From NCBI GenBank assembly GCA_902784805.1, contig CACZWD010000003.1:1-42535 (forward strand): a stretch of DNA of 42,535 bases, read 5' to 3'. Position 1 is the first letter of the stretch, and each line of letters begins with the position of its first letter. This document shows, piece after piece, positions 1 to 42,535 of the stretch. The notes under the pieces were generated by a model. That model was not told the origin of the DNA and did no database searches. It saw only the letters and a list, made by a program, of their open reading frames with translations. The stretch is from an uncultured Ruminococcus sp. (GTDB lineage: Bacteria > Bacillota > Clostridia > RUG12999). The position numbers and the translations under genes are program-made.

Positions 1-300
1 GCCGCGCTTAACGAAAAGAAAGCTGCTTCCGAGGATTTTGACTGTTCATACGAGGAGGATTGTATAGCGGAGCTTTCGGTTCTTTCTGCGGATATACACA
101 CAAAAGCCTTCAGCCTTAAAAAAGCTCTTGGGGATATTGATAAAAACGCCGATGTTTTAAAAACAGCAGAATATTATTGTAACATAATTATTCCCAAAAT
201 GCAGGCTTTAAGAGAAGCCGTTGATTCTGCCGAACAGCTTACGGAAAGAAGCGCGTGGCCGTATCCAAACTATGGCGATTTAATGTTTGGCGTAAGATAG
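1..300 (+). CDS. glnN: Glutamine synthetase type III, C-terminal end (partial)
   Basis: The first base is in frame, and 99 codons run to a TAG stop at 298-300. The gene begins outside the window. The visible part is helical and charged and ends in WPYPNYGDLMFGVR, matching the conserved WPxPxYxDLLF tail of GlnN/GSIII glutamine synthetases. These large enzymes make glutamine from glutamate, ammonia and ATP in the cytoplasm. The preceding segment (LREAVDSAEQL, then W) fits the last helices of that family. The next gene, a glutamine-dependent NAD synthetase, starts 12 bases later, so the two are probably co-transcribed and share nitrogen-assimilation logic. The catalytic core is not in the window, so the call rests on the tail alone. 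Confidence 0.8.
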   Translation, partial: AALNEKKAASEDFDCSYEEDCIAELSVLSADIHTKAFSLKKALGDIDKNADVLKTAEYYCNIIIPKMQALREAVDSAEQLTERSAWPYPNYGDLMFGVR

Positions 301-312
301 GGGAAATATAAA

Positions 313-2247
313 ATGTATGATTTTATTAAAGTCGCGGCGGCTGTTCCGAGGGTAAGTGTCGGAAACACCGTAAAAAATTCCGAAAAAATAATAAAATGCA
401 TAAAGGAAGCTAAAAAAAACAATGCAGACCTTGTGGTTTTTCCGGAGCTTTCCGTTACAGGTTATACCTGCGGCGACCTCTTTTTTCAGGAAAAGCTTCT
501 TAAAGCTTCCGATAAGGCGGTAGGGGATATTGTAAAAGAAACCGAGGAGATAACCGCCGTTTTCGGCGCGCCGGTTGTAATAAACGGCAGCGTTTACAAC
601 TGCGCGGTTGTTGCTTCGGACGGAATAATACAGGGTATTGTACCAAAAACTTTTTTGCCCAACAACAATGAGTTTTACGAAAAACGCTGGTTTTCGGCAG
701 GCTATAATTATTCGTTTGAATATTTAAATGCCGAAAAGTTTGGGCTTGAAAATTACGAAATTGTTTTTAGCAGAAATATGATTTTTGAGCTTGACGGCGT
801 AAAATTCGGCGCCGAAATATGTGAGGATTTATGGGCGCCTGTTCCGCCGAGCAGTTTTCTTGCAATTGGCGGAGCGGAGATTATACTTAATCTTTCCGCA
901 AGCAATGAAACAATATCCAAAAGAAGCTACCGCAGAAATTTGATTTTGCAACATTCGGCGTCGGCTCTTTGCGGTTATGTTTATGCCTCGGCGGGTTCTG
1001 GCGAATCAACTACCGACCTTGTATTTTCGGGGTATTCCGCTGTGGCGGAAAACGGCGTTATGCTTGCCGAAACAGAGCGGTTTATTGAAAAGGAAGGCAT
1101 GCTTTTTGCCGAAATAGATGTCGGCAGGATTCGCGCGGACAGATTGAAGCTTACAAGCTTTAAGGATTGTAAAGATATATATTTAAAAGATGAAACACCC
1201 GAAATCGTAACTATTGAAGATATTAAAATAAAAGCGGACGGAAGCACAAGAAAAGTTAATAAACTGCCTTTTGTGCCGTCCGATAAAGCCGAAAGAGGAC
1301 AGCGCTGCAAAGAAATATTTGAACTTCAGGTTGCCGCGCTCAAGAGGCGTATGGAAACGGCGGGGAATAAGCTTGTTGTCGGCGTTTCGGGCGGTCTTGA
1401 CTCAACGCTCGCGCTTCTTGTGAGCGCTATGGCTGTAAAGGAAAAGGGCGCAGGCTCCGTCACGGGCATTACAATGCCGTGCTTCGGAACTTCGGACAGA
1501 ACGTATAATAACGCTGTGGCGCTTATAAAAAGCCTCGGCGCGGAATTTAAAGAAATAAACATAAAAGACGCCTGCACGCTTCATTTTAAAGATATTGGCC
1601 ACGACGGCAAAACTCCCGATTTGACCTTTGAAAACACTCAGGCAAGGGAGCGCACACAGGTGCTTATGGATTATGCCGGAATGACAGGCGGCTTTGTTGT
1701 CGGTACGGGCGATTTATCGGAGCTTGCGCTCGGCTGGTGTACCTATAACGGCGACCATATGAGCAGCTACGGCGTAAATGCGGGAGTGCCGAAAACGCTT
1801 ATAAGGTGGATGATAGAAACTCTTGCCGAATACAATGTTTTTCCGGACAGCACGGATATTTTAAAGGATATTATTGATACTCCGATAAGTCCCGAGCTTT
1901 TGCCTCCCGGCGCGGACGGAAAAATTACGCAGGTAACGGAGGATATCGTAGGACCTTACGCGCTTCACGACTTTTTCCTTTATTATATGCTTCGCTTCGG
2001 ATTTGAGCCGAAAAAAATTTATTATCTCGCGAAGCTTGCCTTTGAGGGTGATTTTGACGGAAAGACAATTTTAAAATGGCTTAAAAACTTTTACACCCGT
2101 TTTTTCTCGCAGCAGTTTAAGCGTAGCTGTATGCCCGACGGTGTAAAAATAGGAAGTGTCTGTCTTTCTCCGAGAGGCGACTGGCGTATGCCCTCCGATG
2201 CTTCCGTATCTCTTTGGCTTAAAGAGATTGAAAAAATTAAAGAATAA
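313..2247 (+). CDS. nadE: Glutamine-dependent NAD+ synthetase
   Basis: This 644-residue two-domain enzyme makes NAD+ from deamido-NAD+, ATP and glutamine. The N-terminal nitrilase-like glutaminase domain (about 1-290) shows the Glu-Lys-Cys triad: E45 in VVFPELSVTGY, K112 in VPKTFLPN and C170 in GAEICEDLW. The C-terminal ATP pyrophosphatase domain (about 330-640) carries the P-loop SGGLDS at about 359-364 and the GTGDLSELALGW segment. Length and order match the long bacterial NadE that uses glutamine rather than free ammonia. The start lies behind GGGGAAATATAAA, 12 bases after the glutamine synthetase stop, so it is probably the second gene of that operon. A hairpin with a T-run follows the stop. 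Nothing looks damaged. Confidence 0.96.
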   Translation: MYDFIKVAAAVPRVSVGNTVKNSEKIIKCIKEAKKNNADLVVFPELSVTGYTCGDLFFQEKLLKASDKAVGDIVKETEEITAVFGAPVVINGSVYNCAVVASDGIIQGIVPKTFLPNNNEFYEKRWFSAGYNYSFEYLNAEKFGLENYEIVFSRNMIFELDGVKFGAEICEDLWAPVPPSSFLAIGGAEIILNLSASNETISKRSYRRNLILQHSASALCGYVYASAGSGESTTDLVFSGYSAVAENGVMLAETERFIEKEGMLFAEIDVGRIRADRLKLTSFKDCKDIYLKDETPEIVTIEDIKIKADGSTRKVNKLPFVPSDKAERGQRCKEIFELQVAALKRRMETAGNKLVVGVSGGLDSTLALLVSAMAVKEKGAGSVTGITMPCFGTSDRTYNNAVALIKSLGAEFKEINIKDACTLHFKDIGHDGKTPDLTFENTQARERTQVLMDYAGMTGGFVVGTGDLSELALGWCTYNGDHMSSYGVNAGVPKTLIRWMIETLAEYNVFPDSTDILKDIIDTPISPELLPPGADGKITQVTEDIVGPYALHDFFLYYMLRFGFEPKKIYYLAKLAFEGDFDGKTILKWLKNFYTRFFSQQFKRSCMPDGVKIGSVCLSPRGDWRMPSDASVSLWLKEIEKIKE

Positions 2248-2258
2248 AAAATAAACGT

Positions 2259-2290
2259 TGCCCTTCATTGTTTTTTGAAGGGCATTTTTA
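2259..2290 (+). terminator. Rho-independent terminator after nadE
   Basis: The 8-bp stem TGCCCTTC / GAAGGGCA (2259-2266 with 2277-2284) is followed by TTTTT. It sits 11 bases after the nadE stop and ends the glnN-nadE unit. Confidence 0.85.
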
Positions 2291-2401
2291 AAATAATGTC
2301 GATTGATGATGGATATTGTATTATATTATATGCATTTTAACGATATATTGTTGTAAAATCGAGGAAAATTTTGTTGAAAATTACGTTTTTTAAAAAACCG
2401 G

Positions 2402-2431
2402 TTGACGCAGAGGTGTTCACTTTGTTATAAT
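2402..2431 (+). promoter_or_regulatory. Sigma-A-type promoter of the small-protein islet
   Basis: A TTGACG -35 box (2402-2407) and a perfect TATAAT -10 box (2426-2431) are separated by 18 bases. It lies about 60 bases before the first ORF of the 2.5-4.7 kb islet and is its likely promoter. The rest of the 2291-2490 gap is AT-rich and shows nothing else. Confidence 0.75.
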
Positions 2432-2490
2432 ATAGGCGAGAATACCGGAACGGCACAGGTAAATAACAAAATTAAAAAAAGAATTTTGCA

Positions 2491-2751
2491 ATGTTATACA
2501 ATTTAACAGAAAACAAAATTAAAAAATATAACACAATGAGTTATAAAAACGAAAACGACATTATTGAAACCATCAGAAAATTGGACGAAGATTATGATTA
2601 TACAGAATTAATGCATATTTTTAAAACTAATGAAAACTTTAAAAAAGAATTTGACGTTGGGGCTGCTGCCAACGATGTTGCACTTTTTTCTTCGTATTTA
2701 GGAGCGATAAAGCCATATCATGTTACGGTAGATTTTTATACAACAAGGTGA
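2491..2751 (+). CDS. Small hypothetical protein (86 aa)
   Basis: I do not recognise this protein. It encodes 86 residues, or 71 if translation starts at the second ATG (2536, MSYKNEND). It is Lys/Asn-rich and acidic in the middle (RKLDEDYDYTEL), with no signal peptide, membrane segment or known motif. The end (DVALFSSYLGAIKPYHVTV) is the least biased part. No good ribosome-binding site precedes either ATG, so the start is uncertain. It is the first ORF behind the promoter at 2402, and its TGA overlaps the next candidate ATG (2751) by one base, which suggests translational coupling with the membrane-anchored protein that follows. It is probably a real accessory gene. Confidence 0.55.
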   Translation: MLYNLTENKIKKYNTMSYKNENDIIETIRKLDEDYDYTELMHIFKTNENFKKEFDVGAAANDVALFSSYLGAIKPYHVTVDFYTTR

Positions 2752-2759
2752 TGATTACT

Positions 2760-3341
2760 ATGAAAAAAACTTATATTTTTTGTATAATTCTTGCGGCGAT
2801 TATTATAATTGTGCCTTTATTTTATGCTGAACAGATTGTACGTTTTGTCGGCAAAACAGCTTTAAACGCAATTTTTGCGGAATTGGAACGTGAGGATAAA
2901 GAAGATGAGATAAGAATTGCCAACGGCGAACCGATATACGGCAGAGACACCTGCCTTATATGGGCGAATACATATGAGATATGGAGGCATTCAGGTGAGA
3001 AATATCTTGATATTCAAACAAAGAAAGTATTTGGTGCAATTCTCGAAGAAATAACAATATATAGAAAAATTGATAAAAAGCTGTATATTGTCGCAAGAAC
3101 AGGCTACGCTGTTATTGATGAGGACGCGTTCTGCAAAATATATGTCAATGACGAAAGTTTGTTTAATGCTAACGATCATATTATTGAGCGAATTGAGGAC
3201 GACCATATAAAGTATTTTTCTGAATATAGCAGTTTTTCGCCGACCGAAAGAAGCAACTTTGAAAAGCTTGAAAAAAAGTACGAAAAAAGGCTTGCGCGTA
3301 AGGCGGAAAAAGAAAGGAAAAAAGCTTTAAATGAAAAATAG
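2760..3341 (+). CDS. Small membrane-anchored hypothetical protein
   Basis: I placed the start at ATG 2760 because AAGGTG (2745-2750) lies nine bases upstream; an in-frame GTG at 2748 and ATG at 2751 are alternatives. The product has about 193 residues. The N-terminus MKKTYIFCIILAAIIIIV is a signal anchor or uncleaved signal peptide. The rest is a hydrophilic, presumably extracytoplasmic domain ending in a very basic Lys/Arg/Glu helix (about the last 40 residues). No family was recognised. It overlaps the start of the next gene (3331) by 11 bases, and the four islet genes look like one transcription unit. Function unknown. Confidence 0.65.
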   Translation: MKKTYIFCIILAAIIIIVPLFYAEQIVRFVGKTALNAIFAELEREDKEDEIRIANGEPIYGRDTCLIWANTYEIWRHSGEKYLDIQTKKVFGAILEEITIYRKIDKKLYIVARTGYAVIDEDAFCKIYVNDESLFNANDHIIERIEDDHIKYFSEYSSFSPTERSNFEKLEKKYEKRLARKAEKERKKALNEK

Positions 3342-3879
3342 CAGAGAGAAACGTCATATACCGGTTTTCAAAATAATGGTTTTTATAATACTCGGAGCAA
3401 TTTTAGCCGGACTATTAAGCTTATACATATATCTGCGATTAAGGACTCCGCAAAAGGACGGGCTTTTTATTCCGCCGTCAGAAAAGAAAATCGTCCGTCA
3501 GCTTAACGAGAATTATAAAGAAATGGAATATGTTAAGGATTATGCTATGTCACAGGACAGTTTTAGCTGGCTTTATTGGGATAAGAACAATGTGGAAGCA
3601 GGCAATGAAGAAATAAATGCCTCCGATGTATCGGCAGAGCTCAAAGGTAGCCTTGAAAGGTTATATAATGCAGGCTTCCGTATGATATATGATGAATATG
3701 ACGGTATAAGCTTTGAGCGTTGGCGTGATTTTACATTTCATGTAGGGCTTATATATACTGAAAATCCCGGCTATGCGGAACAAGAAATGAAAAGCAGTAA
3801 ATATTTAAGACACGTGCATTTTAAAGAAACCGGCATAGAAAACTGGTATTATTATAATTATGATTATTATGATGATTAG
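3331..3879 (+). CDS. Membrane-anchored hypothetical protein, intact copy of a duplicated pair
   Basis: The 182-residue product has a short basic N-terminus (KNSREKRHIPVFK), one membrane helix at about 12-34 (VFIILGAILAGLLSLYIYL) and an outer domain rich in Tyr, Asp and Glu that ends in repeated YYNYDYYDD. No known family was recognised. Bases 3355-3591 recur at 4442-4678 with roughly 95% identity by eye, so this is the complete parent or sister of the broken copy at 4430. The next gene (3915) shares the layout of one membrane helix, a charged stretch and a VKDY segment, and may be a distant paralogue. The function is unknown. Clostridia often carry tandem sets of such small anchored proteins. 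Confidence 0.7.
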   Translation: MKNSREKRHIPVFKIMVFIILGAILAGLLSLYIYLRLRTPQKDGLFIPPSEKKIVRQLNENYKEMEYVKDYAMSQDSFSWLYWDKNNVEAGNEEINASDVSAELKGSLERLYNAGFRMIYDEYDGISFERWRDFTFHVGLIYTENPGYAEQEMKSSKYLRHVHFKETGIENWYYYNYDYYDD

Positions 3880-4700
3880 TTTTTGTGGCTTTTGTAAATG
3901 AAATGAGTGGTACTATGCGAATAATTAAACGAATTATAATTGCTTTAATTTCCTTATTGTTGGTTGCGCATTTTGTTTATTATGTTGCTATTCCTGTCTA
4001 TATATTCCGCGGCGGCTTTAAACCTTCCGAAAGAAGGGCGGAAAGAATTTTTCGCAGAGATAAAGATATATTGATTGACGTGAAAGATTATATAGAGGAA
4101 AATAATTACGAGAGCATTCATATTGACAAGCGAGAAGGGGAATTACATATTTACCCGGAAGAAATAAGCATAGATGATGAAAAAATAAGAAATGAAATTC
4201 AGACACTTATTTTTGATAAGCATTATAACATAATAAGCAACAACGAAGGAAATGTAGATTTTCAGATTTGGGCAACGATAGATAAAGCTGTCGGCTTTGT
4301 TTTTAATCTTGACGGCAACACGCCCGACCATGATTTTATTGTAAAAACAAAGGATTTGGGCGATGGCTGGTATCTATATGATGTTGATTTTGTGAAGTGG
4401 AAGTATATGAACAAGAAATAGGTGGTTGAATGACAAAAAAGCATATACCGGTTTTCAAAATAATAGCTTTTATAATACTCGGAGCAATTTTAGCCGGACT
4501 ATTAAGCTTATACATATATCTGCGATTAAGTACTCCGCAAAAGGACGGGCTTTTTATTCCGCCTTCGGAAAAGAAAATCGTCCGTCAGCTTAACGAGAAT
4601 TATAAAGAAATGGAGTATGTCAAGGATTACGCTATGTCACAGGACAGTTTCAAATGGCTTTATTGGGATAAGAACAATATTATGATTATTATGATGATTA
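3355..4700 (+). repeat. Direct duplication (3355-3591 and 3857-3878 repeated at 4442-4700)
   Basis: Two direct repeat units lie 1087 bases apart. The first block is 237 bases at about 95% identity by eye. The second block of 22 bases (ATTATGATT...GATGATTA) is identical and abuts the first in the downstream copy only. The gene at 3915-4421 lies between the units. Confidence 0.85.
3915..4421 (+). CDS. Membrane-anchored hypothetical protein, possible paralogue of its neighbours
   Basis: ATG 3915 (MRIIKRIIIALISLLLV) gives a typical signal-anchor start with about 168 residues. Upstream in-frame starts are GTG 3885 and ATG 3903. One membrane helix (about 4-27) is followed by a charged region, RRAERIFRRDKDILIDVKDY, comparable to KKIVRQLNENYKEMEYVKDY in the flanking genes. 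A folded outer domain follows, with aromatic residues near the end (DGWYLYDVDFVKWKY). I recognise no named family. It lies between the intact and broken copies of the duplicated gene, so the duplication jumped over it or moved a copy downstream. Function unknown. Confidence 0.65.
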   Translation: MRIIKRIIIALISLLLVAHFVYYVAIPVYIFRGGFKPSERRAERIFRRDKDILIDVKDYIEENNYESIHIDKREGELHIYPEEISIDDEKIRNEIQTLIFDKHYNIISNNEGNVDFQIWATIDKAVGFVFNLDGNTPDHDFIVKTKDLGDGWYLYDVDFVKWKYMNKK

Positions 4701-4717
4701 AATTTTTGCGGCAATAA
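4430..4717 (+). pseudogene. Truncated duplicate of the 3331-3879 gene (internal deletion and frameshift)
   Basis: Bases 4442-4678 repeat 3355-3591 with about 11 mismatches. The sequence then jumps to 4679-4700, which repeats 3857-3878. Relative to the intact copy, 3592-3856 (265 bases, not a multiple of three) is missing, so the reading frame shifts after DKNN and ends in an unrelated IMIIMMIKFLRQ tail. The membrane anchor and about half of the outer domain remain. It could still be translated as a 95-residue anchored stub: ATG 4430 sits just after GGTGGTTGA and nine bases after the previous stop. Most differences from the intact copy are silent or mild, so the duplication looks recent. Confidence 0.8.
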
Positions 4718-4800
4718 AGATATATTAGTTGGCGAACATGTGCAAGAGCTTACAATTTCCGATCAAAACACGAAAGCAAAAGCTTGTATTAAAAACATAA
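4718..4800. other. Gap with a possible gene remnant
   Basis: No complete gene is seen. A plus-strand frame entered near 4709 reads KDILVGEHVQELTISDQNTK and runs on through the terminator hairpin with no start codon. It may be the decayed end of another islet gene. There is no visible ribosome-binding site. Confidence 0.3.
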
Positions 4801-4827
4801 AGCGGCGCAATTTTATTTTGCGCCGCT
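4801..4827 (-). terminator. Terminator hairpin between the islet and the catabolic operon
   Basis: The perfect 10-bp stem AGCGGCGCAA / TTGCGCCGCT (4801-4810 with 4818-4827) lies 16 bases beyond the stop of the last operon gene. On the minus strand it is followed by TTATGTTTTT. It may also stop plus-strand transcripts from the islet. Confidence 0.75.
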
Positions 4828-4842
4828 GTTCATAATATTTTA

Positions 4843-5646
4843 TTATTTTACGAGCTTTTCTCTTTCGTCTTTTTCGTTATCCCAGTTTTTGTTGTATGAG
4901 AGCATAACCGACATAACACCCGAATCGACTATTAGCTCGCTGCCGCTTATTGTCCGTGCCTTATCGGAGGACAGGAAATACGCGGAGTTAGCAATATCTT
5001 CGGGATAAGATTCCATACCGAGAGGCCAGTTCGCGCGTTTTTTTTCATAATCGGCTTCGGTATAAGCTGCCCATCGGTCATTATATACCGCACCTACAAC
5101 TATAAGATTGCTTCGTATTCCGAACTTTCCGAGTTCATAACACATATTTCTGTTTAAAACGTCAATAGCGCCTTTTGAAGCGGCATAGGTAATGCGTCCG
5201 GGCAAAGCGCGCTTACTGTGTACCGAGCCTATAAGAACAATGCTTCCGCTATGCTGCTCTTTCATAATTTTTGCGGCTTCCTGACAGCAGAAAAAATATC
5301 CTCTCGCATTGCTGTTCATAACGTGGTCATATTGTTCGGGCGTGGTGGATAATATGCTCTGATTATATCCGGGGTCCGCAGCGTTTGCTACAAGCGTGTC
5401 AAGCCTGCCGAAATCATCAAACACTTTTTTAAAGGTTTCGTGTATTTTTTCGGGATATTCGGTTTCCATAGCATAGCCCTTAACCGTAACATCTTTATAT
5501 ATATCGCCTATTTCTTTTGCTGCGGCATCGGCACTATCTTGTTTGCGGCTTGTAATGCAAACATCATAACCTTCTTCCGCGAATTTCTCTGCGACCGCAA
5601 AACCGATATTCCTTGCGGCGCCTGTAATTAAAACTACCTTTCGCAT
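4843..5646 (-). CDS. SDR-family oxidoreductase (probable sugar or polyol dehydrogenase)
   Basis: The 267-residue product has the classical short-chain dehydrogenase layout: nucleotide-binding TGAARNIGFA (8-17), NAA at 88-90, and the catalytic set S141, Y154 and K158 (GSVHSKRALPG, then YAASK). The family oxidises or reduces alcohols and sugars with NAD(P). The family alone does not define the substrate. As the last gene of a tight operon, two bases after the aldolase stop, it probably oxidises an aldose, a polyol or a pathway aldehyde. ATG 5646 follows GGAG with a seven-base spacer. After the usual SDR end (VDSGVMSV) there is a short charged tail (DNEKDEREKLVK). A terminator follows. Confidence 0.85.
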   Translation of the reverse strand: MRKVVLITGAARNIGFAVAEKFAEEGYDVCITSRKQDSADAAAKEIGDIYKDVTVKGYAMETEYPEKIHETFKKVFDDFGRLDTLVANAADPGYNQSILSTTPEQYDHVMNSNARGYFFCCQEAAKIMKEQHSGSIVLIGSVHSKRALPGRITYAASKGAIDVLNRNMCYELGKFGIRSNLIVVGAVYNDRWAAYTEADYEKKRANWPLGMESYPEDIANSAYFLSSDKARTISGSELIVDSGVMSVMLSYNKNWDNEKDEREKLVK

Positions 5647-5648
5647 AA

Positions 5649-6314
5649 TTATTCTCCCTTTATATTTTTAATGGCGCTTACATGTTCCTTTGCAAGCTCT
5701 TTAATGCCGTCAAAATCACTTTTATCAATAAGGTCGCGCCTTAAAATTGTTATTCCTGTACCGAAAGCTTTTATTCCGGCTTCCGCGTACTCCGGTATAG
5801 TCTGCGGGTTTACGCCGCCCGTCGCCATAAGCGGAATATGCGAAAGCGGAGCCGATATGTTTTGAATATAATGAAGTCCGAGGTCATCGGCGGGGAACAG
5901 CTTAACTATCTGAGCGCCGAGAGTATATGCCTTTTCGATTTCTGTGGGTGTCATAGCGCCGGGTATTGAAATCATGCCGAGGCGCAGAGTTTCTTTTATT
6001 ACTGCCTCGTTTGTGTTGGGGGATATAATGTATTTCGCGCCCGCTTCGTATGCCGCCCTGACTTGCTCAACTGTTAAAACGGTTCCTGCGCCGACATATG
6101 CGTGTCCGTCCGCCGCTTCAATCATTTTTTTGATTGTTTTTACATTTTTTTCTATGCAGTCCGGCGCGGATTGGTCAAAAGTGCTTTCGATAAAACGCAC
6201 ACCGCCTTCTGTTACCGCTTTAACACATGCTTCAATTTTGTCAAGAGGAATACGTCTCGCGATTACAACAAGTTTTTTTTCAAAAAGTTCATTTAACATA
6301 TCCATTATAACCAT
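5649..6314 (-). CDS. KDPG/KDPGal-type 2-keto-3-deoxy acid aldolase
   Basis: The 221-residue class I aldolase resembles the Eda/DgoA family, which splits 2-keto-3-deoxy sugar acids (usually 6-phosphorylated) into pyruvate and an aldehyde. The Schiff-base lysine is K138 in QIVKLFPA, with E43 (FIEST), GAGTV at 76-80, SPN at 98-100 and PGAMTPTEI at 118-126. The segment that reads ETLRT in E. coli Eda is ESTFDQ here, so an arginine near the substrate is missing and a different or non-phosphorylated substrate is possible. The start overlaps the dehydratase stop by 10 bases. AAGGAG is close to ATG 6314; ATG 6305 is an alternative. It very probably acts directly after the upstream dehydratase. Confidence 0.88.
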   Translation of the reverse strand: MVIMDMLNELFEKKLVVIARRIPLDKIEACVKAVTEGGVRFIESTFDQSAPDCIEKNVKTIKKMIEAADGHAYVGAGTVLTVEQVRAAYEAGAKYIISPNTNEAVIKETLRLGMISIPGAMTPTEIEKAYTLGAQIVKLFPADDLGLHYIQNISAPLSHIPLMATGGVNPQTIPEYAEAGIKAFGTGITILRRDLIDKSDFDGIKELAKEHVSAIKNIKGE

Positions 6315-7960
6315 GTCGCTCCTTTCGCTGTTGATGAAACATTTCTGGCAAAAAGCCTTAAGAAGGGTTTGAATTTTTCTTCCTGAAGCTTCCAGTCTGT
6401 TTCGGATAAACGTTTTTCAATTTCTTCATCACTTACATTTAAAGTTATTTCTCTGTTTTTAACGTCAATATGAATTTTGTCGCCGTTACGTATTGCTGCA
6501 AGCGGACCTTTTATGGCAGCTTCGGGAGCTACATAGCCAATGCTGAGTCCGCTTGTGCCGCCGGAAAAACGACCGTCCGTTATAATGGCAACCTTATCAT
6601 GTATGTCCATACCGGCAACTTCTTTCTGGAAGGCAAAAGCTGTCGTTCCGAAACGTCCTTTTGGTCCAAGATAATTTATAACTATTGCGTCTCCCGCGGC
6701 AATATCTCCGTTGCGAAGAGCCTTTATTGCGTCGTCAACCTCTGAAAAAACTTTTGCTTTGCCGTCAAATACCATAAGATTTTCAGGCACGGCGGCAGTT
6801 TTTAAAATCGCTCCTTCCGGGGCAATATTGCCTTTTAAAACCGCGATTCCACCATCACTTGAAATTGGATTGTTAAGAGGATGAATAACATCTTCGTCAT
6901 AAACCACGGCGTTACGGTAATTTTCTTCAAGAGTTTTTCCGTTGATTGTTTTGCAATCCTTATTTAAAAGAGGCAAAAGCGTTTTCATAAGAGCTTTCAT
7001 ACCGCCTGCCCGCTCAAAATCGTTAAAATAATATTTTCCGTTCGGGGCTATTGCTGTAATAAGCGGTATTTTGTGCGACACTTCATCAAAGAAGCTCCAC
7101 CAATCTCTGTCAATACCCGCTTCGTGAGCAATAGCGGGAATATGCAAAAGAAGGTTTGTCGAACCTGCTATGGCAGTATCGGTTATAATTGCGTTTTCTA
7201 TTGCCTTTTCCGTTATAATATCTCTTGCCGTTATGCCTTTTTTAACCATTTCCATAACATATTTGCCGGACTCATACGCTGCTCTGCCAAGCCGTTTATC
7301 GGTAGCGTTTATTGTAGCGTTTCCGGGCACTGTCATTCCTAACGCTTCGGCAATACAGCACATACTGTTGGCGGTTGTCATTGAGCCGCAGGCTCCCGCT
7401 CCGGCATGAGCGCAGGAAACCATACATGAAAATTCTTCATGGCTGACTTTTCCCTGCATAACTTTTCCGACTGTTGTAGAAACTTCGGTAAGCCCGATTT
7501 CACGTCCCTTATAAAAGCACAGAGGCATATATCCGCCCGTTACAATAACTGTCGGTATATTAAGTCTTGCCGCCGCCATAAGCTGTCCCGGAACTATTGA
7601 ATCGCATGTGCCGAGAAGAACCATACCGTCAAACATATTAGCCTCGACATTAAGCTCAATTTCATCTGCGATAAGGTTGCGGCTCGGCAGCTCAATATAG
7701 CGGGGGTCTTTAAGTACCATACCGTCGCAAATACCTGTTGTTACAAGCTCAAACGGCAAACCGCCGGCTTCACGTACTCCGTCCTTTACACGCTGCGCGA
7801 TTTCTTTAAGATGTACGTGCCCGGGATTGTATTCGTTCCACGAATTTACAATCGCGATATACGGTTTTTTTATTTCGTCCTCCGAATACCCCATACCATA
7901 AAGAATACCGTCTCTTTTTACACTTCCGACTCCAAATTCCCATTTACTTCTCTCAAACAT
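6305..7960 (-). CDS. IlvD/EDD-family sugar-acid dehydratase
   Basis: The 551-residue protein belongs to the dihydroxy-acid / 6-phosphogluconate / aldonic-acid dehydratase family, which removes water to give 2-keto-3-deoxy acids using an Fe-S cluster and Mg2+. Likely cluster cysteines are C78 (ICDG, the position used in EDD), C119 (GTCDS) and C191 (ACGSMTTAN). The first IlvD cysteine is G47. E102 in IADEIEL and the GRFSGGTSGLSIG segment with the catalytic serine are present. The metal-binding CDK lysine, carboxylated in characterised members, is Ser121. Because the next gene is a keto-deoxy acid aldolase, a catabolic sugar-acid role is far more likely than valine synthesis. ATG 7960 lies two bases after the kinase stop, behind GAAAGGAAATTAAAA. 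Confidence 0.9.
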   Translation of the reverse strand: MFERSKWEFGVGSVKRDGILYGMGYSEDEIKKPYIAIVNSWNEYNPGHVHLKEIAQRVKDGVREAGGLPFELVTTGICDGMVLKDPRYIELPSRNLIADEIELNVEANMFDGMVLLGTCDSIVPGQLMAAARLNIPTVIVTGGYMPLCFYKGREIGLTEVSTTVGKVMQGKVSHEEFSCMVSCAHAGAGACGSMTTANSMCCIAEALGMTVPGNATINATDKRLGRAAYESGKYVMEMVKKGITARDIITEKAIENAIITDTAIAGSTNLLLHIPAIAHEAGIDRDWWSFFDEVSHKIPLITAIAPNGKYYFNDFERAGGMKALMKTLLPLLNKDCKTINGKTLEENYRNAVVYDEDVIHPLNNPISSDGGIAVLKGNIAPEGAILKTAAVPENLMVFDGKAKVFSEVDDAIKALRNGDIAAGDAIVINYLGPKGRFGTTAFAFQKEVAGMDIHDKVAIITDGRFSGGTSGLSIGYVAPEAAIKGPLAAIRNGDKIHIDVKNREITLNVSDEEIEKRLSETDWKLQEEKFKPFLRLFARNVSSTAKGATWL

Positions 7961-7962
7961 TT

Positions 7963-9111
7963 TTAATTTCCTTTCAGATAATTATAAGTATTTAACGCTA
8001 CCATAAGTTCCTCATTTACAGGCGTTATATATATTTTAATTTTCGAGCTTTCGGTTGATATTAAAAGCGGCTCCCTATCCGCTTTTAAATTTATAAGCCT
8101 ATCATATGTTTCGGCTCCGAGGAATTTTAATCTGTCAATTATTTTTTGCTTTACGAGGACACTGTTTTCACCTATTCCGCCCGAAAAGCTTATTGCGTCA
8201 ACGCCGCCGAGACAGGCGAGAAATGAGCAGATATATTTTGCTACGCTGTAAGCGTAAGCTTCAATTACATCGTCGCAGCCGTTATTTTCAAGCTCACGCA
8301 TATCGCCGTTTTTTCCGCTCATACCTTTTAGACCGCATTTCGTGCTTAAAAAATCTCTTGCGTCATCTATACTCATATTTTCTTTTTCCATAAGATATAG
8401 AAGGGCAAAAGCGTCAATATCACCGCAGCGGTTGTTCATCGGCAGCCCGCTTTGAGGCGAAAAGCCCATACTTGTGTCAAGCGATTTCCCGTCAAGTATA
8501 GCGCATACCGACGAGCTTCCGCCGAGATGCACGGAAATAAGCCTTTTGTTTTCTTTTCCGAGCTTATATGCGGCATAACTGTGCGCAGCGCCATGGAAAC
8601 CGTACTTTCGTATGCCGTATTTTTCTGCGAGAGCAGAATCAATGGAGTACATATAAGCGTATTTTGGAATGGTGCTGTGAAAAGCGGTCTCAAAAGAGCC
8701 TACACACGGAATATCAGGGAAAAGCTTTTTTATTTCGCGTATCGCATTTATATAAGGAATGTTATGCGCGGGAGCAACGCTCAGATATTCTTCCATTTTT
8801 GAAACAACATTATCATCAAGCTCTGCGGTACGGTTGATATTTCCCGCCATAACGGTTTTAAAGGCTATGGCGTTGATTTTAATATCATTTCCGATAAATT
8901 TAAAAACTTTTTTCAAAGCTATCCCGTATCCGCTGCTTGTATCGGTTTTACCGCTTTTTTTAGTTTCATTTTTTTGAAAAACGTAATCACTGTCCGTAGA
9001 AAAAACAGAGCTTATTTGTCCGTTTGCGATAATATTTTGGCGTGTTATCTCGTAAAGTTTAAATTTAAGCGAGGTACTTCCGATATTTAATACAAGTATA
9101 TTAAAGTCCAT
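7963..9111 (-). CDS. Acetate-kinase-family acyl (or carbamoyl) phosphate kinase
   Basis: The 382-residue product has the ASKHA fold of acetate/propionate kinases, which make ATP from an acyl phosphate and ADP. Recognisable parts are NIGSTSLKFKL (9-19), GFHGAAH (171-177), HLGGSSS (195-201), MNNRCGDID (226-233), SFSGGIGEN (309-316) and PVNEELM (364-370). Several near-invariant residues differ: the GHRVVHGGE segment reads AFKTVMAGN (Arg to Lys at 85), FDTAFH reads FETAFH (Asp to Glu at 141), and HLGNGSS reads HLGGSSS. The kinase fold is clear, but acetate is unlikely to be the substrate. The start ATG 9111 (behind GGTGATAAAT) is preferred to 9123. It overlaps the DUF1116 gene, whose product probably supplies its acyl phosphate. 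Confidence 0.85.
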   Translation of the reverse strand: MDFNILVLNIGSTSLKFKLYEITRQNIIANGQISSVFSTDSDYVFQKNETKKSGKTDTSSGYGIALKKVFKFIGNDIKINAIAFKTVMAGNINRTAELDDNVVSKMEEYLSVAPAHNIPYINAIREIKKLFPDIPCVGSFETAFHSTIPKYAYMYSIDSALAEKYGIRKYGFHGAAHSYAAYKLGKENKRLISVHLGGSSSVCAILDGKSLDTSMGFSPQSGLPMNNRCGDIDAFALLYLMEKENMSIDDARDFLSTKCGLKGMSGKNGDMRELENNGCDDVIEAYAYSVAKYICSFLACLGGVDAISFSGGIGENSVLVKQKIIDRLKFLGAETYDRLINLKADREPLLISTESSKIKIYITPVNEELMVALNTYNYLKGN

Positions 9112-10513
9112 ATTTATCACCATATGCTATGAGCGCTTTTTCAAAACATTCAAAAGGAACTCTTGCTGTTCCCGCGCCAAGCCTTTTTCCTGTTTTGGAT
9201 ATCATTCCGCCGTGGATTACGGGTTCGATGCCCGTTTCAATAACCTTTCGTATATCAATTCCTGTAGGCGTACCCCTGTAATTTAAAGCTGGGATAAGAT
9301 AGTTTTTGTTTTCGGTAATGGTGATTTCAGCCATTTCAAGAGTCTGCTCAATTCCGTCGTTCAAGGTTTTGTCAAGCGAACGCATTACGGCAGGCGCCGC
9401 CGCTGCGGCAAAACCTCCGAGACCGGTGCTTTCAAGTATGCAGCTGTCACCAATCCATGGCAGAACCTCATCGGAATTAACGGCAGCTACATATTCACCT
9501 GTAAGCATAGGGGAGGGAGCGTTAAACCACTCGGTTCCCAGACCGCTTACTTTTATAGCGTAATTTACGCCATTTCCGACCATTGCCGTTACAACGGTAG
9601 AATAATCTACGTGACGGACAGCTTCAAGCAGCGACATTGCGGATGCCATACCGAGAGGGTGGAAAAACCTTACCGTTCCGTAAAGAAGGTCAACGCATTT
9701 TTTGCGCTCGTCATCTGTTATATCTGCGTCGAACAGCATTTTCATAAGCTCGTTTGTGGCAATAATTCCCGTTGCGTCCTGCCTTGAATGAAGCTCGTCA
9801 CCCATTTCGACGCCCCTTGTAAATATTTTTCGCATTGCCATTCCGCCGTTTGATTCAAGCACGTTTGTCATTGCGGGAGCAATTATGTCATGCACCATAT
9901 TAAGATGCTCTCTTATACTTTCGTTAAATATGCCCCAGCCTGCAAGCCCACCTCTGTTCGGACCTTCAAACGGAGGGCAAAAGCCTTTAAAGCCCGTGTT
10001 TTTATCCTCAACAATATTTACAGCCATGGAAGGCGTTGTTATACCGGAGCCGGGTCCTACAAGATGATAGTCGTTTGAAGAAACAAAACGGATTTTGCCG
10101 CTTTCAAGCAGTTTTCTTGCCTCATCTTCATCTTTTGCGTATCCTTCAAACATTACGCCGTTTATACCGCCCTGCTTTTGAGTTTCACACATATCTTCCC
10201 ATGCGATATCGGGTCCCGAATGCATTATCATTCCGTCCTCAACACCGGGCACACATTCTTTTGCCGGTTTCATACCTATCCAGTAAGGGTCGGTGTTATC
10301 AAAAATTTCGATAACTTTTTTGTTTGCTTCGTCAATTTTTTTTGAAAAATCCGAATACACTGTTTTTTCAAGCAGAGTTTTTGCGCGCTCGCTTAACGGA
10401 AAGGTTTTTCCCGGCTTCCAGTTAAGCTGAACCGCATTTCCGCCTTGTTGTTTTATTGCGTCCGCAAAAACATCCGTACCCACATTTATAACATTTATTT
10501 CATCTTTTAGCAT
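9101..10513 (-). CDS. DUF1116 protein (YlbE/AllG-like), partner of FdrA
   Basis: The 470-residue product has DUF1116 hallmarks: IMHSGPDIAWEDMCE (96-110), VMFEGYAKDEDEA (120-132), LVGPGSGITTPSM (151-163), GVEMGDELHSRQDATG, the glycine-rich STGLGGFAAAAAP and the C-terminal TGTARVPFECFEKAL-like end. In E. coli the homologue YlbE (AllG), with FdrA and YlbF, is reported to form oxamate carbamoyltransferase. An N-terminal segment (about 5-37, INVINVGTDVF then NWKPGK) resembles the C-terminus of E. coli FdrA rather than YlbE, so the module boundary seems shifted. ATG 10513 follows GGAGAGAG and overlaps the FdrA gene by 7 bases, as expected for a stoichiometric complex. Confidence 0.88.
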   Translation of the reverse strand: MLKDEINVINVGTDVFADAIKQQGGNAVQLNWKPGKTFPLSERAKTLLEKTVYSDFSKKIDEANKKVIEIFDNTDPYWIGMKPAKECVPGVEDGMIMHSGPDIAWEDMCETQKQGGINGVMFEGYAKDEDEARKLLESGKIRFVSSNDYHLVGPGSGITTPSMAVNIVEDKNTGFKGFCPPFEGPNRGGLAGWGIFNESIREHLNMVHDIIAPAMTNVLESNGGMAMRKIFTRGVEMGDELHSRQDATGIIATNELMKMLFDADITDDERKKCVDLLYGTVRFFHPLGMASAMSLLEAVRHVDYSTVVTAMVGNGVNYAIKVSGLGTEWFNAPSPMLTGEYVAAVNSDEVLPWIGDSCILESTGLGGFAAAAAPAVMRSLDKTLNDGIEQTLEMAEITITENKNYLIPALNYRGTPTGIDIRKVIETGIEPVIHGGMISKTGKRLGAGTARVPFECFEKALIAYGDKYGL

Positions 10514-12054
10514 AATTTTTCTCTCTCCGTTTCTTCAATTAAATCTAAAGCAATTTCAGCAATTTCTTTGTTTGTATCGGCAATTATTACGCCGGCATCT
10601 TTTAATATCTGCGCTTGTTTTTCAAAATCCTGAGGGTCCATATCGCTTCCGCAAATTGTTGCGATTACGGTAAGATGCCGTCCTTCCTCCTGCGCCCGTT
10701 TTTTCTCCCCAGTTATAACCTCCGACATAACGGAGGCAGGGTCGGGGTGGAGCGCATATCCGAGCAGAAAATCAAGATATATAACTGCGGTTTCGGGGTC
10801 TCTTGCTTCTTTTATAAAGCGGTTTACCCTTGCCGTCGGGTCAATAGCAACGTGCGCTCTGCCTTTTGTAAAGGTTTCGTCACCAATATCAATTACGGTA
10901 TGTTTATAGCTTTCAAAGGGATTTTCAAGCATAAATTCCGGTTTTATCGCGACATTTGAATAAAGCTCTCTGCCGCTTTTGCTCCATAAAAGCTGTGTTT
11001 CGTCCGCAAGTGAGCCGCCGCAAAGTATGGCTCTGAAATACTTTTGCGAAGGAGCGTATTTTTTAACCTCCGCTTTCACATCAAAATCATTATTAAATAC
11101 CTTTTTAAGAGTAACCTTTTTGCCGCTCGAAAGTTCCATAACCTTTACAGCGGTTTCATCAAAGGATTCGGAGTACATTATGCCGTTTTCTTCAAGCAAT
11201 TTGTTATTTCCGTTTATAAACTGTACAACAACAGGTTTTGAACATTTTTTTATAACGTCAATTATTTTGAGCAGCGCCGACTCGGCAGGGGGTTTTGAAA
11301 TAAGAGCGATAACTTTTGTGTTTTCGTCTTTTTCAAGGGCTTTTATACTCATTGCCATTGTAATTCCGCCAACCTCATCGGACATATCCCTTCCGCCCGT
11401 ACCTATTGCGTGAGAAATACCAAAACCGTTTCGGTGAACAAGCACCATAACCTCCTGAATACCGCTTCCCGAAGCTCCGGCAAGACCGATATTTCCACGA
11501 TGGACCATACTGCAAAGTCCTATTGCCGTGCCGTTTATGAACGATAAGCCGCAGCCCGGTCCCATCATAAACAGTCCTTTTGAAAGCGCAAGTTTTTTAA
11601 GCTCGACTTCATCTTCGATACTTACGTTATCGCTGAACATAAAAACGTTCATTCCGTTTAAAAGGGCTCTCTTTGCCTCTTTTGCCGCATATTCGCCGGC
11701 AACGGATATAACAGCCATATTTGCTTCGGGCACAGCGGCTTTTGCGCCCGATATACTTCTGAACGAGCTTGAAGTATCTGATTTTTCAGAAATGAGTTCT
11801 TCAAATTTTTCTTTTGCTTTTTCACAGTCCGCTTCGGTTTCCGCCCTTACCGCAATAATAAGGTCGTTCGGACCTGTGCTTTCCGCTTCATTCGTCCAAA
11901 GACCGAGGTCGCTGATTGTATCTTTATTAAGCGGTGTGCCCATACCGATTGAAGCATTGTCAACCCCGTCCGTTTCCGCAAGACGCCTTGCAATTTTCAT
12001 AAGAAACACCGAATCGTAATAACGGTTTTTCTCAATGTAATTTTTTATAACCAT
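10507..12054 (-). CDS. fdrA: FdrA-family protein (acyl-CoA-synthetase-like, AllF-like)
   Basis: The 515-residue product aligns by eye with E. coli FdrA: the N-terminal YYDSVFLMKIARRL and GMGTPLNKD (37-45), ISVAGEYAAKEA (116-127), FSDNVSIEDEVELK (140-153), GASGSGIQE (193-201), AIGTGGRDMSDEVGG (216-230), SKPPAES (253-259) and a second Rossmann half with IDPTARV. The fold resembles succinyl-CoA synthetase alpha plus the ligase domain, but the GHAGA phospho-histidine region is missing, so it cannot use the usual phosphohistidine route. E. coli FdrA is reported to be part of oxamate carbamoyltransferase. ATG 12054 follows GAGGAGTTGATAAA and overlaps the DUF2877 gene. It probably forms a complex with the DUF1116 and DUF2877 proteins. 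Confidence 0.9.
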   Translation of the reverse strand: MVIKNYIEKNRYYDSVFLMKIARRLAETDGVDNASIGMGTPLNKDTISDLGLWTNEAESTGPNDLIIAVRAETEADCEKAKEKFEELISEKSDTSSSFRSISGAKAAVPEANMAVISVAGEYAAKEAKRALLNGMNVFMFSDNVSIEDEVELKKLALSKGLFMMGPGCGLSFINGTAIGLCSMVHRGNIGLAGASGSGIQEVMVLVHRNGFGISHAIGTGGRDMSDEVGGITMAMSIKALEKDENTKVIALISKPPAESALLKIIDVIKKCSKPVVVQFINGNNKLLEENGIMYSESFDETAVKVMELSSGKKVTLKKVFNNDFDVKAEVKKYAPSQKYFRAILCGGSLADETQLLWSKSGRELYSNVAIKPEFMLENPFESYKHTVIDIGDETFTKGRAHVAIDPTARVNRFIKEARDPETAVIYLDFLLGYALHPDPASVMSEVITGEKKRAQEEGRHLTVIATICGSDMDPQDFEKQAQILKDAGVIIADTNKEIAEIALDLIEETEREKLC

Positions 12055-12872
12055 TTTATCAACTCCTCACCATTTGCCATACTGTAACCGAACAAAATAC
12101 CATAACATGTTTCAATACCCGAAGTGCTGCCGTATTCCGCCAGTTCGTAGGTTAATGCTTTAAGCTTGTTTCCGTCACCGCAAATTGAATTTATCAGTTC
12201 ATAAAGACTTGAATTTATATAGCCTTCGGCAACATCAATAAGCAAATTTTTGCTTACGGTTGTTGTTTTAACATCTCCTTTCAGCTTTAAAAATTCTGTA
12301 AGCTTTTCGTTAAAACCGGTATAACCGTATAAAAGGTAATTCCATGCCGCAATCCCCGATATAATATCATCGCAGGAAGGTGTAAGACCTACACCGAGAC
12401 CTATTAAGCTTTCAAAACCCTCTGTTTCGTTTTTTTGCATTTTCATAAGTCCGCGTAAAAGCTTTTGCGTATATATTTTTTCGGTGATAACAGGACTTTT
12501 TTTTCCGATTTTTTTTAAAAAACAATAAAATTTTATTATATTTCGCGGCACATCCCCGGATTTTTTCAGTTTTTCTCTGTGAACGGATATAATCTTCGGA
12601 GAATTGGCAATAAAAGCAATATTGCCTACAAAAATACCGTCGTTTTTTTTAACGGCTTTGTCGCCGTTTTCAAGTTCTATACCGCAAAAATCCGTGCCGC
12701 AGTCACAAATATACGCTCTTGTTGAAAATTTTTGCTTATTGTTAAAAACGGTAATCAGCTCGCCGCCGTCCGTAACTATATTAAAGCAATGCCTGTATAT
12801 TCCGCAAATTGTTCCGCTTTGCCATTTAATGCTGTTTGCCCTGTCGCAGACATAATCAATTTCATATATCAT
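12045..12872 (-). CDS. DUF2877 protein (YlbF/AllH-like)
   Basis: The 275-residue product carries the family signature LGVGLTPSCDDIISG at about residues 159-173 (LTPSxDD). DUF2877 proteins are nearly always encoded beside FdrA and DUF1116. In E. coli YlbF (AllH) is the third component of oxamate carbamoyltransferase. The N-terminal half looks beta-rich and the C-terminal half helical, with no membrane segment. The gene overlaps the flavoprotein gene by 11 bases and FdrA by 10, so translation is coupled. There is no strong ribosome-binding site; ATG 12866 is an alternative start. The usual Gly before the Asp pair (TPSGDD) is Cys here. Confidence 0.85.
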   Translation of the reverse strand: MIYEIDYVCDRANSIKWQSGTICGIYRHCFNIVTDGGELITVFNNKQKFSTRAYICDCGTDFCGIELENGDKAVKKNDGIFVGNIAFIANSPKIISVHREKLKKSGDVPRNIIKFYCFLKKIGKKSPVITEKIYTQKLLRGLMKMQKNETEGFESLIGLGVGLTPSCDDIISGIAAWNYLLYGYTGFNEKLTEFLKLKGDVKTTTVSKNLLIDVAEGYINSSLYELINSICGDGNKLKALTYELAEYGSTSGIETCYGILFGYSMANGEELIKWL

Positions 12873-14421
12873 CTTTTGAAAATATAAAGCTCAGGAGGTA
12901 TTTATCATCGGTATTGGGATAATCCTTTCTTGAGTGGACTCCTCTGCTTTCCTTTCGTTTTATTGCCGCTTTAACACAGCAGGTACATACAACAAGCATA
13001 TTTTCACATTCTTTTTTTGAGACCTCCGCTTTAAAATCGGCGGGAGTATAATCACGGATTTGCTCCGATATTTCTTTAAGTTTTGTTTTTAGAAGTACAA
13101 GCTCTTTTTCAGTTCTTAAAGGTCCCATATAATTTGACATATTCTCATATATAGTCTTTTTAATATTTTCAAAAAAATCCTTTTGAGCATTACCGTAAAC
13201 GCTTGTTTGTTCTTCTGAAAAAGATGGATGGGGGACAGAGCAGTTTTTCGCGTATTCCGCCGCGCTTTTCCCTGCAATTGTTCCGAAAACATATACCTCC
13301 GTACCCGCATTTCCGCCGACTCTGTTTGCCCCATGAAGCCCACCTGTAACTTCGCCCGCGGCAAAAAGCCCATTAACCGAAGTGCGGCATTTTTCGTCAA
13401 CGACAACTCCGCCCATAAACGAGTGAGCGCAGGGAGCCACTTCTATTTTTTCTTTTGTAATATCTATTCCCGCGCCGAGAAAACGTTTATAATATAGAAT
13501 ATGGCCTTTTTTGATTTCTTTTTCGGGTATGTCCGTAAGGTCAAGATAAACGCCTCCGTGCGGCGTGCCGTTTCCTTTTTTGATTTCAGCGTAAATAAGC
13601 TTCGCAAGGGAGTCTTTCGGAATTTCGCCCTCGCTGCTATATTCTTTAAGCAAAAAGCGTTCCCCGTTTTTATTTGTTATTTTACCGCCATGACTTAAAA
13701 GCGTTGTGGATATTCCGAGCTTTTGAGGGAAAATACATCTGCACGGCTCAAATTGTATAAACTCCATATCGGTAAGATATGCTCCGGCTCTCAGCGCCGC
13801 TCCGTAGCCGTCGCCTGTCATGCAGGGGGCATATGTGCTTTCGCTTTCTATATGTATTCCTCCGCAGGCAAGAACAACCGCTTTTGCGCAGATATAAAAT
13901 TTAATTTCGTTTTGAAGGTCAAAAACCGATGCGCCGATTACTTTATTATCTTTTGTGATTAAATCACAGAGCATGGCGTTATCTATGATTTTTACACCGT
14001 TTTTTACGGCTTCCTCTTTATATCTTTCAAGCGTGGTTTTACCTGTGTGATTTTCAATATGCACAAGCCGCTCCGTACTGCAGCCAAGAGGTCTAAGCAG
14101 ATTATATCCTTTTTCGTTTTTGTCAAATTTAAGACCTAAATGTTCTATGTTTTTCACTTCATCTGCCGAGTTTTTCGCAAGCGTAAAAGCAAGCTCCTGT
14201 TTTCCTATATATTTGCCGCCTTTAACCGTATCCTCACAAAAGAGCGCTGTGCTGTCGTTTTCGGACACGGCAGCGTTAAAGCCCAGAATATAATTTGAAG
14301 CGGCAATGCTGCTTTTTGAGATGACGGCTACTTTTAAACCGCAAAGCGAAGCGCTATACGCAGCTTTTATTCCCGCCAGTCCGGCGCCGGCAATAAGTAT
14401 ATCGGTATAAACGCTGTTCAT
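12862..14421 (-). CDS. FAD-dependent oxidoreductase of the fumarate reductase/aspartate oxidase superfamily
   Basis: The 519-residue product has the N-terminal FAD motif GAGLAGIKAA (12-21), a second nucleotide motif ending in LACGGIH (184-190), GDGYGAALRAGA (203-214), DMEFIQF (218-224), a capping region, GLFAAGEVTGGLHGANRVGGNA (351-372) and a helical C-terminal domain. It has no signal peptide, haem site or iron-sulphur domain, so it is a soluble single-subunit flavoenzyme. Residues that bind the dicarboxylate in FrdA, SdhA and NadB are altered: QFHPT is QFEPC (E225) and PRD is PKD (K269), whereas H333 and R367 remain. It probably oxidises or reduces another substrate, perhaps an amine or hydroxy acid. 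ATG 14421 lies two bases after the amidohydrolase stop. Confidence 0.85.
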   Translation of the reverse strand: MNSVYTDILIAGAGLAGIKAAYSASLCGLKVAVISKSSIAASNYILGFNAAVSENDSTALFCEDTVKGGKYIGKQELAFTLAKNSADEVKNIEHLGLKFDKNEKGYNLLRPLGCSTERLVHIENHTGKTTLERYKEEAVKNGVKIIDNAMLCDLITKDNKVIGASVFDLQNEIKFYICAKAVVLACGGIHIESESTYAPCMTGDGYGAALRAGAYLTDMEFIQFEPCRCIFPQKLGISTTLLSHGGKITNKNGERFLLKEYSSEGEIPKDSLAKLIYAEIKKGNGTPHGGVYLDLTDIPEKEIKKGHILYYKRFLGAGIDITKEKIEVAPCAHSFMGGVVVDEKCRTSVNGLFAAGEVTGGLHGANRVGGNAGTEVYVFGTIAGKSAAEYAKNCSVPHPSFSEEQTSVYGNAQKDFFENIKKTIYENMSNYMGPLRTEKELVLLKTKLKEISEQIRDYTPADFKAEVSKKECENMLVVCTCCVKAAIKRKESRGVHSRKDYPNTDDKYLLSFIFSKDDI

Positions 14422-14423
14422 TT

Positions 14424-15347
14424 TTATTCCTCACATTCTCCAAGTAATTTAAGCGCATTTTTACGGCAAATTTTTTCATATGTTTCAAAAGAAATTTTAC
14501 CGTCAAGATACGCATTGTCAAGAAATTCCGAGAGCTTAAGCATATCATACGCGGGGTTTTGGGGATTGATATTTTCGGGGTCGTGAATATCTGTTGCGTA
14601 GAAAATTTTGTCCGCAAATTCTTCCATAAATTTATATGTATAATCAAGGTCACGCGCCATGGCACGATATCCTGAAAGTGAAGATAAATCACAGTACAGG
14701 TTGCTGTATTTTCTCATAAGCTCTCCGACTCTGCCTTCGCGTACAACCCTGCCGGCAGGATAAGAATCTCGTGTTTCTTCGGTCACATCGGCGCCAAGCT
14801 CCGACCAAAATCTTACGGAATGACCGATAACTTTAAGCTCCGGAAACATTTTAAGCACTTTTTCAAGCTTAGGCAGACCAAGCTCATCTACAACGCCGTA
14901 ATCATTTTTGGGTTTTCCAAAATGCAGCGTTACGGACATACCGCATTTTTCGCAGTGTGAAAAGAGATTAAGCAAACGAGGGTCATCAAGCGGGATATTG
15001 GGTATCAGTTCACTTACACCTTTTGCGCCTTGCGATTTATAATAGTTTAAATAATGCGAAAAATCCGTTTGAGGATTATTGTTTCCAAACCTCGGGTCGA
15101 TTCCGCAGAACCACCATCCGATTGTATTATTATATTTTTCGGCAATTCTTTTTGCTTCTCTCGGAGAAAGTCTTTCGGTTGTAAATTCAGGGCAGGTTCC
15201 GGGAGGCAGCAGAACGCCTTTTTCAACGCCTATTTTATCATATATTTTTCTAAGCTCTTTCACCGTAGGATAAAAATGCCCCGATAATTTCGGAATACCC
15301 CTTTCTTCAATACAATGAACGTGCATATCTATTTTTTTTAACAGCAC
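14424..15347 (-). CDS. Amidohydrolase-2 family metal-dependent hydrolase (lactonase or amidase candidate)
   Basis: I chose GTG 15347 because GGAGG lies eight bases upstream; the frame is open to ATG 15398, but that extension looks like leader. The 307-residue product starts directly with the beta-strand and metal ligands KKIDMHVH (H9, H11), followed by LHFGK, VIGHSVRF and FYATDIHD, the usual later His and Asp ligands of the TIM-barrel amidohydrolase-2 group. The family contains lactonases, decarboxylases and amide hydrolases. First in the operon, with a dehydratase and aldolase downstream, it may open a sugar lactone. With the FdrA module present, cleavage of a cyclic amide or ureide is an equal possibility. 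Confidence 0.82.
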   Translation of the reverse strand: MLLKKIDMHVHCIEERGIPKLSGHFYPTVKELRKIYDKIGVEKGVLLPPGTCPEFTTERLSPREAKRIAEKYNNTIGWWFCGIDPRFGNNNPQTDFSHYLNYYKSQGAKGVSELIPNIPLDDPRLLNLFSHCEKCGMSVTLHFGKPKNDYGVVDELGLPKLEKVLKMFPELKVIGHSVRFWSELGADVTEETRDSYPAGRVVREGRVGELMRKYSNLYCDLSSLSGYRAMARDLDYTYKFMEEFADKIFYATDIHDPENINPQNPAYDMLKLSEFLDNAYLDGKISFETYEKICRKNALKLLGECEE

Positions 15348-15527
15348 TTTAAACCCCTCCCGAATATTTTTCCTATATATAATGTAATTCATAATCACGA
15401 AAAAATGAATGCTTAAAATTATACAAAAATTTTTTTTATTTTAGGGCTTGCAAATTTTGGTTTTTTGTAGTATAATAAAATATTAAGTCTGTATTTCATA
15501 TCCTTTAAAGAGAGGAATGTTATATAA
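15348..15527. promoter_or_regulatory. Divergent control region between operon and regulator
   Basis: A strong plus-strand promoter faces the regulator gene. On the minus strand, facing the operon, I see only a TATATA -10-like box about 30 bases before GTG 15347 and a poor TTTTCG -35, which fits a promoter needing an activator. The six-base inverted repeat ATTCAT (15387-15392) / ATGAAT (15405-15410) is a weak operator candidate. Confidence 0.45.
15448..15476 (+). promoter_or_regulatory. Promoter of the PBP-like regulator gene
   Basis: TTGCAA (15448-15453) and TATAAT (15471-15476) with a 17-base spacer, 51 bases before the start codon at 15528. Confidence 0.78.
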
Positions 15528-16610
15528 ATGAAAAACGAAAAAATCCCTGCCGTCATTGAAAAAAGCTTTAAAAACACTGTTTGGTGCAAGGAAATTTTAG
15601 AAGGAATAGGAAAACATAATTTTTTTGATATCGGAGAAAACGGCTTTTGCAATCTTGAAGAAAACTCCGTCATATTGATTATAGGTTCGTCAAATTATTT
15701 TTTAAATTCAAATATAAACGAATGTATGCGGCATAATTTAAAAGCTGTTGTTGTCGGAACCGATTTTAACGATTCCGCTCATAACATTAGCTGCGTTGTT
15801 GTAGATAGGGCATCGGCAACCTTCAGAGCCGTAAAATATTTCAGTCTGCTTGAAAAATTACCCATAGCGCTTTTTGGAATATCAAGATATTCAAGCTCGG
15901 ATTTAAGTAAAAAGGAAGCATTTAAAAAAGCAAGCGCGGCGTTATCGCTTGATTTTTCGGAAGATGATATATATTATTTTGATGAAGGCAGCGTTAAATG
16001 TACCATGACTTTTTTGAAAAACGCCAAAAAATATAAGTCGGTTATATGCTCAAACGATTATTTCGCGACAGCGCTTGTATATTATGCGGCGCATGCCGGG
16101 ATAGCCGTACCCGATGATTTAATTATAATGGGATACGGAAATTCACCGATAGGCGAAAAAGTGCGCCCTTCTCTTTCGACGGTAGCTCCCAAATACCGTC
16201 AAATGGGTATTCAGGCAGCTAAAATATACTCATATCTGATGGCAAATAAAGATGTTAATTCGGTCAATGTTTTTGTGGATTATGATATAATAATAAGAGA
16301 AAGCACAGGTAAAGCGGAAATTATAAAAAAAAGCAGTCAACTCATGGATAATTTTCTTCCTTGTCACAGCAGTATGTTTAATGATGATTTTATAAGCAAA
16401 ATTACAGCTCTTGACGCGGTCATTTACAATGCTGACGAAACCACAATGAAAATTTTACGCGGGATCGTTAATGATATTTCATATGCCAAGCTTGCCGAAA
16501 CGCTTTTTCTTTCAGATACGGCGTTAAGATACCGGTTAAACAAAATTTTTTCGATGACTTATTGCAGTTCCCGAAAAGAGTTAAAAGAACTTCTGCAAAT
16601 TATTTTTTGA
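15528..16610 (+). CDS. Transcription regulator: LacI-type sensor domain with a C-terminal helix-turn-helix
   Basis: The 360-residue product is mostly a periplasmic-binding-protein fold of the LacI/GalR sensor type (about 30-280): VILIIGSSNYF, VVVDRASATFRAVKYF, SVICSNDYFATALVYYA, VPDDLIIMGYGNSPIGEKVRPSLSTV and a final IIIRES. The N-terminus has no LacI helix-turn-helix. Instead the last 60 residues (AKLAETLFLSDTALRYRLNK, then SSRKEL) look like a LuxR/GerE-type helix-turn-helix. Sensor first and DNA-binding domain last is unlike LacI and also unlike AraC-type XylR, which has two helix-turn-helix motifs. It diverges from the nine-gene operon and probably controls it by binding a sugar-like ligand. 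GAGAGG lies 12 bases before the start. Confidence 0.82.
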   Translation: MKNEKIPAVIEKSFKNTVWCKEILEGIGKHNFFDIGENGFCNLEENSVILIIGSSNYFLNSNINECMRHNLKAVVVGTDFNDSAHNISCVVVDRASATFRAVKYFSLLEKLPIALFGISRYSSSDLSKKEAFKKASAALSLDFSEDDIYYFDEGSVKCTMTFLKNAKKYKSVICSNDYFATALVYYAAHAGIAVPDDLIIMGYGNSPIGEKVRPSLSTVAPKYRQMGIQAAKIYSYLMANKDVNSVNVFVDYDIIIRESTGKAEIIKKSSQLMDNFLPCHSSMFNDDFISKITALDAVIYNADETTMKILRGIVNDISYAKLAETLFLSDTALRYRLNKIFSMTYCSSRKELKELLQIIF

Positions 16611-16623
16611 GAAAGGAAATATA

Positions 16624-17478
16624 ATGGATATTGTTTTAAAAAATGAGTTTCTTACAGTAAAAATCAATTCACGCGGAGCAGAGCTTCACAGCATAAAAAA
16701 AGGGGATACCGAATATATCTGGCAGGCTGACCCCGAGGTATGGGGCAGCAGCGCGCCTGTTCTTTTTCCGATATGCGGGCGGCTTAAAGACAATGCGTAT
16801 AATTATAAAGGCAAAGAATACAAGCTTAATCCTCATGGATTTGCGAGAAATCTTGATTATAGGACGGAAAAGCTTACGGAAACCGAAGCTCTGCTTTCGG
16901 CGGAAGCCAATGAAGAAACACGGAAGGTTTATCCTTTTGAATTTAAGTTTTTTGTTGGTTTTAAGCTTTGTGAAACCAAGCTTAAAATTACATATTCGGT
17001 ACAAAATATATCGGGCAGCCGAATATATTTTTCTTTCGGAGGACATGAGGGCTATGCCTGTCCGGAAGGCGCGGAAGAATATTCGGTTGCGTTTCCAAAA
17101 GATACCGCTTTAACACGCCATATGTTAAGCGAAGGCTTTTTCAACGGAAAAACCGAGAGTATTGAGCTTGAAAACGGCGAATTAAAGCTCCGTTACGATG
17201 AGTTTGAAAAATGCACATATATTTTTAAAACCTTGTGCTCGGACAGTGTAATTTTACATAATAAAGATAATTCAAGGCGTATCAGAGTAAGCTTTGAAAA
17301 AGATATAAAAACCCTTGCGCTGTGGACGCTGCGTGGCAGAAAATACGTTTGTATAGAGCCATGGTGGGGAACATCTCAAAACGAAAGCTTTAACGGGAGT
17401 TTTGACAAAAAGGACGGTGTTGTTTCGCTTGACGCGGGCAAAACCTTCACGCGTACTCACTGCATAGAAATTCTTTAA
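16624..17478 (+). CDS. LacX-like aldose 1-epimerase family protein
   Basis: The 284-residue protein has the galactose-mutarotase fold. Visible features are NSRGAELHSI, the ICGRLKDNAYNYKG segment, the conserved NPHGFARN (His at about 72), SFGGHEGYACPEG, and a late CIEPWWG motif typical of the LacX branch. Enzymes of this fold interconvert alpha and beta aldoses; LacX-type members have poorly defined sugar or sugar-phosphate substrates. It begins 13 bases after the regulator stop behind GAAAGGAAATATA, so the two are co-transcribed. Its place beside the sugar-acid operon suggests preparation of the sugar substrate. The stop codon overlaps that of the convergent ABC-F gene by four bases with no terminator between. 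Confidence 0.85.
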   Translation: MDIVLKNEFLTVKINSRGAELHSIKKGDTEYIWQADPEVWGSSAPVLFPICGRLKDNAYNYKGKEYKLNPHGFARNLDYRTEKLTETEALLSAEANEETRKVYPFEFKFFVGFKLCETKLKITYSVQNISGSRIYFSFGGHEGYACPEGAEEYSVAFPKDTALTRHMLSEGFFNGKTESIELENGELKLRYDEFEKCTYIFKTLCSDSVILHNKDNSRRIRVSFEKDIKTLALWTLRGRKYVCIEPWWGTSQNESFNGSFDKKDGVVSLDAGKTFTRTHCIEIL

Positions 17479-19397
17479 GCGTTATTTAATTTAGCAAGCT
17501 CCGTTTCGGCTTCGTCAAGAGCAAAAAAGGTTTCGTCATATTTCTCGGTGAGCTTTTCGATTTTTTCGTTAATTTCCATCATTTTTGTATAATCGGTGGC
17601 AACATCGGGTTTTTCAAGCTGCGTTTTAAGCTCCGAAATTTCTTTTTCAAGCAAAGTGAGGTTTTCCTCACTTTTTTTTATTGTGCTTTCAAGCTTGCGC
17701 TTTTTTTTGGCGTATTCTTTTTGAGCGAAATATCTTGTATCTCCGCCGCTTTTTGGCAAAGAATCGGTTGTTTTTTCGGTTGTGGGAGCGGCACTTGCCG
17801 ATTTTTCAAGATAATAATCGTAACCACCGTCATACCTTTTAATTCCGCCGTCCGACATTTCAATTATTGAATTTGCGAGTTTGTTTATAAAATACCGGTC
17901 GTGGGATATAACGAACATTGTTCCGTCATATTCCGAAAGAGCCTTTTCAAGCACTTCCTTTGATGCAATATCAAGATGGTTTGTCGGCTCGTCAAGCATA
18001 AGAAAATTATATCCGCCAAGCATCAGCTTTATGAGCGCGACACGGGCTTTTTCACCGCCGCTTAATGAATCTATGGTTTTTAAAACGTCCTCACCAAAGA
18101 ACATAAACGCGGCGCAGGCACTGTAAATTTCCGTAAGACTAAGCTTCGGAAAATCATTTTGTATTTCTTCGAGTATTGTATTCTGGGGTGTAAGCCCGGC
18201 ACCTGTCTGGTCGTAATATCCTATATCTACATTTGTACCGAAATTAAAACTGCCGCTGCTTGGCTGAAGCTCTCGCAAAAGAATTTTAAAAAGTGTGGTT
18301 TTTCCGCAGCCGTTTGAGCCGAGGAGAAAAATACGCTCACAGCGCCTTATGTTTAGATTTACGTTTTTAAAAACAGGTTCGCTTCCAAAAGATTTTGACA
18401 GGTTTTCGGCAAAAAGGACATCATTTCCGCTGCTTCTTTTCGGTTTAAATGAAAAATGTATCGTTTTTTGTTCCGTAGGCGCCGCTTCAAAATTTTTTTC
18501 AAGTCTGTCAATTATTTTTTGTTTGCTTTCGGCGGTTTTTATGTTTTTTTCTCTGTTCCAGCGTTTTTGCTGTTCGATAACAGCTTTAAGGCGCGCAATT
18601 TCCGCAGTTGTATTTTCATACACCCGTGACAGATAAAGATTTTGTTCCTCTTTAAGCTTGGCGTATTTGGTGTAATTACCTTTATAGCAGGCAAGCTTTC
18701 CGTTTTCAAGCTCCATTGTTCTGTTTGTGACTTTATCAAGAAAATATCTGTCATGAGAAATAACAATAAGACCGCCGTCGTAAGTCGAAAGATACTCTTC
18801 AAGCCAGCGTACCGAGGCAATATCAAGGTGATTGGTCGGTTCGTCAAGAAGCAGAAGGTCGGGTTTCTCAAGCAAAAGCCCGGCAAGCAGAAGCCGTGTA
18901 CGCTCACCGCCGCTTAAAGTATCAATCGGATATGAAAATTCTTCTTCGTTAAAGCCAAGACCCAAAAGAACGGAACGCACCCTGCTTTTATATACATAAC
19001 CGCCTTCTGCCGCAAATTTTTCTGTAAGCTCCGCCTGCTTTGCGATAAGAGAACTGCGGTCCCCTTCGCCTGTTTCGAGAGAAAGAACAATATCTTCAAG
19101 CTCCTGTTCTGTTTTTTTCAGAGGTTCAAAAACTTTAAGCATTTCACTTAAAACCGTATTTTCTGAGGAAAATGAGCTGTTTTGTTTCATATATCCGACT
19201 TTAACGTTTTTACCTATATAAAAATTTCCGCCATCGCTCGGCTCTTCGCCGGAAATAACTTTAAAAAGCGTTGTTTTGCCGGCACCGTTTGAGCCGACAA
19301 ACCCCATTTTATCGTGTTCGGCAATTTCAAATGAAACATTTTCAAATATTATATTTGTTCCGTAAGATTTTGACAAATTACTTGCAGTTATAAGCAT
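17475..19397 (-). CDS. ABC-F family ATPase (ribosome-associated)
   Basis: I set the start at ATG 19397 because CGGAG lies eight bases upstream; a GTG at 19406 is in frame. The 640-residue product has two ABC domains: Walker A GSNGAGKTT and GSNGCGKTT, signatures LSGGERTR and LSGGEKAR, and Walker B LLLLDEPTNHLD and FLMLDEPTNHLD. A charged linker (about 235-315) and a C-terminal coiled coil (about 560-640) follow the YdiF/Uup plan. ABC-F proteins have no membrane domain. They act on the ribosome, easing stalled translation or protecting from antibiotics. The linker does not allow a specific resistance call, so a housekeeping translation factor is most likely. It is a single gene with its own promoter. 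Confidence 0.93.
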   Translation of the reverse strand: MLITASNLSKSYGTNIIFENVSFEIAEHDKMGFVGSNGAGKTTLFKVISGEEPSDGGNFYIGKNVKVGYMKQNSSFSSENTVLSEMLKVFEPLKKTEQELEDIVLSLETGEGDRSSLIAKQAELTEKFAAEGGYVYKSRVRSVLLGLGFNEEEFSYPIDTLSGGERTRLLLAGLLLEKPDLLLLDEPTNHLDIASVRWLEEYLSTYDGGLIVISHDRYFLDKVTNRTMELENGKLACYKGNYTKYAKLKEEQNLYLSRVYENTTAEIARLKAVIEQQKRWNREKNIKTAESKQKIIDRLEKNFEAAPTEQKTIHFSFKPKRSSGNDVLFAENLSKSFGSEPVFKNVNLNIRRCERIFLLGSNGCGKTTLFKILLRELQPSSGSFNFGTNVDIGYYDQTGAGLTPQNTILEEIQNDFPKLSLTEIYSACAAFMFFGEDVLKTIDSLSGGEKARVALIKLMLGGYNFLMLDEPTNHLDIASKEVLEKALSEYDGTMFVISHDRYFINKLANSIIEMSDGGIKRYDGGYDYYLEKSASAAPTTEKTTDSLPKSGGDTRYFAQKEYAKKKRKLESTIKKSEENLTLLEKEISELKTQLEKPDVATDYTKMMEINEKIEKLTEKYDETFFALDEAETELAKLNNA

Positions 19398-19416
19398 AAA
19401 AATCACTCCGGAAAAT

Positions 19417-19445
19417 ATTTTAGCATATTAATGTTTATATGTCAA
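19417..19445 (-). promoter_or_regulatory. Promoter of the ABC-F gene
   Basis: On the minus strand TTGACA (19445-19440) and TAAAAT (19422-19417) are separated by exactly 17 bases, about 20 bases before ATG 19397. It stands back to back with the yicC promoter. Confidence 0.8.
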
Positions 19446-19497
19446 TATTTTAAAAGAGTGTAAAAATATATTTTTTAAAAATAAATGTAAAAATTAT

Positions 19498-19526
19498 TTG
19501 ACAAATTAAAGGCAGTTTGGTATAAT
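19498..19526 (+). promoter_or_regulatory. Promoter of the yicC-remA-gmk housekeeping run
   Basis: Perfect TTGACA (19498-19503) and TATAAT (19521-19526) with a 17-base spacer, 36 bases before the chosen yicC start. It may drive much of the following co-directional run, where no terminator is visible until after tyrS. Confidence 0.88.
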
Positions 19527-19561
19527 ATTATAAGATAGCTATAATAATGGGGAGATTACAT

Positions 19562-20440
19562 ATGATAAGAAGCATGACAGGATATGGAAGAGGAGAATAT
19601 TTAAGCCGTATTCAAAAAATTGTTGTTGAAATAAAATCTGTCAATAACAGGTATAATGACATAAATATCAGAGTTCCGAGAACATGTCTTTTTCTTGAAG
19701 AAAAAATCAGAGAAGAAATGGCAAGGTTTACATCGCGCGGCAAGATAGACGTTTTTGTTTCGATTGAAAGATATTCGGATGAAAACAGCATTGTAAATGC
19801 CGATGTTTCGCTTGCTGAAAAGTATTGTGAAGCTGTTAAGCTTATCTGCGAAAAAACAGGGCTTCCGTTTGACCTTACGGGAAGCAGGTTGGCGAGAGTA
19901 CCCGATATTTTATGTATCGAAAAAGAAGAAGCTGACCGGGATAAGGTCTGGAACGATGTTTTGCCTGTTCTTGAAGCCGCCGGAGAACAGTATAAGGCAA
20001 TGCGCGAACGTGAGGGTGAGAGAATTTGCGGAGTTTTAAATGAAAGAATCGGCGTCATAGAAGATACGGTAAAAGAAATTACAAAGCGTATGCCCGAAAT
20101 TGTTGAAGAATACAGAAAGCGTCTTTATGAAAAAATAGCCGAAATACTTGAGGATAAATCAATTGATGAGAGCAGGCTGCTTACCGAAACGGCGATTTTT
20201 GCCGATAAGGTTTCAACAGATGAGGAAACGGACAGGCTTTTTTCTCATATTGCTGAATTTAAATCAATGCTTAAAAGTAAGGAACCTGTCGGCAGGCGTA
20301 TGGATTTTTTGATTCAGGAAATGAACCGTGAAACAAACACAATAGGCTCAAAATGCAATGATATTGAAGCCGCTAAAATGGTTGTTGATATTAAAGCCGA
20401 AATTGAAAAAATAAGAGAACAAATACAAAATATAGAATAA
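19562..20440 (+). CDS. yicC: YicC/YloC-family endoribonuclease
   Basis: ATG 19562 is chosen because GGGGAG lies seven bases upstream and the family starts with MIRSMTGYGRG; the in-frame ATG at 19547 overlaps that site. The 292-residue product has the N-terminal YicC domain (SMTGYGRGEY, EIKSVNNRYNDI) and the C-terminal DUF1732 domain ending in MNRETNTIGSKCNDIEAAKM, close to the universal tail. YicC and YloC are metal-dependent endoribonucleases involved in RNA turnover. It is the first gene of the conserved yicC-remA-gmk-rpoZ cluster, 15 bases before remA. It looks intact and of normal length. Confidence 0.95.
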   Translation: MIRSMTGYGRGEYLSRIQKIVVEIKSVNNRYNDINIRVPRTCLFLEEKIREEMARFTSRGKIDVFVSIERYSDENSIVNADVSLAEKYCEAVKLICEKTGLPFDLTGSRLARVPDILCIEKEEADRDKVWNDVLPVLEAAGEQYKAMREREGERICGVLNERIGVIEDTVKEITKRMPEIVEEYRKRLYEKIAEILEDKSIDESRLLTETAIFADKVSTDEETDRLFSHIAEFKSMLKSKEPVGRRMDFLIQEMNRETNTIGSKCNDIEAAKMVVDIKAEIEKIREQIQNIE

Positions 20441-20455
20441 GATTACGGAGGAAAT

Positions 20456-20728
20456 ATGAAGCTTATAAATGTTGGTTTTGGAAATCTTGTATCTTCTGAC
20501 AGAGTTGTTGCCATTGTTGGTCCCGAATCCGCTCCGATAAGGAGAATGATACAGGAAGCGAGAAAACAGGCAATGCTTATTGATGCGACTTATGGCAGAA
20601 AAACGAGAGCCGTTCTGATAACGGACAGCGATCATATAGTTCTTTCGGCTTTGCAGCCTGAAACTCTCGGATACAGAGCGGTAGGCAAGGACCCGATTGC
20701 AGAAACGGAGGATTATGATGAAAAATAG
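20456..20728 (+). CDS. remA: RemA-family regulator (DUF370)
   Basis: The 90-residue product matches RemA over its whole length: [42 protein letters not shown] and [13 protein letters not shown]. In Bacillus subtilis RemA is a DNA-binding protein that forms ring-like oligomers and activates matrix and osmoprotection genes. In most Clostridia the role is unstudied. ACGGAGG lies just before ATG 20456. The 3' end overlaps the guanylate kinase gene by 11 bases, the gene pair also found in Bacillus. Confidence 0.93.
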
Positions 20729-21323
20729 AGGCTTGCTTATCGTTTTTTCAGGACCTGCCGGTACCGGAAAAGGCACGGTATGCAAGGAATTTTTAAAACA
20801 TAATTCCGATTCGGTGCTTTCCGTTTCAGCAACAACACGTGCTCCGAGACCCGGTGAAACCGACGGAAAAGAATATTTTTTTGTATCCGAAAAAGAGTTT
20901 AAGAAAATGATAAATGAAGACGGTTTTCTTGAATACGCTTCTTTTTGCGGAAATTATTACGGAACACCGAAATATAAGGTTGAGGAAAAGCTTGAGGCGG
21001 GTTTGAATGTTATTCTTGAAATAGAGGTTCAGGGAGCTATGCAGATTAAACAAAAAGTGCCTGGCGCTGTTTTTGTTTTTATTGCTCCTCCTTCAAAAGA
21101 AATATTGCGCGAGCGCATAGAGGGCAGAGGAACCGAAACGCAGGAAATTATTGATAAACGTATGAAAATTGCTGAAAATGAATTAAAGCAGATAAAAAAT
21201 TACGATTATGTTATTGTAAACGATGAAGTCGAAAAAGCTGTAAAAAGCTTTGAAGATATAAAAAATGCCGAAAGATGTAAGGTATTGAGAAATATGAATT
21301 TTATTCAGGAGGTATGTAAATAA
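20718..21323 (+). CDS. gmk: Guanylate kinase
   Basis: ATG 20718 ([20 protein letters not shown]) follows ACGGAGG with a six-base spacer, better than ATG 20697 or 20715. The 201-residue enzyme phosphorylates GMP to GDP. It shows the P-loop [10 protein letters not shown] at about 10-19, the GMP-binding [33 protein letters not shown] and the lid region RGTETQEII. It overlaps remA at its start and rpoZ at its end (TAATG), so translation of the three genes is coupled. Nothing is unusual. Confidence 0.96.
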
Positions 21324-21703
21324 TGCTTAAACCGCCAATTAATGATTTGGTAGAAAAAATAACGGATGAGCTCGGAGATGAGCTTGGCGCGGAGCTTGGG
21401 AACAGATACAGCCTTGTTCTTGCGATTGCTAAAAGGGCAAGAGTAATTGCTTCAACAGAAGGAAAGGCTAAAGAAAAAGAGCCTGTTACCTTTGAAACAA
21501 GGCTGAGTGACAGGTACCGTAAAACAAAAGAAATTATTAAGCCTATTCATAAGGCAATTGATGAATTTGAAGATAACACCATTGAAGTGTATCATAGGTC
21601 GCCGGAGGAAATGAAATCGGAAGAAGCCACACTTGATAAAAATGATATGGATGATAAACCTTCGTATATACCGCCCATAAGCTTCCTTAATGATGATGAA
21701 TAA
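21323..21703 (+). CDS. rpoZ: RNA polymerase omega subunit (extended)
   Basis: The 126-residue product begins like omega ([13 protein letters not shown], then NRYSLVLAIAKRARVI) and stabilises the beta-prime subunit of RNA polymerase. The gene position after gmk is canonical. It is longer than the usual 65-90 residues: an acidic TDELGDELGAELG insert interrupts the N-terminus, and an acidic tail of about 75 residues follows the core. The PVT segment is present (EPVTFETRL), but the stretch normally reading like ALEEI is replaced. The start ATG overlaps the gmk stop as TAATG. Confidence 0.85.
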   Translation: MLKPPINDLVEKITDELGDELGAELGNRYSLVLAIAKRARVIASTEGKAKEKEPVTFETRLSDRYRKTKEIIKPIHKAIDEFEDNTIEVYHRSPEEMKSEEATLDKNDMDDKPSYIPPISFLNDDE

Positions 21704-21724
21704 TTTTTTAACGAGGTAAACCCG

Positions 21725-24139
21725 ATGAAAATAGCTGAGGTCATAATAAATACCGAGGTCCGCAGCCTTGACAGGATATATCATTATATTGTACCGGATA
21801 ACCTTGACGCTGAAATCGGTATGCGTGCCGAAGTCCCCTTTGGACTCGGCAATAGGACGGATATAGGCTATATTGTCGGCTTTGTCGAATGCTCGCCTTT
21901 CGATAATCTTAAAAGAATAAAAAAACTAATTGATAAAAAGCCTGTTATATCCGAGAAAGGCATTGAGCTTGCAAGACATATAAGACATATGTGCCTTTGC
22001 TCAATGTCTGAAGCGTTCAGGCTTCTTTTGCCGCCAAGGATTAACTTTAAATTTGAAAAAATTGTTTCTCTATGCGATTATGCAAGTGAGAATTTTACGC
22101 CTTTACAAAATAAAATTATAGAAACGCTGAAGTCGGCGGGTGGAAAAGCAGAACTTAAAAAGCTTCTGGAAAGCTGCGGTATAAAATCGTCATCGGTTGT
22201 AACCTCTCTTTCTGAAAAAGGTATTGTTAAGGTTACGGAGAAAGCTGTTGGCGGAACAAAAGAAATACAAAGAAAAAAAGTTTTTCTTGCGGTACCGCCT
22301 CATCAGGCGGCTGTTGAAGAAGGTCTTGGAAAAGCAATGCGAAAGGCTCTTGATATGCTGACAGAGTATGATTCCATGCTGCTTTCCGAGCTTATTGAAT
22401 ACGCGGGTTGCTCCGCTGCCTCAATAAAAGCGCTTGAAAAAAAGGGACTTGTTGAAGTAAAAGATGTTACGGTAAGGCGAAATCCGATTAAGACAGAGTA
22501 CCCGGCTTCAAAAGCGCTCCCTCCGACAGATGAGCAAAAAAAAGCGATTGATGATTTAAAAAAAGCTGTTGACATTGGCAAGGTTAGCGAACATTTGCTT
22601 TTCGGTGTTACCGGGAGCGGAAAAACGGAGGTTTTTTTGCAGGCGGTTGATTACGCTTTATCAAAAGGGAAAAACGCTGTAATTCTTGTTCCGGAAATAT
22701 CTCTTACTCCTCAAATGACGCGCCGTTTTGCCGAGCGCTTCGGCGACAAAGTCGCTGTTCTTCACAGCGGGCTTTCTCTTGGTGAAAGGTATGATGAGTG
22801 GCAAAGAATTAAAAACGGCGAGGTTTCCGTTGCTGTCGGAGCGCGGTCCGCAATTTTTGCTCCTTTTGAAAATATAGGGCTTATTGTAATTGATGAGCAG
22901 CATGAAGATACTTATAAATCCGAAAACAGTCCAAGGTATGACGCGAGACTCGTTGGGCGTTTCAGAGCATGGCAAAACAAATGCCCCGTAGTCTATGCTT
23001 CGGCAACGCCTAAAACAGAGTATTTTTATAGTGCCCTGGAAGGTAAAATTAACCTTATTGAGTTAAAAAAAAGATATAATAATTTGGATATGCCCGAAGT
23101 TATCATCGCTGATATGACGGCGGAGCTTGCGAAAGGAAATCGCAGTGTTTACAGCTCGGCAGCAATAACAGAGCTTAAAAAAAATCTTCAAAATGGCGAA
23201 CAGAGTATTGTTTTTCTTAACAGACGTGGTTTTTCGACCTTTGTTTCATGCAGAGTTTGCGGTTATGTGGCAAAATGCCCTAATTGCAGCGTAAGCCTGA
23301 CATATCATAGCAAGAATGAGCTTTTAAAATGCCATATGTGCGGATATACGGAAAAAAACCCTTCGGTATGTCCCGCCTGCGGCAGTAAATATATAAAATA
23401 TTTTGGAACAGGGACACAAAAAGCGGAAGATGAGCTATATAAAATTTTTCCGAATATATCGGTAATCCGTATGGATGCGGATACGACTTCGCATAAATTC
23501 TCGCACGAAAGGCTTCTTGATGAATTTAATGATAAAAAAGCCGATGTTCTTCTGGGAACGCAGATGATAACAAAAGGTCTTGATTTTAAAAATGTCACTT
23601 TGAGCATCGTTCTTGCCGCCGATACTCTTTTAAACACAGGCAGTTACAGAGCGTCCGAAAAAGCTTTTTCACAGCTTGTTCAGGTCTGCGGCAGAGCAGG
23701 CAGAGGCAGTAAAAAGGGCAGATGTGTTATTCAGACGTATGAACCCCAAAATAAGGTTATTGCTTATGCCGCAAAGAACAATTATAAAGGCTTTTTTGAA
23801 AATGAGATAAAATCGAGAATGCTTATGGATTATCCGCCGTTTTCAAGGATAGTGCAAATTCTTATTACGGGCGATGATGAAATAAAGACAGGTGAATACG
23901 GTATGAGGGCAGAGGCTTTTTTAAGAAATCTGCTTGATAAGCGAGAAGGTCTTTGCAAAGCCTTTTTCGGGCTTTCGCCGGCGCCTGTATTTAAAATAAA
24001 AAACAAATACCGTTACAGAATAATTTTGAAAACAATTTGGGACGATGAAATATACAATGTGCTTGAAAGTTTATATAATAAGCATATTGATGAAAAAACG
24101 CCGTTCACGCTTGAAATTGATATAGATACAGCAGGCTGA
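21725..24139 (+). CDS. priA: Primosomal protein N' (PriA helicase)
   Basis: The 804-residue 3'-5' DNA helicase restarts stalled replication forks. The N-terminal 3'-DNA-binding domain and winged helix occupy about 1-240. The helicase core has Walker A GVTGSGKTE (about 294-302), motif II DEQHEDTYKS, and later motifs GTQMITKGLDF and QVCGRAGRG. A zinc region at about 510-550 has eight cysteines in CxxC pairs (CRVCGYVAKCPNC, CHMCGY, CPACGS). Length and order are normal. ATG 21725 follows ACGAGG. The coaBC gene that separates rpoZ and priA in Bacillus is absent here. Confidence 0.96.
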   Translation: MKIAEVIINTEVRSLDRIYHYIVPDNLDAEIGMRAEVPFGLGNRTDIGYIVGFVECSPFDNLKRIKKLIDKKPVISEKGIELARHIRHMCLCSMSEAFRLLLPPRINFKFEKIVSLCDYASENFTPLQNKIIETLKSAGGKAELKKLLESCGIKSSSVVTSLSEKGIVKVTEKAVGGTKEIQRKKVFLAVPPHQAAVEEGLGKAMRKALDMLTEYDSMLLSELIEYAGCSAASIKALEKKGLVEVKDVTVRRNPIKTEYPASKALPPTDEQKKAIDDLKKAVDIGKVSEHLLFGVTGSGKTEVFLQAVDYALSKGKNAVILVPEISLTPQMTRRFAERFGDKVAVLHSGLSLGERYDEWQRIKNGEVSVAVGARSAIFAPFENIGLIVIDEQHEDTYKSENSPRYDARLVGRFRAWQNKCPVVYASATPKTEYFYSALEGKINLIELKKRYNNLDMPEVIIADMTAELAKGNRSVYSSAAITELKKNLQNGEQSIVFLNRRGFSTFVSCRVCGYVAKCPNCSVSLTYHSKNELLKCHMCGYTEKNPSVCPACGSKYIKYFGTGTQKAEDELYKIFPNISVIRMDADTTSHKFSHERLLDEFNDKKADVLLGTQMITKGLDFKNVTLSIVLAADTLLNTGSYRASEKAFSQLVQVCGRAGRGSKKGRCVIQTYEPQNKVIAYAAKNNYKGFFENEIKSRMLMDYPPFSRIVQILITGDDEIKTGEYGMRAEAFLRNLLDKREGLCKAFFGLSPAPVFKIKNKYRYRIILKTIWDDEIYNVLESLYNKHIDEKTPFTLEIDIDTAG

Positions 24140-24152
24140 GAGGAGAAAAAAT

Positions 24153-24608
24153 ATGTCTGTGCGCAAAATAATTACAATCGGAGATGAAATTCTTTCAAAA
24201 AAAAGTCATCCGGTGACAAATTTTGATAAAAGGCTTCATTCACTTATTGATGATATGGTTGAAACCATGCAAAAGTACGAAGGAGCAGGGCTTGCCGCCG
24301 TGCAGGTCGGAATACTTCGCAGAGTAGTGGTAATTGATGTGGGCGAGGGGCTTATCGAGCTTATTAACCCGGAAATCATTTCGACAAAAGGCTCGCAGTA
24401 TGGAGCGGAAGGCTGCCTCAGTGTGCCCGGTAAACACGGAGATGTTGAAAGACCTATGGAGGTAACTTTTAAAGCATATGACCGTAACGGCAATGAATAT
24501 ACGAAAACGGTAAGCGGTCTTTTCGCAAGGTGCGTATGTCACGAATGTGACCACCTTGACGGCAAGCTTTATGTTGAACTTGCGGATAATATTGTCGATA
24601 ACGAATGA
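24153..24608 (+). CDS. def: Peptide deformylase
   Basis: The 151-residue metalloenzyme removes the N-formyl group from new proteins. All three family motifs are present: GAGLAAVQVG (about 44-53), EGCLSVPG (about 85-92) with the metal-binding Cys, and HECDHLDG (about 130-137) with the two metal-binding His and catalytic Glu. AGAGGAG precedes ATG 24153, 13 bases after priA. It is followed at once by fmt, the classic formylation and deformylation pair. The protein is at the short end of the family but complete. Confidence 0.96.
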   Translation: MSVRKIITIGDEILSKKSHPVTNFDKRLHSLIDDMVETMQKYEGAGLAAVQVGILRRVVVIDVGEGLIELINPEIISTKGSQYGAEGCLSVPGKHGDVERPMEVTFKAYDRNGNEYTKTVSGLFARCVCHECDHLDGKLYVELADNIVDNE

Positions 24609-24622
24609 TTTGGAGACGAACA

Positions 24623-25540
24623 ATGAAAATTATGTTTATGGGTACTCCCGATTTCGCGAGGGTAAATCTTGAAAATCTTATAAATAACGGATATGATGTG
24701 TGCTGTGCGGTAACACAGCAGGATAAACCGCGGGGCAGGAAAATGGTGCTTACACCGCCGCCCGTTAAGGAATACGCTTTATCGAAAAACATTCCGGTGC
24801 TGCAGCCGCATACTTTAAAAGACGGAGCATTTTTGACGGAGCTTGAAAAATATACTCCCGATTTAATTGTTGTTGTGGCATACGGGAAAATTTTGCCGAA
24901 ATATATTCTTGATTATCCGAAGCACGGCTGTATAAACGTTCACGGTTCACTTTTGCCAAAATATCGCGGAAGCGCTCCCGTTCAGTGGGCTGTTATAAAC
25001 GGCGAAAAAGAGACCGGAGTTACAACAATGTATATGAATGAAGGTATGGACACGGGCGATATTCTATTACAGCAAAAATTTGATATTTTAGAAAATGAAA
25101 CAGGCGGAGAGCTTATGGACAGAATGGCAGAAATAGGAGCGGAGCTTCTTGTAAAAACTCTTGAAAACTTATCTGATATTTCTCCGGTAAAGCAGGACGA
25201 AAAAGCCGCAACCTATGCGCCTATGTTAAAAAAAGAAACAGGTCTTATTAATTGGGAAAGCTCAGCAGACGAGATAAAAAATCTTGTTAACGGATTAAAT
25301 CCATGGCCGACCGCTTATTTTGAAACCGAAAAAGGTGATATAAAAATTTATTCGGCCGAAGCAGAAAGCTGTGGAATTAAAGAAAAGCCAGGCACAGTCG
25401 TTTCTGCCGAGGATACGCTTGACATAATGACAGGCGACGGTGTGCTTAAAATAAAAGAGTTACAGCTTCAGGGTAAAAAGCGTATGAACGCCGCCGATTT
25501 TCTTCGCGGCTGTAAAATTGAAAAGGGTACGGAATTTTAG
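24623..25540 (+). CDS. fmt: Methionyl-tRNA formyltransferase
   Basis: ATG 24623 (MKIMFMGTPDFA) follows TTTGGAGACGAACA and matches the family start; ATG 24605 would overlap def. The 305-residue enzyme formylates initiator Met-tRNA with 10-formyl-tetrahydrofolate. It shows INVHGSLLPKYRGSAPVQW, with the catalytic Asn and His and the SLLPxYRG loop, and EGMDTGDIL with the catalytic Asp. The C-terminal OB-like domain begins near residue 205 (NGLNPWPTAYFE). It is operonic with def and rsmB. Confidence 0.96.
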   Translation: MKIMFMGTPDFARVNLENLINNGYDVCCAVTQQDKPRGRKMVLTPPPVKEYALSKNIPVLQPHTLKDGAFLTELEKYTPDLIVVVAYGKILPKYILDYPKHGCINVHGSLLPKYRGSAPVQWAVINGEKETGVTTMYMNEGMDTGDILLQQKFDILENETGGELMDRMAEIGAELLVKTLENLSDISPVKQDEKAATYAPMLKKETGLINWESSADEIKNLVNGLNPWPTAYFETEKGDIKIYSAEAESCGIKEKPGTVVSAEDTLDIMTGDGVLKIKELQLQGKKRMNAADFLRGCKIEKGTEF

Positions 25541-25565
25541 CTTTTAATGCGGAAGGAAAGGTAAA

Positions 25566-26894
25566 ATGCTACGAAAAAAAGCGATAGATATTATAATGCG
25601 CGTAAAACGTGACGGCGCGTATTCAAATCTTGAACTTGCGGACTCGCTCGGCGGTCTTGACACGAAAGAAAAAGCTTTTGTTACAAGGCTTGTCTATGGC
25701 ACCTTAACATATAGTATTCAGGCGGATTATCTCCTTTCAAAGCATATAAACAAGCCGCTTTCAAAGCTTGACAAAGAGGTGCTCGCGATTCTTGAAAGCG
25801 CGGTATATCAGAAGCTTTATATGGATAGTGTGCCCGATTACGCGATAATAAATGAAAGCGTAAATCTTACAAGAAAATACGGTAAAGCTTCAGCGGCGGG
25901 CTTTGTAAACGGAGTTTTGCGAAAAGCGCTTGCCTGCGGGCTTGATAATTCAGGTATTCCGAAAAACACACCAGAATATTACAGTATAAAATATTCGCTT
26001 GATGAAGGCTTTTGTTCTCTTATGATGAAGCAATACGGCGATGACGTCGAAAAGATTTTTTCGGGCAGCCGTGAAAACGCGCCGTTTACCGTAAGAGTCA
26101 ATACTCTTAAAACAGATAGGGAAAAGCTCATAAAAGCTTTTTCAGATGAAGGCATAAAGGCAGAAAACACCGAAATATGTGATGATTGTTTGAAAGTTCA
26201 CGGCGGCTTTGCCGTAAGAGATGAGGAGCTTTTTAAAAAGGGATATTATTATCCGCAGGACGAAGCGTCAGCAATGGCGGCATATGTGCTTTCTCCCGGA
26301 AAGGGTGATACAGTTATTGATATGTGCGCGGCTCCGGGCGGTAAAACAACGTGTCTTGCGGGGCTTATGCAGGGCAAAGGTAAAATATACGCTTTTGATT
26401 TGTATGAGCATAAAATCAAGCTGATTGACGAGCTTTCAAAAAGGCTCGGAATTGATATAATATATGCGAAAGTTAAAGACGCTGCGGTTTTTGATGAAGC
26501 GCTCAAAGAAAGCGCCGATAAAATACTTGCGGATTGTCCGTGTTCGGGTTATGGACTTTTAAGAAAAAAACCTGAAATTAAATATAAAGAAAGAACAGAA
26601 GAGCTTGAAAATTTACAGCTTAAAATTCTTGAAAACGCCGCTGAATATCTGAAAACGGGCGGAGAGCTTGTATATTCGACTTGTACTTTAAACAAAACCG
26701 AAAACATAGAAAATATCAGGCGGTTTTTAAAATTGCACAGCGAATTTAAGCTTTGTGATATTACTGGTTATTTTGGCAATAAAGCTTTTTTTGACGCGGG
26801 CAAAGGCTATGTGCAAATTCTTCCCGGAGAATACGGAATGGACGGTTTTTTCATAGCTAAAATGAAAAAAACCGGAGGAAAAAAAGATGATTAA
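25566..26894 (+). CDS. rsmB: 16S rRNA m5C967 methyltransferase
   Basis: The 442-residue product has an N-terminal NusB-like RNA-binding domain (about 1-140) and a C-terminal SAM-dependent methyltransferase domain. Motifs are DMCAAPGGKTT for SAM binding, DCPCSGYGLLRKKPEI with one catalytic Cys, and YSTCTLNKTEN with the nucleophilic Cys. It methylates cytosine 967 (E. coli numbering) of 16S rRNA. ATG 25566 follows GGAAAGGTAAA. It overlaps rlmN by 8 bases, matching the Bacillus order fmt-rsmB-rlmN. Confidence 0.95.
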   Translation: MLRKKAIDIIMRVKRDGAYSNLELADSLGGLDTKEKAFVTRLVYGTLTYSIQADYLLSKHINKPLSKLDKEVLAILESAVYQKLYMDSVPDYAIINESVNLTRKYGKASAAGFVNGVLRKALACGLDNSGIPKNTPEYYSIKYSLDEGFCSLMMKQYGDDVEKIFSGSRENAPFTVRVNTLKTDREKLIKAFSDEGIKAENTEICDDCLKVHGGFAVRDEELFKKGYYYPQDEASAMAAYVLSPGKGDTVIDMCAAPGGKTTCLAGLMQGKGKIYAFDLYEHKIKLIDELSKRLGIDIIYAKVKDAAVFDEALKESADKILADCPCSGYGLLRKKPEIKYKERTEELENLQLKILENAAEYLKTGGELVYSTCTLNKTENIENIRRFLKLHSEFKLCDITGYFGNKAFFDAGKGYVQILPGEYGMDGFFIAKMKKTGGKKDD

Positions 26895-27906
26895 CCTTAA
26901 AGATTTAACATATGACGAACTGAAAATTTTTCTTGAAAATATGGGTGAAAAAGCTTTCAGAGCAGGTCAGATTTTTAAATGGCTTCATAGCGGCGTGGCA
27001 AGCTTTGACGAAATGACCGATATTTCAAAAGAACTGCGAGGAAGGCTCGCGGAAAACGCGTATATCGGCAGCCTTAAACCTTTAAAAAAGCTTGTTTCGG
27101 CAGACGGAACGATAAAAATATTGTGGGAGCTTTCTGACGGCGAAGCCGTTGAAAGTGTTGTTATGGAATATAAACACGGAAACTGCGTTTGTGTGTCAAC
27201 TCAGGTGGGCTGTCATATGGGCTGCAGATTCTGCGCTTCAACGATAGGCGGTAAGGTAAGGGATTTAACGGCGGGAGAGATACTTGACGAAGTTATTTTT
27301 TCGGGAAAAATTACAGGCAAGAAAATATCGAATATTGTGCTTATGGGTATAGGAGAGCCGCTGGATAATTATGACAATGTTATAAAATTTCTTAAAAATA
27401 TAGGTGATAAAAGAGGTATAAATATAGGATACAGACATATATCGCTTTCAACCTGCGGCATAGTACCGAATATTTATCGTCTGGCAGATGAAAAACTGCC
27501 TATTACTCTTTCGGTTTCTCTCCATGCGGGGACAAACGAAACAAGAGATAAAATAATGCCCGTAAACAAGGCATATGATATAAATGAGCTTATTAAAGCG
27601 TGCAGATATTATCTTGAAAAAAACGGCAGGCGAATAAGCTTTGAATACGCGATGATTGAAGGAATCAACGACAGCGAGAAAGAAGCAGGTTTGCTTTCGG
27701 CGCTTTTAACGGGTATGCTGTGCCACGTGAATCTTATACCGGTGAACAGTATTAAAGAAAGAAATCTTAAAAGAAGCAGCGAAAGCGCAATATACAAATT
27801 TAAAAATTACCTTGAAAAAAGAGGGCTGACGGTTACAATAAGGAGAGAACTCGGCAGTGATATAAGCGCATCGTGCGGTCAGCTCAGAAGACAATGCACG
27901 CAGTAA
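26887..27906 (+). CDS. rlmN: Dual-specificity rRNA/tRNA methyltransferase RlmN (radical SAM)
   Basis: The 339-residue enzyme makes 2-methyladenosine in 23S rRNA (A2503) and in some tRNAs. The radical SAM cluster motif CHMGCRFC (C109, C113, C116) is clear, with STQVGC just before it, then VLMGIGEPLDNYDN, SLHAGTNETRDKIMP and the late catalytic cysteine region SCGQLR. ACCGGAGG lies within the rsmB end, 11 bases upstream. Length is normal. RlmN and Cfr are related; the position within the rsmB-prpC block and the normal length favour RlmN. Confidence 0.95.
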   Translation: MINLKDLTYDELKIFLENMGEKAFRAGQIFKWLHSGVASFDEMTDISKELRGRLAENAYIGSLKPLKKLVSADGTIKILWELSDGEAVESVVMEYKHGNCVCVSTQVGCHMGCRFCASTIGGKVRDLTAGEILDEVIFSGKITGKKISNIVLMGIGEPLDNYDNVIKFLKNIGDKRGINIGYRHISLSTCGIVPNIYRLADEKLPITLSVSLHAGTNETRDKIMPVNKAYDINELIKACRYYLEKNGRRISFEYAMIEGINDSEKEAGLLSALLTGMLCHVNLIPVNSIKERNLKRSSESAIYKFKNYLEKRGLTVTIRRELGSDISASCGQLRRQCTQ

Positions 27907-27943
27907 TTTTTAATAAAACGAGAAATTAACCCGGCAGAGAGGA

Positions 27944-28651
27944 ATGATGAAAATGAGAGTCGGAAGTTACAGTATGATGGGAACAAAGCACAAAGTAAAC
28001 CAAGACAGTTTTTTTGTTAAAAACGCAGGTAAAAAAATTCTTTGCTTTGTTGCCGACGGTATGGGTGGTCATAATGCCGGAGATGTGGCGAGCAGAGCCG
28101 CGGTGGAAATAATAGGTTCCGTAAAAAATTATGACAAAAAAACCGTTTTAAATGCTATAAACGAGGCAAACTCAAATATTAAAAGCATGAGTGAGTGCGA
28201 CTCATCTCTTGAAGGCATGGGTACGACACTTGTTCTGGCGGTTTTAAACGGCGAAAACGGATATATTGTAAATGTCGGTGACAGCAGGGCATACGGAGTA
28301 AACAGGACAGTGGTCAAACAAATAAGCACGGACCATTCGTATGTTCAAAATCTTATTGATGAAGGAAAAATTACAGCCGAGCAGGCAAAAAATCATCCCA
28401 TGAAAAACGTTATTACAAAAGCTCTCGGCGTAAGTGACAGTATAGAACCGGCGGTGAGAGATTTAACCGTAGGAAAAGACGATATTATATTGCTGTGCAG
28501 CGATGGCGTATCAGGTTCGGTAAGTGATGAGGAAATTAAGCTTTGCTGTTTTGAAAACATACCTGAAACCGCAGCGGAAAACCTTTGCAGACTTGCTGTT
28601 AAAAACGGCGCAACAGATGACGTAACGGCAATTATAATCAGAATGAATTAA
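27944..28651 (+). CDS. prpC: PP2C-type protein phosphatase, partner of PrkC
   Basis: The 235-residue PPM phosphatase has the metal-binding motifs VNQDSFF, VADGMGGHNAGDVAS, GMGTTLV, VGDSRAYG, LCSDGVSG and GATDDVTAI. It removes phosphate from Ser/Thr residues, above all those set by the kinase encoded next. Several ATGs cluster at the start (27944, 27947, 27953); GAGAGG at 27937-27942 favours 27947 or 27953. The prpC-prkC pair is a hallmark of Firmicutes, and the Bacillus order rlmN-prpC-prkC-rsgA is kept. Confidence 0.94.
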   Translation: MMKMRVGSYSMMGTKHKVNQDSFFVKNAGKKILCFVADGMGGHNAGDVASRAAVEIIGSVKNYDKKTVLNAINEANSNIKSMSECDSSLEGMGTTLVLAVLNGENGYIVNVGDSRAYGVNRTVVKQISTDHSYVQNLIDEGKITAEQAKNHPMKNVITKALGVSDSIEPAVRDLTVGKDDIILLCSDGVSGSVSDEEIKLCCFENIPETAAENLCRLAVKNGATDDVTAIIIRMN

Positions 28652-28680
28652 GCAGTTGAACAGAGAGGAATGATATAAAA

Positions 28681-30366
28681 ATGGATTTAACCGGAACTGT
28701 TTTGGGTGACAGATATGAAATAGAAGAACTTATCGGAAGCGGTGGAATGGCAAGAGTTTATAAAGCCCGCTGCAATCAGCTTAACAGATATGTCGCAATT
28801 AAGGTTTTAAGAGATGAGCTTAAAGATGATACCGAATTTGTCGAAAAATTTAAAACAGAAGCGCTTGCCGCGGCAAGCCTTACACACCCGAATATTGTCT
28901 CTGTTTTTGATTCGGGAGTGGATAACGGCGTATATTATTTCGTAATGGAATATGTTGACGGATATACCCTCAAACAATACATAACAAGACGGGGAGCGCT
29001 TGACTGGCATGAAGCAAGCGATATTACGCTCGCGATATGCGCCGCAATCGAGCACGCTCATAAAAATAATATTGTTCATCGTGATATTAAGCCGCATAAT
29101 ATAATGATTAATTCGGACGGCGTTGTAAAAGTTACCGATTTTGGTATTGCGCGTGCAGTATCAAGTTCAACCATTGTGCGGGGCGGAAATATAATCGGTT
29201 CTGTTCACTATTTTTCGCCGGAACAGGCAAGGGGTGACGCTGTAAGCTTTAAATCCGATATATATTCAATAGGTGTTGTTTTTTATGAAATGCTTACGGG
29301 AAGAGTGCCTTTTGACGCAAGTGACCCGTTTAGTGTTGCGAAAATGCATGTTGAAAAAGAACCGATTGAGCCAAAACGAATGAATGACGAGATACCTTAT
29401 GCAATAAACAATATTGTTATGCGCGCGCTTGCAAAAAAACCACAGGAGCGTTATAATAATGTTACGGAGCTTATTGACACGATAAAAGCTGCCGTGAATT
29501 CGATAAACTCTTACGGGGAGGGTGCAAATATAGGTAAGACTGATGACATGCTTGATGATACCATACAGCTTCCTCCGGTTACAAGTACAATTAATGCAAC
29601 GGAAAAATCAAAGAATAAAAAAGAAAAAACCGATAAATCGTCATCAATTCTCGGTGTAATAATAGGGGCATTAATTATTGCGCTTCTGTTCGGAACATAT
29701 GCCTTTTCGGGGAAATTTTCCGTAGGCAGAAAAAAAGTTGAAGATTTTACCGGTAAAACATATGAAGAAATAGCGAAAAAATATGAAGACGGAGAAACCT
29801 ATATTATTGAGATAGGTAAAGAGGAACAAAGCGATAAATATGATGAAGGCGTAATTATTGAGCAAAATCCGAAAGGCGGCAAGCGTTTTTCGGAAAGCGA
29901 TTTACCACTGACAATAACGGTTACGGTAAGTCTTGGCTCCGATGAGATTATGGAAGATTATGTTGGCGAAGATTATGCTGATGTTGAATATAAGCTTGAA
30001 AAAGACGGATATAAAGTCGATGTTAAAGAAAGGGATTCCGATAAATACGATGAAGGAATTATAATAAAAACAATTCCGAGTGAAGGAAACAGAATAAAAA
30101 AAGGTGACAGAATTGTGCTTTATATCAGCAAGGGTAAAGAAAATGAAAATAATAATTCTGAAACAAACAATTCTTCACAACCCTCAAATTCGGATGGAAG
30201 CGAAAACAATACAAATCAAAATTCCAATTCAAATGAAGGTGAAAATAATTCACATCAGGGAGAAACGGGAGGTACCAACAACGAAGCTAATCAGCAGCCC
30301 GGCACGGGAGAAACGGGGCAAAACCAGCCTACGCCTGAAAATCATGGCGCATATGAGGGATTATAA
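28681..30366 (+). CDS. prkC: PASTA-domain Ser/Thr protein kinase
   Basis: The 561-residue membrane kinase has a cytoplasmic Hanks-type domain (about 10-275) with GSGGMARVYKA, VAIKVL, HRDIKPHNIMIN, DFGIA and SPEQARGD. A basic linker precedes the single membrane helix (about 320-343, ILGVIIGALIIALLFG). Two PASTA repeats (about 351-417 and 421-485) should bind peptidoglycan fragments outside the cell. The last 75 residues are low-complexity Asn/Ser/Glu/Gly, probably wall-spanning and disordered. B. subtilis PrkC has three PASTA repeats. It couples cell-wall state to growth or spore germination. GAGAGGAATGATATAAAA precedes the ATG. Confidence 0.95.
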   Translation: MDLTGTVLGDRYEIEELIGSGGMARVYKARCNQLNRYVAIKVLRDELKDDTEFVEKFKTEALAAASLTHPNIVSVFDSGVDNGVYYFVMEYVDGYTLKQYITRRGALDWHEASDITLAICAAIEHAHKNNIVHRDIKPHNIMINSDGVVKVTDFGIARAVSSSTIVRGGNIIGSVHYFSPEQARGDAVSFKSDIYSIGVVFYEMLTGRVPFDASDPFSVAKMHVEKEPIEPKRMNDEIPYAINNIVMRALAKKPQERYNNVTELIDTIKAAVNSINSYGEGANIGKTDDMLDDTIQLPPVTSTINATEKSKNKKEKTDKSSSILGVIIGALIIALLFGTYAFSGKFSVGRKKVEDFTGKTYEEIAKKYEDGETYIIEIGKEEQSDKYDEGVIIEQNPKGGKRFSESDLPLTITVTVSLGSDEIMEDYVGEDYADVEYKLEKDGYKVDVKERDSDKYDEGIIIKTIPSEGNRIKKGDRIVLYISKGKENENNNSETNNSSQPSNSDGSENNTNQNSNSNEGENNSHQGETGGTNNEANQQPGTGETGQNQPTPENHGAYEGL

Positions 30367-30372
30367 TATCTT

Positions 30373-31224
30373 ATGGCAGAAGGAATTATAATAAAAATTA
30401 ACAGCGGAATATACACGGTAAAAAGTGGAATTGAAATTATAAATTGTAGTCTTAGAGGTAAATTTCGTATTGACGGCATAACCCCATACGTGGGTGACAG
30501 GTGTGTCGTTTCAAATGATGTCATTACGGATATACTTCCGAGAAAAAATTATATGATACGACCCAGGCTTGCGAATATTGATATGCTTCTTGTGGTTTTT
30601 TCCGCTTCAAATCCGAAACCACAGCTTGATATTATAGATAAAATTACTGTAATGGCGGAGCTTAAAAATATAACGCCTGTTATTGTAATTACGAAGTCAG
30701 ACCTTTCTGATGAAAAAACGGTTGGATTTTACAAAAACATATATGATTTAACAGGATATAAAGTTATTGTTACCGCTTTAGACGAAAAAAACGATATAGA
30801 CTTTTTTCTTGAAAAAGAATTAAGGGGCGGACTTGCTGCAGTCGCGGGATGTTCGGGTGTCGGAAAATCCACACTTCTTAACAGACTGCTTGGAAACTGT
30901 ACATTAAAGACCGGCGAAATAAGCGCAAAAAATAAGCGCGGCAGACATACTACGACCTGCATACAGCTTTTTGAAAGATACGGCGGCTTTATTGCCGATA
31001 CACCGGGATTTGCCAGCTTTGAAGTCGGTGAAATAAAACAAAACGAGGTTGAAAATTATTTTCCCGAAATACGCGGCAGGCTCGGAAAATGTCGTTTTAA
31101 GGGTTGTTCCCATATAAATGAACCGGATTGTCCTGTAAAAGACGCGCTTATAAAAGGTGAATTTGCGAAAAGCAGATACGACAATTATGTTAAAATTTAT
31201 AATGATTTAAAACCAGCATATTAA
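30373..31224 (+). CDS. rsgA: Ribosome small-subunit GTPase RsgA
   Basis: The 283-residue circularly permuted GTPase helps late 30S assembly. An N-terminal OB-fold (about 1-65) is followed by G4 TKSDL, G1 GCSGVGKST and G3 DTPGF in permuted order. The C-terminal zinc domain has CRFKGCSHINEPDC (C, C, H, C). It begins seven bases after prkC with little visible ribosome-binding site, so coupling to kinase translation is likely. Length is typical. Confidence 0.95.
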   Translation: MAEGIIIKINSGIYTVKSGIEIINCSLRGKFRIDGITPYVGDRCVVSNDVITDILPRKNYMIRPRLANIDMLLVVFSASNPKPQLDIIDKITVMAELKNITPVIVITKSDLSDEKTVGFYKNIYDLTGYKVIVTALDEKNDIDFFLEKELRGGLAAVAGCSGVGKSTLLNRLLGNCTLKTGEISAKNKRGRHTTTCIQLFERYGGFIADTPGFASFEVGEIKQNEVENYFPEIRGRLGKCRFKGCSHINEPDCPVKDALIKGEFAKSRYDNYVKIYNDLKPAY

Positions 31225-31241
31225 AAAAGGATTGAACAAAA

Positions 31242-31880
31242 ATGATAAAAATAGCACCTTCAATTTTGGCGGCGGACATTACAAAGCTCGGAGAGGAAGT
31301 TTTGAATATAGAAAAATGCGGTGCCGACCTTCTTCATATTGATATTATGGACGGTCATTTTGTACCCAATTTAAGCTTTGGACCGAGTGTTGTGAAAGCA
31401 TTAAAAAAAATATCGGGACTTATTCTTGACGTACATCTTATGCTTTCGGAGCCGATAAAATATATTGATGCTTTCGCTGAAGCCGGAGCGGATATTATAA
31501 CCGTTCATGTTGAGGCTGAAAGTGATACCGATGAATGTATAAACAAGATACATTGTCACGGCATTAAAGCAGGTATTGTTTTTAATCCCGATACTGAAAT
31601 TGAGCCATACAAGGATTATCTCAATAAAGTAGAAATGGCGCTTGTTATGTCGGTATATCCGGGTTTTGGCGGTCAAAAATTTATTGACAGAGTGCTTCCC
31701 AAAGTCAGCAAAATACGTAAAATTATGGGAAATGATTTTGATATTGAAATAGACGGCGGAATTAACGCCGTAAACGCGATGGAGGCAAAAAAAGCGGGCG
31801 CGAATGTACTTGTTGCGGGTTCGGCTGTTTTTGGTGCTGAAAACCCGCTTGATATAATAAAGGCGATGCGGTCGATATGA
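31242..31880 (+). CDS. rpe: Ribulose-phosphate 3-epimerase
   Basis: The 212-residue TIM-barrel enzyme interconverts ribulose 5-phosphate and xylulose 5-phosphate in the pentose phosphate pathway. It shows APSILAAD, HIDIMDGHFVPNLSFGP with metal-binding His and catalytic Asp, DVHLMLSEP, MSVYPGFGGQKF, EIDGGIN and VAGSAVFG. It overlaps thiN by four bases (ATGA). Position after rsgA is standard. Confidence 0.96.
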   Translation: MIKIAPSILAADITKLGEEVLNIEKCGADLLHIDIMDGHFVPNLSFGPSVVKALKKISGLILDVHLMLSEPIKYIDAFAEAGADIITVHVEAESDTDECINKIHCHGIKAGIVFNPDTEIEPYKDYLNKVEMALVMSVYPGFGGQKFIDRVLPKVSKIRKIMGNDFDIEIDGGINAVNAMEAKKAGANVLVAGSAVFGAENPLDIIKAMRSI

Positions 31881-32509
31881 AAGGTGTAATAATTGCCGGA
31901 GGCAGGATAGAAGATAATATAAATAAATATATAGATACGGATACGTTTGTTGTATGCGCGGATTCCGGGTATGTTTATGCCGTAAAAAACGGTATAAAGA
32001 CCGATGTGTTAATAGGCGATTTTGATTCTATAAAAAAGCCCATAAATCCCGCGTGTGAGGTTATAACTCATCCTGTACAAAAAAACGCGACGGACACACA
32101 GCTATGCATAGATTATCTTTCTTTAAAGGGGATTAAGGATATAATTCTTTTCGGAGCTTTCGGCGGCGACAGACTAGATCACAGTATAGCAAATCTTCAG
32201 CTTCTCGAATATGCCTTAAATGTAAATGTACACCTTAAAATTATAGATGGTTTAACCGAAGTATATATGATTAACAGTTCAAGCGTAACAATTTACGGAG
32301 AAAAAGGTGATATTGTTTCGGTTTTTGCTGTTGATGCTGCGGACGGAATAAGCTATAAAGGTTTGAAATATCCCCTTAAAAATGCCTCTCTTTCAAGAAG
32401 TGTTCCTTATTGTGTAAGTAACGCCATGATTGGCAATACAGCAGAAATTGAAGTGAAAAAAGGAAAAGTAATAATAGTGCATATAAGAGGTGAGCAAAGT
32501 GAACGATGA
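31877..32509 (+). CDS. thiN: Thiamine pyrophosphokinase
   Basis: The 210-residue product transfers pyrophosphate from ATP to thiamine, giving thiamine diphosphate. Family marks are ADSGYVYA, IGDFDSI, THPVQKNATDTQLCIDYL and LFGAFGGDRLDHSIANL in the N-terminal catalytic domain. A beta-sandwich thiamine-binding domain (about 130-210) follows. The start overlaps rpe (ATGA). The 3' end overlaps the next frame. Confidence 0.93.
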   Translation: MKGVIIAGGRIEDNINKYIDTDTFVVCADSGYVYAVKNGIKTDVLIGDFDSIKKPINPACEVITHPVQKNATDTQLCIDYLSLKGIKDIILFGAFGGDRLDHSIANLQLLEYALNVNVHLKIIDGLTEVYMINSSSVTIYGEKGDIVSVFAVDAADGISYKGLKYPLKNASLSRSVPYCVSNAMIGNTAEIEVKKGKVIIVHIRGEQSER

Positions 32510-33773
32510 AAAAGATTTAAATGAAAAAATTGAAAGCACAGACGAACCTTTGACGGAAGAAACGGTTGAAGCTGATACTCATGAGTCTGATGAAACAACT
32601 GCGGAAGAAGAATTTGAGGTTGATAGTGAGCCTGTTGAGGCGGGTGAGCCGTTACCGAAAAAAAAGAAAAAAGGTATTTTAAAATACATTATCGCAGCTG
32701 TTGTACTTCTTGTTGCTTTCAAAAGTGCGTTTGAATTTTTCGGCAACGACAAAAAAATGCCTGAAACATCAGAAGCGGAGCTTGTCGGTAAAATTGACCT
32801 TGACACTTCTTCAAAATATGATTTTATTTCTTTTGGAAATAATGTGGTTATCTGTAATAAATACGGTGTTTTCGCATACAATTCCGGTGGGAAAAATGTA
32901 TGGAAGTATGAAACAAACCTTACATATCCCGTAATGTATGTATGCGGCAAAAATTTGCTTGTTACGGACACGGCACAAAGCAACGCAAAGGTTTTTGATG
33001 AAAACGGCAGACTTAAAAACGAAATTACATTTGAAAACGATTGTGTTAATGCTGTTATAAATGAAAACGGTTGGGTGACGGCAACTCTTAAGCTTCGCGG
33101 GTATAAGGCGCAGGTTGCTGTATATGACAACACCTCAAAACTTAAATATTCGTGGAGCTCAGCAAATAATGATATAATATATGCAGGTCTTGCCAAAGAT
33201 AACAAAACGCTTGCGGCGGCGCAGCTTGACAGCTCAAGCGCTTCCGAAGCTTACGGTATAATTTCTCTTTTTGACATAACAACCGACGGTAAGCCTTATT
33301 GCGGCAAAAACCTTGAAAACAACATTGTAACCTATATGAGATGGTCGGGTGATAAGCTTATATGTGTCGGAACAAAAAACACTTTCAAAATGGATAAAAA
33401 CGGAAATGAAAGCTGGAGTTATGTATATCCCGGTGAAATAACGGTCTATAACGCGAAAAATGATTACGCAATGGCATTTGGAATAAATGGAAGCTCAACA
33501 ACCTCCGCCAAGACGACAAAAATATATCTTGTTAGTTCATCAGGAAAAGAGCTTGGTTTCTCGGAGCTTGAAGGAGATGTCAGAAGCATTGAAATATACG
33601 GGGATTCGATTAAGGTTATTAATTCCGCGAATATAATAACTTTAAGAAAAGACGCCTCTGTTAAAAAAATCAATAATTTAAGTCGTGATATAAGTAAATG
33701 CTGTATATTCGGCTCAAAAAGCAAGGTTTTTGTGGTTTCGGGAACAACTGCCGAAATTCTGTCGGTGGTTTAA
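32499..33773 (+). CDS. Membrane-anchored beta-propeller-like protein (DUF5711-like)
   Basis: GTG 32499 is preferred because AGGTG lies six bases upstream; GTG 32490 is in frame. About 424 residues: an acidic Glu/Thr-rich cytoplasmic start, a KKKKKG stop-transfer run, one membrane helix (about 68-83, ILKYIIAAVVLLVAF), and a large outer domain of repeating beta blades with NNVVICNKYGVFAYNSGGK-like, WVTATLKLRGYKAQVAVYD-like and LICVGTKNTFKMDKNG-like strands, similar to PQQ or WD-type propellers. I believe it belongs to the DUF5711 group of Clostridia, of unknown function. It probably acts at the cell envelope with the two membrane proteins that follow. Confidence 0.75.
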   Translation: MNDEKDLNEKIESTDEPLTEETVEADTHESDETTAEEEFEVDSEPVEAGEPLPKKKKKGILKYIIAAVVLLVAFKSAFEFFGNDKKMPETSEAELVGKIDLDTSSKYDFISFGNNVVICNKYGVFAYNSGGKNVWKYETNLTYPVMYVCGKNLLVTDTAQSNAKVFDENGRLKNEITFENDCVNAVINENGWVTATLKLRGYKAQVAVYDNTSKLKYSWSSANNDIIYAGLAKDNKTLAAAQLDSSSASEAYGIISLFDITTDGKPYCGKNLENNIVTYMRWSGDKLICVGTKNTFKMDKNGNESWSYVYPGEITVYNAKNDYAMAFGINGSSTTSAKTTKIYLVSSSGKELGFSELEGDVRSIEIYGDSIKVINSANIITLRKDASVKKINNLSRDISKCCIFGSKSKVFVVSGTTAEILSVV

Positions 33774-33791
33774 AAGGGAGTGCTTTAAAAT

Positions 33792-34412
33792 ATGATTATT
33801 GATATTATATTTATTGCTGCATTTGTTTTATGTATTTTTTCCGGAGCAAAAAAAGGGTTTGCAAGGACTGTTGTCGGACTGTTTTCGTATATTGTATCCT
33901 GCATAATAGGCTTTGTGCTTTTTGACAGGTTTTACGAATATATATGCAATTATGAGCCGACTGCCGTTATAATCGGAAAAATCAGAAGCAACATTTCGGA
34001 CGGTTTTTTAAAATATGTCACAAAAAATCAGCCCGATTTACCTGTTTTCATGAAAAACGGTGTAAATGATTTTAATAGCAGCGTTGCCGGTTCAATAAGT
34101 GAAACGGGAACAAAAACCGTTGTGGGCATATTGTTTATACTTTTTGTTATAGTTGCCATAAAACTCTTAACAAAAGCAATTATGCTCATGGTGAAACTTC
34201 CTGTTTTGAAACAATTTAACGGTATTATGGGCGCGGCGATAGGGGCTGTAAACGGAATAATTGTATGTTATATTTTCGGCGCCATTTTTATTTTTATGCT
34301 TTTAAGTTCAGGAAATGAGCATATAATAAAAGAGCTTGACACGTCGGTGATCGGTACATATTTTTATAAAAATAATATTATTTTAAATATGCTTTTGGGT
34401 TTTAACAAATGA
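33792..34412 (+). CDS. CvpA-family membrane protein
   Basis: The 206-residue product has about four hydrophobic helices: near 1-18, 22-42, 108-130 (VVGILFILFVIVAIKLLTKA) and 145-172. The start IIDIIFIAAFVLCIFSGAKKGFARTVVG matches the CvpA fold (DxxxxxxxxxxGxxxGF). CvpA proteins are linked to colicin V production and envelope homeostasis; the biochemical role is unclear. AAAAGGGAGTGC precedes the ATG, 18 bases after the previous stop. Confidence 0.78.
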   Translation: MIIDIIFIAAFVLCIFSGAKKGFARTVVGLFSYIVSCIIGFVLFDRFYEYICNYEPTAVIIGKIRSNISDGFLKYVTKNQPDLPVFMKNGVNDFNSSVAGSISETGTKTVVGILFILFVIVAIKLLTKAIMLMVKLPVLKQFNGIMGAAIGAVNGIIVCYIFGAIFIFMLLSSGNEHIIKELDTSVIGTYFYKNNIILNMLLGFNK

Positions 34413-34431
34413 GAAAGGATGCGTTCACTTT

Positions 34432-35364
34432 ATGCCACTTTTTAACAATTATAATAGAGAACCGAAGATAATTCTCACAGGAAACGAGCCGCCCAAAAAA
34501 GGCGCGGCGTTATATTTTGATTTATTTACGCGAAAATTCTGGAATTATATAAGGCTGAATTTTTTATATGTATTAACAAGTATAGTTACCTTCGCGTTTT
34601 ATTGGATGTTTATGGCTGTTTTTTTATTGCCCATGATTTTTAACCTGTTACCCGCTGATGCTTTTGAGGAAATCGCAAAGATGAACAACTCAAGCGTTAC
34701 AGAAATTCAGAGCAGCATTACGCTTTCGCTTGGCGCGATACTTTCGGTTCTGCTTATAGTTTTTTTTGGCGGGGGAATTTTTTCCGCGGGCTATAATTAT
34801 GTTCTCAGAAATTACGCAAGGCAGGAAAACGCCTTTCTTTTCAGTGATTATCTTGAACATACAAAGAAAAATTTCTGGCTTGCTTTTTTTGCGTCGCTGA
34901 TTGATAAAATAATAGTTTGTATAAGCCTGTTCGGAATAGTATTTTACTTTTCACTTTTAAAAACAAAAGGAGGAGCGTTATATATTGCAGCGCTTATTCT
35001 GATAACACTTGTTTTTGAAATATACGCTGTTATGCATGCCTATACATGGACGCAGATTGTAACATTCAAGCTGAATTTAAAGCAGATTTATAAAAATGCT
35101 TTTTTGCTTTCTTTTGCGGCCGGTTTCAGGTCAATAGCGTATATGGCTGCTATGTTCGGATATACGGTTCTGATGTTTTTTCTCTATATCAGGTTTATGC
35201 CGGTTGCGGTTATTGTCACAATTTTAATCGCAATATCCGCGTTTAACCTCGGAGGACATTTATACTCGTATCCTGTAATAAAAAAGTATATGCTTGACAA
35301 TAATAACAATGCATCCGATAACGAACAACAAGATAATATTACAGAAGAAGGAAATGAAGAATAA
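34432..35364 (+). CDS. Multi-pass membrane protein (YesL/DUF624-like, tentative)
   Basis: The 310-residue product has a hydrophilic start (about 1-35), then LYFDLFTRKFWNYIRLNFLY running into about six membrane helices (roughly 45-70, 100-125, 150-175, 180-205, 230-250, 255-275) and an Asn/Asp/Glu tail. The amphipathic entry helix and helix pattern recall the YesL/DUF624 family, which has no established function. I cannot confirm this without a profile search. The stop overlaps the next start (TAATG). Confidence 0.6.
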   Translation: MPLFNNYNREPKIILTGNEPPKKGAALYFDLFTRKFWNYIRLNFLYVLTSIVTFAFYWMFMAVFLLPMIFNLLPADAFEEIAKMNNSSVTEIQSSITLSLGAILSVLLIVFFGGGIFSAGYNYVLRNYARQENAFLFSDYLEHTKKNFWLAFFASLIDKIIVCISLFGIVFYFSLLKTKGGALYIAALILITLVFEIYAVMHAYTWTQIVTFKLNLKQIYKNAFLLSFAAGFRSIAYMAAMFGYTVLMFFLYIRFMPVAVIVTILIAISAFNLGGHLYSYPVIKKYMLDNNNNASDNEQQDNITEEGNEE

Positions 35365-36620
35365 TGGAAAAGGTCAAACTCAAAAACGGTGTTGATTTGT
35401 ATTATAATAAATCGGACAAGTTTAAAACGTGGTCCGCGGGAATATATATTTACAGACCTCTCTGCGATAAAGAAGCTTCAAACAATGCGCTTCTCGCGAA
35501 GGTTTTGCAGAGCGCCACGAAGGAATATCCTTCACGAAAAGAAATGGCAAGGAAGCTCGAAACGCTTTACGGTGCCTTCCTTATTGCGGGCGCAAGGAAA
35601 TATGCCGATACGCATATGCTTGTTATTAATATAAAAGCGGTTTCCGACAGGTTTTTACCAAAGGAAATTTCAGCAGATGTTCTTGGATTTGTTAAAAAAG
35701 TTTTGCTTTTGCCGTATGTAACAGACGGAGCGTTTGACGAAAAAACCGTGGAACTCGAAAAAGAAAATTTAAAAAAACAAATAGAGGCTTATATTAACGA
35801 TAAAACAAGTTATGCAGATAAACGCTGCACGGAAATAATGTGTGAAGGCGATAACTACGCTGCTGATGTAAACGGAAGCATTGAAGAAATCGAAAAAATT
35901 ACTCCGCAGTCGCTATACAGGCATTATGTTGATTTGCTTGAAAATTCTAAAATTGATATTTTTCTGAGCGGCGAAGCAAATTTTGAGCTTGCGAAAGAAA
36001 TGTTTTCTGACGTTAAATCAAAAGATGACGTTCCTGAGACGGAAGCGTTTAAGGGAAACGCGGACATAAAAGAGGTAATTGAAAAAATGGATGTAACACA
36101 GGGTAAACTCGTTATGGGCTTTACTCTGCCAAAATGTTCAAACGAAGACCGCTGCACCGCAATGGTATTTAACGCGGTGTTTGGCGGCAGCGCGGTTTCA
36201 AAGCTGTTTAATAACGTCCGTGAAAAGCTTTCGCTTGCATATTACGCAAATTCTGTGCTGTATTTTTCAAAAGGTATAATGACTGCAAGGAGCGGAATAG
36301 AGCCTGATAAATTTTCGCAGGTTAAAGAAGAAATTTTAAAGCAGCTTGATGATATTAAAAACAGTAATATTACTGATAATGAAATGGAAAACGCCATTTC
36401 TCATCTTGTAAACATATACAGCTCCTTGGAGGATTCACCTGAAACAACGGTCAGTTTGCTTTCTGGTTGGATTGTTGAGGGTGAAAAAAGAATGCCGGAA
36501 CAGATTGTTAAGGATATAAAAAAGGTTACAAAAGAACAGGTTGTTGATTTTGCAAAGGGCGTAAAGCTTGATACGGTTTACTTCCTTACCGCAAACGAAA
36601 AGGAGGAAGCCGCAGTATGA
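35364..36620 (+). CDS. M16-family peptidase-like subunit lacking the zinc motif (YmfF-like)
   Basis: The 418-residue product has the paired alpha/beta domains of M16 (insulinase/pitrilysin) proteins, for example TLYGAFLIAGARKYADTHML and FGGSAVSKLFNNVREKLSLAYY. It has no HxxEH zinc site, so it should be the non-catalytic partner of the enzyme encoded next. B. subtilis has the same pairing (ymfF-ymfH). It overlaps its partner gene by four bases (ATGA) and the previous gene by one, so the pair is translationally coupled. Confidence 0.87.
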   Translation: MEKVKLKNGVDLYYNKSDKFKTWSAGIYIYRPLCDKEASNNALLAKVLQSATKEYPSRKEMARKLETLYGAFLIAGARKYADTHMLVINIKAVSDRFLPKEISADVLGFVKKVLLLPYVTDGAFDEKTVELEKENLKKQIEAYINDKTSYADKRCTEIMCEGDNYAADVNGSIEEIEKITPQSLYRHYVDLLENSKIDIFLSGEANFELAKEMFSDVKSKDDVPETEAFKGNADIKEVIEKMDVTQGKLVMGFTLPKCSNEDRCTAMVFNAVFGGSAVSKLFNNVREKLSLAYYANSVLYFSKGIMTARSGIEPDKFSQVKEEILKQLDDIKNSNITDNEMENAISHLVNIYSSLEDSPETTVSLLSGWIVEGEKRMPEQIVKDIKKVTKEQVVDFAKGVKLDTVYFLTANEKEEAAV

Positions 36621-37882
36621 ACACGATAAAGTTTGATAAACTTGATGAAACGCTTTATTCATATGAACATCCTACCGGAGTAAAAGTGTATATGGTTTCA
36701 AAACCGGGTTTTGCGAAATTCAGCGCGTCATTTTCAACTCATTTCGGCTCAATTGACAACACTTTTGTGCCGATAGGCGAAAGTGAAATGATAACTGTGC
36801 CTGACGGTGTTGCGCATTTTCTTGAGCATAAGGTTTTTGAGCAAGAGGACGGGGGAAATGTTTTTGAAATGTTCGGTAGGCTCGGAGCAAGCGCTAACGC
36901 TTATACTTCGTTTAATATGACAAATTATTATTTTTGGGCAACCGATAATTATGAAGAAAATTTAAAAACTCTTATAAACTTTGTTCAGGCACCTTATTTT
37001 ACAAAGGAAAATGTCGCGAAGGAACAGGGGATTATCGGGCAGGAAATAGGTATGTATGATGATGACCCGAATTGGAGATGTTATTTTAATATGCTACAGG
37101 GGCTTTACTCGGAGCATCCTGTAAGGCTTGACATTGCGGGAACTGTGGATTCCATATCAAAAATAACAGATGAAACTCTTTATAAATGTTATAATACGTT
37201 TTATCATCCTTCAAATATGTATATATGTGTTGTGGGCGATTTTGAGCCGGAAAAGATTGCGGCTGTTATTGATAAAGCTTTAAAGCCGCTTGAAAAAGAA
37301 AAAGAAATTCCGAGAAGTTATCCGGAAGAGCCGCAGGGCGCGGTTACGCATAAGGTTTTACAAAAGCTTCCTGTTTCCATGCCGATTTTTTCTATCGGCT
37401 TTAAGGATAGTAAGCCCGCGGGAAAAAGCGCGCCGAGAAGGGCAGCGGTTAATGTTGCGCTTCAAATGCTTTTTGGCGCAAGCTCGCAGTGCGCGAATGA
37501 GCTTTATGACGAAAAAATCACAAACGGCTATATAGGCTGCGATTATACAGCGGAAGAACCGGAATATGCTTTTGTCGAAATTTCGGGAGAATCGGAAAAT
37601 CCCGAAGAAGCAGGAAAACGCATACTTGAAACAGCGAAAAAAGCCGAATTTACCGATGAAGAGCTTGAAGCCGCGAAGAACGCTTTATACGGCGCCTCAA
37701 TGCTTGTTTTTGAGGATTCGGAAAGGTATATGCAAAACCTTTCAAAAAGCGTAACATCGGGACAGGATATGTTTGCTATGTTTGACGCGTATATGAATGT
37801 TACAAGAGAAGATATAGAAAAAATTTGTAATGAAATTTTTTCTGATGAAAACTATTGTATTTCAATTGTAAAAAACAGTTAA
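36617..37882 (+). CDS. M16-family zinc peptidase (YmfH-like)
   Basis: The 421-residue catalytic M16 protein carries the inverted zinc motif HFLEH (about residues 68-72, in DGVAHFLEHKVFEQ), followed by GASANAYTSFNMTNYYFWA and a downstream glutamate helix (KEQGIIGQEIGMYDDDP) supplying the third ligand. It probably forms a heterodimer with the upstream inactive subunit and degrades peptides or matures a secreted or signalling peptide; the substrate is unknown. AAAAGGAGG lies within the preceding gene end. Confidence 0.9.
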   Translation: MNTIKFDKLDETLYSYEHPTGVKVYMVSKPGFAKFSASFSTHFGSIDNTFVPIGESEMITVPDGVAHFLEHKVFEQEDGGNVFEMFGRLGASANAYTSFNMTNYYFWATDNYEENLKTLINFVQAPYFTKENVAKEQGIIGQEIGMYDDDPNWRCYFNMLQGLYSEHPVRLDIAGTVDSISKITDETLYKCYNTFYHPSNMYICVVGDFEPEKIAAVIDKALKPLEKEKEIPRSYPEEPQGAVTHKVLQKLPVSMPIFSIGFKDSKPAGKSAPRRAAVNVALQMLFGASSQCANELYDEKITNGYIGCDYTAEEPEYAFVEISGESENPEEAGKRILETAKKAEFTDEELEAAKNALYGASMLVFEDSERYMQNLSKSVTSGQDMFAMFDAYMNVTREDIEKICNEIFSDENYCISIVKNS

Positions 37883-37942
37883 TTTTTTTGCCGCTTTGCG
37901 GCAGAATACATAAATCCGAAGCATAAAAAAGGAGCGAATAAA

Positions 37943-39154
37943 ATGGAAAACGTTTTTGACACACTGAAAGAAAGAGGGCTGATTGCTCAGACTACGCACG
38001 AGGAGGAAATACGTGAGCTTCTCGGAAAAGAGAAGGTTACTTTTTACATAGGCTTTGACCCGACGGCGGACAGCCTTCATGTAGGGCATTTTTTACAGAT
38101 GGTTGTAATGCGCCATATGCAGCTTGCGGGACACAGACCGATTGCCCTTGTCGGAGGCGGTACAGGTCATATAGGCGACCCGAGCGGCAGAACGGATATG
38201 AGGCAGATGATGACGCTTGAAACAATACGTCATAACTGTGAATGTTTTAAAAAACAGCTTTCAAAAATAGTTGATTTTTCTGATGATAAAGCAATAATGG
38301 TTAATAATGAGGATTGGCTTTTAAATCTTAATTATATTGAATTTTTAAGAGATATAGGCGCTCATTTTTCCGTTAATAAAATGCTTGCCGCCGAATGTTT
38401 CAAGCAAAGGCTCGAAAAAGGGCTTTCCTTTCTTGAATTTAACTATATGCTTATGCAAAGCTACGATTTTTTGATGCTCAGCCGTAAATATGACTGCAAA
38501 ATGGAGCTTGGCGGAGACGACCAGTGGAGTAATATTCTGGGTGGCATCAACCTTTGCCGAAAGAAAGACGGAAAACAGGTTTACGGTATGACATTTACCC
38601 TGCTTACAAACAGTGGGGGTAAAAAAATGGGCAAAACCGCAAGCGGAGCGGTATGGCTTGACCCGAACAAAACTTCACCTTACGATTTTTATCAGTATTG
38701 GGTAAATGTCGGTGACGATGATGTTATAAAGTGCTTAAAGCTTTTAACGTTTATTCCTATGAATGAAATCAGAGAAATGGAAAAATGGGAAGGCGCAGAC
38801 CTCAACAAAGCTAAAAGAATTCTTGCCTATGAGGTTACAAAGCTTGTTCACGGCAAAGTGGAGGCGGATAAAGTAAAAGAAGCAGCGGAGGCTGTATTCG
38901 GCGGCAGCGGCAGCAGTGAGAATATGCCCTCAACCGTTATTGAGCCGGGAACAGGTGTACTTGATATGCTTGTAGAAACAAAGCTCGCGTCGTCAAAGGC
39001 AGAGGCGAGAAGGCTTATCGCGGGCGGAGGACTTTCGCTTGACGGCGAAAAAGTTTCCGAGCCGACAGCGGTTATTACGGAAAGTATGTTTAATGGTGGG
39101 GAAATTATAGTTAAAAAAGGTAAAAAGACTTATCACAAGCTTATAAAAAAATAA
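37943..39154 (+). CDS. tyrS: Tyrosyl-tRNA synthetase
   Basis: The 403-residue class I synthetase charges tRNA-Tyr. The HIGH-type motif is HVGH (about 46-49, in DSLHVGHF). The KMSKS-type motif is KMGKT (about 227-231). The C-terminal S4 RNA-binding domain spans about 335-400 ([18 protein letters not shown]). GGAGCG precedes ATG 37943. Only 60 bases separate it from the upstream gene, so there is no room for the T-box leader often seen before tyrS. A small hairpin (TGCCGC/GCGGCA, 37889-37903) lies in that gap without a T-run behind it. A terminator follows the gene. Confidence 0.96.
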
Positions 39155-39168
39155 TATAACAAAATATC

Positions 39169-39201
39169 AGCCGCGGCAATAAAGCCGCGGCTTACATTTT
39201 T
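39169..39201 (+). terminator. Terminator after tyrS (probably bidirectional with rpsT)
   Basis: The GC-rich stem AGCCGCGGC / GCCGCGGCT (39169-39177 with 39184-39192) is followed by TACATTTTT. It lies between convergent tyrS and rpsT and can stop both transcripts. Confidence 0.88.
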
Positions 39202-39255
39202 AAAAAAATTCAAAATTAACAAACACCTACACGGCGGCATTTATCAAAAAAACGC

Positions 39256-39519
39256 TTACTTCATTGCGTTAAGCTTAAGCGCCATCTGTGATTTTTTCCT
39301 TGCGGCAGCATTAACGTGCAATATGTTCTTTGAAGCAGCCTGGTCAATTCTTTTAACCGCATATTTAAAAGCAGCTTCGGCAGCGGCTTTATCCGCACTT
39401 TCGACAGCCTTTTCAAAATTCTTTATGCAGGTTTTAAGACCGGATTTAAGAGCTTTGTTTTGAAGAGTTTTTGTAGCAATAACTTTTACTCTCTTTTTTG
39501 CCGATTTAATATTAGGCAT
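39256..39519 (-). CDS. rpsT: 30S ribosomal protein S20
   Basis: ATG 39519 (MPNIKSAKKRVKV) is chosen, with AGGTG seven bases upstream; an upstream GTG at 39528 is part of that site. The 87-residue product is very basic and helical, with the S20 core NKALKSGLKTCIKNF, AFKYAVKRIDQAASKNILHVNAAARKKS. It binds the 5' domain of 16S rRNA early in assembly. It is a single gene with its own promoter and a leader of about 100 bases containing an inverted repeat. Confidence 0.96.
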   Translation of the reverse strand: MPNIKSAKKRVKVIATKTLQNKALKSGLKTCIKNFEKAVESADKAAAEAAFKYAVKRIDQAASKNILHVNAAARKKSQMALKLNAMK

Positions 39520-39594
39520 TTGTTTCACCTCACATTCAGTATTAAAGCATCGGCAAGGCGGGAATAACCTTTACCGAAAAATGCAAAATTGTCT

Positions 39595-39616
39595 GATTTT
39601 ACCAGCCGTTAAAATC
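39595..39616 (-). promoter_or_regulatory. Inverted repeat in the rpsT leader
   Basis: GATTTTA / TAAAATC (39595-39601 with 39610-39616) forms a 7-bp stem with an 8-base loop just downstream of the predicted rpsT transcription start. It could stabilise the message or take part in S20 autoregulation; there is no T-run, so it is not a terminator. Confidence 0.4.
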
Positions 39617-39627
39617 ATACATCATAT

Positions 39628-39656
39628 ATTCTACCACAAAAAAACAAATTTTTCAA
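39628..39656 (-). promoter_or_regulatory. Promoter of rpsT
   Basis: On the minus strand TTGAAA (39656-39651) and TAGAAT (39633-39628) have a 17-base spacer, about 110 bases upstream of ATG 39519. The boxes lie between rpsT and the end of the small orphan gene. Confidence 0.75.
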
Positions 39657-39690
39657 GGGGTTTAAGGAAATTTTTTAAAACTTTTTCGAA

Positions 39691-39930
39691 TTACCCAAAA
39701 TCATGGCATCCGCGAGTATCAATGCCGTATTTTGTAAAAATATCAACAATCTCATCAACAATATCAAAATCACTTAATCTGTCGTGTTTAAAAATAACCG
39801 CCTTGATTTCCTCCAATGCTTTAAGCGCGGTATCGCTTGCAATTGAATTTATGTCATAATCGGGAATACGAATATTTGCGGCTATGCATTCCGCAACCTG
39901 TTTTCTTACAAGTTCTTCTTTAATTGTCAT
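39691..39930 (-). CDS. Small hypothetical protein (79 aa)
   Basis: ATG 39930 follows GGGAGG with an eight-base spacer, so the longer frame back to 40026 is not used. The 79-residue product is acidic and probably helical (MTIKEELVRKQVAECIAA, ALKALEEIKAVIF, DFDIVDEIVDIFTKYG), with two Cys and no membrane segment. I recognise no family. It lies between rpsT and the structured RNA gene, whose terminator (40004-40025) ends about 70 bases before its start codon. It could be read by read-through of that terminator or from its own weak promoter. Confidence 0.65.
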   Translation of the reverse strand: MTIKEELVRKQVAECIAANIRIPDYDINSIASDTALKALEEIKAVIFKHDRLSDFDIVDEIVDIFTKYGIDTRGCHDFG

Positions 39931-39997
39931 TTTGTTTTCCTCCCAAAAAATCAATAAAAGCCTCTTAACGAAGCTCCGCCTGCGGCGTGGATATAAT

Positions 39998-40025
39998 AAA
40001 AAATGCGCCAGCCGAAGCCGACGCA
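39998..40025 (-). terminator. Terminator of the structured RNA gene
   Basis: On the minus strand TGCGTCGGC / GGCTGGCGCA (40025-40004) pairs as a 9-10 bp stem with G-U pairs and a short TTC-type loop, followed by TTTTTT (40003-39998). Confidence 0.8.
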
Positions 40026-40185
40026 CAAAAAACGCAAACTCCGGTTGTCGCTAAACTAACCAAACATAGATGATACATAACACTACTCTTGGGTGGAATT
40101 TGCATTTTTTAACAATTCCTAGAGTAGCTTATGTATTAAAGGGAAAAAATATCCCCATAATATTTATTAAGTTGGTTAGTTTAGC
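39998..40185 (-). ncRNA. ssrS: Structured small RNA, probable 6S RNA
   Basis: A transcript of about 188 bases is framed by a consensus promoter and an intrinsic terminator, with no ORF. The predicted start (40185) coincides with the first base of a perfect 14-bp closing stem (40172-40185 with 40050-40063, GCTAAACTAACCAA). Next comes a large internal bubble with a small GGG/CCC hairpin on its 5' side. A long upper stem follows (40129-40136 with 40073-40080, 40121-40127 with 40083-40089, 40114-40119 with 40095-40100) and an A/T-rich apical loop. A rod with a central bubble is the 6S RNA plan, in which the RNA mimics an open promoter and sequesters the housekeeping RNA polymerase. The 6S identity is inferred from architecture and size. 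Confidence 0.65.
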
Positions 40186-40191
40186 AATAGT

Positions 40192-40220
40192 ATTATAACA
40201 TAAATCTGAAAAAAATGCAA
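40192..40220 (-). promoter_or_regulatory. Promoter of the structured RNA gene
   Basis: On the minus strand TTGCAT (40220-40215) and TATAAT (40197-40192) with a 17-base spacer. The expected start, seven bases downstream, is the G at 40185 that opens the closing stem. Confidence 0.82.
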
Positions 40221-40298
40221 GCCCTTTTATTTAAAAATAATCTAATCATAATACGTCATCCGTTTGAATAAAAATATACAGGAAGGAGATGTCGTTTT

Positions 40299-41582
40299 AT
40301 GATTGTTCATATTGTAAAACCAAACGAAACGGTCGGGAGTATAGCGAGGCTTTACGGCGTATCGCCACAGAGAGTGATTACCGATAACGGTCTTAACAAT
40401 CAGCCGTATCTTGTCGTGGGGCAGGCGCTGATAATTCTTATACCCGATACGCTGCATACCGTAAGGCAAGGTGAAACGCCGTCCTCAATTGCGGCGCTTT
40501 ACGGAATTACCGAAATGCAGCTTATGCAGAGAAACCCGTCTATGATTTTAAACGGTATAATTTATACGGGTGAACAGCTTGTTATAAGCTACCGTGACCA
40601 GGGGACGGCTCCGACAAATGTTTACGGGTTTACCTATACCGATACAACAGACAGCGTGCTGAAAAAAGCGCTTCCGTATATATCCTCGTGCGCCGTTTTC
40701 GGGTACGGATTTACTGCGGAGGGTGAGCTTATTGAGGTAACGGACAGGAGACTTGTTGACCTTATATATTCAAACAAAGCCGCGCCGATAATGCTCATAA
40801 CTTCGCTTACTGAAAGCGGTAATTTTGATAATACTGCGTCGAGCCTGATATTTAACAACCGTTCTCTGCAGGATAAAGTTATAAACAATATTCTTGAAAA
40901 TATGCGTGAAAAAGGGTATCTCGGTCTTGATATAGATTTTGAATACATAAACGCCGAGGACAGGGACGCTTTTTCGGGATTTGTCAGAAATGTAACGGAG
41001 CAGCTTAATGCCGAAGGCTTTACGGTAAATGTTGACCTTGCGCCCAAGGTGTCGAGAGAACAAAGCGGCTCACTTTATGAGGGACATGACTATGCCGCTC
41101 TCGGAGCCGCCGCAAATACTGTGCTTATTATGACCTACGAATGGGGTTATACCTACGGACCTCCAATGGCGGTTGCTCCGATTAACGAGGTAAGACGTGT
41201 TGTTCAGTATGCGGTAAGTGAAATTGAAAGCAGCAAGATATATATGGGCGTGCCGAATTACGGTTATGACTGGAGATTGCCGTATCAAAGAGGGGTAACG
41301 AGAGCAGTCGGAATAGGAAACGAAACCGCTGTCAGAATTGCGGCGGAAAACGGCGCAGAAATTAAATTTGATGAGCGCACAAAAACGCCTTATTTTGAAT
41401 ATGACGCGCGTGACGGAAGCGAGCATGTTGTTTGGTTTGAAGATGTCAGGAGCATATCCGCAAAGCTGGAGCTTGTCGATGAATATAATCTTCGCGGTCC
41501 GGGGTATTGGAATCTTATTAATCCGTTTTCCCAAAACTGGGCTTATCTCGGAAACAAATATGATATCGCAAAACTTGAATAA
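40299..41582 (+). CDS. LysM-GH18 glycoside hydrolase, spore cortex-lytic type (SleL/YaaH-like)
   Basis: The 427-residue product has two N-terminal LysM peptidoglycan-binding repeats (about 2-47 and 51-97; HIVKPNETVGSIARLYGVS and HTVRQGETPSSIAALYGIT). A GH18 barrel (about 108-425) has the catalytic LGLDIDFEYI, with the proton-donor Glu near 214, and MTYEWGYTYGPPMAVAP. There is no signal peptide, as in SleL/YaaH enzymes that are made in the mother cell and placed on the spore coat, where they cleave cortex muramic-delta-lactam glycan. A very strong AAGGAGATG site precedes ATG 40299. GTCATCCG (40255) and TATACA (40275) upstream faintly recall a sporulation sigma-E promoter, but the spacing is short. 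Confidence 0.9.
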   Translation: MIVHIVKPNETVGSIARLYGVSPQRVITDNGLNNQPYLVVGQALIILIPDTLHTVRQGETPSSIAALYGITEMQLMQRNPSMILNGIIYTGEQLVISYRDQGTAPTNVYGFTYTDTTDSVLKKALPYISSCAVFGYGFTAEGELIEVTDRRLVDLIYSNKAAPIMLITSLTESGNFDNTASSLIFNNRSLQDKVINNILENMREKGYLGLDIDFEYINAEDRDAFSGFVRNVTEQLNAEGFTVNVDLAPKVSREQSGSLYEGHDYAALGAAANTVLIMTYEWGYTYGPPMAVAPINEVRRVVQYAVSEIESSKIYMGVPNYGYDWRLPYQRGVTRAVGIGNETAVRIAAENGAEIKFDERTKTPYFEYDARDGSEHVVWFEDVRSISAKLELVDEYNLRGPGYWNLINPFSQNWAYLGNKYDIAKLE

Positions 41583-41617
41583 ATAAAGGCTTTTGTTGTT
41601 TTTAAAATAATTTTTTA

Positions 41618-41646
41618 TTGCAATTTGTGTAAAAATGTGTTAAAAT
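41618..41646 (+). promoter_or_regulatory. Promoter of the rRNA methyltransferase gene
   Basis: TTGCAA (41618-41623) and TAAAAT (41641-41646) with a 17-base spacer, 31 bases before the start codon at 41678. Confidence 0.75.
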
Positions 41647-41677
41647 ATATGCAAAAGCAAAAAAAGGATCTGAAAAA

Positions 41678-42406
41678 ATGGAGGATAATATAGTTTTCGG
41701 AAGAAACGCGGTAAAGGAGCTTTTGGCAGGCGACCGGGAAATTGACCGACTTATTGCCGTTAAGGGTTCGGGACGTAACGCCGACCTTATTGCCGAAGCA
41801 AAGAAAAAGCATATTCCTGTAATATCGGCTGAAAAGCAAAAACTTGATAAAATGACGGATAAAGCAAATCATCAGGGGATAGCGGCAGTTATTTCCGAGG
41901 TACGATACGCGGATATCGGTGATATTTTTACGCTTGCGAAAAGCAGGGGAGAAGCGCCGTTTGTTATAATTCTTGACGGAATAACCGACCCTCATAATCT
42001 TGGCGCGATAATGCGTACCGCTTGCAGTGCGGGCTGTCACGGGATAATTATGTCAAAACGCCGCTGCTGTCCCATAAACGGCACTGCAGCAAAGGTTGCG
42101 AGCGGAGCAGCGGAACATCTTTTGATTTCAAGAGTATCTAATCTTGCTGCCGCAATTGACGATTTGAAAAAAGAAGGTCTTTGGATAACAGGCGGCGATA
42201 TGTATGGCGAAAAAAGTGTATTTGAAGCAGATTTCTCCGGACCGTTAGGTATTGTTGTCGGTAATGAGGGAGAGGGTATATCGAGGCTGATAAAAGAAAA
42301 ATGTGATTTTCTTGTTAATATTCCTATGCAGGGACCGACAGAATCGCTTAATGTTTCGGTTGCATGCGGAATACTTATTTACGAAGCCCTGCGATGCAGA
42401 TTATGA
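41678..42406 (+). CDS. rlmB: 23S rRNA 2'-O-ribose methyltransferase, TrmH/RlmB (SpoU) family
   Basis: The 242-residue product has the short N-terminal substrate-binding domain (about 1-80; FGRNAVKELLAG) and the SPOUT knot domain with the three SpoU motifs: LDGITDPHNLGAIMRTACSAG, GIVVGNEGEGIS and IPMQGPTESLNVSVACGILIYE. Such enzymes methylate a ribose 2'-hydroxyl. Similarity to RlmB (23S G2251) is strong, but the related TrmH-type YacO of Firmicutes has the same layout, so the exact position is not certain. It has its own promoter, and AAAAAGGAT precedes the start. Confidence 0.9.
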   Translation: MEDNIVFGRNAVKELLAGDREIDRLIAVKGSGRNADLIAEAKKKHIPVISAEKQKLDKMTDKANHQGIAAVISEVRYADIGDIFTLAKSRGEAPFVIILDGITDPHNLGAIMRTACSAGCHGIIMSKRRCCPINGTAAKVASGAAEHLLISRVSNLAAAIDDLKKEGLWITGGDMYGEKSVFEADFSGPLGIVVGNEGEGISRLIKEKCDFLVNIPMQGPTESLNVSVACGILIYEALRCRL

Positions 42407-42416
42407 TATATAAAAA

Positions 42417-42439
42417 GAGGCGAAATTAACTTTCGCCTC
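42417..42439 (-). terminator. Terminator of a minus-strand gene entering from the right
   Basis: The perfect 9-bp stem GAGGCGAAA / TTTCGCCTC (42417-42425 with 42431-42439) is followed on the minus strand by TTTTTATATA. It lies only 11 bases after the plus-strand methyltransferase stop and may serve both directions. Confidence 0.75.
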
Positions 42440-42477
42440 AGAGCGCTGACAAACTCGGTCTAACGCAAGCAACTTTA

Positions 42478-42534
42478 TTATTTTAAAACCCGTAACATTT
42501 TTTTAATTTTTTTTCTTTGTTTTATGTGAGCGGC
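42478..42534 (-). CDS. C-terminal end of an unidentified minus-strand gene (partial)
   Basis: The minus frame entering at 42534 reads AAHIKQRKKIKKMLRVLK and stops with TAA at 42480-42478, about 38 bases before a minus-strand terminator. Position and spacing suggest a real gene end. Eighteen basic residues are too few to name it, and another frame also reaches a stop nearby. Confidence 0.35.
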   Translation of the reverse strand, partial: AAHIKQRKKIKKMLRVLK

Positions 42535-42535
42535 G

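Follow-up and report, generated by a model that had tools for sequence, protein, structure and literature searches.

A conserved nine-gene operon that may couple an AllFGH-type complex to a phosphorolytic last step in a Route III-like sugar pathway

Why are the three subunits of an AllFGH/FdrA-type complex encoded among enzymes of sugar-acid catabolism in an uncultured Ruminococcus sp.? The operon lies within a stretch of 42,535 nucleotides (the window), where nine genes run along the minus strand from position 15347 to 4843, in the order and with the family assignments of an earlier reading. Successive genes are spaced by 2, -11, -10, -7, -23, 2, -10 and 2 bases. The first, AMH (14424..15347), encodes an Amidohydrolase_2-fold hydrolase, predicted to be a sugar lactonase, with a weak match to Pfam Amidohydro_2; its start codon is GTG, a little downstream of GGGAGGGG. 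It is followed by FAD (12862..14421), a flavoprotein of the succinate dehydrogenase (SDH)/fumarate-reductase/aspartate-oxidase type with FAD_binding_2 and Succ_DH_flav_C domains, the predicted 2-keto-3-deoxy-acid 4-dehydrogenase. The trio itself comprises AllH/DUF2877 (12045..12872; Pfam AllH), AllF/FdrA (10507..12054; NCBIfam FdrA above cut-off, PDB 3dmy) and AllG/DUF1116 (9101..10513; Pfam AllG, PDB 3clq), so that all three subunits are encoded together. Downstream lie ACK (7963..9123), a predicted acyl kinase of divergent acetate-kinase family type (TIGR00016 above cut-off); an IlvD/EDD dehydratase (6305..7960; Pfam ILVD_EDD), predicted to be an aldonate dehydratase of a DHAD-like subtype; an accessory Eda-type keto-deoxy aldolase (5649..6314; Pfam Aldolase, TIGR01182 slightly below cut-off); and an SDR oxidoreductase (4843..5646; Pfam adh_short_C2), a predicted aldose 1-dehydrogenase. 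A predicted intrinsic terminator on the same strand (4801..4827), with a 10-pair stem containing 7 G-C pairs and a T-rich tail, begins 15 bases past the SDR stop. On the plus strand, Pfam matches identify a divergent regulator with a sugar-binding Peripla_BP_3 domain and an HTH-like C-terminus (15528..16610), found at the same position in loci L009 and L017, and an aldose 1-epimerase, or mutarotase (16624..17478; Aldose_epim).

To what extent this gene set travels together was evaluated by searching genomes with AllG alone and annotating the flanks afterwards; since AllG was the sole query, the choice of loci was not steered by neighboring genes. Loci were first tallied by AllG score, and an AllG tree (109 rows) was added against circularity. 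In this tree all sugar-linked rows form one clade (SH-aLRT 100) that stands apart from all carbamate-kinase-linked rows, including the E. coli AllG/AllF clade, and a single change is needed between the two contexts, a count that the AllF tree repeats. The sugar-type clade comprises 46 loci, with AllF nearby in 43, IlvD in 37, the flavoprotein and an SDR in 35 each, the acetate-kinase homolog in 33, an MBL-fold lactonase in 31, AllH in 29, Eda in 24, a KDG-kinase-like PfkB in 20 and an aldose epimerase in 9; carbamate kinase is near none of them. Carbamate kinase lies near 36 of the 65 remaining AllG loci, and none of these has IlvD, the flavoprotein or acetate kinase nearby. Many sugar-type loci end at contig ends, and 32 of the 46 have good flanks. 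These well-covered loci contain the flavoprotein in 31 cases, IlvD in 30 (only L040 and L049 lack it), an SDR in 29, a lactonase candidate (MBL or AMH) in 29, and the kinase and AllH in 26 each, with the whole core present in 23; some of the six that lack the kinase may use a distant one. L049, which belongs to Oligosphaera ethanolica DSM 24202, has AllF, AllG, AllH and the kinase in one place.

The clade is spread over Bacillota (35 loci), Verrucomicrobiota (5), Lentisphaerota (3) and Planctomycetota (1), and the occurrence of the same genes together in four phyla is an association far beyond chance. It is near certain that the genes form a conserved unit, and an earlier note on this DNA had taken them as one unit; the specific combination of FdrA, DUF1116 and DUF2877 with an acetate-kinase homolog, IlvD and Eda recurs in the clade, Eda at the 24 loci given above. 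The sugar type is rare and patchy, since none of 40 AllG loci inspected from other genomes in a 398-genome phylum sample belongs to it. Markers of sugar-acid metabolism lie beside the module (GH43, HpcH/HpaI aldolase and KDG-kinase-like genes). Sugar-acid genes recur in these flanks and no nitrogen genes were seen to do so; within the module operons, no CoA enzyme was seen recurring.

In E. coli, AllFGH catalyzes the reversible conversion of oxalurate and phosphate to oxamate and carbamoyl phosphate, with kinetics available for oxamate and carbamoyl phosphate (PMC11326118). We compared the subunits of the sugar-type clade with those of the oxamic transcarbamylase (OXTCase) clade. AllF has 39 residues common to both clades and only 3 clade-specific columns, whereas AllG combines 51 common invariants with 17 clade-specific fixed substitutions, 12 of which lie at most two residues from an invariant (p 0.003); AllH has 12 residues common to both. 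Since the fixed changes are concentrated in AllG, mostly adjoining invariants, AllG is likely to be the specificity subunit. Read in this way, the pattern of invariants and changes in AllF and AllG suggests that the trio has kept its chemistry and acquired a new substrate. AllH gave a confident structure model, yet no PDB match at E<=0.001.

The known Route III consists of a mutarotase, an aldose dehydrogenase, a lactonase, a dehydratase, a C4 dehydrogenase and an FAH-family hydrolase (PMC6336799, PMC11199699), and candidates for the aldose dehydrogenase, lactonase and dehydratase, predicted by family, occur together in module loci. We propose, with the chemistry read from sequence, that the operon probably encodes an oxidative non-phosphorylative sugar pathway with a phosphorolytic last cleavage. 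The mutarotase and SDR would convert an aldose to its lactone, which the amidohydrolase (an MBL-fold lactonase in other operons) would open to the aldonate; IlvD would then form the 2-keto-3-deoxy acid, and the flavoprotein, by chemical reasoning, would take hydrogen off C3-C4 to give the enol of the 2,4-diketo-3-deoxy acid. With inorganic phosphate, the AllFGH-type trio would cleave this diketo acid to pyruvate and an acyl phosphate, whose phosphate the acetate-kinase homolog would transfer to ADP, making ATP. The 2,4-diketo-3-deoxy acid, HOOC-CO-CH2-CO-R, differs from oxalurate, HOOC-CO-NH-CO-NH2, by CH2 in place of NH, and because it is thus the CH2 analog of oxalurate, the trio would be able to keep its chemistry while switching substrate. 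As for Claisen-type cleavages, the thermodynamics of the proposed phosphorolysis seem favorable. The Route III component that is absent here is predicted to be the FAH-family hydrolase, its place being taken by the trio and kinase. Its domain, PF01557, occurs in 2 of 16 module genomes versus 72 of 118 phylum genomes (p 0.0003, although kinship confounds the comparison); the 14 module genomes without it include that of the window (1.67 Mb and 84% complete, which limits absence calls there). The earlier note had the dehydratase and aldolase yield pyruvate; in the present model it would come from the trio step, and the Eda aldolase, near about half of the clade loci, is accessory and lies outside the core.

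Aligned with SdhA and aspartate oxidase, the flavoprotein shares with the SDH, fumarate reductase and aspartate oxidase flavoproteins the FAD family and one carboxylate-binding end: H333 and R367, equivalent to SdhA H354 and R399, are kept, and bind one substrate carboxylate. It differs from these enzymes at the other positions, where SdhA H242 is replaced by E225 and R286 by K269, both fixed in 35 of 35 members, and in having no adjoining iron-sulfur gene. These residues would suit an acid substrate that has a single carboxylate and bears hydroxyl groups on its tail. Membership of a complex II was considered for the flavoprotein and rejected, as the operon contains no iron-sulfur partner gene; the SdhB-type domain Fer2_3 has no match in genomes G000 or G049 and scores above cut-off in 3 of 16 module genomes, two of these being partial matches.

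The lactonase assignment of AMH derives from its distribution. AMH is found in 4 loci and the MBL-fold lactonase in 31, never both, and because AMH replaces the MBL-fold enzyme in sister operons it is predicted to be a sugar lactonase; the proposal that it acts on a cyclic amide is not borne out by this pattern. Its structure model (pTM 0.83) matches, in Foldseek, both amidohydrolase-2 decarboxylases and the COG3618 proteins 4dlf and 4do7 with similar TM-score, and thus agrees equally with a lactonase and with a decarboxylase. Known sugar-acid dehydratases of the IlvD/EDD family carry a C-terminal His (PMC11316719); this residue is missing from the IlvDs of the clade, which end mostly in GGIWE or GATW and resemble DHAD. 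The operon gene is the only IlvD found in the window's genome, within its 84% completeness, and in G049, so a double role for the enzyme is possible. The SDR of the window gives generic SDR matches only, and for that of the operon at L045 the best PDB matches include glucose 1-dehydrogenases.

The operon kinase belongs to the same family as AckA and TdcD (PF00871) and retains the catalytic residues N7, H123, H180, R241 and E384, along with S12, K14 and G331, in 31 of 31 sequences (M. thermophila numbering). It is distinguished from AckA/TdcD by R91K, D148E, N211G and G212S, and by replacement of the acyl-pocket residue L122 with Ala, Val or Ser, all likewise in 31 of 31. In the tree the operon kinases group in a single clade that excludes all eight of the canonical AckA/TdcD sequences used for comparison. 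Since a second, canonical AckA is present in each of the four module genomes checked, the operon kinase is probably a dedicated copy.

The closest relative of the trio and kinase is E. coli AllFGH-AllK (PMC11326118), which likewise combines three homologous subunits, with common invariants, and a partner kinase that, in both cases, would make ATP from an acyl-type phosphate. The module differs in its separate clade, in the acetate-kinase homolog that replaces carbamate kinase, in its altered AllG and in its sugar-acid rather than ureide context. With Route III (Watanabe 2019, PMC6336799; L-KDFDH, PMC11199699) the proposed pathway has in common the course from mutarotase through C4 oxidation to a cleavage that yields pyruvate and a hydroxy acid. 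It would depart from that route in two places: the flavoprotein would replace the SDR 4-dehydrogenase, and the trio and kinase, with a gain of ATP, would replace the FAH hydrolase. In Route III-type deoxysugar and pentose routes, the energy of the final cleavage is lost as heat. If phosphate is used instead, anaerobes of the gut, rumen and digesters would gain one extra ATP per sugar. The cleavage would then add a new substrate-level phosphorylation to anaerobic sugar catabolism, and lactoyl phosphate would be a metabolic intermediate in some species.

In the open-access journal papers searched we found none that joins FdrA/DUF1116 with acetate kinase or that describes acylpyruvate phosphorolysis, nor a literature precedent for C-C bond phosphorolysis by an AllFGH relative. 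The same search returned no described pathway that uses both the FdrA trio and a sugar-acid route, in line with the earlier note. By family, the operon sets a complex of the OXTCase type within a pathway resembling Route III, and the activity itself is new if the chemistry holds: an AllFGH-type complex would use phosphate, without thiamine, to cleave a C-C bond of 2,4-diketo-3-deoxy sugar acids (acylpyruvates), and a dedicated acyl kinase would form ATP from the resulting acyl phosphate, a proposition to which we assign an even chance. The complex, until now associated with ureide breakdown, would gain a second, carbon-based function, and its AllG subunit would offer a natural test case for the control of substrate choice. 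A function would also be provided for a family of operons whose current annotations read fumarate reductase, acetate kinase, DHAD and DUFs.

Other readings of the trio have to be weighed against this one. The trio could still move a carbamoyl group, from an N-carbamoyl or cyclic-amide sugar substrate, with the acetate-kinase homolog acting on carbamoyl phosphate, and its membership of the same three-subunit family as the E. coli oxamic transcarbamylase and the invariants common to it and the OXTCase clade would agree with that. Carbamate kinase, however, is absent at every clade locus, which makes a carbamoyl phosphate model unlikely; no match exceeds the cut-off in G000, G020, G049 or G059, whereas one is found in G028, a genome with the OXTCase type. 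The sugar-acid rather than nitrogen genes beside the module and the fixed AllG changes beside conserved motifs also speak against this reading, which we consider improbable. The earlier note had left the choice between an acyl and a carbamoyl phosphate as the source of ATP; the acyl alternative fits best, and the carbamoyl one fares poorly on the kinase and AllG evidence, while assignment of the trio to the AllFGH/FdrA family with an acetate-kinase homolog as partner is borne out. A CoA ligase (acyl-CoA synthetase FdrA) acting in a pathway via acyl-CoA is suggested by the CoA_binding and Ligase_CoA domains of FdrA, but the GHAGA phospho-histidine motif of succinyl-CoA ligase alpha occurs in 0 of 95 AllF sequences, on which ground a CoA ligase identity was rejected; the lack of a recurrent CoA enzyme in the operons and the identity of E. 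coli FdrA as an oxamic transcarbamylase subunit (PMC11326118) likewise leave this pathway scarcely credible. It is also highly improbable that two unrelated half-pathways share one promoter, with a dehydratase half that finishes with cleavage by Eda and an FdrA half that works on another substrate: Eda and a KDG-kinase-like gene do occur in many loci, but Eda is an optional part, and L040 and L049 are the only well-covered loci at which the FdrA half stands without IlvD.

Within the phosphorolytic pathway, two points concern the redox step and the sugar. The 4-keto group could instead be introduced by the SDR, following the classical Route III, leaving the flavoprotein to another redox step on the lactone or aldonate, or to serve as an electron sink. 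The known KDF, KDR and KDP 4-dehydrogenases are SDRs (PMC6336799, PMC11199699), and the generic matches of the window's SDR are compatible with such a role. Most operons, however, contain a single SDR, and the lactonase has to be preceded by an aldose dehydrogenase, a function to which the L045 SDR matches point; the flavoprotein gene immediately precedes AllF in 19 loci, and a C3-C4 enol is the exact product expected of SDH-type chemistry. We therefore regard an SDR 4-dehydrogenase as rather unlikely and retain the flavoprotein as the predicted 4-dehydrogenase. As to the sugar, the operon continues past the kinase and AllH into EtfB, EtfA and LctD in L045, L050, L042 and L046 (in the last two as read via the apparent continuing contigs L187 and L188), with the lactate racemase LarA before EtfB-EtfA-LctD in L045 and L042. 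The LctD of L045 matches the bifurcating lactate dehydrogenase subunit of LctD-EtfAB (PDB 7qh2) with 684 bits. Because this extension points to lactate, the acyl group in the EtfBA-LctD subclade, to which the linkage is confined, is probably lactoyl, derived from a 6-deoxyhexose such as rhamnose. LctD of the bifurcating type is found in 12 of 20 module genomes, compared with 13 among 148 genomes of the phylum (p 5e-7; collapsing close relatives, which removes kinship incompletely, gives 2e-5); unlike the LctD-ended operons, the window's genome keeps EtfBA-LctD on a contig separate from the operon. Counted in module genomes only, with no background rate, rhamnosidases (12 of 16) and fucosidases (7 of 16) are suggestive only.

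The sugar fed into the same phosphorolytic pathway could instead be a pentose, with glycolate as the acid product, or a hexose, for example galactose, with glycerate, and it may vary by operon. We regard this reading as a lesser possibility, since the operon runs on into LctD in four genomes and has in two of them a lactate racemase, for which glycolate has no need, and the rhamnosidase counts lean the other way. In its favor, Route III is known for pentoses, with glycolate as product (PMC6336799), GH43 genes adjoin the module in six loci, L025 has GH35 together with a FAD-linked (GlcD-type) oxidase, and a galactonate dehydratase lies beside both L009 and L017.

The AllH/DUF2877 subunit (window 12045-12872, together with its homologues in alignment A5) yields a confident structural model (pLDDT 94), for which no PDB match was obtained at E<=0.001; the subunit probably adopts a fold without a solved example.

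E. coli carries a second AllFGH-like trio, YahEFG with YahI (L082 926-6116). Its AllG member, YahG, is 472 aa in length and shares an extended N-terminus with the window AllG; we know of no characterization of this trio. In L040, the deepest branch within its subclade, a TRAP transporter gene precedes AllF and AllG and, after them, the flavoprotein and kinase genes (6302-14397), with neither IlvD nor SDR in view in this stretch. Neither carbamate kinase nor sugar genes lie near the Actinomadura AllG loci L066, L069, L070 and L076-L078.

Two module-bearing genomes, G461 and G465, contain an additional cluster (L192 and L193, respectively) with aldolase-like, PfkB-like, epimerase, GlcD-like oxidase, EtfBA-LctD, LarA and FGGY kinase genes, which perhaps represents another route likewise ending in lactate.

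The divergent regulator upstream of the operon (window 15528-16610) contains a sugar-binding Peripla_BP_3 domain. What appears to be a helix-turn-helix lies at its C-terminus, in place of the N-terminal one of the LacI type. Three small tandem ORFs at window 2748-4421 (197, 182 and 178 aa) have no Pfam match; their N-termini are hydrophobic, and the stretch that holds them has a low GC content of 0.34.

Follow-up and report, generated by a model that had tools for sequence, protein, structure and literature searches.

A derived acetokinase-family kinase, proposed to act on 2-hydroxyacyl phosphates, beside a variant FdrA-AllG-AllH module in a predicted sugar-acid operon

The window analyzed is a stretch of 42,535 nucleotides from an uncultured Ruminococcus sp. 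(contig CACZWD010000003.1 of assembly GCA_902784805.1). Its minus strand carries an operon encoding, in the order of transcription, an Amidohydro_2-like protein, an FAD flavoprotein, AllH, FdrA, AllG, an acetokinase-family kinase, an IlvD/Edd dehydratase, a KDPG aldolase, and a short-chain dehydrogenase (SDR). Divergent from this operon lie the genes for an aldose epimerase and for a regulator whose sensor domain is of the LacI type (Table 1). Three consecutive ORFs of 197, 182, and 178 aa without a Pfam match were also noted at 2748-4421 on the plus strand.

Table 1. Genes of the operon and of its divergent neighbors, with the evidence for their assignment
Feature	Coordinates	Strand	Evidence
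Short-chain dehydrogenase (SDR)	4843..5646	-	PF13561, E 3e-51
KDPG/KHG-type aldolase	5649..6314	-	PF01081, E 1e-34
IlvD/Edd-family dehydratase, proposed sugar-acid dehydratase	6305..7960	-	PF00920/PF24877; ilvD equivalog 584 vs cut-off 618, below
Derived acetokinase-family kinase, proposed 2-hydroxyacyl-phosphate kinase	7963..9123	-	PF00871, motifs, trees
AllG/DUF1116 subunit, K-type	9101..10513	-	PF06545, E 1e-56; K-type motifs, clade
FdrA/AllF subunit (succinyl-CoA synthetase alpha-like)	10507..12054	-	NF004760, 477 bits, above cut-off; 3DMY, E 9e-74
AllH/DUF2877 subunit	12045..12872	-	PF11392, E 4e-18
FAD flavoprotein, fumarate reductase / L-aspartate oxidase type	12862..14421	-	PF00890, NCBIfam
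Amidohydro_2-like protein, candidate sugar lactonase	14424..15398	-	PF04909, E 1.6e-5, just below cut-off
Regulator with LacI-type sensor domain (Peripla_BP_3)	15528..16610	+	PF13377, E 2e-16
Aldose 1-epimerase; supports sugar context	16624..17478	+	PF01263, E 2e-24

The kinase gene starts with an ATG and encodes 386 aa; reading of the interval 7963-9111 on the plus strand was ruled out by its many stops. A second in-frame ATG at 9111 (residue 5) is perhaps the true start, and the overlap with the DUF1116 gene that had been reported in the original prediction amounts to 23 bases if translation begins at the first ATG and to 11 if it begins at the second. The protein had been called an acetate kinase homologue of the ASKHA type, and this was borne out by PF00871, which matched over the full length (profile positions 2-391 of 392, E 2e-92, 310 bits against a cut-off of 22) and was the only domain found in the Pfam scan of the protein. 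The score against TIGR00016, the acetate/propionate family, was also above the cut-off (299.8 versus 293.4). The nearest solved relatives were the acetate kinases 1tuu, 1g99, and 2iir, and the identity to ordinary acetate kinases of related genomes was ~33-42%. An ordinary AckA (G000:C28, L001) is also encoded in the host genome, directly downstream of a phosphotransacetylase-like ORF that we take, on our own reading of its sequence, to be Pta. The window kinase is therefore a second acyl kinase.

The kinase was aligned to Methanosarcina AckA (1tuu), whose numbering is used here, and to E. coli AckA and TdcD. The residues F90, K91, M94, A122, E148, A182, G211, S212, and Q233 replace H, R, H, L, D, T, N, G, and L, respectively, and N7, S10, S12, K14, V93, H123, F179, H180, P232, R241, G331, and E384 are retained. 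The three altered motif elements described in the original prediction were thus found, with Asp148 to Glu and Asn211-Gly212 to Gly-Ser given correctly, and the ATP site was preserved in the alignment as had been said. The “His to Ala” change given for GHRVVHGG (AFKTVMAG in the window kinase) was an error, since the actual changes include His90 to Phe, Arg91 to Lys, His94 to Met, and Gly95 to Ala; the exchanges of Leu122 for Ala, Thr182 for Ala, and Leu233 for Gln had been overlooked.

The position of the kinase in its family was deduced from trees. In 60 related genomes, an initial search detected three close relatives (61, 49, and 44% identical), and a scan of named genome contigs with the alignment of close relatives gave 80 loci, 76 with the derived signature and 4 ordinary (L071, L089, L091, and L092). 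The tree of 99 rows was split by a 100/100 branch into 82 derived and 17 ordinary rows, the latter including E. coli AckA, TdcD, and the AckA of the host genome. Left out were L034 (an 885-aa open frame), the window duplicates L002 and L003, and L004, a duplicate of G059. The window kinase has the signature K91/E148/G211/S212/Q233 and sits in the derived clade, not among AckA and TdcD. This agrees with the earlier suggestion of a kinase for another acyl phosphate, as does the separate ordinary AckA. Members of the derived clade were found in Planctomycetota, Verrucomicrobiota, Bacillota, Latescibacterota, Gemmatimonadota, Acidobacteriota, Ignavibacteriota, Spirochaetota, Poribacteria, and others. 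As one part of the best explanation given below, and with the same reserve, the kinase is tentatively taken to belong to an old and widespread side clade of the acetokinase family. We know of no member of the derived clade with an established enzymatic activity.

The substitutions proved to be clade-wide, and the idea that they are peculiar to the FdrA context was rejected. K91, G211, S212, and Q233 were present in 82 of the 82 derived rows and in none of the 17 ordinary rows, and chance is therefore excluded. E148 was present in 80 of the 82 derived and none of the ordinary rows, F90 in 80 of the derived rows, and H123, H180, R241, and E384 in all 82. The N-terminal extensions of some rows were cut back by a fixed rule, and 4 gaps at N7-K14 result from this. 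According to PMC6461089, R91 and R241 lie at the acetate carboxylate, and R91 is essential in characterized enzymes; in PMC3475010, the equivalents of V93, L122, F179, and P232 surround the acetate, and those of D148 and E384 are at the metal. From these published assignments, the changes would lie mostly where the acyl group and the metal bind; L122A is predicted to widen the pocket, and Q233 adds a polar side chain. We accordingly suggest, as a further part of the best explanation and no more firmly than the whole, that R91K, L122A, D148E, N211G, G212S, and L233Q reshaped the acyl site to take groups that exceed acetyl in size or polarity.

The neighborhoods of the derived kinases were compared by clustering and by family searches of representatives. 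The neighbors included class II aldolase, PduL phosphotransacylase, aldehyde dehydrogenase, BMC shell protein, lactate/malate dehydrogenase, and a DeoR regulator. In 43 of the 76 derived loci (a lower bound; the fetched flanks vary in length), two or more of the four families PduL, class II aldolase, aldehyde dehydrogenase, and BMC shell lay within 10 kb, which was the case for none of the 4 ordinary loci. As judged from their gene content, these 43 loci are of the PVM microcompartment type. According to PMC4207490, the PVM locus includes an “acetate kinase” and serves the breakdown of fucose and rhamnose via lactaldehyde; lactyl-CoA, lactyl-phosphate, and lactate are drawn as steps in PMC8857213, and PMC8706344 contains a similar statement on lactyl-CoA. 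Since the derived clade occurs in PVM loci, where lactyl phosphate is the expected intermediate, the window kinase is probably a 2-hydroxyacyl kinase of the lactyl or glycolyl type and not a carbamate kinase. A 2-hydroxyacyl phosphate is the commonest context-based reading for the clade, and others exist. It counts against this reading that lactyl phosphate is itself only predicted for PVM loci.

Other settings of the clade were also observed. L018 and L019 adjoin a lactate racemase-like gene and a UxaA-type gene, and an HMGL-like gene was found in L018 and L025. In L025, a Pta/Ptb phosphotransacylase gene (9028-9936, plus strand) directly precedes the derived kinase, downstream of the HMGL-like gene, which gives a route into the clade without a microcompartment. 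Because of this Pta/Ptb gene and of the lactate racemase-like and HMGL-like genes near L018, the substrate range of the clade may be broader than the lactaldehyde loci imply. The kinases of L005 and L015 are sisters of the window kinase and lie beside a fused EtfB-EtfA-like gene; FGGY, PfkB, and KduI genes near L015 place this kinase branch in another sugar context. No FdrA or AllG was found near the 80 kinase loci of the genome scan, where one weak AllH-like match (42 bits) was seen in L073, and an FdrA context as a typical feature of the derived clade was therefore rejected.

The FdrA module was analyzed from the side of AllG. A search of 391 genomes of the class gave a match in 23, and 20 stretches around matches were read. 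After exclusion of rows below 150 bits or 250 residues and of identical rows, the alignment contained 59 rows, assigned to a K-type group (7), a generic group (51), and one long row (L120) outside both. The K-type AllGs come from 7 loci in 6 genomes (the window, G059, G179, G020 twice, G049, and G274) and form a clade with 100/99 support in a tree that flags long branches. Their motifs RFFH, (P/Q)WIGDS, GGxxGWG, RQ, and (H/N)GG(M/I) replace motifs that are retained in the 51 generic rows, and the motifs of E. coli AllG and of carbamate-kinase-linked AllGs were not found in the window AllG. An IlvD/Edd dehydratase was found in 7 of 7 K-type loci and in none of the 13 generic loci, one of the G020 loci being split over L131 and L134, two contigs that share a terminal overlap of 208 bases at 98%. 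Sequence beyond AllG is visible in 6 K-type loci, and in 5 of them the next gene is that of the derived kinase; in the split G020 locus, no kinase lies between AllG and IlvD. The 13 generic loci, which had longer flanks, contained no acetokinase, and 3 had a carbamate-kinase-like gene in reach; the earlier premise, that a carbamate kinase usually accompanies an FdrA module, is thus borne out only partly.

The gene content around the K-type module was also compared. The order in G049 is a solute-binding protein (SBP), GH-like, a glucose 1-dehydrogenase-like SDR, IlvD, flavoprotein, FdrA, AllG, kinase, AllH, and a metallo-beta-lactamase-fold protein, and this operon reads as if it encoded one enzyme per step. 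A KDPG aldolase is present in some K-type loci, and L129 also has an enolase-type acid-sugar dehydratase. The flavoprotein is encoded in the window and in L129, L132, L133, and L135, and our guess is that it is a 2-keto-3-deoxy acid 4-dehydrogenase; to our knowledge, no fumarate reductase-like protein has been described as a 4-hydroxy dehydrogenase. The window SDR is ~27-32% identical to those of L132, L133, and L135, and may differ from them in function. The best PDB matches of the L133 SDR were glucose 1-dehydrogenases, and L-KDFDH (8XWK) was absent among the best 60 PDB matches of either SDR. For the Amidohydro_2-like protein, no sequence match was found in the PDB, and the structure model, built from two sequences, was poor (mean pLDDT 52.7); its assignment as a sugar lactonase is weak. 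No K-type operons beyond those known turned up in the family of G049 (1 of 13 genomes), in the order of G059 (2 of 16), or among the phylum-sample loci that were read (L154-L182), and plasmid relatives of AllG were all <60% identical. In the G020 locus on L131 (950-4198, plus strand), FdrA and AllG are fused in one open frame of 1083 codons to the contig end; open frames of ~1000 aa were also seen in the generic loci L137 and L143. The AllG of L120 (G315) stands alone, has RQ and HGG-like motifs, and is otherwise unlike both the K-type and the generic rows, possibly representing a third FdrA-module subfamily.

All five FdrA operons with a kinase carry one of the derived clade, at two positions of the tree. 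The kinases of the window, L129, and L130 (window, G059, and G179) group with those of L005 and L015 (100/100), and the kinases of L132 and L133 (G020 and G049) lie among planctomycete kinases (99/92). Forcing the five into one clade cost 68 log-likelihood units (p-AU 9.6e-13, 38 rows), and a single clade was rejected. These two positions, with a single clade for the AllG partner, indicate from the trees that K-type FdrA operons acquired a kinase of the derived class, or exchanged their kinase for one, on two or more occasions. This repeated recruitment would be explained best by a K-type module that yields an acyl phosphate of the kind this class accepts.

Taken as a whole, the operon looks like a pathway for sugar acids in which the customary hydrolase of 2,4-diketo acids is missing. 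No match to the FAH-family hydrolase (PF01557) was found in the host genome (84% complete), for which 11 of 14 controls were positive. Oxalurate (H2N-CO-NH-CO-COO-) has the skeleton of a 2,4-diketo acid (R-CO-CH2-CO-COO-), and oxamate has that of pyruvate, the members of each pair being isosteres. Because of this isosterism, the FdrA-AllG-AllH variant is proposed to cleave 2,4-diketo-3-deoxy acids. The known reaction of AllFGH is oxalurate + Pi <-> oxamate + carbamoyl phosphate, as given in PMC11326118. In Route III, as set out in PMC6336799 and PMC11199699, an FAH-family hydrolase cleaves the 2,4-diketo acid to pyruvate and glycolate or lactate.

In the proposed route, a sugar would be converted to its lactone by the SDR, the lactone to the aldonate by the Amidohydro_2-like or a metallo-beta-lactamase-type lactonase, the aldonate to a 2-keto-3-deoxy acid by IlvD/Edd, and this to a 2,4-diketo-3-deoxy acid by an FAD or SDR dehydrogenase. 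The FdrA-AllG-AllH variant would cleave the product with phosphate to pyruvate and an acyl phosphate, by analogy to oxalurate phosphorolysis, and the derived kinase would convert the glycolyl or lactyl phosphate to the acid and ATP. Gene content, families, clade membership, motif shifts, and recurrence are the observed basis of this route, from which every substrate, the phosphorolytic C-C cleavage, the roles of the flavoprotein and the lactonase, and the direction were inferred. A rebuilt 2-hydroxyacyl-phosphate kinase downstream of a variant FdrA-AllG-AllH in a sugar-acid route is our best explanation, held with slightly less than even confidence. The fuller proposal, that a paralogue of FdrA-AllG-AllH performs phosphate-dependent C-C cleavage to pyruvate and a 2-hydroxyacyl phosphate, from which a rebuilt acetate kinase makes ATP as a member of a 2-hydroxyacyl (lactate/glycolate) kinase clade shared with fucose/rhamnose microcompartments, is offered with somewhat more doubt. 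Several observations speak against the route. The split G020 locus lacks an adjacent kinase, the KDPG aldolase offers an alternative fate (aldol cleavage) for the 2-keto-3-deoxy acid, the SDRs of the window and G049 are just ~30% identical, and the lactonase call rests on a Pfam match below the cut-off. Furthermore, the window IlvD, the only one found in the host genome (84% complete), could serve valine/isoleucine synthesis.

The kinase might instead be an acetate/propionate kinase in all but sequence, with acetyl or propionyl phosphate supplied by the FdrA module or another enzyme. The retention of the catalytic N7, H123, H180, R241, and E384, the passing of TIGR00016, and the pairing of a clade member with Pta/Ptb in L025 are consistent with this reading, but it was judged unlikely, as the essential R91 (PMC6461089) is Lys in 82 of 82 and D148 is Glu in 80 of 82 derived rows, and the genome has an ordinary AckA too. 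At the other extreme, R91 and D148, the latter equivalent to a metal ligand, both matter in AckA (PMC6461089 and PMC3475010), and R91K with D148E could have destroyed catalysis and left an inactive or regulatory paralogue. This was deemed highly improbable because the specific new residues are invariant or nearly so over 82 diverse members from many phyla.

The original prediction had also considered that an acetate kinase scaffold had given rise to a carbamate kinase; such an enzyme would serve an ordinary carbamoyl-forming FdrA module acting on a ureido compound. The place of the kinase gene after the FdrA module is indeed that of the carbamate kinase gene in the E. coli fdrA operon, and the genome has no carbamate kinase above the cut-off (the best TIGR00746 match, elsewhere than the kinase, had 30 bits against 358). 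The Amidohydro_2-like protein and the aspartate-oxidase-like flavoprotein would suit nitrogen chemistry, and in an assay reported in PMC9843812 the activities of carbamate kinase and acetate kinase could not be distinguished, which makes the former chemically conceivable on such a scaffold. This reading was nevertheless given a low probability, since the kinase shares its clade with kinases found mostly in microcompartment loci, which point to lactaldehyde and not to a carbamoyl source, the AllG is changed at conserved sites and its motifs are unlike those of carbamate-kinase-linked AllGs, and K-type loci contain IlvD and sugar genes, as in the sugar-acid operon of the window. The direction could also be ATP consuming, with the kinase activating an acid to its phosphate and the FdrA module using that phosphate as the donor to build a diketo or amide compound. 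AllFGH is reversible, with kinetics measured with carbamoyl phosphate and oxamate (PMC11326118), but the dehydratase, aldolase, LacI-type regulator, and mutarotase of the window and the GH-like genes near the G049 operon read as catabolic, and we regard this direction as improbable.

On the preferred reading, that of a 2-hydroxyacyl-phosphate kinase, the acid phosphate from which the enzyme forms ATP is probably not acetyl phosphate, a hint that anaerobes may gain energy from sugars in a way not yet described. If this is true, a substrate class would be named for a large branch of a family that is automatically annotated as acetate kinase, and the FdrA/DUF1116/DUF2877 family would have a second chemistry. 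Anaerobes would gain ATP from nonphosphorylated sugar acids, in an energy-conserving counterpart of the FAH-hydrolase sugar pathways. In searches of the open-licence PMC literature, we recognized no link of FdrA modules to sugar acids and no description of phosphorolytic 2,4-diketo acid cleavage, and “lactate kinase” together with “acetate kinase” was not found. As far as these searches reach, what is new is the assignment of the subfamily and the operon, the acetokinase family itself being known.

Compared with known systems, the window kinase shares with AckA and TdcD (PF00871, ASKHA fold) the full-length homology, the ATP site, H123, H180, R241, and E384, and differs in R91K, L122A, D148E, N211G, G212S, and L233Q and in its separate clade (100/100). 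With the “acetate kinase” of PVM microcompartments it has in common the derived clade and the signature residues, whereas the 19 ORFs scanned in the window (to 24139) include no BMC shell, PduL, or class II aldolase gene, and FdrA-AllG-AllH is adjacent. The AllFGH oxamate carbamoyltransferase with AllK (E. coli fdrA-ylbE-ylbF-ybcF) likewise consists of three adjacent subunits plus an acyl phosphate kinase, but the window differs in the AllG clade and motifs, in the kinase fold, and in having sugar-acid rather than allantoin genes. With the Route III sugar pathways (LRA5/LRA6, FucF/FucG, and the H. huttiense pentose route), the window shares a set of dehydrogenase, possible lactonase, and acid-sugar dehydratase, which would reach the 2-keto-3-deoxy acid and, with a 4-dehydrogenase, the 2,4-diketo acid. 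In contrast to Route III, the FdrA module and kinase stand in place of an FAH-family hydrolase, none being detected in the window genome, and ATP would therefore be gained.
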